DNA of 46,611 nt from Bacteroidota bacterium (GTDB taxonomy: Bacteria; Bacteroidota; Bacteroidia; Chitinophagales; Chitinophagaceae). The notes beneath the pieces are model-generated. The model was not told the origin of the DNA, did no database searches, and saw nothing but the letters and a program-made list of their open reading frames with translations. Each line of letters opens with the position of its first letter. Positions within the stretch are counted from its first letter, which is position 1. The stretch is taken from NCBI GenBank assembly GCA_005788265.1, contig SXYR01000030.1, positions 1 through 46,611 on the forward strand. The letters run 5' to 3'. The position numbers and the translations under genes are program-made. Positions 1 to 46,611 of the stretch are shown here, in pieces.

Positions 1-2
1 CG

Positions 3-122
3 TTGAACTGCGGACTCAATCTGCAGCCGGAAAAATATGCATGGGATGCCATGCCTAAATCAATGCCCGATGAAAATGGAAGGTACAAAGTAGCTGTGCC
101 AGGAGTAACCAAGTTCTACTAA
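3..122 (+). CDS. C-terminal end of an unidentified protein (5' truncated)
   Basis: The only frame open from the left edge encodes 39 residues, beginning LNCGLNLQPEKYAWD and ending in PGVTKFY before the TAA at 120-122. Composition and codon use look like real coding sequence. The start and most of the protein lie outside the window. I do not recognise the family. It runs convergently toward the sialate O-acetylesterase gene, with a heptamer repeat between the two stop codons. No function is proposed. Confidence 0.6.
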   Translation: MNCGLNLQPEKYAWDAMPKSMPDENGRYKVAVPGVTKFY

Positions 123-130
123 TATTTTAT

Positions 131-193
131 TAACTGTCAACCGTCAACCGTCAACTGTTAACTGTTAACTGTTAACTGTTAACTGTTAACAGT
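131..193. repeat. Nine tandem 7-bp repeats between convergent genes
   Basis: The consensus unit is YAACYGT. Nine adjoining copies run from 131 to 193: TAACTGT, CAACCGT twice, CAACTGT, TAACTGT four times, and a final TAACAGT. The last units form a 14-bp perfect palindrome, AACTGTTAACAGTT, at 181-194. The array fills the gap between the stop codons of two convergent genes. Its unit length and lack of spacers rule out CRISPR. Copy number probably varies by slippage; a role in transcription termination is possible but unproven. Confidence 0.9.
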
Positions 194-194
194 T

Positions 195-1583
195 TTATTT
201 ATCTGTCCTGAATAAATTCACTGGCAATCCTTCCGCGGAGAACAAATTAGGCATTGCGGTATTGGTGAATCCAAATCGAACATCGACCGGTTCCTTTACA
301 CTTCGACTGGACACAACAATGGACTTTCCTTCAATTACTGCTTTTGCGGGAACATAAACTCCATCGGCTCCTGCAACATAAAAATCTGTTGGTTCTCCTC
401 CTTTCGACAGCAATGTAGTAGGTACATTGTCAAACTGAATTCTGATTTTATTTTTCTCCACTGTGTGGGATGAATACTGTGGACTTTTATAATGAAGCCC
501 CTTTACCTGATATGTTTCAGCCAGTGCATAATTGGCCAATCTTGCTGCAACCTCTTTCTTCAAGGTTGGATGTATGTCCTTAATGTTGTCAACCAAATCA
601 CTGACTACAACCATCCCTGTTTTAGACAATACAGTAGATTTTGTTTGCGCTTCACGCAGGAATGCACCATTGATATGATTGTCTCCATATGTATAAGGAG
701 CAATTTGTACAAAGTAGAATGCGAAGTTCTTGTTCCATGCTTTTCTCCAGCCATCGATCATGTTTGTAAACAGACGTTGGTATGCATAATGCGTTCCAAC
801 ATTGCTTTCGCCTTGATACCATATCACACCTGCAATTTCTAAATTCGTCAAGGGATGGATCATTGCATTGTATGCCTCTCCCCTTGCATGAGGCCACCAC
901 TGACTTGGATTCAACTTTTCAGCTGCTTTGCGCAAATCATGATCATTCTGTACAATTTCAGCGGGGGTCCATACTTCAGCAGGTGTCCCACCCCAATTGC
1001 TGTTGATCAAGCCGACAGGATATCCGGTAGTCGCATTGATTTGCTTGCCAAAAAAATATCCAATCGCACTGAAATGCAACATGTCTTCAGGATTGCATAC
1101 AACCCATTTTGCGTGCACATCATCTTGAGGAGTTGCAGCAGTTGATTTGGGAACATAAAAAAAACGGATTTGCTTATTGGTTGCATTGGGAGATTCTTCT
1201 TTTGATTGTTTCAGACCCTGATCTGCACTCCATTCCATATTGCTTTGTCCACCGCAAACCCATACCTCACCGATCAATACATCTTCCAATACAATTTCAT
1301 TGCTTGCTTTGATCTTAATTGTATAGGGTCCGCCTGCAGATGGTGTCTTGATCTCAGCCACCCATCTTGCGCCCCTGGATGCGGTTATATCGTATGTGGT
1401 TGTATCCCAACCCACTTGGATCCTGATTTTTTCAGCAGGTGCAGACCAGCCCCATAACTTGACCTTTGCATTTTGCTGCAGGACCATGTGAGAGGAAATG
1501 ATGGATGGAAGTCGAACTGCTGCAAGAAGGTGAGCAGCAACAATTATACACAGAGAAAGCGAGATGAATTTTTTCATATGCAA
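195..1583 (-). CDS. Secreted sialate O-acetylesterase (SGNH-type esterase)
   Basis: The 462-residue product should remove O-acetyl groups from sialic acids or other acetylated sugars in the periplasm or outside the cell. A signal peptide (MKKFISLSLCIIVAAHLLAA) precedes a beta-rich N-terminal domain. The nucleophile motif CGGQSNMEW places catalytic Ser at about residue 114. The DIHPT motif supplies Asp336 and His338, and WYQGESN (about 255-261) is also typical of this family. Length is normal. The first ATG (1583) and the ATG two codons later (1577) both fit; the second gives a cleaner signal peptide. No sialidase or SusCD pair lies beside it, so the substrate is uncertain. It converges with the partial gene at the left edge and is separated from atpA by a strong terminator. 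Confidence 0.88.
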   Translation of the reverse strand: MHMKKFISLSLCIIVAAHLLAAVRLPSIISSHMVLQQNAKVKLWGWSAPAEKIRIQVGWDTTTYDITASRGARWVAEIKTPSAGGPYTIKIKASNEIVLEDVLIGEVWVCGGQSNMEWSADQGLKQSKEESPNATNKQIRFFYVPKSTAATPQDDVHAKWVVCNPEDMLHFSAIGYFFGKQINATTGYPVGLINSNWGGTPAEVWTPAEIVQNDHDLRKAAEKLNPSQWWPHARGEAYNAMIHPLTNLEIAGVIWYQGESNVGTHYAYQRLFTNMIDGWRKAWNKNFAFYFVQIAPYTYGDNHINGAFLREAQTKSTVLSKTGMVVVSDLVDNIKDIHPTLKKEVAARLANYALAETYQVKGLHYKSPQYSSHTVEKNKIRIQFDNVPTTLLSKGGEPTDFYVAGADGVYVPAKAVIEGKSIVVSSRSVKEPVDVRFGFTNTAMPNLFSAEGLPVNLFRTDK

Positions 1584-1628
1584 GATTTACAGGATGAATG
1601 TAAATATTTTGGCAGATGTACACAAAAT

Positions 1629-1658
1629 AAAAAAGGCCTGGATGACCGGGCCTTTTTT
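1629..1658. terminator. Bidirectional intrinsic terminator after the atp operon
   Basis: A 13-bp stem with one G-T wobble and an ATGA tetraloop. The GGCC core is flanked by A6 at 1629-1634 and T6 at 1653-1658, so each strand reads as a GC hairpin followed by a U tract. It lies just downstream of the atpA stop on the minus strand and upstream of the esterase gene, so it most likely ends atpBEFHA transcription. Confidence 0.88.
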
Positions 1659-1678
1659 ATTTATGGGTTGGATCAGAA

Positions 1679-3256
1679 TTATTTGTACTGTGCCATGATG
1701 TTCTTCGCCAGTTCAATCATTTTCTTGATGCCATCCTCTGGAAGATTGCCTTTTTTGAATTCACCGAGAATGTCCGCATGCTTGGTTTCCATTTCCAACA
1801 GGAATTGTTCTTCAAAATCTCTCACAGATCTTACAGGAACTTCTTTCAACAAACCTTGCGTTCCCAGGTAAATGATGGCAACTTGTTTTTCTACTGAAAC
1901 AGGCTGGTATTGCCCCTGCTTTAGAATTTCCACATTGCGTGCACCTTTATCCAATACTGATTTGGTTGCAGCGTCGAGGTCACCACCAAATTTTGAGAAA
2001 GCCTCCAGTTCACGATAGAGCGCCTGGTCAAGTTTCAGCGTACCTGCTACCTTCTTCATGGATTTGATCTGTGCATTACCGCCCACACGACTTACGGAAA
2101 TACCCACGTTGATAGCGGGACGGATGCCTGCATTGAAAAGGTTGGATTCAAGAAAGATCTGACCGTCGGTAATTGAAATAACGTTGGTTGGTATATAAGC
2201 GGATACGTCACCGGCTTGGGTTTCAATAATGGGAAGTGCTGTAAGTGATCCTCCACCTTTTACCAGATGCTTGATTGAATCTGGCAAATCGTTCATTTTT
2301 CTGGCAACTTCATCTTTGCTGATCACTTTTGCTGCTCTTTCCAACAAACGGCTGTGCAGATAAAATACGTCACCAGGATATGCTTCGCGGCCGGGTGGAC
2401 GGCGCAACAACAATGATACCTCACGGTATGCTACTGCTTGCTTAGAAAGATCATCATAAATGATCAAGGCAGCGTTTCCGGTATCACGTAAAAATTCACC
2501 AATGGCAGCACCAGCAAAAGGAGCATAGAATTGCAATGGAGCTGGCTCAGCGGCAGGAGCTGCAACGATGATGGTATAATCCATGGCGCCATTGTCTTCC
2601 AATGTCTTCATCACCCCTGCAATGGTTGATGCTTTTTGTCCAACTGCCACATATATACAGTAAACAGGTTTTCCAGCTTTGTAAAATTCTTTTTGGTTGA
2701 TGATCGTATCGATTGCGATGGCCGTCTTACCTGTTTGGCGATCACCAATGATCAACTCTCTCTGTCCACGTCCGATTGGAATCATTGCATCAATTGCTTT
2801 GATACCTGTTTGAAGTGGTTCTTTAACCGGTTCACGGAAAATAACGCCTGGAGCCTTTCGCTCAAGGGGCATTTCATACAAGTCACCTGCAATGGGACCC
2901 TTTCCGTCAATTGCCTCACCAAGCGTATTGATGACGCGACCAACCAATCCCATTCCAGCCTTGATGGAAGCGATTTTACCTGTGCGTTTTACTTTAGAAC
3001 CTTCTTTGATGTCCAGACCCTCTCCCATCAATACAACACCTACATTGTCCTCTTCGAGGTTCAATGCAATGGCTCTTACGCCGTTTTCGAATTCGACCAA
3101 CTCACCGGACTGCACATTGTTCAATCCATAAATACGGGCGATGCCATCACCAACTTGAAGTACAGAACCCACTTCTTCCAAATCAGCAGAAGAATTGAAA
3201 TTGCTTAACTGCTGGCGGAGGATGGCTGATATTTCATCGGGTTTAATCTCTATCAT
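1679..3256 (-). CDS. atpA: F1 ATP synthase subunit alpha
   Basis: Alpha subunit of the F1 catalytic sector, which holds the non-catalytic nucleotide sites of the alpha3beta3 hexamer. The 525-residue length is standard. The sequence shows the N-terminal beta-barrel, the P-loop GDRQTGKT at residues 171-178, the alpha-signature region [14 protein letters not shown], and a helical C-terminal domain. The start [10 protein letters not shown] is typical of Bacteroidota alpha subunits. It is the last gene of an atpBEFHA run and lies 27 bp after atpH. A terminator follows directly, so the gamma gene (atpG) that often follows atpA is not here. Confidence 0.98.
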
Positions 3257-3283
3257 TGCTTTGAATTTATTAATGCTTTGAAA

Positions 3284-3844
3284 TTATATTTTACTGATAT
3301 ACATGTTTTCGATGAATTGTTTTTTGATCACCTTCAAATCATGGCGAATACTTGCATCGAACAATTGATCATCCAACTTGACAATCAATCCTCCAATAAT
3401 AGAGGCATCTACATTGGAGACGAGTTCAATAGATTTGCCCTTCAGGAGCTTGTGTTCCTTCAACAAGGATGAAACTTTGTTTTTAATGTCTGTTGAAACT
3501 TCTACTGCGGTGGTGAGCTGAACCAATTGAATACCTTTTTTGGCCCTGTACCTATCCATGTATGCAAGGATGATTTCATTGATGGCAACGGACCTGCCCT
3601 TGGTGAAAATAAGTTTAAAAAAAGAGCTTGTAAGAGGTTGAATATGCTTTGAAAAGATAGCTTCAAAAATTGCCGTCTTTTTATCCCCTTTGATAATAGG
3701 CGATACAAACAACAATTGGAGCTCCTTGTTTTGAACAGATTGAATCAAATCAAAATCATGCTTCACCTCTTCTAATTTGGAAGTCTCTACTGCCAAATCA
3801 AAAATTGCTTTTGCATACCGTTGAGCTACTTTGGTCTGACGCAT
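3284..3844 (-). CDS. atpH: F1 ATP synthase subunit delta (OSCP)
   Basis: Delta subunit of the peripheral stalk, joining the top of the alpha3beta3 hexamer to subunit b. The 186-residue sequence has the helical N-terminal domain beginning MRQTKVAQRYAKAIFDLA. The C-terminal motif around residues 150-165 (DASIIGGLIVKLDDQLFDAS) is the conserved GG(h)xhxhxDxxxD pattern of the family. It lies 5 bp after atpF and 27 bp before atpA on the same strand, so the three are co-transcribed. The upstream order b-delta-alpha is the usual one. Confidence 0.96.
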   Translation of the reverse strand: MRQTKVAQRYAKAIFDLAVETSKLEEVKHDFDLIQSVQNKELQLLFVSPIIKGDKKTAIFEAIFSKHIQPLTSSFFKLIFTKGRSVAINEIILAYMDRYRAKKGIQLVQLTTAVEVSTDIKNKVSSLLKEHKLLKGKSIELVSNVDASIIGGLIVKLDDQLFDASIRHDLKVIKKQFIENMYISKI

Positions 3845-3849
3845 ACCTC

Positions 3850-4350
3850 TTAATTTCCAAATTGATTTAATTCACCTGCCATCTGCTGAATATACTTTTC
3901 CTGTTCAGCTTTGTTGTCCAACTGCTTGCGAATAACTTTCTCGGAAACTTCAATGACCATGTTTCCAATCTGGTTCTTGATTTCAGTCAATGCAGCCATT
4001 TTCTGTGTATGAATGGCAGCATTTGCATCAGCGAGTATTTTTGAAGCATCAGTCTTTGCCTGCTCTTTCGCATCGTTGACAATCTTATCTCTTGTTTCTT
4101 TGGCCTCTTTCAGCATCAACGCTCGTTCTTCACGCGCTTTTGCCAACAAAGCCTCATTTTCACTTTTCAACGCTGCCATTTCAGCCTTGACTTTCTTTGC
4201 TGTATCCAAAGACTCAGCAATTCCTTTCTCGCGTTCATTGAGCGAATCAATGATGATCTTCCATGCATACTTTCTCAAAATAAAAAAGACAGCCGCAAAT
4301 GCCAGCAGCGTCCAGAACAATAATCCGATACCGGGTAATAAAAGATCCAT
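3850..4350 (-). CDS. atpF: F0 ATP synthase subunit b
   Basis: Subunit b of the peripheral stator stalk. The 166 residues comprise one N-terminal membrane helix (about residues 5-28, PGIGLLFWTLLAFAAVFFIL) and a long charged helix rich in Lys, Glu and Ala that forms the b2 coiled coil. Length and layout match the family. A 77-bp gap containing a strong hairpin separates it from atpE, while the downstream gap to atpH is only 5 bp. Expression of atpF and the later genes may therefore be set below that of atpE. Confidence 0.96.
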   Translation of the reverse strand: MDLLLPGIGLLFWTLLAFAAVFFILRKYAWKIIIDSLNEREKGIAESLDTAKKVKAEMAALKSENEALLAKAREERALMLKEAKETRDKIVNDAKEQAKTDASKILADANAAIHTQKMAALTEIKNQIGNMVIEVSEKVIRKQLDNKAEQEKYIQQMAGELNQFGN

Positions 4351-4366
4351 ATGCTGATATTAACTT

Positions 4367-4411
4367 TTTAAAAAGTAACTGTATCCTCCGCCCTGTGCTT
4401 TGGATACAGTT
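4367..4411 (-). promoter_or_regulatory. Hairpin between atpE and atpF, possible attenuator
   Basis: A perfect 10-bp inverted repeat, AACTGTATCC (4377-4386) and GGATACAGTT (4402-4411), encloses a 15-nt loop. Read in the gene direction the hairpin is followed closely by a five-T tract (4370-4374), itself part of a small AACTTTTT/AAAAAGT dyad. The element sits after the atpE stop and before the atpF start. It resembles a leaky terminator or a 3'-end stabiliser for atpE mRNA. Confidence 0.6.
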
Positions 4412-4427
4412 GTTTTTTTGTGCAATG

Positions 4428-5779
<1,352 letters not shown>

Positions 5780-5799
5780 AAAAGCATCTAAATTTTCCG

Positions 5800-5807
5800 C
5801 AAAGATA
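5800..5807 (-). promoter_or_regulatory. Predicted -7 element of the atp operon
   Basis: On the minus strand TATCTTTG matches the Bacteroidota -7 consensus TAnnTTTG exactly and ends 20 bp before the atpB start. No good TTG is visible at the expected -33 distance, so the call rests on the -7 box alone. Confidence 0.5.
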
Positions 5808-5845
5808 CTACCTGCTGCTTAATTAACACGATTTCAGGAAGAAAA

Positions 5846-7636
5846 CTAATCCCCATCTTTTTTTAACTGCGCGGCAATCATTTTTGAATAGGAACCCTGT
5901 TGGGCCAGGAGGGATTTGTGGGTGCCTTCTTCGATCAATTTTCCACCCTCTAGAACAATGATTTTGTGTGCTTTACGAATGGTGGAAAGCCTATGGGCAA
6001 TGACTATGGATGTACGCCCATTTGTCAACACATCAATAGCCTTTTGAATCAGCCCCTCTGTATTGGAGTCAACCGAAGAAGTTGCCTCATCCAAAATCAG
6101 GATAGCTGGATTGAAAAGCAATGCCCTTAGGAAGGAAAGCAACTGACGCTGACCGGTTGACAAAGTTGCACCTCTCTCCTGCACATTGTACTGATACCCA
6201 CCCGGAAGCTGCTCAATAAAGTCATGAATTCCTATCATTCTGGCTGCTTCCTTGACTTTATCAAATGGAATCGCTGGATCACGGAGTGTGACATTGTCAA
6301 GTATCGAGCCTGAAAAAAGAAAAACATCCTGCAAAACTACTGCGATCTGTGAACGGAGCGTATGCAATGTGAGCTTCTCAATAGCATATCCATCAATCAA
6401 AATTTCTCCTTCCTGATGCTGATACAAACGATTGATCAGGTGGACAATGGTCGACTTCCCGCTTCCCGTATGTCCCACAATTGCCAAAGTTTCACCTTGC
6501 AATACCGAAAAATTGACATCCTTCAAAACTGGAATGCCCTCTTTGTAAGAGAATCCAACATGCTTGAAATCGATTTGCCCTTTGATCTGCATATCCCTCG
6601 CTCCGGGTTGGTCATTTAATTCATCCTGGTTGTCCATTACCAACATGACCCTTTCTGCAGCGACCATGCCCATTTGGAGCACATTGAACTTATCGGCAAT
6701 CACCCGAAGGGGACGAAACAACATACTGAGCAAAAGGGCAAAAGCAACAATGTTCCCACTGATGGCGGTGGCCTGAATCGCATCTACATGCAGTGCATCT
6801 TTTGCTGCAAACCAAACCAGCAATCCCATGGAAACCGCAAGAATGATCTCTACAACGGGGAAGAAAACCGAATAGGCAAATATGGCATCAATATTGGCGT
6901 TCCTGTGACGCTGGTTGATGGCATCAAATTTTTTCATTTCCCTTTTCTCTGCAGTGAAAGCCTGGATGATTTGCATTCCGGAGATGTGCTCCTGCACAAA
7001 CGCATTGAGTGAAGCGATGGCATTCCTGACAGCAATAAAAGATTTGTTGACACTTTCCTTGAACAAGTAGGTCGCCACAATTAAAAATGGAAAAGGAATC
7101 AAACAGATCAACGTCAATCGCCAATCGGTGTAGAGCATGGCCGCCAAGATGGCAATGACAGAGAGCAAATCTGCAATAATGGGGATAAATCCCTCTGCAA
7201 AAATATCATTGATGGCCTCAATATCATTGATGGTTCGAGTGGTCAGTGTTCCGATGGGGGTTTTGTCAAATTGCCGGAGATTGAGATGCAGGATTTTTTG
7301 AAAAACTTCTACGCGGATATCCTTCACGACTTTATGTCCGAGCCAAGACGTGATGTAAGTGAACAAAAATTTAGTAGCCGTCTCTATAAAAAGAAAGACA
7401 ATTTGAATGAGGGTGATGTACAGCAGAAACTGCAATACCAAGGCAACCGGTTCACCCGCTGCATTGACTTTCTTCAATGTATAGTTGATCATCAGCGGTC
7501 TCAGTGGCGAGAAAACTGCCAACACCAAGGCCAATGCAACGGACAAATAAAATCGTCCTGCATAAGGTTTTGCAAATACAAAAACCCGCTTCAGCAATTG
7601 TGTATTGAAAATCTTTTTCTTCTCTTCCTTGCTCAT
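5846..7636 (-). CDS. ABC exporter, fused membrane and ATPase domains (MsbA/MdlB type)
   Basis: A 596-residue half-transporter that would act as a dimer to export a lipid, peptide or drug. Residues about 25-310 form the six-helix type IV exporter domain. The ATPase domain follows, with Walker A GHTGSGKST (388-396), signature LSTGQ (492-496), Walker B ILILDE (512-517) and the H-loop in IAHRLSTIR. All catalytic motifs are intact. It starts 7 bp after the stop of the secreted caspase-like gene, so both are probably on one mRNA. That linkage suggests a common task in the envelope, but the substrate cannot be deduced. It could equally be a general MsbA-like lipid flippase. Confidence 0.93.
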   Translation of the reverse strand: MSKEEKKKIFNTQLLKRVFVFAKPYAGRFYLSVALALVLAVFSPLRPLMINYTLKKVNAAGEPVALVLQFLLYITLIQIVFLFIETATKFLFTYITSWLGHKVVKDIRVEVFQKILHLNLRQFDKTPIGTLTTRTINDIEAINDIFAEGFIPIIADLLSVIAILAAMLYTDWRLTLICLIPFPFLIVATYLFKESVNKSFIAVRNAIASLNAFVQEHISGMQIIQAFTAEKREMKKFDAINQRHRNANIDAIFAYSVFFPVVEIILAVSMGLLVWFAAKDALHVDAIQATAISGNIVAFALLLSMLFRPLRVIADKFNVLQMGMVAAERVMLVMDNQDELNDQPGARDMQIKGQIDFKHVGFSYKEGIPVLKDVNFSVLQGETLAIVGHTGSGKSTIVHLINRLYQHQEGEILIDGYAIEKLTLHTLRSQIAVVLQDVFLFSGSILDNVTLRDPAIPFDKVKEAARMIGIHDFIEQLPGGYQYNVQERGATLSTGQRQLLSFLRALLFNPAILILDEATSSVDSNTEGLIQKAIDVLTNGRTSIVIAHRLSTIRKAHKIIVLEGGKLIEEGTHKSLLAQQGSYSKMIAAQLKKDGD

Positions 7637-7643
7637 CGTTCAA

Positions 7644-9746
7644 TCAAATGATTTTACCTCTGGCCTTTAACAACAACAATCCGAGATTTTGATGGGGCGC
7701 AACATAATTTTCAAAACGACGCTGTGCGCTGGAAAGACGCATTTGCAGCTGCAAGCTTCGCCAAATCCTTATCCAATCTAGATCCTTTCCAATCCTCATT
7801 GTTTCATTGATCATCCGCAAAATAGGATCATTCACCGATAAGCTTCCCACCTCTCTGGAAGAAATGATTTGTGCATCCGGACAAACATTGAGCACCTTGC
7901 TCAAATGCTGGTAACTGCCACAAGATCCAAGCAAAACAATTTTTGAACTGATGGGCAACTGCGCAATGGTAGATGGCAAATGAAAACTGTGTCCACGGTG
8001 AACGACGATGCCAGGCTCCAAATCTTGTTCTTGCAGAAACAACGCCAGTGCTGTTTGGGCTTGGGCATCTCGATCTTCACCATTGGCATGGTCAAATGGA
8101 ATATTTGCAAATACCGATATGGGTTTGCCTTGGAGGGACCTGATTTCAATCCATTGTTCACTTTTGAAAATTCTCCAAGATTTGCTCCTTGAATAATATG
8201 CCAGAAAATTTTCAAACGAAGCCTTTCCATCCTTATCCCCATAAAAAAACAATTGCTCAACAATCCTGCCATTTGACAAAAGCTTGTTGCGCATCATGAA
8301 ATAGGGAGGATCCAATCCAAATTGTTTCGAAAAAGATTTTCCACTGTCCTGCTCTGACATCAAAAGTAATTGAAGCGTCTCGTACAAAGCAACGCCATCA
8401 TTGTCTTTGATGGATTGGAGTGCCAATATGTTTGATTGGACCTCTTCTGCAATGGCTTTTTTAAGTGCCGGATTGCTGATGCTTGAATATCCGTTTACAA
8501 CATCAACCGAAGTTTCGAGTGAAGGGTCTATATTCAATCCAGCGACAAAATCCTTGATCAAACGCTTGGCTTGATCAGGTCGCATGGCATTGATGAATTC
8601 ATCGAGCTTGTTGTAGTCGGCCGCCATTTTGATAAACTTCCTGAAGCGATCAAAATGTATATCGATGAGCAATTCATCTGAGGTGCGTTTGTTCAGCAAA
8701 GCCATCATTCGCTGAAAAATTCCAACAAAAGATGATGTATAAATGATGTCTTCAGAAGCAATCATTAAATAATAAAGTTCATCCGGAGTGAGTCCAGCAA
8801 TTATTTTAAACCGCACCGCATCTGGATCATCATGCAAGGCATTGACCTCATTTATAAAAACTTCTGCAGCTTTCTTTTTCAACAGTTTAAATACCTCAGC
8901 GTATTCAATGGGGTAATGATCACTTGCTATTTCACGCTGATAGTGGATTTGGGTTTTCACAAGCAGTTTAAAAAAGTTGGTTTCATTTTGTGATACAATT
9001 TTTAAACTGTCATAAGTGATCTCCTTGTTGATGATGGCATGCATAAAAGGATACAACAATCTTCCAGAACTATCTGCAGATAATTTGCAAAGCAGTTGAA
9101 CCATGCTGTCATTGACCAAAACCATTTTTTTTCTCAGGGGCGATTGCAATGCCGAAGCGTAATTGTAAAAATCACTTGGGAATTTATGTGCAGCGGTAAT
9201 CAACACCTCGTTGACAAAAGGTTCGTTCAAGTAATTTGAAATGGTCGGAAGGATTTGATCTGGATGCTCGATGATGTACTGATAGTGCATGTAAATTTTG
9301 GCCCGTGGCAATCCAGCATTTTCATAAAAAACTGTTCGATCACCCAACAAAGAACGGTTGATCTCAAGCGGATAGCTTTCGATCCATTTTTCAATGGATT
9401 GTCCCTGGAAATCCAATTCAAGCAATGTCTTGTATGCTCCAAACAATGGTTCTGCCAGTTGCCTGGCTACTTTGCCTGACCGTAAATCATCGAGGATGAC
9501 TTTAATACCTGAGAGGTATTTTATTTTCAGTCGATGGTCGAACTGGTTCTCCAGCTCTACCCATTGTTGCAACCCATCGATGCTGAGATTTAAATTTTTC
9601 GGAAGTCCTTGCTGAGCGAGATCGATGTCCTCATGCAATTTGACCCTTCTGATATCATTGGTCCAAACGAGCGTATCAGTACTTATTTGAGCACTTGAAA
9701 AGAAAGGCAACATCACCAAAAACATCAAAAAACGCAAGATTTGCAT
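7644..9746 (-). CDS. Secreted 700-residue protein with C-terminal caspase-like (clan CD) motifs
   Basis: I do not know a named family for this protein. A signal peptide (MQILRFLMFLVMLPFFSSAQ) indicates export. Residues about 25-480 look mainly alpha-helical with no recognised motif. The last 200 residues show an alpha/beta pattern: a strand (KPISVFANIPFD), a helix (QTALALFLQEQDLE), then VVHRGHSFHL, the strand KIVLLGSCGSY, and later QIISSREVGSLSVNDP. Hydrophobic strand-His-(x)n-hydrophobic strand-Gly-Ser-Cys is the arrangement of caspase, gingipain and CHAT peptidases. Candidate catalytic residues are His586 (or His583) and Cys609. The ATG at 9746 is preferred over an in-frame GTG two codons upstream. 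The ABC exporter gene follows after 7 bp. Peptidase activity is inferred from motifs only. Confidence 0.75.
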   Translation of the reverse strand: MQILRFLMFLVMLPFFSSAQISTDTLVWTNDIRRVKLHEDIDLAQQGLPKNLNLSIDGLQQWVELENQFDHRLKIKYLSGIKVILDDLRSGKVARQLAEPLFGAYKTLLELDFQGQSIEKWIESYPLEINRSLLGDRTVFYENAGLPRAKIYMHYQYIIEHPDQILPTISNYLNEPFVNEVLITAAHKFPSDFYNYASALQSPLRKKMVLVNDSMVQLLCKLSADSSGRLLYPFMHAIINKEITYDSLKIVSQNETNFFKLLVKTQIHYQREIASDHYPIEYAEVFKLLKKKAAEVFINEVNALHDDPDAVRFKIIAGLTPDELYYLMIASEDIIYTSSFVGIFQRMMALLNKRTSDELLIDIHFDRFRKFIKMAADYNKLDEFINAMRPDQAKRLIKDFVAGLNIDPSLETSVDVVNGYSSISNPALKKAIAEEVQSNILALQSIKDNDGVALYETLQLLLMSEQDSGKSFSKQFGLDPPYFMMRNKLLSNGRIVEQLFFYGDKDGKASFENFLAYYSRSKSWRIFKSEQWIEIRSLQGKPISVFANIPFDHANGEDRDAQAQTALALFLQEQDLEPGIVVHRGHSFHLPSTIAQLPISSKIVLLGSCGSYQHLSKVLNVCPDAQIISSREVGSLSVNDPILRMINETMRIGKDLDWIRIWRSLQLQMRLSSAQRRFENYVAPHQNLGLLLLKARGKII

Positions 9747-9816
9747 GTGCACGAAATTAAATCATTCTGCCCCGGGGATGTCTCATTTTGCTTAACAATT
9801 TATTAATCTTGCATGA

Positions 9817-9848
9817 TTGAGTATTGAAGCCCATCCAAACTAACTTTG
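9817..9848 (+). promoter_or_regulatory. Predicted promoter of the two-component operon
   Basis: TTG at 9817-9819, a 21-nt spacer and TAACTTTG at 9841-9848 match the Bacteroidota -33/-7 consensus. Transcription should begin near 9853-9856, upstream of the ATG at 9870. A possible TTG start at 9846 lies inside the -7 box, so it would not be transcribed. Confidence 0.65.
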
Positions 9849-9869
9849 TCAACACAGTTGTTTTACGCC

Positions 9870-10550
9870 ATGGCACCAGAAACCAAAAAAATCCTGATAG
9901 CTGACGATGAACCGGATATCCTCGAAATCATCAGCTATAACTTACAACTTCATGGGTACTCGGTTTTCACTGCCAAAGATGGGGAACATGCAATCAAAAT
10001 TGCCAATGAGGTGCATCCTGATCTGATCATTTTAGACATCATGATGCCAAAAAAGAATGGCATTGAAGTCTGCAAACAGTTAAGATCACAAACAGATTTT
10101 CAAGATACCATCATCGTTTTTTTAACAGCCTTGAACGATGAACTTTCACATGTAAGAGGGTTGGAATTTGGAGCGGATGATTTCATCACCAAACCCATTT
10201 CGCCCAAGGTCATGGTTTCAAAGGTGAACTCATTTTTCAGACGCATCAACAAACAAGATTCATCAAGGGCCATTGAAATGGGCGACCTCCGTATCGAACC
10301 GGAAGAATACGTTGTGTACTACAAGGACCAGCCCATCAATCTTGCAAAGAAAGAATTTGAATTGTTGAGTTACCTGGCATCAAAACCTGGACGGGTATTT
10401 CTTAGAAATGAAATTTTGAACAAGATCTGGGGCAATGATGTGATCGTAGGCGATAGAACCATCGATGTTCATATCAGAAAAATCAGACAGAAAATTGGGA
10501 TTGATTGTATAACCACCGTGAAGGGAGTGGGATATAAATTTGAGCTTTAA
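9870..10550 (+). CDS. OmpR/PhoB-family response regulator
   Basis: A 226-residue DNA-binding regulator. The receiver domain (about 6-120) has the acidic pair in ADDEPD (residues 11-13), the phosphoacceptor Asp56 in LIILDIMMP, a conserved Thr in FLTAL and Lys in ITKPISP. The winged-helix effector domain (about 130-226) ends in the typical RTIDVHIRKIRQKIG and VKGVGYKFEL motifs. The ATG start is chosen because the promoter lies immediately upstream. The kinase gene follows 44 bp later. The pair resembles PhoBR and RprXY-like systems of Bacteroidota; the signal is not shown by the sequence. Confidence 0.93.
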   Translation: MAPETKKILIADDEPDILEIISYNLQLHGYSVFTAKDGEHAIKIANEVHPDLIILDIMMPKKNGIEVCKQLRSQTDFQDTIIVFLTALNDELSHVRGLEFGADDFITKPISPKVMVSKVNSFFRRINKQDSSRAIEMGDLRIEPEEYVVYYKDQPINLAKKEFELLSYLASKPGRVFLRNEILNKIWGNDVIVGDRTIDVHIRKIRQKIGIDCITTVKGVGYKFEL

Positions 10551-10594
10551 CATACAGGCATTTTTGCTTTTGCCGCAAATGTCTAAATTGCAGT

Positions 10595-11644
10595 ATGTTC
10601 GAATCTAAGAACTACTCTACAACGAGAATTTCCTTTTACATCAGTGCTTCTGCAGGTGCTGCAGCCCTGCTCCTTGCCACAACAATGGGTTGCGGAATAA
10701 CAGCGTCGTCCATCATCACCATAGGAGTTGCATCCATTTCTTTTATTGTTGCACGCTTTTTGATTGATACATTTATTTACAGAAGAGTCAAACTCATTTA
10801 CAAGTTCATCAACCAAACCAAAGCCTCCAAAAGAGAAGAGTTTTTCCAAAAAAATATTCTGCCTCAGCAAAGCTTGGATGAAGTTGGTGAAGAAGTGCTG
10901 AAATGGGCAGACCATAGAAAAGATGAAATGGAATTGCTCGAAAAAAATGAGGCTTTCAGAAAAGAGTTCTTACAAAACCTCTCACATGAATTTAAAACAC
11001 CTGCATTTGCCATTCAAGGATACCTGGAAACATTGATTGATGGAGCAGCCGAGAATCAGGAAGTCAGTCGAAAATTCTTATCAAATGCATATAAAAATAC
11101 CGAACGTCTGATACACTTGATATCCGACTTGGATGAAATTACCCGACTGGAAAGCGGTAAACAAGAATTGCATTACCAAAACTTTGTGATCCAAGACCTG
11201 ATCAACGACGTATTTGAAACATTGAGCATCAAAACATCCGTTAAAAAAATAAACTGCCTCATAAAAAAAGGATGTGAACAACCCATATTGGTTTTTGCAG
11301 ACAAAGAAAAGATTCGACAAGTATTGATCAACTTGGTAGACAACGCATCTAAATATGGTAGTGAAAAGGGGAAAATAGAAGCAAGCATTTATAAAACAGA
11401 TGACATCTCTGCTTTGATAGAAATTACCGATGATGGCATAGGAATTGCCGAAGAGCATTTGCCAAGAATTTTTGAAAGGTTTTACAGAACCGATTATGGA
11501 AGGAGCAGAAACATAGGAGGAACTGGACTAGGATTGGCCATTTGCAAACACATCCTTGAAGCACACGGTCAATTCATCCAGGCAAGAAGCACCCCCGGAA
11601 TTGGAACTACATTTGGATTCACATTACAACTTGCAAAAAAATAA
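10595..11644 (+). CDS. Membrane sensor histidine kinase
   Basis: A 349-residue kinase that should phosphorylate the regulator encoded just upstream. Two hydrophobic segments (about 13-32 and 38-58) are separated by only a few residues, so there is almost no periplasmic sensor domain. The H box is FLQNLSHEFKTP with His131. The ATPase domain shows the N box LVDNASKYGS, the G1 box DDGIGIAEEHL, the F box FERFYRTD and the G2 box GGTGLGLAICKH. All catalytic boxes are intact. The lack of an external domain suggests sensing within the membrane or through a partner, as in PhoR-like kinases. Confidence 0.94.
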   Translation: MFESKNYSTTRISFYISASAGAAALLLATTMGCGITASSIITIGVASISFIVARFLIDTFIYRRVKLIYKFINQTKASKREEFFQKNILPQQSLDEVGEEVLKWADHRKDEMELLEKNEAFRKEFLQNLSHEFKTPAFAIQGYLETLIDGAAENQEVSRKFLSNAYKNTERLIHLISDLDEITRLESGKQELHYQNFVIQDLINDVFETLSIKTSVKKINCLIKKGCEQPILVFADKEKIRQVLINLVDNASKYGSEKGKIEASIYKTDDISALIEITDDGIGIAEEHLPRIFERFYRTDYGRSRNIGGTGLGLAICKHILEAHGQFIQARSTPGIGTTFGFTLQLAKK

Positions 11645-11646
11645 AG

Positions 11647-11673
11647 AGACCGCCCCGTGCATCGAGGCGGCCT
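11647..11673. other. GC-rich hairpin after the kinase gene
   Basis: Arms AG-A-CCGCC-C-CG and CG-A-GGCGG-C-CT pair with two A-C mismatches around a TGCAT loop. It starts 2 bp after the kinase stop. No T tract follows on the plus strand, so it is not a standard intrinsic terminator. It may protect the mRNA 3' end or belong to a structured RNA together with the next hairpin. Confidence 0.55.
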
Positions 11674-11687
11674 GATCTAGAATGAAG

Positions 11688-11714
11688 AGATTGACTTACC
11701 CGAAAAGTCAATCT
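11688..11714. other. Perfect 10-bp hairpin in the kinase/transglutaminase-like gap
   Basis: AGATTGACTT (11688-11697) and AAGTCAATCT (11705-11714) form a perfect dyad around a 7-nt loop. It is not followed by a T tract. It may be a second RNA hairpin or a protein-binding operator. The rest of the 213-bp gap up to 11857 is AT-rich with nothing else clear. Confidence 0.55.
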
Positions 11715-11857
11715 AAACTACTGGTGCTACGTAACCTTGCCTTAAAGTATTTGCTAATTGATGTTTATTTCTATTTTAAAAATTTTCATGCTAGCGCCTC
11801 TAATATTAATTTTTTGTTACCTTTAAGAGTTAAATGTGGATAACCTAAAAAAATGTA

Positions 11858-13072
11858 TTGAAGTTTTCAATTAAAATATTGATTACCAATGTCTTACTCA
11901 TCGGATATGCTTCCGTCTCTATAAGTGCATCTTCCAGAGAGCGTATAGATTTCATGGGAGACACCCTGCAGTTTAGTCCTAAAACGGCTGTCCTAATCGG
12001 AATCCCTTATAAATATGAGGAGGAATCGATTGTTGAAATCCGTGAAAAATTAAATGAAGCCGGTTGCAGAGAAATCATACACCAGATCAAAGAAATCGTC
12101 CAACGAAAAGAGTTGTGCGACTGGTTCACTTACCAGCTGGTCAGACAAGCGGCAAATATGATCATTCCCAAGAATACTGATTACTTGGGCTATACCACAA
12201 CAAAATGGTTTTTGATGAACCAACTTGGATTCAGTGCTGCCATGGCGCTGTCAAAAAATGGAGTCTTGCTGTACATTAAATCCAATGACCAGATTTACAA
12301 TATACCCACAAAAATCATTGATGGATCACCCTATGTATGCTTTAACTACCATGATTACAATTACACAACCGAAAAGATAATAGACCAAACAATTGTAAGG
12401 GAGCTGAATGAAAACAGCAAAGCTTTCTCCTTCAGCGTACCAAGACTTCCTACATCTAACCCTCAGCACTATGTGGAGAAGGAATTGGCATTTGAATATG
12501 AAAACCAGGAGGAAAAAATAAAAATCAAAGTGGACTCATCATTGAGAAATTTCTTTATCAATTACCCTGTTACTGAATATTGCAATCAATTTAATATACC
12601 ACTCAGCCAAGAAGCAAAAAACACCTTGATCAATTCCCTGCAGAAAAATCTTGAGGGCATGAGTGTAAAAAAGGGTGTTGAATACCTGATGTGTTTTACC
12701 AGAAATGCTTTCACCTTTGAAAAAGACAGCGATTATTTTGGAAGAGAGAAAAGGCTGTCACCAGAGGAAACATTGCTTTACAACAAAAGTGATTGTGAGG
12801 ACAGATCTGCTTTGTTTTATGCATTGGTGAAAGAGATCTATCAACTTCCCATGATTGTACTTGAATATCCCGATCACATAACTGTTGCTGTAAAATTTGA
12901 AAAGCCATTTGGCGAAACCATTCTTTTTCAAAATGAACTTTACACAATTTGTGAGCCTACGCCACAAAACATCAATTTGAGAATTGGACAAATCAGCAAA
13001 AAGTTTAAACATGAGAATTTTCAGGTGGCGTTTTCCTATCAACCCCCTGCATCCTCAAGTATATTTAAATAA
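11858..13072 (+). CDS. Secreted transglutaminase-like protein
   Basis: A 404-residue protein with an N-terminal signal peptide (about residues 1-24, ending SISAS). The C-terminal third carries a transglutaminase-like papain-fold pattern: Cys313 in KSDCEDRSALFY, His340 in EYPDHITVAV and an acidic residue in ICEPT (Glu366). These would be the Cys-His-acid triad of a cysteine peptidase or amide-bond enzyme. The N-terminal 230 residues are unrecognised. Translation appears to start at TTG 11858, because no in-frame ATG gives the signal peptide and an in-frame stop lies at 11846. The gene follows the two-component pair in the same direction but after a 213-bp gap, so co-regulation is uncertain. 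A terminator follows immediately. Substrate unknown. Confidence 0.7.
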   Translation: MKFSIKILITNVLLIGYASVSISASSRERIDFMGDTLQFSPKTAVLIGIPYKYEEESIVEIREKLNEAGCREIIHQIKEIVQRKELCDWFTYQLVRQAANMIIPKNTDYLGYTTTKWFLMNQLGFSAAMALSKNGVLLYIKSNDQIYNIPTKIIDGSPYVCFNYHDYNYTTEKIIDQTIVRELNENSKAFSFSVPRLPTSNPQHYVEKELAFEYENQEEKIKIKVDSSLRNFFINYPVTEYCNQFNIPLSQEAKNTLINSLQKNLEGMSVKKGVEYLMCFTRNAFTFEKDSDYFGREKRLSPEETLLYNKSDCEDRSALFYALVKEIYQLPMIVLEYPDHITVAVKFEKPFGETILFQNELYTICEPTPQNINLRIGQISKKFKHENFQVAFSYQPPASSSIFK

Positions 13073-13105
13073 AAAAACTGCAGTTCTTCCAAAGAACTGC
13101 AGTTT
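13071..13105. terminator. Terminator between convergent genes
   Basis: A 14-bp perfect stem, arms at 13075-13088 and 13092-13105 with core CTGCAGTTCTT, and a 3-nt loop. On the minus strand it is followed by a T7 tract (complement of 13071-13077), so it best ends transcription of the lipoprotein gene. With only TTT on the plus side it may serve the transglutaminase-like gene less efficiently. Confidence 0.8.
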
Positions 13106-13127
13106 GCTATAATAATGGAGCAAGAAA

Positions 13128-14516
13128 TTAATATGCCTTGTTTTGAGGATCCCAGTTGGCCCACTTGTCAGTCCAGTTGGTTGCTCCCATTGCACCTCTG
13201 AATGCCACTGTGGTGAAGAAAGCATTCATTCCGGTGAAAGAGGCGCCTGCGAGTGCAGGTGAACCAGTTGCCGGCAAGAAGTTGGGTGCTGTAGAATAAT
13301 AGGGAGAAGTTAGTTTGGCATCATCACCACTTGCAAGTGTTACACATCCCTCTGATTCAGCTTTTGTTTGCATAGCAGCTGCCGTGATCACTGCGATTGC
13401 ATTCGCATCTCCACGATAGATGGCCGATGCAGTATTGGAGTGTACTAAATTGTTCTTGAACTCGGAAGTACCAGCAAGATATGATTCAGCAGTACCTTTC
13501 GATTCTATAGAGAATCCAGCCTTTGCCCATCCAATCATCACTGAATTGCGCAACAAAAACTGAGTTGATCTTCTCCAACGGTTGCCGAAGTTATGGTTGG
13601 CCGCTGTTCCTGATGCTCCATTTGGACCAACAAAAGTGAAATTACTCAGTTGAGGCCTTGTTACTGGTGTTGCAGCAGATCCTGAACCATCGTTGTCGCA
13701 CTCAATACCATTGCCTGCATCACCACCGTCTACGAAATCCGGCTTGCGACAAGCAATTCCGTATTGAATTTTACCAACATATCCGAAATCAAAATCAAAA
13801 TCATCATCCGCAGTTGCAAAAGCAATCAAGTTCTTGCAGTTTACGGTTCCTCCGAAAAATTCAAATGCATCGTCGTTTCCAAATGATACCTGGACATTTT
13901 CGATGATGGTGCCAGAACCAACACCACCCAAGGTGAGTCCGTTGATTTCTGAACCAGGCTCAGCAGCAATTCCTGCAAATTCAATTCTTACGAAACGAAG
14001 AATGCCGCTGTCATCATTGGGATCTGTTCCACCATATTTTCTACCAACACCACCTTCAATGATGGGTGCAGGGTCCAATGGCCTGTTGGTTGGAGCCTTG
14101 CCGAGCATGATGATACCGCCCCAGTCTCCGGGAGTACGCTGACCGATTGGTTTGCCACTGGTGAATACAATCGGATTGTCAGCACGGCCGTCGGCAATCA
14201 GCTTCGCACCGCGCTCAATGATCAATGCACCCTTCTCTGTGATATCACTTACAACAACACTTCCGGGAGCGATGGTCAGTGTATTACCCTCGGTGACATA
14301 TACATAACCCTTGAGTGTATACTTTCCTTTTGGCAAGAAGTAGTCTTTTGTCAAAATTCCTTGTATAACACCTCCATTGGTGGCAGGATCCTGGCTATCA
14401 GTCGCAGCAGAAGAACCACCGTTGTTGTTGGTGATGTATTCTTCAAAATTGACTTTCAGGCAGGAACTCAGTCCAAACACTGCAAGGGCTAAAACACTCA
14501 GAATGATCCTTTTCAT
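13128..14516 (-). CDS. Outer-membrane lipoprotein, probably beta-helical, paired with a TonB receptor
   Basis: A 462-residue lipoprotein. The signal peptide ends in the lipobox LSSC, giving lipidation at about Cys19. After a Ser/Asn/Gly-rich linker come short repeating hydrophobic turns (for example GALIIERGAKLIADG, GDWGGIIMLGKAP, GTIIENVQVSFGNDDAFEFFGG) that look like a right-handed parallel beta-helix. The Asp-rich stretch TADDDFDFDFG could bind metal ions. It lies 21 bp after the TonB-dependent receptor gene on the same strand, so it probably acts at the cell surface with that receptor, much as SusD does with SusC. It has no SusD-like helical repeats. The ligand is not known. Confidence 0.78.
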   Translation of the reverse strand: MKRIILSVLALAVFGLSSCLKVNFEEYITNNNGGSSAATDSQDPATNGGVIQGILTKDYFLPKGKYTLKGYVYVTEGNTLTIAPGSVVVSDITEKGALIIERGAKLIADGRADNPIVFTSGKPIGQRTPGDWGGIIMLGKAPTNRPLDPAPIIEGGVGRKYGGTDPNDDSGILRFVRIEFAGIAAEPGSEINGLTLGGVGSGTIIENVQVSFGNDDAFEFFGGTVNCKNLIAFATADDDFDFDFGYVGKIQYGIACRKPDFVDGGDAGNGIECDNDGSGSAATPVTRPQLSNFTFVGPNGASGTAANHNFGNRWRRSTQFLLRNSVMIGWAKAGFSIESKGTAESYLAGTSEFKNNLVHSNTASAIYRGDANAIAVITAAAMQTKAESEGCVTLASGDDAKLTSPYYSTAPNFLPATGSPALAGASFTGMNAFFTTVAFRGAMGATNWTDKWANWDPQNKAY

Positions 14517-14537
14517 AAATGTGCTTTTTTATGTTTT

Positions 14538-17345
14538 TTATTTTTTATCTAAATCAAAATCGTACGTAAAAGTTAATGTAACAGTGGTGCCTGGCTTGTA
14601 GTTGCTGAACATCCTGTCTACACCCTTTTTGAATGCAAATGACTGATCGATGTTCTCATAGAAATAGTATGGATTGTTGATCATGTCTGCTATATTGAGC
14701 TTCAATTCTCCATTGTTGCTCAATATTTTTTTGCTGATTTGGAAATCCAATTGATTTCTAGGCCTTTCATATACATTTGGAAACTCAGTATTGCCAACCA
14801 AAGCAAGTCGTTCACCTACCCTATTGTACAACAGTGATGCATTGAACTTTTCTGAAGTCCATTGAAAACCTGCGTTTATCAAATAAGGAGATTGTCCTTG
14901 TAAAGGTCTTGCAGCAGTTATTTCTTTGTCACCGGCACTCAGGTCATTGAACCTGACTTCTGAACTCGTCAATGTATAATTGCCGAAGAAAAATAAGTTT
15001 TTCAGTGAAGGAGAAAGAAACTCCATTCCCTTTCTGACTTCAATTTCCAGCCCATAGGTTCTTGCGCTTGTAGCATTCTGATAAAAATACCTTCTGGAAT
15101 CAGCATTGCTGGCAGGGTCTAACCTGAATTCAATGGGATCTGTAAAGTCTTTGTAGAATGCTCCGATGGTGATTGATTCATTTGACTTAGGATACCATTC
15201 ATACCTCGCATCATAATTGAGCACAGATGATCTTCTCAAGCTGGTATCTCCTTTTACGCCATAATTTGTTTCATAGTCAAAGAAAGCAAAAGGTGCCAGT
15301 TCACGGAATTCAGGACGGGCAACTGTTCTGCTGGCAGATAACCTGAAATTTTGCTTGCTGTTCAGGCTGTACATCAAATTGACTGATGGAAGGAAGTCCC
15401 ACTTTTTTGTCAGCAAAACACTGCGCTCACCCGTTTGAATTTTCGAGGTCAGCAACTGCTGAAAATTTTCCGCTCTCAATCCCCAAACCAATCTGAGGTC
15501 ACTGAATTTATTGTCCAACATCATGTATGCTGCATTCAGCACAGATGCACCGAAATACCTGTCTTGGTTATTCGTGAAGTCTTCAAGAATATATCCCGAG
15601 ACTCCCATATTAGTGGGTCGGAAGGCAGCGATCAAGTCTTTGTTTGCATTCGATGCAATGAAAGAGTTGAAGTTGGTGATATTGTATCTGAAGATACGGC
15701 TGCGAAAATCTCTCACCCTTGTCAAATTCGAGCCACCAAACTTCAATGTCTGCTTGTCCTTGCCACCCCAACTCATCGGTACAATAAATTGCCCGGTTGT
15801 ACCAACACTGAAATCTTTCAAATCGCTGTAAAATCTTCTTGTATCATCTGGATCAATTTCGTAAGCCTCGTTGGTTCCAATTCTTCTTGCATACAATGCA
15901 CTTCTCAAATCTGGCTGTTTTTTCCAATTGTATCCGCCGTTGCCATTCCACTTGAACTTGATTCCAGTTTTGGTAAGTTGGTGTTCACCCTCCAACTGGG
16001 TACTGAACAGTGTACGCTGATTGAGAAAAGATGAGTAAAATCGGATGTCGTTCAGACGGTTGGTATTGTAACCTGTTCTTGAATAATAATTATCCTCGTA
16101 AAACTGATTGAAGATATTTTTGAAAGAAATCTTGGAACGTTTTTGTACGTATGAAAGATTCAATACGGCCCCATTTGTAACTTGGTAGTGATTTTGTTGA
16201 TCATTGTATTCAAACACATTTTTCCCGTCTGCCTCATAGAAAGCTCTTCCAACATTGTACATCAGTCTTGCGTTTCTATAGTTGACACTGAGCAGGGTAC
16301 CCAATTGACCACCATTTTTAAATGAATGGGTGTTGGCGTAGGTAATGACATAATTTTTGATCGGTTCAGCAGTGCGTACTTCTTCCACATATGCGTCGCC
16401 ACTAAATAGTTTGGTCAACTCAATTTGTTTATTGAGTCCGGCAGCATTTTTTCCCAAGGTGCGGTATTCCTGAGCAGTTTTTGGAAAACTGTCTGGCAAA
16501 TTTCTTGATCCATCGTCAAAGCCCAACCAATCAAATCTGTTTCTTGCATTGCTTGTGAAATCTCTTAAAGTTGATTGATTGTTGTATCCAAATCCAATAC
16601 CAACACTGAACACTCTTTTTGTTGGAATGTCTCTTGTATTCACTTGAACGAGTCCGCCTGAAAACTCACCTGTATATTCTGGAGTCGCAGTTTTGTTGAT
16701 GATGATGTTGTCGATCATTGCTGCAGGAAGCATATCAAAGGAGAATGCTTTTTTATCTGGTTCTGTACTGGGCAACAATGCGCCATTTAACATGGCAGAA
16801 TTGTATCTGTCAGACAAGCCCCTCACAATGACGAAACGATTGTCTTGTATAGATGCGCCACTTACACGCTTCAATACTTCACCGGTATTTTTATCAGGAG
16901 TTCTTTTGATGAAGTCAGCAGCCAAACCGTTTGAAAGAGATGTATTGTTTTTTTGGAAACTGATCAGTGCAACGGTACTTTCTTGTCTGCGTGTTGACCT
17001 GATGACAATCGCTTCACCGCTTACTACTTTAGGCTCCAATACAATTACAAGATCTTCATTGATGGAATTGGCGTCAATATCAGATACCAATTTTGAATTG
17101 TATCCTGTGGATGAAACAAGCAGGGAGTATTTTTTTCCTTTTTCCAAACTGACCCTGAACATTCCCTCCACATTGGCAGAAAACTGTTTGTTGGTTTCCT
17201 CCACTTTGATGGTAGCTCCTGCCACGGGTTCATTTCTAAGGTTGATGACTTTACCTTGAACCAGTACCGTCTGCGCATAGGACTCTACAGAGAGGGCCAG
17301 TGCGGCCATCATTGCATATAATCTCACCATTCCTGCTTTGGTCAT
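14538..17345 (-). CDS. TonB-dependent outer-membrane receptor
   Basis: A 935-residue receptor that should import a ligand across the outer membrane using TonB energy. A signal peptide (about 1-24, ending ESYAQ) is followed by a carboxypeptidase-regulatory-like beta-sandwich (about 27-110, QGKVINLRNEPVAGATI). The plug domain includes RFVIVRGLSDRYNSAMLNG and ATPEYTGEFSGGLVQVNT. The rest is rich in alternating aromatic beta strands forming the barrel and ends TVTLTFTYDFDL. It lacks the SusC signature LYVLDG and is not followed by susD. The beta-helix-like lipoprotein gene lies 21 bp downstream and probably supplies the surface partner. Confidence 0.92.
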   Translation of the reverse strand: MTKAGMVRLYAMMAALALSVESYAQTVLVQGKVINLRNEPVAGATIKVEETNKQFSANVEGMFRVSLEKGKKYSLLVSSTGYNSKLVSDIDANSINEDLVIVLEPKVVSGEAIVIRSTRRQESTVALISFQKNNTSLSNGLAADFIKRTPDKNTGEVLKRVSGASIQDNRFVIVRGLSDRYNSAMLNGALLPSTEPDKKAFSFDMLPAAMIDNIIINKTATPEYTGEFSGGLVQVNTRDIPTKRVFSVGIGFGYNNQSTLRDFTSNARNRFDWLGFDDGSRNLPDSFPKTAQEYRTLGKNAAGLNKQIELTKLFSGDAYVEEVRTAEPIKNYVITYANTHSFKNGGQLGTLLSVNYRNARLMYNVGRAFYEADGKNVFEYNDQQNHYQVTNGAVLNLSYVQKRSKISFKNIFNQFYEDNYYSRTGYNTNRLNDIRFYSSFLNQRTLFSTQLEGEHQLTKTGIKFKWNGNGGYNWKKQPDLRSALYARRIGTNEAYEIDPDDTRRFYSDLKDFSVGTTGQFIVPMSWGGKDKQTLKFGGSNLTRVRDFRSRIFRYNITNFNSFIASNANKDLIAAFRPTNMGVSGYILEDFTNNQDRYFGASVLNAAYMMLDNKFSDLRLVWGLRAENFQQLLTSKIQTGERSVLLTKKWDFLPSVNLMYSLNSKQNFRLSASRTVARPEFRELAPFAFFDYETNYGVKGDTSLRRSSVLNYDARYEWYPKSNESITIGAFYKDFTDPIEFRLDPASNADSRRYFYQNATSARTYGLEIEVRKGMEFLSPSLKNLFFFGNYTLTSSEVRFNDLSAGDKEITAARPLQGQSPYLINAGFQWTSEKFNASLLYNRVGERLALVGNTEFPNVYERPRNQLDFQISKKILSNNGELKLNIADMINNPYYFYENIDQSFAFKKGVDRMFSNYKPGTTVTLTFTYDFDLDKK

Positions 17346-17454
17346 ATAAGGATTTATTTGGCAAAGAAACTCCTGTATTATTGCCCTCTTGTTAATGGAG
17401 CATGAACCTATTGTAATTTGAATGTTACCCCATTGTTAACAGGTGAGATTCCTG

Positions 17455-17481
17455 TTGATAAGTAAAAAAAATGCATCTTTG
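17455..17481 (+). promoter_or_regulatory. Possible promoter of rmlA
   Basis: TTG at 17455-17457, a 16-nt spacer and CATCTTTG at 17474-17481 give seven of eight matches to the -7 consensus with a short spacer. The box ends 17 bp before the rmlA start. Confidence 0.35.
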
Positions 17482-17498
17482 TCTCTAATATTTTACCC

Positions 17499-18362
17499 AT
17501 GAAAGGCATCATTTTGGCAGGGGGATCCGGCACAAGACTTTACCCAATCACATATGCAATCAGCAAACAAATCATGCCTGTTTACGACAAGCCAATGATT
17601 TACTATCCCTTGTCAACACTTATGCTATCTGGAATCAAGGATATCCTGATTATTTCCACTCCACAGGACCTACCACAATTCAAAAAATTATTTGGGGATG
17701 GAAGCCAGATTGGTGTGAATTTCAGCTATGCAGAACAACCCCTTCCAAATGGACTCGCACAGGCCTTTGTAATAGGGGAACAATTTATTGGAAATGATGC
17801 TTGTGCATTGGTGTTGGGAGACAATATATTTTATGGCATGGGGCTGGGAAAAATGCTGGAGAAAAATGCGAATCCAGTAGGTGGAATTGTATACGCCTAC
17901 CAGGTCAGTGATCCAGAAAGATATGGTGTGGTTGAGTTTGATGAGAACATGAAAGTAATTTCCATTGAGGAAAAACCGCAGCAGCCTAAAAGTAAGTTTG
18001 CTGTACCCGGACTCTACTTTTATGACAACGATGTTGTTGAGATCGCCAAAAACATCAAGCCTTCCAAAAGAGGTGAATATGAAATCACCGATGTCAATTT
18101 GGAATACCTGAAAAGAAGCCAACTCAGTGTCTCCGTATTGGACAGGGGAACAGCATGGCTGGATACCGGAACTTTTGATTCTCTCATGCAGGCTTCTCAA
18201 TTCATCCAGGTTATTGAACAAAGACAAGGAATAAAAATTGCCTGTATCGAAGAGATTGCATGGCGAAAAGGCTTCATCACAACCGATCAATTGGTGAAAC
18301 TGGCAGAACCACTGCTGAAAAGTGGCTATGGAAAATATTTAATGGACCTCATCAATTCATAG
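17499..18362 (+). CDS. rmlA: Glucose-1-phosphate thymidylyltransferase
   Basis: This enzyme makes dTDP-glucose from glucose-1-phosphate and dTTP, the first step of dTDP-rhamnose and related sugar pathways. The 287-residue length is standard. The nucleotide-binding signature [11 protein letters not shown] begins at residue 8, followed by [31 protein letters not shown] and GTAWLDTGT, all typical of RmlA. rmlB, rmlC and rmlD are not adjacent, so the rest of the pathway must be encoded elsewhere. galE follows after 1 bp, which suggests a small nucleotide-sugar operon. Confidence 0.95.
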
Positions 18363-18363
18363 C

Positions 18364-19425
18364 ATGTCAAAAAAAGTCCTGGTTACAGGTGGCAGCGGCT
18401 ACATCGGATCCCATACCCTGGTTGATCTCATTGAAAATGGATATGAAGTCATATCTGTTGACAACAATGCAAGGTCTACCATTGGAATGCTGGAGGGTGT
18501 TGAAAAAATCACCGGACAAAAAATCAAAAATTACAAGGTTGATCTTTGCAATTTCGAAGAGACGCGTGCCATATTTGAAGAGAATCCTGCAATAGCCGGA
18601 GTTATACATTTCGCGGCTTACAAAGCAGTCGGTGAATCCGTTGAGCAACCCTTGTTGTATTTTCATAACAACATGCAATCCCTGATCCATGTGATGCAGT
18701 GCATTGAAGAATTCAAGATTCCAAATTTTGTCTTCTCCTCTTCTTGCACGGTATATGGAAATCCAGATGCGATACCTGTCACGGAGGAAACCCCCAGAAA
18801 ACAAGCTGAATCACCATATGGATTGACAAAGCAAATGGGAGAGCAAATGATTGAAGCATTTGCCGCTGCGAATAAAGATCTCAGTGCTATACTGCTCAGG
18901 TATTTCAATCCCGCTGGCGCGCATGCTTCTGCATTGATTGGAGAGCTTCCCATTGACAGACCACAAAATCTTACACCAGTCATTACCCAAACCGCCATCG
19001 GAAAAATTGAAAAACTAACTGTATTCGGGAATGATTATACCACCAGAGATGGCTCTTGCATCCGAGATATGATCCATGTTTGCGACCTAGCGCATGCACA
19101 TACATTGGCATTGAATTACTTGATTCAAGGCAAGCATCAGAACAATTGTGAAGTATTCAATATTGGTTCAGGAGATGGCATCACGGTGCTGGAATGCATT
19201 CATGCATTTGAAGCAACCACTGGCGTTAAACTTAATTATGTGATAGGCCCGAGAAGGCCAGGTGATGTCATCGCCATTTACGCCAACAATGACAAAGCGA
19301 AAAAGGTATTGGGATGGTCTCCCCAACATGATATCAATGATATCATGAGCAGTGCATGGAAATGGGAGCAATACATCCAGGATCTTCCTACACATCTTCA
19401 TCTTCCAAACAAGCGTTTGAATTAA
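18364..19425 (+). CDS. galE: UDP-glucose 4-epimerase
   Basis: An NAD-dependent extended short-chain dehydrogenase that interconverts UDP-glucose and UDP-galactose. The 353 residues include the Rossmann motif GGSGYIG (9-15), the catalytic SSSCTVYG (Ser at 125-127) and Tyr152/Lys156 in SPYGLTK. The motifs RYFNPAGAH and RDGSCIRDMIHV are characteristic of GalE rather than of RmlB. The start directly follows the rmlA stop, so the two are translationally linked. The gene to its right, a transketolase subunit, follows after 68 bp. Confidence 0.94.
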   Translation: MSKKVLVTGGSGYIGSHTLVDLIENGYEVISVDNNARSTIGMLEGVEKITGQKIKNYKVDLCNFEETRAIFEENPAIAGVIHFAAYKAVGESVEQPLLYFHNNMQSLIHVMQCIEEFKIPNFVFSSSCTVYGNPDAIPVTEETPRKQAESPYGLTKQMGEQMIEAFAAANKDLSAILLRYFNPAGAHASALIGELPIDRPQNLTPVITQTAIGKIEKLTVFGNDYTTRDGSCIRDMIHVCDLAHAHTLALNYLIQGKHQNNCEVFNIGSGDGITVLECIHAFEATTGVKLNYVIGPRRPGDVIAIYANNDKAKKVLGWSPQHDINDIMSSAWKWEQYIQDLPTHLHLPNKRLN

Positions 19426-19493
19426 GGGATTTTTTAACGTCCTATCCAGACAAAACACCCAATTAGTGTTATTTTGCATCAAATTTTATTTCC

Positions 19494-20456
19494 ATGTTGG
19501 ACAGCATTCAGGTAAGCGGACAAAAAGACACAAGAAGTGGATTTGGTGACGGCATTTTTGAATTGGGCAAAACAAATCCCAATGTGGTTGCCTTGACAGC
19601 TGATCTCGCTGGCTCTCTGAAACTGAATGCCTTCATCAAAGCTTTCCCTGAGAGATTCATTCAGTGCGGCATTGCAGAAGCCAACATGATTGGAATCGCA
19701 GCTGGACTTACCATTGGTGGAAAAATTCCTTTCACCACCACATTCGCCAATTTCTCCACTGGACGGGTATACGATCAGATCAGACAATCGGTTGCTTACT
19801 CAGGCAAGAACGTAAAAATATGTGCATCCCATGCTGGACTCACACTCGGTGAAGACGGAGCAACCCATCAGATCCTAGAAGATATAGGACTCATGAAGAT
19901 GTTGCCAGGAATGACTGTGATTGTTCCATGTGATTACAACCAAACCAAAGCAGCCACCATCGCAATCGCTGAACATGTTGGTCCGGTATATTTAAGATTC
20001 GGAAGACCTGTTTGGCCCATTTTCACATCGGCGGATGAAAAATTTGTAATTGGAAAGGCACAACAACTTGCAGAAGGAAATGATGTTTCCATATTTGCCT
20101 GCGGCCACCTTGTTTGGAAAGCAGTAGAAGCTGCCAAACAACTAAAAGAAAAAGGCATCCATGCGGATGTAATCAACCTGCATACCATCAAACCTTTGGA
20201 TGAAAAAGCAATCATCGCTTCACTCAAAAAAACTGGATGTGCTGTAACTGCGGAAGAACACAATGTAATAGGTGGAATGGGCGACAGCATTGCACAGGTG
20301 GCAGCCAAGCATTGCCCTACGCCCATTGAGATGATCGGCACACAGGATACTTTTGGAGAAAGCGGTACACCCACTGAGCTTTTGAAAAAATACGGATTGG
20401 ACAGTGAATTCATTGTAGCAGCTGCTGAAAAAGCCATCGCCAGGAAAAAGTCTTAA
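19494..20456 (+). CDS. Transketolase C-terminal subunit
   Basis: A 320-residue protein covering the pyrimidine-binding and C-terminal domains of transketolase. It includes the conserved glutamate (Glu62) in CGIAEANMIGIAAG that activates the thiamine cofactor, and ICASHAGLTLGEDGATHQ. The C-terminal part (AVTAEEHNVIGGMGDSIAQ) is the usual third domain. Split transketolases need a separate N-terminal, diphosphate-binding subunit; that gene normally sits directly upstream, but here galE does. The N-terminal subunit must be encoded elsewhere, if this is the pentose phosphate enzyme. A DXS-like or other two-carbon transfer role is less likely. Confidence 0.88.
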   Translation: MLDSIQVSGQKDTRSGFGDGIFELGKTNPNVVALTADLAGSLKLNAFIKAFPERFIQCGIAEANMIGIAAGLTIGGKIPFTTTFANFSTGRVYDQIRQSVAYSGKNVKICASHAGLTLGEDGATHQILEDIGLMKMLPGMTVIVPCDYNQTKAATIAIAEHVGPVYLRFGRPVWPIFTSADEKFVIGKAQQLAEGNDVSIFACGHLVWKAVEAAKQLKEKGIHADVINLHTIKPLDEKAIIASLKKTGCAVTAEEHNVIGGMGDSIAQVAAKHCPTPIEMIGTQDTFGESGTPTELLKKYGLDSEFIVAAAEKAIARKKS

Positions 20457-20462
20457 GCGTTG

Positions 20463-21014
20463 ATGTTGCTTCAAGCCGACGATAATGAACTTGTAAGACT
20501 TTTCAAAGAGCATATTGACAGAGAGAAAGCTTTCACTGTCATTGTAAAACGTTATCAGGAAAAAGTATACTGGCAAATCAGAAGATTGGTCGTGAGCCAT
20601 GATGATGCGGATGATGTCATGCAACATGTATTCATCAAAGCATGGAAGGGATTGGACAATTTCAGGGAAGATGCAAAACTTTACACCTGGTTGTACAGAA
20701 TAGCCGTGAATGAGTCCCTGAGTTTTCTGGAACAACAAAAAAAACGCTCATCTGTTTCACTTGACGATATCAGTGGATCTGTTGAACAAAAGCTCGTTCA
20801 GGAAAAAGGGTTTGATGAAAAAGAGGCCGTGTGGAAACTCCAGAAAGCCATTCAACAATTACCAGAAAAGCAACGGGCAGTATTCAATTTGCGCTATTTC
20901 GAGGAAATGCCATACGAGCAAATGAGCGAGGTGCTTGAAACCTCCGTGGGAGCCTTGAAGGCAAGCTATCACCATGCCGTTAAGAAAATTGAGGATTATA
21001 TTTTACACCATTAA
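20463..21014 (+). CDS. ECF-type RNA polymerase sigma factor
   Basis: A 183-residue sigma factor of the extracytoplasmic-function group. Region 2 is seen in DDADDVMQHVFIKAWKGLDNF with the -10 recognition helix TWLYRIAVNESLSFL. Region 4 is in LPEKQRAVFNLRYFEEMPYEQMSEVL with the helix-turn-helix GALKASYHHAVKKI. The ATG at 20463 is preferred to the TTG one codon before it. The next gene, 31 bp downstream, encodes a single-pass membrane protein that is probably the anti-sigma factor, and a periplasmic Spy-like protein follows. The three appear to form an envelope stress module. Confidence 0.93.
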   Translation: MLLQADDNELVRLFKEHIDREKAFTVIVKRYQEKVYWQIRRLVVSHDDADDVMQHVFIKAWKGLDNFREDAKLYTWLYRIAVNESLSFLEQQKKRSSVSLDDISGSVEQKLVQEKGFDEKEAVWKLQKAIQQLPEKQRAVFNLRYFEEMPYEQMSEVLETSVGALKASYHHAVKKIEDYILHH

Positions 21015-21045
21015 ACCCATTGAATCATTCAGTGTCTTAGAAAGG

Positions 21046-21651
21046 ATGGCAAAAGGCAGAGATATACAAAATGAATTAAACGACATCAGTCAGACCGTTG
21101 CTAACCTCAACGGGAAGTCTCCTTTTGCCATTCCTACCAATTATTTTGATCGGTTCCCCCAAATTATAATGCAAAAAATTGAAAATGAGGAACTTGCAAA
21201 AACCGAACCACTCCTTTCCCCAATGCTTGCATCGTTGAAGGAGCAATCACCCTTTGAAACGCCCCCCCATTATTTTAGCCAATTTACGGTCGAATTGCCC
21301 GAAACGAAAGCCAATGTATTCCAAATTGGATTCAAAAAATGGATGGGCTATGCAGCTGCTGCCTGTTTAGGAGGAATGATTTTCGGACTCATTTATCTTT
21401 CAAAACAAAACCAGCAGCCTGTTTCAATGGCTTCAACTTCAGTATCCAAAGAGGTTATTGAAAGCTACCTGAATGAAATTGATCTTTTGGATCAAGTAGA
21501 GACGGAGATGGAGATTGTGCTGAATGATGAAAATTTACAGGTAGATCTCTCGCTTGCATCCATTTCTGAAATGTTAAAAGACATTCCAGATAAAGATATT
21601 TCCAGATTTTTAGACCAGCCCGGCTATGATGAATCCAAATCGTTGAATTAA
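21046..21651 (+). CDS. Single-pass membrane protein, probable anti-sigma factor
   Basis: The ATG at 21046 gives 201 residues. An upstream in-frame ATG at 20974 would overlap the sigma factor gene and add an atypical tail, so it is rejected. The N-terminal 100 residues are soluble and contain two similar segments (SPFAIPTNYFDRFP and SPFETPPHYFSQF). One membrane helix (about WMGYAAAACLGGMIFGLIYL) is followed by an acidic periplasmic tail. No zinc-binding HxxxCxxC motif is present. The call rests on position directly after an ECF sigma gene and on topology, not on a recognised domain. Confidence 0.65.
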   Translation: MAKGRDIQNELNDISQTVANLNGKSPFAIPTNYFDRFPQIIMQKIENEELAKTEPLLSPMLASLKEQSPFETPPHYFSQFTVELPETKANVFQIGFKKWMGYAAAACLGGMIFGLIYLSKQNQQPVSMASTSVSKEVIESYLNEIDLLDQVETEMEIVLNDENLQVDLSLASISEMLKDIPDKDISRFLDQPGYDESKSLN

Positions 21652-21667
21652 TTTTATACCATATACC

Positions 21668-22087
21668 ATGAAACCAGTATTCGTCCTCCTGACAACTTGC
21701 CTTTTTGCTGCAGGTGCTATTGCCCAAAACCGACCAGGGGGCGAAGGCCGCTCAATGGAAGCAAAAAAATTGCAAGCGATGGAAATGGCCTTTATCACCA
21801 AAGAGCTGAACCTTACTCCAGATGAAGCTCAAAAATTTTGGCCTGTTTTCAATCAGTACCGCAATGAACTAAAATCCATTGCGAAAAATCAGTCCGCAAA
21901 CGACCAATTGGAAAGGCAGCAAAAGATGCTGGATGTAAGAAAAAGATACAGAGAGGATTTCAGCAAATGTGTTGACCAACAGAGGGCCAATAAGGTATTC
22001 GGTGTAGAGGCAGAATTCAGGAACCTGGTACGCAGGGAATTCCAGAAAAGAGAGTCTGAGAGGGCAAATTTCGAGAGAAGAAGGTGA
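21668..22087 (+). CDS. Periplasmic Spy/CpxP-like protein
   Basis: A 139-residue exported protein. The signal peptide is MKPVFVLLTTCLFAAGAIAQ. The mature part is helical and highly charged, with LNLTPDEAQKFWPVFNQY as the LTxxQ-like motif of Spy/CpxP/ZraP proteins. These act as periplasmic chaperones or as sensors in envelope stress responses. It lies 16 bp after the probable anti-sigma gene, so it may be both a target and a modulator of the ECF system. A strong terminator follows. Confidence 0.75.
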   Translation: MKPVFVLLTTCLFAAGAIAQNRPGGEGRSMEAKKLQAMEMAFITKELNLTPDEAQKFWPVFNQYRNELKSIAKNQSANDQLERQQKMLDVRKRYREDFSKCVDQQRANKVFGVEAEFRNLVRREFQKRESERANFERRR

Positions 22088-22150
22088 AAATTTTGAATTA
22101 TTTAGTTTTCTAATGTATTTTTAACCCGGTGTTTTTCATAGGTTAGCAAC

Positions 22151-22180
22151 GGCTGGCTCTCTTTAGGGCTAGCCTTTTTT
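22151..22180 (+). terminator. Intrinsic terminator of the sigma factor operon
   Basis: A 9-bp stem, GGCTGGCTC (22151-22159) with GGGCTAGCC (22166-22174), containing two G-T wobbles and a 6-nt loop, is followed by T6. It reads as a terminator on the plus strand. The T tract overlaps the stop codon of the convergent metallo-beta-lactamase-fold gene. Confidence 0.85.
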
Positions 22181-22919
22181 ATAACTTGACAAAAGGTGAT
22201 TTGATGTCATGGTAAAATAGGAAAGTCCAGCTTTCCTGCTGCCCCATCTCCCACCATTCTTTTCTTAACTCCATCGCCTTTTTCCCATTTGCATCATATT
22301 TGGCAATAAACCTGGTTTTCATTTGTTGTAATTGCGGTGCTTCATCACCACCGAAAAAAATGGTATCACCCTTTTCTTTCACCCAAAATACCTGGTGAAA
22401 TCGCGAATGACCAGCAGACAATTCATAGGTGATATACTCATCAATCAATCCTCTTCCATCTACCAATGTGACTTTCTCATGGTCAGATAAATAAGAGAAG
22501 TATTGCTGATTGTAAGAAGATGAGTTTCCGCTTTTAGCAAAGGCCAGTTCCTGGGAGTTGATATAATGTTGTGCATGGGGAAAAGTCAGAGAGGGAATAT
22601 TGCTGAAAGCGTCTCGAACAATCAGTCCGCCGGCATGGTCCTGATGCAGATGACTCACCAAGACCTTTGTCACATCTGTTGATGAATATCCACATGAGGA
22701 CAGATTCTGGATGATTTGCAGGACTCCGTTTTGGGCAAAGCCGAGTCCACTGTCAAATAGAATAACATCTTTTTCTGTTACAACCAGAAAAGGCTGGATC
22801 TCTACCAAGAGACTCCCGCGTGGTCTCTCCTGCAGGAGATCTTTTTCAGGATCAAATGGGACAAAGACCTTTGTGTGATCGATCGTAAATGTTCCCTCTG
22901 ACAATGGAAATATTTTCAT
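22179..22919 (-). CDS. Metallo-beta-lactamase-fold hydrolase
   Basis: A 246-residue zinc hydrolase. The metal-binding motif SHLHQDHAGG gives His90, His92, Asp94 and His95. His171 in SAGHSRFHQ and Asp192 in FFGGDEAP complete the two-metal site. LFDSGLG (about 54-60) is another typical strand. No signal peptide is seen, so it is probably cytoplasmic. The pattern resembles lactonase and glyoxalase-II-like members; the substrate is unknown. It starts 16 bp after rodA and appears to be the last gene of the mre elongasome operon. Confidence 0.87.
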   Translation of the reverse strand: MKIFPLSEGTFTIDHTKVFVPFDPEKDLLQERPRGSLLVEIQPFLVVTEKDVILFDSGLGFAQNGVLQIIQNLSSCGYSSTDVTKVLVSHLHQDHAGGLIVRDAFSNIPSLTFPHAQHYINSQELAFAKSGNSSSYNQQYFSYLSDHEKVTLVDGRGLIDEYITYELSAGHSRFHQVFWVKEKGDTIFFGGDEAPQLQQMKTRFIAKYDANGKKAMELRKEWWEMGQQESWTFLFYHDIKSPFVKL

Positions 22920-22935
22920 TCATTTCAATTATTGA

Positions 22936-24273
22936 TCAACGCAAAATCATTTGCCTGTCTGCATCCAATCTGATCAGTATAAAAAGTAAGACTGTGAATG
23001 TTATCAAAGCAGTTCCACCATAACTCATAAATGGAAGTGGAATGCCAATAACCGGAACAATACCGAGCGTCATCCCAATATTGATGAAAATGTGAAAGAA
23101 AAATACGGAAGCTACGCCATAGGCATATGCCCTGGCGAAAGCACTGCGTTGTCTTTCAGCTATGTTTACAATTCTGAATAACATGAAGAGATAAAGCCCC
23201 AAGAGGATCAAGCTCCCAAAAAATCCAAACCCCTCTCCGATGGTACAAAAGATAAAGTCGGTTCTTTGCTCTGGAACAAAATCATACCTGGTTTGTGTTC
23301 CCTTCAACAACCCCTTTCCAAACATGCCGCCAGAGCCAATGGCAATTTTACTTTGCTTTACATTGTAATTGCCAGCCTTCTTTCGCTCTTCCATTTTCTT
23401 GAGGTCTGCATCAGAAAGGGTTGACTCATCAACCTGAAAATCCTTTCCAACCGTTGCATAAATCCGCTGCACCTGATATGGCTTCAATACATCGGAGAAA
23501 AAATAAGGAACAGCAAACCGTTGAATTCCAACACAAAGTGCCCATATGCCAACGATAACTAAAAACAGCCCCTTGTTTCTCTTGAACTCTCTTCTTGAAA
23601 CATAAACAAACAATACTGCAATGGCGGTCAATATCAATGCAAGCAGATTTTGATCCAACAGCAGCGTCAACACTACCAACAGTGCGACAGCAAATCCAAT
23701 TACCAGCACAGAAGCAGGGAGTCCTTCTCTGTACAATACCAGAAAAAAAGAAAAATACACCAAAGCCAATCCGGTTTCACTTTGTAAGATTGTTAAGATG
23801 GCGGGAAGAATGATCAAGGAAGAAGCAAATAACTGCGACTTGAGTTTCTTGAAATTCAGGTCAAGTGATGACATGTATTTTGCCAAGGCGAGATTCACAA
23901 ACACTTTGCACAATTCGGCGGGCTGCAATTGAAATCCAGAGAAGCGGATAATAGACTTCGTTCCTTTTACATCTGTATGAAATGGGAAAACCAATATCAA
24001 CAAAACAATTCCAAGAAAATAAAATATGTTGGATGTAGCAGTAAAAAATTTACTGTCGGTCAATAAGATAAAAACTGCCAATACACCACAAATAGCAAAA
24101 TAGTAAAGTTGTCTGCTGTAATCGGTTTTAAAGGAAAGGAAACCATTTAAAACAGCTTCATCGCGGTATGATGTAGCAAATATGCTCATGATACCGATTG
24201 TAACCAGTGCAATGTATGCAATTACAAGTGCCCAGTCGATTCCCTTGGTTATTTCAGCAGATTGATTCCTCAT
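22936..24273 (-). CDS. rodA: SEDS peptidoglycan glycosyltransferase RodA
   Basis: RodA polymerises glycan strands during cell elongation together with PBP2. The 445-residue protein has about ten membrane helices and the SEDS motifs QLQPAELCKV, VPEQRTDFIF (with the putative catalytic Asp) and IGIPLPFMSYGGTALI. A longer loop of about 60 residues before SKIAIGSGGMFGKG carries charged sequence (DLKKMEERKKAG). The gene overlaps mrdA by 20 bp, so translation is coupled. Its operon context with mreBCD favours RodA over FtsW. Confidence 0.95.
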   Translation of the reverse strand: MRNQSAEITKGIDWALVIAYIALVTIGIMSIFATSYRDEAVLNGFLSFKTDYSRQLYYFAICGVLAVFILLTDSKFFTATSNIFYFLGIVLLILVFPFHTDVKGTKSIIRFSGFQLQPAELCKVFVNLALAKYMSSLDLNFKKLKSQLFASSLIILPAILTILQSETGLALVYFSFFLVLYREGLPASVLVIGFAVALLVVLTLLLDQNLLALILTAIAVLFVYVSRREFKRNKGLFLVIVGIWALCVGIQRFAVPYFFSDVLKPYQVQRIYATVGKDFQVDESTLSDADLKKMEERKKAGNYNVKQSKIAIGSGGMFGKGLLKGTQTRYDFVPEQRTDFIFCTIGEGFGFFGSLILLGLYLFMLFRIVNIAERQRSAFARAYAYGVASVFFFHIFINIGMTLGIVPVIGIPLPFMSYGGTALITFTVLLFILIRLDADRQMILR

Positions 24274-26299
24274 CTTTTAATATTGCTTCAATATGAAGAG
24301 CTGTGATTTGTTGTGTATGTTTTGAATCAGATTCATTGTTGGGCAAATCAACAACTGCAGTCGCACGCTTCACCTGAACTTTGATTTTTTCTTTCCTCAA
24401 TGAATCCAATCGGTTCCGCTTCATTTTCACAATAGGCAGAATAATTTCTGTGCCTTCAATTCGTTCAACCTCTTTCCACCTTGTATCCGACAATGTATCT
24501 TTTAGGTATTTTTCCATCATCAGAGAAGCCATTGGAGTTGCCCAGGTAGCGCCGAATCCTGCATTTTCTACAATGACGGCAATGGCAATGGTGGGATTTT
24601 CTCTGGGTGCAAAACAAACAAACCAGGAATGGTTCTTTAACTTTTCTCTGCGCCCGTTGATGATGCCATAATTCTCTGCAGTACCTGTTTTACCAGCGAT
24701 GCTGATTCCTTCAATTCTTGCACCCATGGCAGTTCCACGATCAACCACATCCTGCATGCCCAGTTGAACTATATTGTATATCGTGTCTGGTATTTTGGTT
24801 ACTTCATGCCTTATTTTGAATTTATTCAACAATGTATCACTGTCATCCTCGTTTTCTATGGATTTAACAAAATGAGGTGTATAATAATATCCTTTGTTGG
24901 CAATGATACACATCAAGTTGGCCATTTGCAATGGAGTAGCCTGCATCTCCCCCTGACCTATTCCCAAAAAAACGTTGGTACAAGAGTTCCAGCTGTTGTT
25001 GTATAACCTGTTGTAAAAACTTGTATCGGTGATGAGCCCCTTGTCCTCACTCGGCAAATCCAGTCCCAATCTCACACCCATTCCAAAAGAATTCATATAC
25101 CCTTTCCACCTTGTATAACCGAGCCTTGTGTTACGATCCTGCCTATTGTCAACTGCCATCCTGTATATGTGCGAGAAATAACTGTTGCAGGAATTCGCCA
25201 ATGCCAATCGCAGGTTGGCTGCGTGGGCAGGATTTTTGTGCTCACATGCAATAGGTCTGTTGCAACCTCGGTATGCACCACCGCAACCGTACCCAAAAGA
25301 TGGAGTGATCACACCTTCATCCAATGCGATGAGTGCTCCCATCGGTTTGATGGTGGAGCCTGGTGCATATTGCCCTTTGATGGCACGGTTAAAAAGTGGA
25401 CGCGCAGTATCCCTTAGCATGTAAGAGAAATTGGCCTTGCGAAAACTGCCTGTCAGCAAATTGGGATCATAAGTAGGACCACTTGCCATGGCCAATATTC
25501 CACCTGTCTTGGGTTCAATGGCGACAATTGCACCTAATTTATTTTTGAGCAATCGCTCCGCGAGGACCTGCAGTTCCACATCTAAATAGGTATTCAGGTT
25601 TCTACCAGCGACTGCAACAGAATCGTAAACCCCTTTCTCATAAGGACCAACAATCCTGTTTTTATTGTCCTTTACCTGATAACGAATGCCTCTTTTGCCC
25701 ATCAAAATTGACTCATAATAACGCTCCAAGCCAGACAAGCCCATGTAATCCCCCATCTGATAATAAAAATTCGTGCGCTTGAGAATATTGGAATCAACCT
25801 CCCCAACATAGCCCAATACATGTGCTGCAGCTTTGTATGGATAAGAGCGTGCTGGCCTCTCTTGCAAATAGAATCCTGGTTCAAACCTGAAAATATTTTC
25901 CTGCAGTTGCACAAATGTTTCCGTATCAATGGCTGATTCAAAAACAGAGGGACGGAATTTTCCATTTTTGATGATGGATCCGATCAATCGATCGTGAAAT
26001 TTTTTTGGATGGATGTTCAAGATCCTGCACAACCCAGCCGTATCAAGGTTTTTAACTGCATTGGGAAGCACCATTAAATCATAGGTAAGTGTGTTCTCAA
26101 GAATAGATCTGCCTTTCCGATCAAAAATAATTCCCCTGTCCGGGTAAACAATTGTCTTGCTCACTGCATTGTCCAATGCCAACAAATCATAGGTGGAGGA
26201 AGAGAGCTGAAGAAAAAGCAGGCGTATGATCAAAATGATGAAAGCAACCAGAATCAATACCCTTATCACATTTTGCCTTGACTGGTTGAAAACCGACAT
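24254..26299 (-). CDS. mrdA: Penicillin-binding protein 2 (elongasome transpeptidase)
   Basis: A 681-residue class B penicillin-binding protein that cross-links peptidoglycan with RodA. One membrane helix lies near the N-terminus (about 11-31). The dimerisation domain follows (PDRGIIFDRKGRSILENT, ARSYPYKAAAHVLGYVGEV). The transpeptidase domain has the nucleophile Ser315 in GSTIK, the SCN triad in ANSCNSYF and KTGTAEN. A basic tail of about 60 residues follows the catalytic domain. It lies 42 bp after mreD and overlaps rodA by 20 bp. Confidence 0.96.
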   Translation of the reverse strand: MSVFNQSRQNVIRVLILVAFIILIIRLLFLQLSSSTYDLLALDNAVSKTIVYPDRGIIFDRKGRSILENTLTYDLMVLPNAVKNLDTAGLCRILNIHPKKFHDRLIGSIIKNGKFRPSVFESAIDTETFVQLQENIFRFEPGFYLQERPARSYPYKAAAHVLGYVGEVDSNILKRTNFYYQMGDYMGLSGLERYYESILMGKRGIRYQVKDNKNRIVGPYEKGVYDSVAVAGRNLNTYLDVELQVLAERLLKNKLGAIVAIEPKTGGILAMASGPTYDPNLLTGSFRKANFSYMLRDTARPLFNRAIKGQYAPGSTIKPMGALIALDEGVITPSFGYGCGGAYRGCNRPIACEHKNPAHAANLRLALANSCNSYFSHIYRMAVDNRQDRNTRLGYTRWKGYMNSFGMGVRLGLDLPSEDKGLITDTSFYNRLYNNSWNSCTNVFLGIGQGEMQATPLQMANLMCIIANKGYYYTPHFVKSIENEDDSDTLLNKFKIRHEVTKIPDTIYNIVQLGMQDVVDRGTAMGARIEGISIAGKTGTAENYGIINGRREKLKNHSWFVCFAPRENPTIAIAVIVENAGFGATWATPMASLMMEKYLKDTLSDTRWKEVERIEGTEIILPIVKMKRNRLDSLRKEKIKVQVKRATAVVDLPNNESDSKHTQQITALHIEAILKDEESIC

Positions 26300-26341
26300 G
26301 TTGAATTGAAAATTTGAATGTAAAATTAGACAATTGTACGC

Positions 26342-26863
26342 TTAACGCACAGTTGATTTTTTATTGAAAAATAAATCAGCGATCAAAATCAACAATAAGC
26401 TGACCAATGCAGTTGCAAACAGCTTGGCGATGAAATAAAAGAAGGATCCAAATTGAAGCCACTCCAGAAATATCAAATAGGCATGATGCAGGACTGTTAG
26501 AATAATGATATAAACTGTATATGGAACAGATCCCATTGTTTTGTTATTGGGCTCTTCTGTTCCCCATTCTGTAGCTTCTTTGGGCAGTAACAAGTTGATT
26601 ACAAATGGTCTCAAATATGCAATCAGTAGTGATGCAGCAGCATGCAGCCCGGGTGTTTTAAAAAACCAGTCAACCGCCATTCCAATTAAAAATCCAAGCA
26701 CCAAAAGATTGATTCTGGTTGTTTTAAATGGAAGCCACAGTATCAGAACAAAGTAGAAATAAGGAACGATGAATTGATGCAGCGGTGGAATCCTGGTTAC
26801 AATGAATACCTGGAAGAAGAGTATGATGAGGATACGGATGATATTTTTAACAACCACACTCAT
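26342..26863 (-). CDS. mreD: Rod shape-determining protein MreD
   Basis: A 173-residue integral membrane protein with about five hydrophobic helices (for example IIRILIILFFQVFIVTRI and FKTTRINLLVLGFLIGMAVD). MreD is poorly conserved, and the call depends mainly on topology, length and position. It overlaps the end of mreC by 4 bp and is followed by mrdA. In the cell it links MreC and MreB to the peptidoglycan synthases. Confidence 0.88.
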   Translation of the reverse strand: MSVVVKNIIRILIILFFQVFIVTRIPPLHQFIVPYFYFVLILWLPFKTTRINLLVLGFLIGMAVDWFFKTPGLHAAASLLIAYLRPFVINLLLPKEATEWGTEEPNNKTMGSVPYTVYIIILTVLHHAYLIFLEWLQFGSFFYFIAKLFATALVSLLLILIADLFFNKKSTVR

Positions 26864-27708
26864 TCCTTGATTTGTTTTAATTGCACCTCGTTCATTTCTT
26901 CACGCAAGGCGTTTTTTACAACATACGCATGCTGTACATTTGAAAAATCGACTGCAGTTCTTACTTTCAAGATATATGTATTCGTTTCCAAGTCTTGCTG
27001 GACATTGTCTACCCATCCAATGCGTGAGCCGGGAGGAAACTTGTCAGAATATGGACTTGAAACAACTTCATCACCTTTTTTAACAACCACGGTCTTAGGA
27101 ATTTTTCTCAAAACCAACAAACCGGGATCCCTGCCATCCCAGGTGATCTCACCCAAACCACTTCCTTTTTTCAAGATGGCAATCACCTTGGATTGCTTAT
27201 GCAACAAGCTCATGACCAAACTCATGTTCTTGCTGACGCCTACCACCGTTCCAATGATTCCATCTGCTCCAACGACCGCCATGTTTTCAGAAACTCCCTG
27301 CTCACTGCCGCGATGCAGCGTCAAGTAATTTTGTTGAAGAAATACACTGTTGGAAATGACCTTGGCTGACAAGTACTGGTATTGCAGGAATTGCTTTACT
27401 GAATCGACATAGGCCGTATCGGTAACGTATTTGTATCCAGTATCAGGCATCAATTGACCAGATGGAACGTTGGACAACAAGAACGCATTTTGATCTCTCA
27501 ATTTTTTATTTTCCTTGCGAAGTGCAAAATACTCTTCCACATTATTTGCTCTGCGATTGATATCTCCAGATACTTCCCCTGCCATCATTCCAAAATATGT
27601 ACTGTGGAACCTGTTGGAAGAAAACAACATGGAAAGGGAGATCCCCTGTAAAATCAAAAACAAAATGAAAACTGCGTACCGTCTGATGAAAAGAAAAACA
27701 TTGCGCAT
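26860..27708 (-). CDS. mreC: Rod shape-determining protein MreC
   Basis: A 282-residue membrane-anchored periplasmic protein. A single membrane helix (about 10-28) is followed by a coiled coil (about 50-80, FALRKENKKLRDQNAFL) and the beta-barrel MreC domain, with YLTLHRGSEQGVSENMAVV and the motif DGIIGTVVGVSKNMS. It scaffolds PBP2 and RodA along MreB. It follows mreB after 30 bp and overlaps mreD by 4 bp. Confidence 0.94.
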   Translation of the reverse strand: MRNVFLFIRRYAVFILFLILQGISLSMLFSSNRFHSTYFGMMAGEVSGDINRRANNVEEYFALRKENKKLRDQNAFLLSNVPSGQLMPDTGYKYVTDTAYVDSVKQFLQYQYLSAKVISNSVFLQQNYLTLHRGSEQGVSENMAVVGADGIIGTVVGVSKNMSLVMSLLHKQSKVIAILKKGSGLGEITWDGRDPGLLVLRKIPKTVVVKKGDEVVSSPYSDKFPPGSRIGWVDNVQQDLETNTYILKVRTAVDFSNVQHAYVVKNALREEMNEVQLKQIKE

Positions 27709-27738
27709 GTTTGAAACTTCCTTGGGTAAAAAGCCCGG

Positions 27739-28764
27739 TTATCGCATGATGAATGGAAAAGACTGATAGCTCTTCAATGCCAGCCCTGTTCCACGAACAA
27801 CACTCTTCAGTGGATCTTCTGCAACATGAACCGGTAATTTTATTTTTTGCGACAATCGTTTGTCAAGTCCTCTCAACAATGCGCCTCCACCCGTCAGGTA
27901 CAAACCGCGACGATAAATATCAGCAGCCAACTCCGGAGGAGTCGTTTCAAGAGCTTTTAAAATGGCTTCTTCAATTTTGAAAATGGATTTGTCCAATGCC
28001 TCTGCAATTTCCTGATAGCTCACCATGATTTGTTTTGGGATTCCCGTTACCAAATCACGACCGTTTACCGGAATGTCATCAGGCGGATTATCAAGGTCTT
28101 TCAAAGCTGCACCGATATTGATTTTGATTTGTTCAGCAGTTCTTTCACCAATCAGCAAACTATGGTATCTCCGCAACGCTTCCATGATGTCTGCGGTAAA
28201 TTCATCACCTGCAATGCGAATGGATTGGTCGCAAACAATACCAGCCAAAGCAATGACTGTAATACCTGTTGTACCACCTCCGATGTCAATGATCATATTT
28301 CCTATAGGCTCTGTGACATCGATGCCAATACCCAAGGCAGCAGCCATGGGTTCGTGTATCAAGTATACTTCTTTTGCACCTGCCTGCTCTGCACTGTCTC
28401 TTACTGCTCTTTTTTCCACTTCAGTGATACTGGATGGAATACATATCATCATTCTCCAACTGGGAGGGAACAAAGGTTTTTTAGGATAAATCAACTTGAT
28501 CATTTCCCTGATCATCAATTCTGCCGCATTGAAATCTGCAATCACTCCGTCTTTCAGGGGACGAACAGTTCTGATGCTCTCATGTGTTTTTTCATGCATC
28601 AACAATGCCTTTTTTCCAACAGCTATCAGGTGCTTGGGATTATTTCTGTCCAATGCAACGATGGAGGGTTCATTCACCACGATTTCATCATCATGAATGA
28701 TGAGTGTATTGGCGGTCCCCAAGTCAATTGCAATATCCTGTGTAAACCATGAAAAAAGTCCCAT
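27739..28764 (-). CDS. mreB: Actin-like cell shape protein MreB
   Basis: A 341-residue bacterial actin that directs elongation of rod-shaped cells. The ATP-binding motifs are visible: phosphate 1 in DLGTANTLI (about 14-22), phosphate 2 in DIGGGTTGITVIAL and the adenosine motif in TGGGALLRGLDK. The N-terminal MGLFSWFTQDIAIDLG may bind the membrane. Length is standard. It is the first gene of the mreBCD-mrdA-rodA operon, and a good promoter lies just upstream. Confidence 0.97.
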   Translation of the reverse strand: MGLFSWFTQDIAIDLGTANTLIIHDDEIVVNEPSIVALDRNNPKHLIAVGKKALLMHEKTHESIRTVRPLKDGVIADFNAAELMIREMIKLIYPKKPLFPPSWRMMICIPSSITEVEKRAVRDSAEQAGAKEVYLIHEPMAAALGIGIDVTEPIGNMIIDIGGGTTGITVIALAGIVCDQSIRIAGDEFTADIMEALRRYHSLLIGERTAEQIKINIGAALKDLDNPPDDIPVNGRDLVTGIPKQIMVSYQEIAEALDKSIFKIEEAILKALETTPPELAADIYRRGLYLTGGGALLRGLDKRLSQKIKLPVHVAEDPLKSVVRGTGLALKSYQSFPFIMR

Positions 28765-28787
28765 GTATTGTTGATTTATAAGCCTTA

Positions 28788-28817
28788 CAAAGTTGCTTTA
28801 AAAAAGCGAATTGGCAA
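28788..28817 (-). promoter_or_regulatory. Predicted promoter of the mre operon
   Basis: On the minus strand TTG (complement of 28815-28817), a 19-nt spacer and CAACTTTG (complement of 28788-28795) match the Bacteroidota -33/-7 consensus at all but one position. The -7 box lies 23 bp upstream of the mreB start. Confidence 0.65.
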
Positions 28818-28860
28818 TCATGAATTTTTGAAAAAACTAAAATTGCATTGGAAAGAAAAC

Positions 28861-30144
28861 TCAAGACCTGAATTCGTATCCGATATCTGATCGGAAGTAT
28901 TTTCGATCGTATTGAATATGTTGAATGGCTGCAATGGATCTTTCCACTGCCGAACTGATGTCATTGCCATAGGAGGTAACTGCCAGGACCCTTCCTCCAT
29001 TGGTTAGCAATTGTTCACCGGATTGTTTTACGCCTGCATGAAAAATGAGGGTGAAATCTGAGAAGGATGCGCCCAATCCCCTAATAACCTTGCCTTTTTC
29101 GAATGCTTCAGGATATCCGCCACTCACCAAGACCACGGTGGCTGCGGCATTTTCATGAAATGTTACTGATTGAGTGCCAAGTGTATGTTGGCTCATTGAA
29201 ATGAAAAGCTCAACCAGGTCGGTTGAGAGCCTAGGCATGACAACTTCGGTCTCAGGATCACCCATCCTGCAATTGTACTCTATTACAAAAGGTTCTCCTT
29301 CTACATTGATCAAGCCAAAAAAGACAAAACCATGGTATGTAAGTTTTTCCGATCTGAGTCCGGCAATGGTAGGCTTCACAACTTTTTCCACCACCTTGTC
29401 CATGAATTCACCTTGTGCAAATGGCACCGGACTTACAGCACCCATTCCACCCGTATTCAGCCCCTTGTCCCCTTCGCCAATTCGTTTGTAATCCTTTGCC
29501 TCAGGCAACAATACATAATCATGTCCATCGGTAAGTGCAAAAACGCTGAGTTCAACTCCTTTCAAAAACTGCTCAATCACCACTTTTGCACTTGCTTGTC
29601 CAAATTTTGCCTCCAGGATCATTTCTTCAAATGCAGTCAGCGCCTCTTCATGCGAATGTGCAATCACAACGCCCTTGCCCGCAGCGAGTCCGTCTGCTTT
29701 CAACACAATCGGCAGACCATGTTGCTGAATATACTGTTTGCCCTCTTCAAAATTATCTTTCGTGAATTCTTTGTATGCAGCAGTGGGAATGCCATGCCGC
29801 TCCATGAATGCTTTTGCATACGCTTTGCTTCCCTCCAATTGGGCAGCTTCCGCTGAAGGACCAACGACAATCAAATCCGCCAATGAAACATCTGCTGTGA
29901 GGTAGTCGTAAATCCCCTGTACAAGCGGATCTTCTGGTCCAACTACCACCATGTGAATATCCTTCTCTCTGCAGCAATCAGCAATCGCTTTGAAATCAAG
30001 CAAGTCTATTGCAATATTTTCTCCAATGGTTGCAGTTCCTGGATTTCCAGGAGCGATGAACAACTGATTACAATGTTTGCTTTGCTTTATTTTCCAGGCC
30101 AAGGCATGTTCTCTGCCTCCAGAACCCAACAGAAGTATGTTCAT
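28861..30144 (-). CDS. purD: Phosphoribosylamine-glycine ligase
   Basis: This enzyme makes glycinamide ribonucleotide from phosphoribosylamine, glycine and ATP in purine synthesis. The 427 residues open with the N-terminal domain (MNILLLGSGGREHALAWK), followed by VGPEDPLVQGI and the ATP-grasp fold (GLAAGKGVVIAHSHEEA). The signature RMGDPETEVVMPRL is clear. Length is normal. It is upstream of mreB on the same strand, but the 96-bp gap carries the mre promoter, so it is probably transcribed separately. It diverges from the POT transporter gene. Confidence 0.97.
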   Translation of the reverse strand: MNILLLGSGGREHALAWKIKQSKHCNQLFIAPGNPGTATIGENIAIDLLDFKAIADCCREKDIHMVVVGPEDPLVQGIYDYLTADVSLADLIVVGPSAEAAQLEGSKAYAKAFMERHGIPTAAYKEFTKDNFEEGKQYIQQHGLPIVLKADGLAAGKGVVIAHSHEEALTAFEEMILEAKFGQASAKVVIEQFLKGVELSVFALTDGHDYVLLPEAKDYKRIGEGDKGLNTGGMGAVSPVPFAQGEFMDKVVEKVVKPTIAGLRSEKLTYHGFVFFGLINVEGEPFVIEYNCRMGDPETEVVMPRLSTDLVELFISMSQHTLGTQSVTFHENAAATVVLVSGGYPEAFEKGKVIRGLGASFSDFTLIFHAGVKQSGEQLLTNGGRVLAVTSYGNDISSAVERSIAAIQHIQYDRKYFRSDIGYEFRS

Positions 30145-30198
30145 AGTGATGAACGAAGATACAAATTGCTTATTTTAGGCATTGCATAAATCAATCAT

Positions 30199-31755
30199 AT
30201 GGCCCAAACCAAGAACGCGTCTCACCCAAAAGGACTCTATGTATTATTCGCCACCGAAATGTGGGAGAGATATAATTATTACGGAATGAGAGCCATTTTG
30301 GTGCTTTTTATGACCAAAGCCCTCTTGTTTTCCAAGGAATTTTCCTCGCATCTATATGGTGGATATACCAGCTTGATCTACTTATCACCCTTGATTGGCG
30401 GATTCATTGCCGATCGATTTTGGGGGAATCAGCGCTCTATCATTACAGGTGGACTCATCATGGCACTGGGGGAATTTGTATTGTTTTTTTGTGGCAGCAC
30501 CTATACCAGCAATGCAGAATTATCACAAATCCTCTTCTTCAGTGGATTGGGATTCATGATTGCAGGCAATGGATTTTTCAAGCCCAATATTTCAGCACTT
30601 GTAGGACAGTTGTATCCGAAAGGAGATACGCGCATCGATTCAGCCTATACCATTTTTTATATGGGGATCAATGTGGGGGGTGCATTGGGACCATTCATTT
30701 GCGGATTGGTAGGTGATACAGGAAATCCCGCTGATTTTAAATGGGCCTTTTTGGTAGGAGGCATTGGCATGCTGATCAGTGTTGCCATACAATTGATCTA
30801 CCACAGAAAATTTGTAAAAGATCCAGATGGCAATACATTGGGCATGGAACCAACAAACAGCCAACCGATTTCAAGAAATCCAATCATCATGACTATTGGA
30901 ATGCTTTTACTGGTGATGGTTTCAACGGGGATGCTTTATTTGGACTCGGGACTCGCCTCGATCAAACACATTGGCTTTACGATCAACGGTATAGAAATTG
31001 GAACTGCACTGTTTACCAATCTTATTTTTCTACTTGTCGCTTCCATTGTTACAATCGCCGCCATCATATTTACCGACAAAACACTCAGCAGCATCGAAAA
31101 AAGCAAAGTGCTGGTCATATTTACTGTTTCATTCTTCGTTGTATTTTTCTGGAGCGCCTTCGAACAGGCAGGTGCTTCCCTTACATTTTTTGCGGATGAA
31201 CAAACCAATCGTGATCTTGGCTTTTTTGTTGTTCCTGCCAGTTTCTTTCAATCATTGAATTCAGTTTTTGTTGTTGGATTTGCACCTTTGCTCGCATGGC
31301 TTTGGGTGAGATTGGGAAAGCATGATCCTTCATCTCCAACTAAAATGGCATTGGGCTTGTTCTTGTTGGCAATGGGTTATTTGTGGATTGCATTTGGCGT
31401 GAAGGATGTTCAACCAGGCATCAAGGTCAGCATGATTTGGCTGCTTGGTATGTATGCATTGCATACCCTTGGAGAGTTGTGCTTGTCTCCCATTGGACTC
31501 TCATTGGTAAATAAATTGGCTCCACTCAAATTTGCTTCCATGCTGATGGCAGTATGGTTTACTGCAAACGCATTTGCCAATTACCTCGCTGGAGCATTGA
31601 GCAAATTGTATCCAGAGGCTGGCAAATCAAAAAACATTTTAGGTTTTGGAATCGAAAATAATTTTGATTTTTTCATCATGTTTGTTTTCATGTCAGGTGC
31701 AGCATCTTTGATACTTTTCTTTCTCTCCAAGAAATTACAAAGTCTGATGAAGTAA
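30199..31755 (+). CDS. POT-family proton-coupled peptide transporter
   Basis: A 518-residue major facilitator protein that imports di- and tripeptides with protons. The family motif is clear at the start: ATEMWERYNYYGMRAILVLF (ExxERFxYYG). GNGFFKPNISALVGQLYP and FYMGINVGGALGPFICG are the second POT signature. It has about 14 membrane helices. The OPT transporter gene follows after 22 bp in the same direction, so two peptide transporters are probably co-expressed. Confidence 0.94.
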   Translation: MAQTKNASHPKGLYVLFATEMWERYNYYGMRAILVLFMTKALLFSKEFSSHLYGGYTSLIYLSPLIGGFIADRFWGNQRSIITGGLIMALGEFVLFFCGSTYTSNAELSQILFFSGLGFMIAGNGFFKPNISALVGQLYPKGDTRIDSAYTIFYMGINVGGALGPFICGLVGDTGNPADFKWAFLVGGIGMLISVAIQLIYHRKFVKDPDGNTLGMEPTNSQPISRNPIIMTIGMLLLVMVSTGMLYLDSGLASIKHIGFTINGIEIGTALFTNLIFLLVASIVTIAAIIFTDKTLSSIEKSKVLVIFTVSFFVVFFWSAFEQAGASLTFFADEQTNRDLGFFVVPASFFQSLNSVFVVGFAPLLAWLWVRLGKHDPSSPTKMALGLFLLAMGYLWIAFGVKDVQPGIKVSMIWLLGMYALHTLGELCLSPIGLSLVNKLAPLKFASMLMAVWFTANAFANYLAGALSKLYPEAGKSKNILGFGIENNFDFFIMFVFMSGAASLILFFLSKKLQSLMK

Positions 31756-31777
31756 TCAATTCAAATCTATCTATCTC

Positions 31778-33817
31778 ATGAGCGATAAAAAATTTACTCC
31801 CTTTGTAGCACCCGATCAGGTAATGAAAGAATTTACCTGGAAAGCTGTCATCACAGGTGCTTGTTTTGGCATCATCTTCGGAGCTGCAACTGTCTATCTT
31901 GCCTTGAAAGCAGGCTTGACTGTGTCAGCATCCATTCCGATTGCCGTCATGTCGATTGCACTCAGCAGACTTTTTCTGAAGACCACCATCCTTGAAAACA
32001 ACATCATCCAAACAACAGGCTCTGCAGGAGAAAGCATTGCAGCGGGTGTGGTATTTACTTTACCGGGATTTTTATTTCTCAGCGAGAGCACCAGTGCTGA
32101 CTATTTTAATTACGTTACCATTCTGGTGCTTGCCATTTTTGGGGGCATGTTGGGAACACTGATGATGATACCCCTCAGAAGTGCACTCATTGTAAAAGAA
32201 CATGAAACACTTCCGTACCCTGAAGGAACAGCCTGTGCATCTGTGTTAAAAGCAGGCGAGAGAGGAGGCAATTTTGCAAAAACTGCTTTTTCCGGATTGG
32301 GATTTGCAGTGCTCTATGCCTTTTTTCAAAAGATATTTCATGTCATCGCTGAAACCCCCTCCTTCATTACTGCACAAACCAATAAATATTTACCCTCTGC
32401 AAAAATCAGCGGCGAAATCACACCAGAATATTTAGGGGTGGGATACATCATCGGACCTAAAATTGCAGGTGTGCTTGTCGCAGGCAGTGTGCTCACATGG
32501 TTTGTTTTCAATCCATTGCTTGCAACAGTTGTTCCCGGCGATGTGATTGCAAGTCAATTGATAAAACTCGGTTACCTGCAAGACTTACAAACAGCCGGAG
32601 GACCAGGAGGATGGAATCCCGTAACACATCAATTTGCAGATTTTGCCACAGCTATTTACAGGGCATACGTAAGACAAATCGGTGCAGGCGCAGTAGCTGC
32701 AGGAGGATTCATTACGCTGATCAAAACCATCCCAACAATTATATCATCATTCAAAGGAAGCATTGGTAAAATAAAAAAAGAACAGTCTGACCTCCAGCAG
32801 ACGTTGCGAACCGAGCGTGATCTGTCGCTTAAAATTGTGTTATGGGGAAGCCTCGTATTGATATTGCTGATGGGGATTTTACCCATGCTGCCAGGCAATG
32901 GAATGGCAAGTAAATTGCTTATCGGCATCTTGGTTGTTGTGTTTGGTGCATTTTTTGTGACAGTCTCCTCACGAATTGTAGGATTGATTGGATCTTCCAA
33001 TAATCCCATCTCCGGCATGACCATTGCCACCATCATGGGCACTTGTTTGGTATTTATTGCAGTTGGTTGGACAGGCAAGGTTTTTGAACCAATGGCTTTG
33101 GTGGTGGGTGGAATTATTTGCATTGCTGCAGCGAATGCTGGTGCAACTTCACAAGACCTGAAAACTGGATATATTTTAGGTGCTACCCCACGTGCCCAGC
33201 AAATTGCATTGTTCATTGGAGCAATCGTTTCTTCCATTGCGATAGGCTTTACCATCAAAGTGCTGGATACTCCTACACAGGAAATGTTGCAATCAAATAT
33301 CTACCATGCCATTGGCACTGATCGTTATGCCGCACCACAGGCGACATTGATGGCAACACTCATCAAGGGAATTCTTTCATTCAATTTGGATTGGCAATTT
33401 GTATTGGTGGGAGTTGCCATTGCGATTGTCATGGAACTATGTGGCATCAAAGCATTGAGTTTTGCAATTGGCATTTACCTCCCCCTTTCTACAACGCTTC
33501 CAATTTTTATAGGAGGCGCTATCAGAGGATGGGTTGACAAGAGCAAAAAGTCAACCGAGCATGCACATGAAGAAGACCTGAGACAAGGAAATCTTTTTGC
33601 CACCGGACTGGTTGCAGGTGGTGCCATTGCAGGGGTAGCAGTTGCATTTCTTTCTGCCAATGACTCCATAGCCAAAAAGCTGGGATTGTTGAACCTCGAG
33701 CCCAGTATCAGCCATCTATTGGGTGAACAGGGTTATTTCCTTCTGGGAACTATGATGTTCTTTGTGATGGCCTTCATATTGTATCGAGTGGCGATGAGGA
33801 AAGAGCAAACACTTTAA
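31778..33817 (+). CDS. OPT-family oligopeptide transporter
   Basis: A 679-residue integral membrane protein with about 16 hydrophobic segments. OPT proteins move oligopeptides or metal chelates into the cell. Recognisable elements are LALKAGLTVSASIPIAVMSI near the N-terminus, ENNIIQTTGSAGESIAAG, YPEGTACASVLKAGERGG and the central AANAGATSQDLKTGYILGATP. The length suits the bacterial branch. It lies between the POT gene and the AlkB-like gene, with 22-bp and 12-bp gaps, in one likely operon. Confidence 0.93.
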   Translation: MSDKKFTPFVAPDQVMKEFTWKAVITGACFGIIFGAATVYLALKAGLTVSASIPIAVMSIALSRLFLKTTILENNIIQTTGSAGESIAAGVVFTLPGFLFLSESTSADYFNYVTILVLAIFGGMLGTLMMIPLRSALIVKEHETLPYPEGTACASVLKAGERGGNFAKTAFSGLGFAVLYAFFQKIFHVIAETPSFITAQTNKYLPSAKISGEITPEYLGVGYIIGPKIAGVLVAGSVLTWFVFNPLLATVVPGDVIASQLIKLGYLQDLQTAGGPGGWNPVTHQFADFATAIYRAYVRQIGAGAVAAGGFITLIKTIPTIISSFKGSIGKIKKEQSDLQQTLRTERDLSLKIVLWGSLVLILLMGILPMLPGNGMASKLLIGILVVVFGAFFVTVSSRIVGLIGSSNNPISGMTIATIMGTCLVFIAVGWTGKVFEPMALVVGGIICIAAANAGATSQDLKTGYILGATPRAQQIALFIGAIVSSIAIGFTIKVLDTPTQEMLQSNIYHAIGTDRYAAPQATLMATLIKGILSFNLDWQFVLVGVAIAIVMELCGIKALSFAIGIYLPLSTTLPIFIGGAIRGWVDKSKKSTEHAHEEDLRQGNLFATGLVAGGAIAGVAVAFLSANDSIAKKLGLLNLEPSISHLLGEQGYFLLGTMMFFVMAFILYRVAMRKEQTL

Positions 33818-33829
33818 ATGAATTGAACA

Positions 33830-34882
33830 ATGAAAATCAGAGCATTGAAATTTAGCCTTCCATTGGCCATCTACATCCTGGCCTATTTATCATTTACACA
33901 AAATGGATGGATGGTTTTTGCTCCCATCTTATTTGCATTTTTGATCGTACCATCTGTAGAGTTGCTCATTCCATCGAATGAAAAAAATCTTACAGATGCC
34001 GAAGAACAAATTGCAAAGGAGGACAGACTATATGATATTTGGCTTTACGCAATTGTTCCTTTGCAATACATTGCCCTGTACTATTTTCTGCAAACAGTAA
34101 ACGACCCTTCCATCAACCATTGGGAATTGGCGGGAAGAATATTGGCCATGGGACTGCTCTGCGGCACATTTGGAATCAATGTTGGACACGAACTCGGACA
34201 CCGCCGACACCTTTATGAAAGAAACATGGCGAAAGCGTTATTGCTTACTTCTCTCTACATGCATTTTTATATTGAACACAACAAAGGTCACCATAAAAAT
34301 GTTTCCACCCATGAAGATCCAAGCAGTGCCAGGAAGGGCGAAAATCTTTACCGTTTTTATCTGAGAACAGTTGCTTACGGATTCATCTCTGCATGGAAAA
34401 TTGCAGCAGATGAACAAAGAAAAAAAGGGAAACCAGTACTGAATATCATGAATCAAATGATCCAGTTTCAACTGCTGCAATTGGTATTCCTTGCATCGAT
34501 ATTTTTAATGTTCGGAATCTTTGCAGGTACTTGTTTTCTTGCTGCAGCCACCATCGGTTTTCTGTTGTTGGAGACTGTAAATTACATTGAACATTATGGC
34601 CTTGAGAGAAAGAAAACAGAAGAAGGGTATGAACGTGCAATGCCTGAACACAGCTGGAACAGCAGTCATTTCTTGGGAAGATTGTTGCTTTTTGAACTTT
34701 CAAGACACAGCGATCATCATTATCAGGCAAGCAGAAAATATCAATTGCTCAGACATCATGAAGAGGCACCTCAAATGCCAACTGGGTACCCAGGAATGAT
34801 ATTGCTAGCTATGTTTCCCCCACTATGGTTTCAGGTTATGCACAAAAGAATGACTGAATTTAAAGCATCACTGAATCACTGA
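33830..34882 (+). CDS. AlkB-type membrane di-iron monooxygenase
   Basis: A 350-residue membrane protein of the alkane 1-monooxygenase family. The His boxes are present: HELGHRRH (120-127), EHNKGHHKNVSTHEDP (149-163), and LSRHSDHH (290-297). NYIEHYGL (251-258) is the extra box typical of AlkB as opposed to desaturases. Several membrane helices lie near the N-terminus. AlkB normally hydroxylates the terminal carbon of alkanes using rubredoxin; no rubredoxin or reductase gene is near. It ends inside the last codons of serS on the opposite strand (15-bp overlap). The natural substrate here is uncertain. Confidence 0.9.
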   Translation: MKIRALKFSLPLAIYILAYLSFTQNGWMVFAPILFAFLIVPSVELLIPSNEKNLTDAEEQIAKEDRLYDIWLYAIVPLQYIALYYFLQTVNDPSINHWELAGRILAMGLLCGTFGINVGHELGHRRHLYERNMAKALLLTSLYMHFYIEHNKGHHKNVSTHEDPSSARKGENLYRFYLRTVAYGFISAWKIAADEQRKKGKPVLNIMNQMIQFQLLQLVFLASIFLMFGIFAGTCFLAAATIGFLLLETVNYIEHYGLERKKTEEGYERAMPEHSWNSSHFLGRLLLFELSRHSDHHYQASRKYQLLRHHEEAPQMPTGYPGMILLAMFPPLWFQVMHKRMTEFKASLNH

Positions 34883-36139
34883 GGCCCCGAAATATGGCCT
34901 GAGCACTTCAGGAATTTGTATGCCTTCGGGTGTTTGAAAATTTTCTAGCATGCTTGCAAGGATACGTGGCAATGCGAGAGAGCTGCCATTTAATGAATGC
35001 AGCAATTGTGTTTTCCCCTGCTCGTCTTTGGTTCTGACTTTTAAACGGTTCGTTTGAAAATTTTCAAAGTTGGAAACGGAGCTAACTTCCAACCAGCGTT
35101 CCTGTGCAGCGCTGTATACTTCAAAATCATATGTAAGCGCAGATGCAAAACTCATGTCACCTCCGCACAATCGAAGAATTCTGTAAGGAAGTCCCAGAGA
35201 AATGATCAATTGCTCTACATGTGCAACCATTTGATCCAACGCAGCGTAACTGTTTGCTGCTTCTGTCAATTGTACAATTTCAACTTTGTCAAACTGGTGC
35301 ACCCTGTTCAATCCGCGTACATCTTTTCCAAAACTGCCAGCCTCTCTTCTGAAGCATGGAGTATATGCTGTCATTTTGATAGGGAGCTTGGAAGCGGGAA
35401 CGATTTCATCGCGATAAATATTTGTGACAGGCACCTCTGCCGTGGGAATCAGGTAAAGGTCATCTTCTTTGATATAATACATCTGTCCCTCTTTATCCGG
35501 CAGCTGTCCGGTTCCATATGCCGAGCTTGCGTTGACAATATGGGGAGGAATATATTCTGTATACCCTGCAGCGGTATTGTAATCCAGAAAATACTGAATC
35601 AATGCTCTTTGCAATTTTGCACCTCTGCCTTTGTACAATGGAAATCCACTGCCAGTTATTTTGACACCGGTTTGAAAATCGACAAGATCATATTGTATGA
35701 TCAAATCCCAGTGCGGCTTTGCTCCAGGGTGCAGTTTTGGAAAGTCGGGTGATTGCTTCATCACCTGATTGTCTTCTGCTGTTTTACCATTCGGCACCAG
35801 TTCGTTTGGAAGATTGGGGAGTCGGACAAGTTGTTGGTTCAACTGTTGTTCAACTTCATTCAATTGCCCGGTGAGCGCATCGATTTGTTCTTTCAATGCT
35901 GCTACATTTGATTTGTTTGTCTCGGCTTCTTGTTGTTTTCCTTGGGCAATCAATGCTCCAATTGATTTGGAGGCAGTATTTCTTTTAGACAGCAATTCGT
36001 CAGACTGGGTCTGTAGATTTTTTCGCTGTTCATCCAACGAAATAATTTCATCAACGAGATGGATGTCCTGAAAATGCTTTTTCTGCAATCCATTCAATAC
36101 TTTTTCCTTGTTTGTCCGAATAAACGCCAGCTGCAGCAT
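34868..36139 (-). CDS. serS: Seryl-tRNA synthetase
   Basis: This enzyme charges tRNA-Ser with serine. The 423 residues begin with the long antiparallel coiled-coil arm (about 30-110) that binds the tRNA variable loop. The class II catalytic core follows: motif 2 with TPCFRREAGSFGKDVRGLNRVHQF and motif 3 with LNGSSLALPRILASMLE. Length is standard. A -7 element lies 13 bp upstream. It converges with the AlkB-like gene, sharing 15 bp at the 3' ends. Confidence 0.97.
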   Translation of the reverse strand: MLQLAFIRTNKEKVLNGLQKKHFQDIHLVDEIISLDEQRKNLQTQSDELLSKRNTASKSIGALIAQGKQQEAETNKSNVAALKEQIDALTGQLNEVEQQLNQQLVRLPNLPNELVPNGKTAEDNQVMKQSPDFPKLHPGAKPHWDLIIQYDLVDFQTGVKITGSGFPLYKGRGAKLQRALIQYFLDYNTAAGYTEYIPPHIVNASSAYGTGQLPDKEGQMYYIKEDDLYLIPTAEVPVTNIYRDEIVPASKLPIKMTAYTPCFRREAGSFGKDVRGLNRVHQFDKVEIVQLTEAANSYAALDQMVAHVEQLIISLGLPYRILRLCGGDMSFASALTYDFEVYSAAQERWLEVSSVSNFENFQTNRLKVRTKDEQGKTQLLHSLNGSSLALPRILASMLENFQTPEGIQIPEVLRPYFGASVIQ

Positions 36140-36152
36140 CGATCAATTTTTG

Positions 36153-36160
36153 CAAAGATA
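36153..36160 (-). promoter_or_regulatory. Predicted -7 element of serS
   Basis: On the minus strand TATCTTTG is an exact match to TAnnTTTG and ends 13 bp before the serS start. No TTG is seen at the right -33 distance. Confidence 0.45.
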
Positions 36161-36214
36161 AGAATTCAGGCAGTTGCGGGTGTTCGCTATCAGAATCTTG
36201 ATTAGTTTTGCGGG

Positions 36215-36562
36215 ATGTTGGTATCGGAAGATTTACAGGTCAGATGGTGGAAACTGGAAGAAAAACTCATGCAACGATTTGGGAAGAAACCCGACTTGGA
36301 GTCTATCCTTTTCTTAATTGGAGTTCAGGAAGTGGGCGGTGCAGGTCATGAGTTCACCAAAGAACAAAAACAAGATCTGATGCACGTGGCGGTCTGTTCA
36401 ATTTTAGCGGCAAGTGGATATTATGAGAAGGAAGGCTGGGACCAGGATGGCTGGCCCCATTTCAAACAATTGAAAGAATTGCCAACGATGTCTTTGATAG
36501 AACAGGATAACTTTATGAAAGACCACGTACTTTTTTACTTCTCACAGAATGCGTTTGTATGA
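36215..36562 (+). CDS. Small conserved-looking protein of unknown function
   Basis: A 115-residue soluble protein without signal peptide or membrane helix. Features include a Trp-rich N-terminal helix (QVRWWKLEEKLMQRFG), FLIGVQEVGGAGHEFTKEQKQDLMHVAVC and a C-terminal YFSQNAF. I do not recognise a named domain; it looks like a compact helical protein. Its stop codon overlaps the start of the cyclophilin gene (ATGA at 36559-36562), so the two are translationally coupled. TAGTTTTG at 36203-36210 matches a -7 box but would leave almost no leader. Confidence 0.75.
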   Translation: MLVSEDLQVRWWKLEEKLMQRFGKKPDLESILFLIGVQEVGGAGHEFTKEQKQDLMHVAVCSILAASGYYEKEGWDQDGWPHFKQLKELPTMSLIEQDNFMKDHVLFYFSQNAFV

Positions 36563-37272
36563 AGCACAACATTCAACTGATTTTTACGCTTTTCTTTTGG
36601 ATCGCCATTGCTGCAACATCCTTGATGGCCCAACCTTCAACAAAGGTGAAAAAAATGGATGCCAGGCGGGATGTAAAAATGGTAACAGATTCAGGAACCT
36701 TCATCATCCGCTTAAGCGATTCCACACCCATCCACAGAGACAATTTCATCAAGCTGGTTAGATCCAGATTTTACGAAGGCATTTCATTTCACAGGGTGAT
36801 CAGTGGATTCATGATTCAAGCAGGTGATGAAAAGTCTCGGATCCAAGCAGATTCAACAAGATTTTTAAAAGACTATACCCTTCCCGCAGAATTCATACCA
36901 TCCCTCTACCACAGAAAAGGAGTCATTGCCGCTGCAAGATGGGGAGATGATATCAATCCGAAAAGGAACAGCAGCGGGGTTCAATTTTATATTGTACAAG
37001 GAAGAATCCACAACGACTTTACGCTTGACTCTGCTGAAACCTATCGATTGAAAGGCAGGAAATTACCTCTTTCGCACAGAGAGGTATACAAGCAAACCGG
37101 GGGTACTCCGCATCTCGATCAGAACTATACCATCTTCGGAGCATTGGTCAGCGGATTCGATGTGCTCGATAAGATTGGCAATACCGCCACCTCCGGAAAA
37201 ACAGGGGGTGATAAGCCCCTGACTCCCATTCGGATCATACAAACAAGAATGGTGAAAAGAAAATCCTCTTAA
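36559..37272 (+). CDS. Exported cyclophilin-type peptidyl-prolyl isomerase
   Basis: A 237-residue isomerase that speeds folding of proline-containing proteins. A signal peptide (about 1-25, ending SLMAQ) directs it to the periplasm. The cyclophilin core shows TDSGTFIIRL, YEGISFHRVISGFMIQAGD (with the catalytic Phe-His-Arg), SSGVQFYIV and NYTIFGALVSGFDVLDKI. An insertion of about 40 residues (FTLDSAETYRLKGRKLPLSH and following) separates the last two motifs. It starts within the stop of the upstream gene. Confidence 0.93.
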   Translation: MKHNIQLIFTLFFWIAIAATSLMAQPSTKVKKMDARRDVKMVTDSGTFIIRLSDSTPIHRDNFIKLVRSRFYEGISFHRVISGFMIQAGDEKSRIQADSTRFLKDYTLPAEFIPSLYHRKGVIAAARWGDDINPKRNSSGVQFYIVQGRIHNDFTLDSAETYRLKGRKLPLSHREVYKQTGGTPHLDQNYTIFGALVSGFDVLDKIGNTATSGKTGGDKPLTPIRIIQTRMVKRKSS

Positions 37273-37318
37273 AAGAACAATGAGACAATAAAAACTTTAA
37301 TCTTGTAAAAAAATTTAT

Positions 37319-37699
37319 ATGAGTTTTCCTGAGCAAATCAAATACACAAAAGAGCACGAATGGATCTCTGTGGATGGAGATGTGGCGACCATTGGCATTA
37401 CATCTTTCGCACAGGGCGAATTGGGTGACATCATATTTATAGATATTGATTCAATTGGAAAAGAGATGAATGCCGATCAGGTTTTTGGAACTGTGGAAGC
37501 TGTCAAAACAGTCAGCGATTTGTTCCTACCTGTTAACGGAACCATTCTCGAAAAAAACCCTCTGCTGGAAAGCCAACCTGAATTGGTAAACCAAGATCCC
37601 TATGGTCAGGGGTGGATGATCAAGATGAAAGTAGCTGATGCAGCTCAACTCAACAACCTGATGGATGTTCAGGCATACAAAGCACTGATAGGAGCTTGA
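37319..37699 (+). CDS. gcvH: Glycine cleavage system H protein
   Basis: The lipoyl carrier of the glycine cleavage complex, shuttling the aminomethyl group between P, T and L proteins. The 126-residue length is standard. KYTKEHEWI marks the N-terminus. The lipoylated lysine is Lys63 in VEAVKTVSDLFLPVNG, and QDPYGQGWMIKMK is the conserved C-terminal part. gcvP and gcvT are not adjacent. The gene is preceded by a 46-bp gap and followed by a structured element. Confidence 0.97.
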   Translation: MSFPEQIKYTKEHEWISVDGDVATIGITSFAQGELGDIIFIDIDSIGKEMNADQVFGTVEAVKTVSDLFLPVNGTILEKNPLLESQPELVNQDPYGQGWMIKMKVADAAQLNNLMDVQAYKALIGA

Positions 37700-37703
37700 T
37701 ACC

Positions 37704-37787
37704 AGCAAAAGTTTTCTCACATAAAAAAGCCCCTATTGAAATAGGGGCCGGTAACCAAAACTAACTGCTTATGAGAAAACTTTTGCT
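37704..37787. repeat. Nested inverted-repeat element downstream of gcvH
   Basis: A perfect 16-bp inverted repeat has arms AGCAAAAGTTTTCTCA (37704-37719) and its complement at 37772-37787. It encloses a second hairpin, GCCCCTAT (37729-37736) with ATAGGGGC (37741-37748), and the palindrome GGTAACC (37750-37756). The whole could fold as one long cruciform-like RNA on either strand. It lies between gcvH (+) and prfA (-). It may be a non-coding RNA or a dispersed intergenic element. Confidence 0.7.
37721..37748 (-). terminator. Intrinsic terminator, minus strand
   Basis: On the minus strand an 8-bp GCCCCTAT/ATAGGGGC stem with a 4-nt loop is followed by T6 (complement of 37723-37728). It can terminate transcripts that pass through prfA. 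On the plus strand no T tract follows the stem. Confidence 0.7.
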
Positions 37788-37803
37788 TTTGCTATTTATT
37801 TAG
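37771..37803 (+). other. Tiny Leu-rich reading frame in the intergenic element
   Basis: ATG at 37771 opens a 10-codon frame, MRKLLLLLFI, ending in TAG. A second, MSLLLLFFCAFR, starts on the next codon (37804-37842). The first ATG overlaps the right arm of the 16-bp inverted repeat, which could hide its initiation region. There is no downstream plus-strand gene for 1.2 kb, so a leader-peptide role is unlikely. Translation is unproven. Confidence 0.25.
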
Positions 37804-37947
37804 ATGTCTCTGCTGCTGCTTTTCTTTTGTGCTTTTCGTTAAAAATTTATTAATGCCTTTTTACCACAGACACATCACCAATATAGACGCATGAGCGTGC
37901 ATTTGGTTTGTTAAAGGGTCCATAAATAGATGAATTTTTCTCTTCTC

Positions 37948-37967
37948 AAAAAGTGATTTTCATCACT
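37948..37967 (-). terminator. Short terminator overlapping the prfA stop codon
   Basis: In the prfA direction AGTGAT-GAAA-ATCACT is a 6-bp stem with a GAAA tetraloop, followed by TTTTTG. The prfA stop codon TGA (complement of 37963-37965) lies inside the first arm. Confidence 0.55.
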
Positions 37968-39021
37968 GCGAGAGCTTACTTGCGTTTTCTGCAAACTGAA
38001 GTGCATCAATCAGTTCACCAATATTGCCATTGAGGACATCTTGCAGGTTGTAAAGCGTCATTCCTATCCTGTGATCGGTTACCCGGCCTTGGGGGAAATT
38101 GTAGGTTCGGATTTTTGCTGAGCGGTCACCTGTACTGACCAAGCTTTTTCTGTGTCTGGCTATTTCATCTTCCTGTTTTCTAACCTGCTCCTCATATAAA
38201 CGGGTTCTCAGCATTTGCATCGCCTTCTCCCTGTTTCCAAGTTGTGTTCTTTCCGTTTGGCAAATTACCACCGTTCCTGTAGGGATATGGGTGAGCATGA
38301 CCTTGGTTTCCACCTTGTTCACGTTTTGTCCGCCTGCACCCCCACTTCGGGCAGTTTCCATTTTTACATCACTTTCTCTGATTTCCACATCGACCTCCTC
38401 TGCTTCTGGCATCACCGCAACAGTTGCGGCACTGGTATGCACCCTTCCACTGGCCTCTGTATCCGGCACCCTTTGCACGCGGTGCACACCGCTTTCAAAT
38501 TTCAATGTGCCATAAACATCTTCACCGGTCACTTCCAACTGGGCTTCCTTGTATCCTCCCACAGTTCCTTCGCTTTCAGAAAGCAATGCTGTTTTCCAGC
38601 CTTTACCCTCACAGTACCTGATGTACATTCTCAATAGATCTCCTGCAAAAAGTGATGCTTCATCACCACCAGTTCCTGCCCTGATTTCGAGAATCGCATT
38701 TTTCTCATCCTGAGGATCTTTTGGAATCAGCATGTTTCTGATTTGCTTTTCGAGCTCTTCTTTTTTAAGATCCAGGTCAGCCGTTTCTGCCTTGGCCAAT
38801 TCCCTGAGTTCCTCATCGTCCCCCATCAAAGCCTCGCGATTAAATTCTACATCAGACAATACCCGCTTGTATTGTTCGTAAGCAACCACAATTTTCTCAA
38901 GACTTCTGTATTCTTTTGAAAGTTGACTGAAGCGCTTGTTGTCGTTCACAACTGCCGGGTTGGTCAGTGCAACTCCAATATCATCAAACTTGGCTTTTAT
39001 GGCTTCCAGCTTATCTAACAT
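37963..39021 (-). CDS. prfA: Peptide chain release factor 1
   Basis: RF1 recognises UAA and UAG and releases the finished protein. The 352-residue length is standard. The stop-codon recognition PxT motif is PDT (186-188) in [13 protein letters not shown], and the catalytic GGQ lies at 230-232 in [10 protein letters not shown]. PxT rather than SPF identifies RF1, not RF2. A consensus promoter lies upstream, overlapping the start of the divergent amidohydrolase gene, and a short terminator overlaps the stop. The frequent E. coli neighbour prmC (release factor methylase) is not adjacent. Confidence 0.96.
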
Positions 39022-39064
39022 AGTATTCTCGCTCCCTCAGATGATTAATGTTTAATTTAGTGCG

Positions 39065-39098
39065 CAAAGTTACTTCTTTCTAAGATGAATTACCGCAA
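39065..39098 (-). promoter_or_regulatory. Predicted promoter of prfA
   Basis: On the minus strand TTG (complement of 39096-39098), a 23-nt spacer and TAACTTTG (complement of 39065-39072) match the consensus. The -33 box lies inside the first codons of the divergent amidohydrolase gene. Confidence 0.6.
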
Positions 39099-40263
39099 GT
39101 TTCAAGCCGATTGCCTTTTTGATGGACATGAAATGTTGGAAGAGAATCATGTGCTGATCACTTCATTGGAAGGAAAGATCATGGATATCATTCCTGCAGC
39201 AGAGGCTGGGGGTGATATATTGAAACTGAGTGGAATACTCTCGCCAGGTTTCATCAATGCACATTGTCACTTGGAGCTCAGCCACATGAAGGATGTGATT
39301 CCCCCACAAACAGGACTGATCCCATTTCTGCTGGATGTAGTTGGAAAAAGAGATTTCGCTCATGAACTGATTTTAGAGAAAATCAAATTGGCAGAGCAAG
39401 AAATGGAAAATGATGGAATCGTTGCTGTTGGAGATATTGGCAATACCGCAGACACCATTGCAACAAAAATGAGCAGTAAGTTGAAATGGAATAATTTTGT
39501 TGAGGTGCTCTGCTTCAGCGATCAAATAGCTGATCAACGCTTGGAACAATACAATGGCGTTTTGAAAAACTTCAAAGAGGCTGAAGAAAAATTCAACATC
39601 CAACACTGGCAATCAAATCTGGTTCCACATGCGCCATATACCATAAGTGATATTACTTTTAAAAGAATCAATGAACAAACTGCTGATGCAGTCATCAGCA
39701 TGCACAACCAGGAAAATCCAGCTGAAGATGAATTGTACAAAACCGGGAAAGGAAATTATTTGAAATTTTTACAAAAGTTTGGATTCGAATCTTCTCCCTT
39801 TCCTACAACAGGAAAATCAGCCCTGCAGTCCTGCTTGCCTCATTTCAATAAAGACCAAAGAGTGATTCTTGTACACAATACATTTACCAGTCAGGAGGAT
39901 ATCAGCTTTGCAGCACAACATGCAGAAGCCCATTTGTCAGGATTGCATTATTGTCTTTGTATCAACGCCAATATTTACATTGAGAACAAAATTCCACCGA
40001 TCGAATTGCTGATGCAAAACAATGCTGAGATAGTGCTGGGCACTGACAGCTACAGCAGCAATTGGCAGTTGAGCATTGCAGCTGAAATAAAAACAATCAA
40101 AGAAAAATTTCCCTTGATACCCATTGCAACCATATTGAAATGGGCAACTTCCAATGGTGCCAAAGCCCTCAACAGATTTAGTGAATTGGGCAGCTTTGAA
40201 AAAGGCAAACAACCAGGTGTAGTTTTATTGGATAACAATTTCAACTCCAAAAAATTGATTTGA
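39085..40263 (+). CDS. Amidohydrolase, aminofutalosine-deaminase-like
   Basis: A 392-residue metal-dependent hydrolase of the amidohydrolase superfamily. The first metal motif is NAHCHLEL (His60 and His62). Later motifs are [22 protein letters not shown] (metal and substrate region), [10 protein letters not shown] and [10 protein letters not shown] with the catalytic Asp. The [10 protein letters not shown] signature resembles deaminases acting on aminodeoxyfutalosine or related adenosine compounds, part of the futalosine route to menaquinone. No other menaquinone gene is nearby, so the substrate is uncertain; another deaminase or chlorohydrolase-like role is possible. It ends exactly where recO ends on the opposite strand. 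Confidence 0.8.
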
Positions 40264-41010
40264 TCATTCCTCCAGTACTGTACGAATGATGGCCAAGGAT
40301 TTCAGTTTTGAGAACGGATGGATATGCATTGCATAGAATTGAAGCAAATCATCCATCAACTGATTGCGCTGGTTCCTGTTCAACTTGATCTCCCCTAACT
40401 CAGCTATTTGCATTGCCCGAAGCAATTGGGCAATTTTTTCACTCAAAGGAGGTTGAATAACCAACTGATGGGAAGGATTGGAAGAAACAAATTGCCCCTC
40501 GTGCAAATCCAGGTATTGATTTGTATGAGAAAAATTATCCATGATTCTGAATCCAAAAAAATGAGAAAGATGTATGATATAAAACAAGGGCAGGTTGGCA
40601 AGTTGACTTTCACTTGATTTGTAGAGTCCAGATAAAACATCTTCCAAAAAGTAAAAGAGATCTGCATGTGCGTCGGGTTGCTTTAGACAATTTTGAAGCA
40701 ACTCCAACATGAAAAGTAAAATAGCATTGCGGGTAATATTTGAAACTTCCGTCTCATGTTGAATCAGCTGTTTACTCTCTTTAATCCGCTGCAATGTTTG
40801 TCTGTCGTTGTGATAAACAACCATATCCAGTACATTTCCTGGCTGCAATTGAGCCGAATGCAAGAAGGGATTTTTTTTATTGGTTCTTACCCCATTCACC
40901 ATGTACTGCTGGAGACCAAACATTTCCGTATAAATGGATACCACCAATGATGTTTCACCGTACTTAACGGTCCGCAGCACAATTCCCTTGGTATGATGTA
41001 TGGAGGACAT
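40264..41010 (-). CDS. recO: DNA repair protein RecO
   Basis: RecO loads RecA onto single-stranded DNA with RecR and anneals complementary strands. The 248-residue length is normal. The N-terminal OB fold is seen in HHTKGIVLRTVKYGETSLVVSIYTE, with the basic region GVRTNKKNPF. The helical C-terminal domain follows (LFYFLEDVLSGLY). Zinc-binding cysteines found in some RecO proteins are not evident. It starts 2 bp after the stop of the PorZ-like gene, and the two are likely co-transcribed. Confidence 0.93.
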   Translation of the reverse strand: MSSIHHTKGIVLRTVKYGETSLVVSIYTEMFGLQQYMVNGVRTNKKNPFLHSAQLQPGNVLDMVVYHNDRQTLQRIKESKQLIQHETEVSNITRNAILLFMLELLQNCLKQPDAHADLFYFLEDVLSGLYKSSESQLANLPLFYIIHLSHFFGFRIMDNFSHTNQYLDLHEGQFVSSNPSHQLVIQPPLSEKIAQLLRAMQIAELGEIKLNRNQRNQLMDDLLQFYAMHIHPFSKLKSLAIIRTVLEE

Positions 41011-41012
41011 GT

Positions 41013-43289
41013 TTATTGGATAAAGAAAATTTTTCCAACCACATGATCTGAATTGTCCTGATTTGATACAATGATCAAATAAACCCCGGAGTGGACGCGC
41101 TCTCCTTTATAATTTCTTCCATTCCAAATGGCCTGTCCTCCCAGAGATCGCGTTTGATACACCAATCTTCCATCCAGCTCTGTTATTTTGACCCATGCAT
41201 TCAAGGGCAAGTCTTTGATGCCAATGGTACCATTGTATCCGGAGGGAACAGGATTGGGGAAAACAATCGGCTTCTTCATAGATTCAACAACAGCAGTGGC
41301 CGTGCTTCTGAAAGATGAGATCCCGGATGATGTCATGAAAAAAACTTCACCTGTATTAGATTGTATGATGATTGAGTACACATGATTGCTCAACAGCTTG
41401 CTGTTTTCTGCAGTAAAGCGGTGAACTACTTTTTGCCCATCTGCACTCAGCAGCCAAACACCATTGTTGGAGGCAATCCATTTCCTATCTGCGGCATCTA
41501 TCTTGATATCATTGATTGTTTCGTTGGAGAGCAATAGTCCTGCAAAATTATCCAGCTGGACAACAGGCAGTGTGGCATCGCAGTTGTTGAACAAATCAGT
41601 TCCACATTGGATGATCCCAATTCCCTTGTCTGTTCCAACCCACAAATTCCCCGATTGGTCCTCTGCAATCGACAATACATTTGAAGAGGGAAGATTTCCG
41701 CGTCCGGTTCCCTGTTGAAAAAGTCTCCATTGATCATCATTTGTTGCATCGATGGTATTCCTATCATCAAAACAAATCAATCCCGATGCATTGAAACTGG
41801 TCATCCATTTTCTTCCTTGTCCATCCACCAAGATTTTATGGAGCATGTTTTTTTCAACTGAAAATGGAATAGAAAAATTTTTCCAGGAGCCGTCTTTCTT
41901 TTTTACAACAAGCGGTTGACTGGTATTGGGATTGGTCATCCATAGATTGGCTGCTGCATCCAATGCCAGAGAGGCAACATTGCAAAGTCCTGCTTGATCC
42001 CGATCCGACTGCAATCCATTGGCCGTAATAGCTACAGTAGAAAATTTATCATCTTTAGCAATAGACAGCAATCCTGTTCCTTTGGTTCCAACGTAAATTT
42101 TTTCTGTTTGTGGTTCAATGACCGCAGATCCAAAGTCGGCCAATTTAGTAAGATAGTCATAGGTGGCGGGTCTGTAATTCTTCCATTTATCATCAATGAG
42201 CACGAAGCATTCATTTCCCTTTTTGTCATTGGTCAAATTCCGTTGATCACCGCCAACCGCCACCAGCCTGCCCTCTCTGAAATCTCCCTGACCAAAAGAA
42301 AGCCCTGATGGACCATTGGGAAACACCTGTTGAGGTGCATTGAAAATCATTTTGATGAGACCATTGTTTTGATCGCCCATCCAAAATCCTGCTCCATCCC
42401 GAATACAATCATTGACAGCGGTAAATAGGTTTGATGCGACCTGCTGAGGTGGTGCAGAGGGTGCACTAAAATAGGTGACCGATCCAAGACCATTGGAGGT
42501 TTCGAAAATAAAAAGTGTACTGCCTTTTGCTTTTACTCGATGGATAGGATGCTTCGACGCATAAAGCAATTTCCATGTTCCTGCATCAAAGATGAAAATA
42601 CTGTCACGGGATTGAATCACCAATGATTCGCCCCATTGACAAATGCTTTGTACCAATAATTGTTTGCCAGGTATTTCAAAAGCATTCCAATTTCTGAAGT
42701 CACTAAGTTTTGACAAGCTGAATGCTGCTACTTTGATTCCAAATGCAGTATTGGCATAAATGCTGTTTCCAATGACTGCAGTTTGAAATACTTCAACTGG
42801 AGCCCCCTCTTTCGCCGGAAAATAAGTGCCGACAATTTCATACTTGTATGCATCCAGAACGACAATGCCAAAGTTTGTGGAGATAAAAGCAAACTGATCC
42901 TTCCAGGTGATATCATGTATTTTTTTATCAGGTAAAATTTTACTGAGCTTGATATCTGGATAGTTTCGAAAATTGCTTCCTGTGATGATATCCAGATTTC
43001 CATTTTCATACCCAATGATAATTTTGTTTCCAAGCGGTTGCTTTGAAAACACCTGGATATTCACATCAGTCAATCCATTTGATTTCGAGTAAACTTGGAA
43101 TTCATTTTTGGAAACATCGTAGCTGAAATATCCATTCACTGAAGCTGCAACGATGCTTTTCTGAATGGTATCAATGGAAATGATTTGTTGCATGGAAATG
43201 TGATCGCGCCACCATCCAATGGGCTTCAATTGAGATTGGCCCACTGACACAAATACCAGAAATACGAGCAACTGCAAAGCATATTTCAT
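41013..43289 (-). CDS. porZ: PorZ-like type IX secretion protein
   Basis: PorZ is a surface component of the type IX secretion system attachment complex, which processes and anchors secreted proteins. The 758-residue product has a signal peptide (ending GQSQ), the WWRDH motif at 26-30 and two propeller-like regions with repeats such as VNGYFSYDVSKNEF and NLWVGTDKGIGI. It ends in a C-terminal sorting-like domain from about residue 677 (FPNPVPSGYNG to KIFFIQ). Layout and length match PorZ. It sits directly before recO, which helps distinguish it from other propeller proteins. The alternative is a general two-component-propeller surface protein. Confidence 0.82.
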   Translation of the reverse strand: MKYALQLLVFLVFVSVGQSQLKPIGWWRDHISMQQIISIDTIQKSIVAASVNGYFSYDVSKNEFQVYSKSNGLTDVNIQVFSKQPLGNKIIIGYENGNLDIITGSNFRNYPDIKLSKILPDKKIHDITWKDQFAFISTNFGIVVLDAYKYEIVGTYFPAKEGAPVEVFQTAVIGNSIYANTAFGIKVAAFSLSKLSDFRNWNAFEIPGKQLLVQSICQWGESLVIQSRDSIFIFDAGTWKLLYASKHPIHRVKAKGSTLFIFETSNGLGSVTYFSAPSAPPQQVASNLFTAVNDCIRDGAGFWMGDQNNGLIKMIFNAPQQVFPNGPSGLSFGQGDFREGRLVAVGGDQRNLTNDKKGNECFVLIDDKWKNYRPATYDYLTKLADFGSAVIEPQTEKIYVGTKGTGLLSIAKDDKFSTVAITANGLQSDRDQAGLCNVASLALDAAANLWMTNPNTSQPLVVKKKDGSWKNFSIPFSVEKNMLHKILVDGQGRKWMTSFNASGLICFDDRNTIDATNDDQWRLFQQGTGRGNLPSSNVLSIAEDQSGNLWVGTDKGIGIIQCGTDLFNNCDATLPVVQLDNFAGLLLSNETINDIKIDAADRKWIASNNGVWLLSADGQKVVHRFTAENSKLLSNHVYSIIIQSNTGEVFFMTSSGISSFRSTATAVVESMKKPIVFPNPVPSGYNGTIGIKDLPLNAWVKITELDGRLVYQTRSLGGQAIWNGRNYKGERVHSGVYLIIVSNQDNSDHVVGKIFFIQ

Positions 43290-43367
43290 GGAATAAAAAT
43301 ACTGATTTAAGCACTGAGCGGATGTTAAAAAGATGGAGTTGAAAAAGATTAATTTTCTTTCCTTTGC

Positions 43368-45710
43368 ATGAAATATGCTTATATGTGGTTGAAGATCGCC
43401 AAAGGGGTTTTAAAGTACAGGTGGATTTTATTGTCGGCATTGATCCTGTTTACTTCTTTCATGGCATTCGAAGCGAGCAAAGTAAGGATGAGCTATGACT
43501 TTTCAAGGGCCATTCCCACTGATCATCCCAAGTACCAACAATACCTTGATTTTAAAAAAACATTTGGCGAGGATGGCAACCTGCTTACAATTGGATTTCA
43601 AAGCAGCTCCTATTTTACAAAAGATTTATTTGATGCGACCGAAAGTTTACAGGAGTCGATCAAAAAAATACAAGGCGTTGAAGACATCATCAGTGTTCAA
43701 AATGCCGTCTACCTGAAAAGAAACGACAGCAGCTCCAAGCTAGAAGCAATAAGAATTTTTTCTCCTGAAATAAAAAATCAATTGGAACTGGACAGCATGA
43801 GAAATATTTTTCTTTCGCTTCCATTTTACAGAGGACTCATCTACAATCCATCTTCCAATGCCTACTTGTTGGGCGTACGGATTAACAAAGATATTCTTGG
43901 ATCAAAAGAAAGAGAGAATACGGTAGGAGCCATTGAGGTCGCTGTACAATCATTCTCAGATCGGACAAAGTTGGATGTGCATCTCAGTGGACTCCCATTG
44001 ATCCGAACCAATGTTGCCATCAAGATAGCCAATGAAATGAAATGGTTCCTGTTGGGTTCGCTGGCACTCTCTGCGTTGATACTTTTCATTTTCTTCAGAT
44101 CTTTCAGTACAGTGATGCTTTCGTTGGGTGTTGTCATCATTGGAGTAGTATACAGCTTGGCCTCTATCTACTTGCTTGGTTATAAAATAACCCTGCTGAC
44201 TGCATTGATTCCACCATTGATTGTTGTCATTGGAATTCCCAATTGCATTTATTTCTTAAATAAATTTCATGCATCCTATATCAAGACAGGCGACAAGGAA
44301 AAGTCGATTGTCGATATGATCAGCAAAATGGGAGTGGTTACCTTGTTCTGCAACATCAGTGCGGCATTGGGATTTGCAGTTTTTGCATTGACAAAAAGTG
44401 TTGTGCTCAGGGAATTTGGAGTAGTAGCTGGCATCAATATCATGTTGCTGTTTTTTATCACCATCATTCTCGTTCCCATTTCACTTTATTATATTGCTGC
44501 ACCCAAGGCCAAGCACATACAATACTTAGACAACAAATGGCTCCTGGGCCTGCTGACCAATATTGAAAAATGGGTTTTTGCTCATCGCAAAACAGTCTAC
44601 ACAGTAACCGCCCTCCTGGTGATATTTTCCGTTGCTGGAATTTCTAAGTTGAAAACCCAGTCATTCATCGTGGATGATTTACCAAAAGAAGACCGCATTT
44701 ATACAGACCTCAGATTTTTTGAAACCCATTTCAAAGGCATTATGCCGCTTGAAATCATTGTTGATACCAAGCGAAAAAACGGCATTGCAGGAAGCAGGGC
44801 ATTGTCCGTATATGAAAAAGTGGATGCCTATTCTGCGCAAATTGCAGGTCACGCTTCCATCGCCAAACCATTGTCGCTTGCGGAGGGACTGAAATTTGCC
44901 AAACAGGGATTCTATGATGGCGATAGCAATAACTACTCTATGCCCAATGCATTTGACGGGGCTTTCTTGGCAGACTATATGAAGCCCGGACAATCATCCA
45001 ATGCAAGCAATGGGTCATTGCAAAAACTGATGTCCTCCTTTGTTGACAGCACTAGACAAACCACCAGAATCAGTGTAAACATGGCAGATATCGGAAGTGA
45101 AAAGATGCCCATGCTGATTGACAGTTTGCAGAAAGAAGCATACCAATATTTTGATTCAAGCAAATACAATATCCATCTTACAGGTTCGAGCATCACTTTT
45201 TTAGAAGGAAGTATTTTCATCATTCAAGGATTGAAGGAAAGCATCCTCTGGGCATTTCTTTTTATCTCTCTGTGCATGCTGTATTTGTTTAGAAACCTCA
45301 GAATTTTGGTTTGCTCACTGATTCCCAATCTGATTCCACTGGCCATGACCGCAGGACTGATGGGATGGGTGGGCATCAATATAAAACCATCTACTGTGTT
45401 GGTTTTCAGTGTTGCACTCGGAATTGCCATAGACATCACCATCAGATTCCTGGTGAATTTTAAACAGGAATTGCCAATGGCATCAGGTGACATCAAACAA
45501 ACAGTGGTATTGACCATACGAGATACCGGGATCAGCATCGTCTATACATCCCTGGTCTTGATCGCAGGTTTCATCATTTTCGCGTTCAGCGGATTTGGCA
45601 GCACCCAGGCACTCGGATGGCTCACTTCATTCACCCTTTTTACAGCTACTTTGACCAATCTGATCCTGCTTCCGGTAATCCTTCTTTTGATTAAAAAAAT
45701 TAGATACTGA
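43368..45710 (+). CDS. RND/MMPL-superfamily transporter
   Basis: A 780-residue membrane protein with two repeats of one helix, a large periplasmic domain and a five-helix bundle (helices about 17-35, 219-380, 405-425 and 620-775). The motifs LTALIPPLIVVIGIPNCIYFLNKFH and VFSVALGIAIDITIRFLVNF are the D/N-containing helix 4 and helix 10 segments of the HAE3/MMPL group. Such proteins export lipids, hopanoids or similar compounds. No adaptor (HlyD-like) gene is adjacent, as is usual for this group. A -7-like box ends just before the chosen ATG, so ATG 43383 is an alternative start. Confidence 0.9.
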   Translation: MKYAYMWLKIAKGVLKYRWILLSALILFTSFMAFEASKVRMSYDFSRAIPTDHPKYQQYLDFKKTFGEDGNLLTIGFQSSSYFTKDLFDATESLQESIKKIQGVEDIISVQNAVYLKRNDSSSKLEAIRIFSPEIKNQLELDSMRNIFLSLPFYRGLIYNPSSNAYLLGVRINKDILGSKERENTVGAIEVAVQSFSDRTKLDVHLSGLPLIRTNVAIKIANEMKWFLLGSLALSALILFIFFRSFSTVMLSLGVVIIGVVYSLASIYLLGYKITLLTALIPPLIVVIGIPNCIYFLNKFHASYIKTGDKEKSIVDMISKMGVVTLFCNISAALGFAVFALTKSVVLREFGVVAGINIMLLFFITIILVPISLYYIAAPKAKHIQYLDNKWLLGLLTNIEKWVFAHRKTVYTVTALLVIFSVAGISKLKTQSFIVDDLPKEDRIYTDLRFFETHFKGIMPLEIIVDTKRKNGIAGSRALSVYEKVDAYSAQIAGHASIAKPLSLAEGLKFAKQGFYDGDSNNYSMPNAFDGAFLADYMKPGQSSNASNGSLQKLMSSFVDSTRQTTRISVNMADIGSEKMPMLIDSLQKEAYQYFDSSKYNIHLTGSSITFLEGSIFIIQGLKESILWAFLFISLCMLYLFRNLRILVCSLIPNLIPLAMTAGLMGWVGINIKPSTVLVFSVALGIAIDITIRFLVNFKQELPMASGDIKQTVVLTIRDTGISIVYTSLVLIAGFIIFAFSGFGSTQALGWLTSFTLFTATLTNLILLPVILLLIKKIRY

Positions 45711-45842
45711 TTAATATTTTGCCTTAAAAAGCTTATATATTAGATTTTATTTAATTATTTAATATTTTTAGTCAATTTTTATTGATTTACGTGGCTTGTT
45801 CTAGAATTTTTCAAAATCATATATAGGTTTTTTATTGATTGT

Positions 45843-45870
45843 GACAAACAAATCCCTTTCCTTGTTTGTC
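45843..45870. promoter_or_regulatory. Inverted repeat in the SusC-like gene promoter, possible operator
   Basis: GACAAACAA (45843-45851) and TTGTTTGTC (45862-45870) form a perfect 9-bp dyad with a 10-nt spacer. It covers the -33 region just upstream of the -7 box. The form suggests a regulator-binding site. The remainder of the 206-bp gap is very AT-rich with no other clear feature. Confidence 0.5.
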
Positions 45871-45876
45871 TTACTA

Positions 45877-45884
45877 TAACTTTG
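45877..45884 (+). promoter_or_regulatory. Predicted -7 element of the SusC-like gene
   Basis: TAACTTTG is an exact match to TAnnTTTG, 32 bp upstream of the ATG. The -33 position is poor in TTG and is occupied by the inverted repeat, which suggests a regulated promoter. Confidence 0.55.
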
Positions 45885-45916
45885 CACTTCCTTAATAAAT
45901 AATTAACAACAGAGCT

Positions 45917-46611
45917 ATGAAGAATTTGCTTACACTTCTATTGGCCTTTGCTTCCATGTTTCAGTTCACCCTGGCACAAGCCATCAAGGTTCAAGGAACT
46001 GTTCAGGACAGTCAAGGGAAAGGTATCCCTAATGTAACCATTACAATCAATGGACAAAGGGGTGGTACCACATCTGACAAAGATGGAAACTTCACTTTGA
46101 ACGTGAATTCACTCCAATCCAAACTCCTGTTCAGCTCCATCGGCTACAACAACGAAGAGGTTGCATTGGATGGAAAATCAACCATTGCGGTTACTATGAC
46201 CAACAGTGAGTCAAACCTTGGTGAAGTAGTGGTAGTTGGTTATGGTACTCAGAGAAAGAGAGACCTTACAGGTTCTATCTCCAACGTCAGTGCCAATCAA
46301 ATCAAGAATTTATCCCTCACTTCTCCTGAGCAGGCATTGCAGGGAAGGGTTGCGGGTGTGAATGTAACATCAAGCTCAGGTACACCGGGCGGATCTGTGA
46401 ACATCAACGTACGCGGTATCGGTACCATCAGTGGCAATGCACAGCCTTTGTATGTATTGGATGGAATTCCCATCGCAACCGGTTCATTCTCTCAATTGGG
46501 TGTGGGCAACCAGGTATTGAACAGTTTAGCGGACGTAAATCCAAACGATATTGAGTCCATCGATATCTTGAAGGATGCATCAGCAACTGCGATCTATGGT
46601 TCAAGAGGTGC
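45917..46611 (+). CDS. SusC/RagA-family TonB-linked outer-membrane protein (3' truncated)
   Basis: The first 231 residues of a SusC-like receptor; the window ends inside the plug domain. The signal peptide MKNLLTLLLAFASMFQFTLAQA is followed by a carboxypeptidase-regulatory-like domain (about 25-95). The linker GEVVVVGYGTQRKRDLTGSI comes next, then the plug with PEQALQGRVAGVNV, the SusC signature LYVLDGIPIA and DILKDASATAIYGSRGA. A typical full length is about 1000 residues, and a susD gene usually follows outside the window. Its substrate, commonly a glycan or peptide, cannot be read from this part. Confidence 0.95.
   Translation, partial: MKNLLTLLLAFASMFQFTLAQAIKVQGTVQDSQGKGIPNVTITINGQRGGTTSDKDGNFTLNVNSLQSKLLFSSIGYNNEEVALDGKSTIAVTMTNSESNLGEVVVVGYGTQRKRDLTGSISNVSANQIKNLSLTSPEQALQGRVAGVNVTSSSGTPGGSVNINVRGIGTISGNAQPLYVLDGIPIATGSFSQLGVGNQVLNSLADVNPNDIESIDILKDASATAIYGSRG

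Follow-up and report, generated by a model that had tools for sequence, protein, structure and literature searches.

A predicted, probably periplasmic clan CD-type cysteine peptidase of an unnamed family in Chitinophagaceae

The locus, the two-part protein and its distribution

The gene described here lies in a window of 46,611 nucleotides (the whole stretch of DNA that was analysed), taken from a draft genome that is 84% complete and consists of 187 contigs with 1,615,919 bases in all. It is carried on the minus strand and encodes a protein of 700 residues, with a GTG two codons upstream of the ATG as an alternative start. An ABC exporter follows it downstream, and a two-component system is transcribed divergently on its other side. 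The features of the locus are:

5846..7636, minus strand: ABC exporter, the next gene downstream (Pfam ABC_membrane, ABC_tran)
7644..9746, minus strand: gene for the 700-residue protein, stop codon counted; the reading frame runs without interruption between its ATG (9746) and its stop (7644)
7647..8315, minus strand: caspase-like alpha/beta domain, residues 478-700 (two models and VIA-align)
7917..7928, minus strand: GSCG motif (residues 607-610), in which Cys609 is the presumed nucleophile (alignment of 133 sequences)
7986..8000, minus strand: HRGHS motif (residues 583-587), in which His586 is presumed to be catalytic (alignment of 133 sequences)
8226..8237, minus strand: DKDG motif (DxDG), residues 504-507, after core strand 1 (alignment)
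8319..9653, minus strand: all-helical domain, residues 32-476 (AlphaFold2 model; no family match above cut-off)
8721..8843, minus strand: conserved stretch in the helical domain, residues 302-342, with His305, Arg312, Thr337 and Ser338 (alignment)
9690..9746, minus strand: signal peptide, residues 1-19, with cleavage at SSA/Q after residue 19 (sequence reading and model)
9792..9807, minus strand: 16-bp element ATTATnAAATTGTTAA, with one mismatch in the window (intergenic motif search, related loci)
9870..10550, plus strand: divergent PhoB/OmpR-type response regulator (Pfam Response_reg, Trans_reg_C)
10595..11644, plus strand: histidine kinase (Pfam HisKA, HATPase_c)

Beyond the kinase, positions 11858-13072 of the plus strand encode a 404-residue protein with a signal-peptide-like start, which has no Pfam match above cut-off (Band_7, E 0.031). 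Its KSDCEDRS and YPDHITVAV segments resemble, as we take it, the Cys and His regions of transglutaminase-type proteins.

A sequence-only reading of this DNA had placed the 700-residue protein outside the cytoplasm on account of a signal peptide, and the N-terminus MQILRFLMFLVMLPFFSSAQ does read as one, ending in SSA/Q; the Q-rule of the Bacteroidota signal peptidase was taken from PMC5837995 and PMC10653852. The structural model has a helix at residues 2-19 and pLDDT below 50 at residues 19-29. Of 133 relatives, 71 have a loose AXA/Q pattern near the start of the protein, and one has a lipobox-like pattern, which lies within a hydrophobic stretch. There was no sign of a type IX sorting domain, the model for which belongs to NCBIfam, as no NCBIfam model matched the window protein. 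Judged from its sequence, the protein is most likely soluble and periplasmic.

The AlphaFold2 model of the whole protein, made from 75 sequences (pLDDT 91.1, pTM 0.80), contains only helices at residues 32-476 and alternates between strand and helix from about residue 494; the alpha/beta domain modelled alone reached pLDDT 91.4 and pTM 0.89. The description of the first 480 residues as helical and unrecognised therefore holds for residues 32-476, with no Pfam or NCBIfam match above cut-off. The alternating pattern proposed for the last 200 residues was also found, but it extends over about 220.

The gene was detected (E 0.001 or better) in 144 of the 147 genomes and 98 of the 100 genera sampled from its own bacterial family. 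A class-wide sample gave 15 positives among 295 genomes, seven from the same family and eight from two other families, while all 14 positives among the 395 genomes of a phylum sample belonged to the window's own family. These genome searches were centred on the relatives of the window in Bacteroidota, and the scan yielded at least 568 confirmed relatives, with 80 loci kept from Chitinophagaceae or broader Bacteroidota groups. Outside Bacteroidota, homologues were found on Azospirillum plasmids only, where tblastn detected four (E 8e-26 to 8e-20), annotated 'hypothetical protein'; a search of phages gave no match.

Some of these genomes have further features. In two of them (L037/L162 and L041/L168) the gene is present in two tandem copies, and several more genomes of the own family list second copies. 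In two of the Azospirillum homologues (L360, 4720-6741; L361, 4408-6621), the linker that joins the helical to the caspase-like part contains GETPxR-type repeats in tandem, as would be expected of a flexible hinge. Three of the four Azospirillum records (L359, L360 and L361) have a DUF1194 gene, VWA-like where this was tested (L359), in divergent orientation upstream of the homologue and near ethanolamine genes.

Fold and putative active site

None of the sequence routes placed the protein in a known family. The only match that Pfam listed for it was an unrelated phage family (E 0.2), and CHAT (PF12770), C11 (PF03415), C14 (PF00656) and the C25 gingipains were not listed at E up to 10. The first three were also absent from the 25 best families listed for 75 members of the domain (best E 0.0098) and from the matches listed for 12 full-length members, and no clan CD family was among these or among the Pfam matches of the four Azospirillum proteins. 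NCBIfam, where C25 was likewise not matched, and PADLOC gave nothing for the window protein, and its own genome has no PF03415 match. Sequence searches of the PDB, with single proteins and with profiles, gave no match that would name the protein, separases included. The sub-cut-off matches listed by these routes were unrelated to each other. Among the matches listed in literature searches, which covered few subscription journals, there was no paper on the family.

Profiles for CHAT, C11, C14 and GTPase proteins, built from related genomes, were compared with the family by hhalign, and none was significant: CHAT scored 21.1 (E 0.039, probability about 1%), C14 19.2 (E 0.053, probability about 1%) and C11 13.1, next to 18.0 for a reversed GTPase control, and the GTPase profile itself was not significant. 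The CHAT and C14 alignments set Cys609 on the catalytic Cys; since the His did not align, this was not counted as proof.

The clan CD assignment was instead approached through the order of secondary structure elements. In the model, a strand at 494-501 and a helix at 505-520 are followed by strands at 524-528, 532-537 and 543-548 and a helix at 559-573; then come a strand at 580-584, the HRGHS motif, a helix at 587-595, a strand at 603-606, the GSCG motif and a helix at 611-621, before a strand at 626-630 and a helix at 636-651. This gives the order b1-a1-b-b-b-a2-b3(His)-a3-b4(Cys)-a4-b5-a5. The clan CD sheet has six strands, five parallel and one antiparallel, in the order 2-1-3-4-5-6; core strands 1-5 are visible in the models, and the sixth, antiparallel strand is not evident. 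By definition, the clan has its His where core strand 3 ends and its Cys where core strand 4 ends, both on the C-terminal side (PMC4357240), with Gly directly preceding the catalytic His (PMC12445089). In our model, strands 580-584 and 603-606 precede His586 and Cys609, and Gly585 stands before His586 in all 133 aligned sequences.

Structural comparison gave a more mixed picture. In VIA-align, differences of less than 1 between rows count as ties, and Z 7-8 is the usual level for models that have no clear match. The whole model matched best with SAVED-CHAT (8tl0; Z 10.6, rmsd 3.5, 160 residues). Next came the Myxococcus protein DdvA (8rot and 8rw5, Z 9.1 and 9.0, the 8rot row with rmsd 8.4), separase (C50; 5fby and 5fc2, Z 8.8, with rmsd 4.0 over 164 residues, and 8.7), C11 iotapain (Z 8.8, rmsd 3.8, 182 residues) and the best GTPase, Gtr1 (Z 8.8). 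The C11 clostripain entries (6nag, 6n9j, 6mzo and PmC11) covered Z 7.8-8.8 and the TPR-CHAT/Csx29 entries (8eex, 7xsr and 7y85) Z 7.9-8.5, including a match at Z 8.3 (rmsd 3.6, 145 residues) and 7xsr at Z 8.5 with an rmsd of 15. With the domain alone, SAVED-CHAT was again first (Z 9.7, rmsd 3.5, 165 residues), C11 reached 8.7, 8.3 and 8.1, and GTPases up to 8.4. Given the tie rule and the no-match level, only SAVED-CHAT is clear of the GTPases (by 1.8 for the whole model and 1.3 for the domain), and separase and C11 are tied with them. Absence from such a list excludes no family, and the whole-model list barely tests the helical domain.

Foldseek ranked GIMAP2, MglA and other small GTPases first. 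It found no match at E 0.001 or better for the whole model and three for the domain, all GIMAP2, with no clan CD peptidase title among the best 50 rows for either. In a library of viral structures, the best match was a clostripain-related C11 protease (E 4.3e-5, TM 0.46), closely followed by a Ran GTPase (9.8e-5). These rankings, together with VIA-align Z scores of up to 8.8, would suit a domain that lacks a Cys-His site and is GTPase-like or of another Rossmann type. We consider this extremely improbable: Gly503-Asp-Lys-Asp-Gly507 is spaced by three residues and not by the four of a Walker A motif (GxxxxGK[ST]), 12 sequences have K, Q, R, W, L or E at position 508, and the invariant His, Cys and Gly sit in the two clan CD positions. 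It is the missing P-loop on which the GTPase reading was rejected. An extracytoplasmic GTPase would also lack GTP. As Foldseek ranks GTPases first and the VIA-align margins are small, the clan CD call leans on topology as well, namely the His after core strand 3, the Cys after strand 4, the Gly before the His and the absence of a P-loop. Taken together, the model-based evidence for a clan CD fold is good but not overwhelming, with a clan CD structure ranked first in both VIA-align lists and small GTPases first in Foldseek's own ranking.

The motifs on which a clan CD peptidase had been proposed were all located in the translation: VVHRGHSFHL at residues 581-590, GSCGSY with QIISSREVGSLSVNDP coming after it, and a spacing of 23 between His586 and Cys609. 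Their conservation was followed in an alignment of 133 distinct sequences, which includes the window protein and six sequences from other families and leaves out sequences of fewer than 600 residues. His583, Arg584, Gly585, His586, Ser587, Gly607, Cys609, Gly610, Gly634, Asn639 and Trp658 are identical in all 133, as are His305, Arg312, Thr337 and Ser338 of the helical part. Asp504 and Gly507 of the DxDG loop are each kept in 132, Asp506 and Asn548 each in 130, and Ser608 in 131, with Asp and Ala once each in its place. Residue 631 is Lys or Arg throughout the 133, and Ser or Gln in Azospirillum. Such conservation of the His and Cys motifs is beyond chance, and the proposed pair, which fits the clan definition by position, gains support from it. 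The two conditions named beforehand as refuting the sequence-only reading, a predicted fold unlike clan CD and free substitution of His586 or Cys609 among homologues, were both checked, and neither overturned it.

In nine divergent sequences, four of them from Azospirillum, HRGHS, GSCG, DxDG, Asn639, Trp658 and Trp662 are all retained, together with Arg312, Phe313, Thr337 and Ser338 of the helical part; His305, Asn548 and the basic residue 631 are not retained across these nine. The alpha/beta part has therefore been conserved jointly with the second half of the helical part, where Arg312, Thr337 and Ser338 are kept as widely as the active site (the 133 sequences and Azospirillum). A catalytically dead binding protein that merely retains the fold would have a precedent in pseudo-caspase domains such as CHAT1 of Csx29 (PMC10028731). 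It is nevertheless very unlikely here, with His586 and Cys609 unsubstituted in the 133 sequences, among which are some that are 24 to 73% identical to the window protein, and in the four homologues from another phylum. The G-S-C-G sequence was also considered as the nucleophile elbow of an alpha/beta-hydrolase. This was rejected, since each invariant His in the domain lies ahead of the Cys, and His685 is His in 70 of the 133 sequences.

For the putative clan CD dyad, His583 is as invariant as His586. The latter is favoured as the catalytic His because it obeys the Gly rule and follows closely on strand 3. Its distance of 23 from Cys609 is shorter than the 42 of caspase-7 (His144, Cys186), the 46 of PmC11 (His133, Cys179; both PMC4357240) and the 43 of Csx29 (H615, C658; PMC10028731). 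We make no prediction of the P1 residue. Lys/Arg631, which follows strand 5, had hinted at an acidic P1, but Asp504 and Asp506, which follow strand 1, suggest the reverse, and Azospirillum has Ser or Gln in place of the basic residue. Within the reach of these comparisons, the open reading frame, the domain split, the fold similarity, the invariance of the site and the near-universal presence in the bacterial family are supported by calculation.

Genomic neighbourhood

Linkage to the two-component system was scored for 142 family genes, a subset of those found in the own family, to which a few genomes contribute two. A response regulator was found within 1.5 kb of 104 genes and not of 35, and three genes had too little flanking sequence to be scored. 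The scores are bimodal, at 271 bits or more or with none above 100, and the counts are lower bounds, since at least two loci scored as unlinked (L059 and L088) have the kinase in place. A tree of 133 sequences was rooted on the other families. Its clade of 105 leaves contains 93 genes scored as linked, 11 as unlinked and one with too little flank; the 22-leaf sister clade and the six outgroup leaves are unlinked. Linkage appears to have been gained once with few losses, about nine of the ten Fitch changes being losses or scoring misses. Other neighbours differ among the groups: an ABC exporter lies downstream of the family gene in 58 of 138 cases, PPK2 polyphosphate kinase adjoins the gene in nine leaves of the 22-leaf clade, and the loci of the outgroup families contain a SpoU-type RNA methylase (Pfam) in five of seven and MutS in four.

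This arrangement raises the possibility that the protein serves the divergent PhoB/PhoR-like two-component system from the periplasm, as its sensor or by cutting one of its partners. The kinase, as read from its sequence, has two hydrophobic stretches joined by a short loop and so almost no periplasmic part of its own, and the divergent regulator lies within 1.5 kb in 104 of the 139 testable family genes and in 75 of the 80 closest loci. We regard the idea as quite unlikely. The 22-leaf clade and two outgroup families lack the linkage, with ten changes under Fitch parsimony, which argues that the window protein works without this two-component system.

The 16-bp element between the divergent genes bears on the same question. 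It was found in 64 of 76 intergenic regions, the window included, and in 57 of the 63 other loci it lies 50-68 bp from the start of the regulator, whereas its distance to the gene of the peptidase-like protein runs from 17 to 1159 bp; it tracks the start of the regulator and not that of the window gene. With up to two mismatches allowed, it occurs upstream of 75 of 93 linked genes and of one of 42 unlinked genes, the latter being the mis-scored L088. The exact pattern has one copy in each of three of the seven genomes searched, in two of them at the gene locus by position; the window's own copy, which has one mismatch, does not count in that search. Going by its position, the element most likely belongs to the promoter of the response regulator and is probably an autoregulatory site of this PhoB-type protein. 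Regulation of the window gene by the adjacent two-component system was also considered, and the motif analysis gives it no support.

Relation to known peptidases and proposed function

We think it likely that the protein represents a new, unnamed family of clan CD-type cysteine peptidases, predicted to be periplasmic and to be regulated by its helical half. As the two clan CD features of position and preceding Gly are present, and those of CHAT, C11, C14 and C25 are not, it is placed in a family of its own and not with the CHAT or C11 enzymes.

The CHAT peptidases of type III CRISPR systems are like the window protein in having a helical front half and a caspase-like back half. They differ in that the window protein is predicted to be exported and not cytoplasmic, matches neither PF12770 nor PADLOC, has a shorter His-Cys spacing than Csx29 (23 against 43) and has no second caspase domain in its model. 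In separase, too, a helical domain precedes the caspase-like one and the His and Cys are close together, about 26 apart, but it is eukaryotic and has no sequence match to the window protein in the PDB searches. The C11 enzymes of Bacteroidota named above are exported, as is predicted for the window protein, and PmC11 shares with it a set of three strands that separates the first core strand from the one leading to the His (PMC4357240). The C11 motif is His-Gly-(X)n-Ala-Cys (PMC12445089), and the S1 Asp (Asp177, PMC4850288) stands two positions ahead of the Cys, whereas the present family has Ser587 after the His and Gly607 two before the Cys in all 133 sequences, and mostly Ser directly before the Cys; it also has a helical half in front and no PF03415 match. 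DdvA, the anti-sigma factor of DdvS (PMC4374960), is a transmembrane protein, in contrast to the predicted soluble, exported window protein. Residues 711-991 of 8rw5 match residues 462-685 of the window protein (rmsd 3.5, 157 residues), and the signalling protein DdvA may therefore contain a caspase-like domain.

The sequence-only reading had contrasted an exported protein with the mostly cytoplasmic caspase homologues of bacteria. The signal peptide stands, but the contrast was overstated: Bacteroidota were already known to export clan CD peptidases, since PmC11 has a signal peptide (PMC4850288) and PDB titles call C11 enzymes secreted.

The same departure from the C11 motif (PMC12445089), with the doubled-His HRGHS and the GSCG turn almost or fully invariant, could also be read as a clan CD-like fold in which a reactive Cys performs another acyl transfer, such as transpeptidation, ligation as in legumain, or chemistry on an envelope polymer. 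Legumain does have ligase activity (PMC9604545). We hold this to be unlikely, as the sequence has no feature for a particular acyl acceptor and the top clan CD alignments are proteases by title.

Proteolysis, its substrate, the periplasmic location and the regulation by the helical half are what we infer for the peptidase reading, on which the protein would work as follows. Exported by its signal peptide, it would be a soluble cysteine endopeptidase of the caspase (clan CD) fold in the periplasm, with Cys609 as the nucleophile, His586 as the general base, and His583 and the DxDG loop after strand 1 supporting the putative site. The helical half would be part of the working enzyme, either keeping the active site shut or docking a partner or substrate. 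Binding of a partner or a periplasmic signal could then lead to one specific cut in an envelope protein. This regulation is modelled on separase and on the TPR-CHAT enzymes; in Csx29, the catalytic residues fall into place when the helical part moves (PMC10028731). In its most far-reaching form, which we put forward tentatively, the proposal would be a family spanning two phyla, of periplasmic separase-like proteases in which the helical domain restrains the site until an envelope signal arrives and one envelope protein is cut.

Bacterial proteases of the caspase fold have mostly been studied as virulence, defence or cell-death factors. If the proposal is true, an enzyme that is core to a whole bacterial family would represent a housekeeping use of this fold and not a role in defence, virulence or death. 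The putative site is definite enough for one decisive mutant test. Should the protein be an active, regulated peptidase, it would add a family that is new to the peptidase and domain databases and provide a tractable case of a core, non-defence role for the caspase fold.
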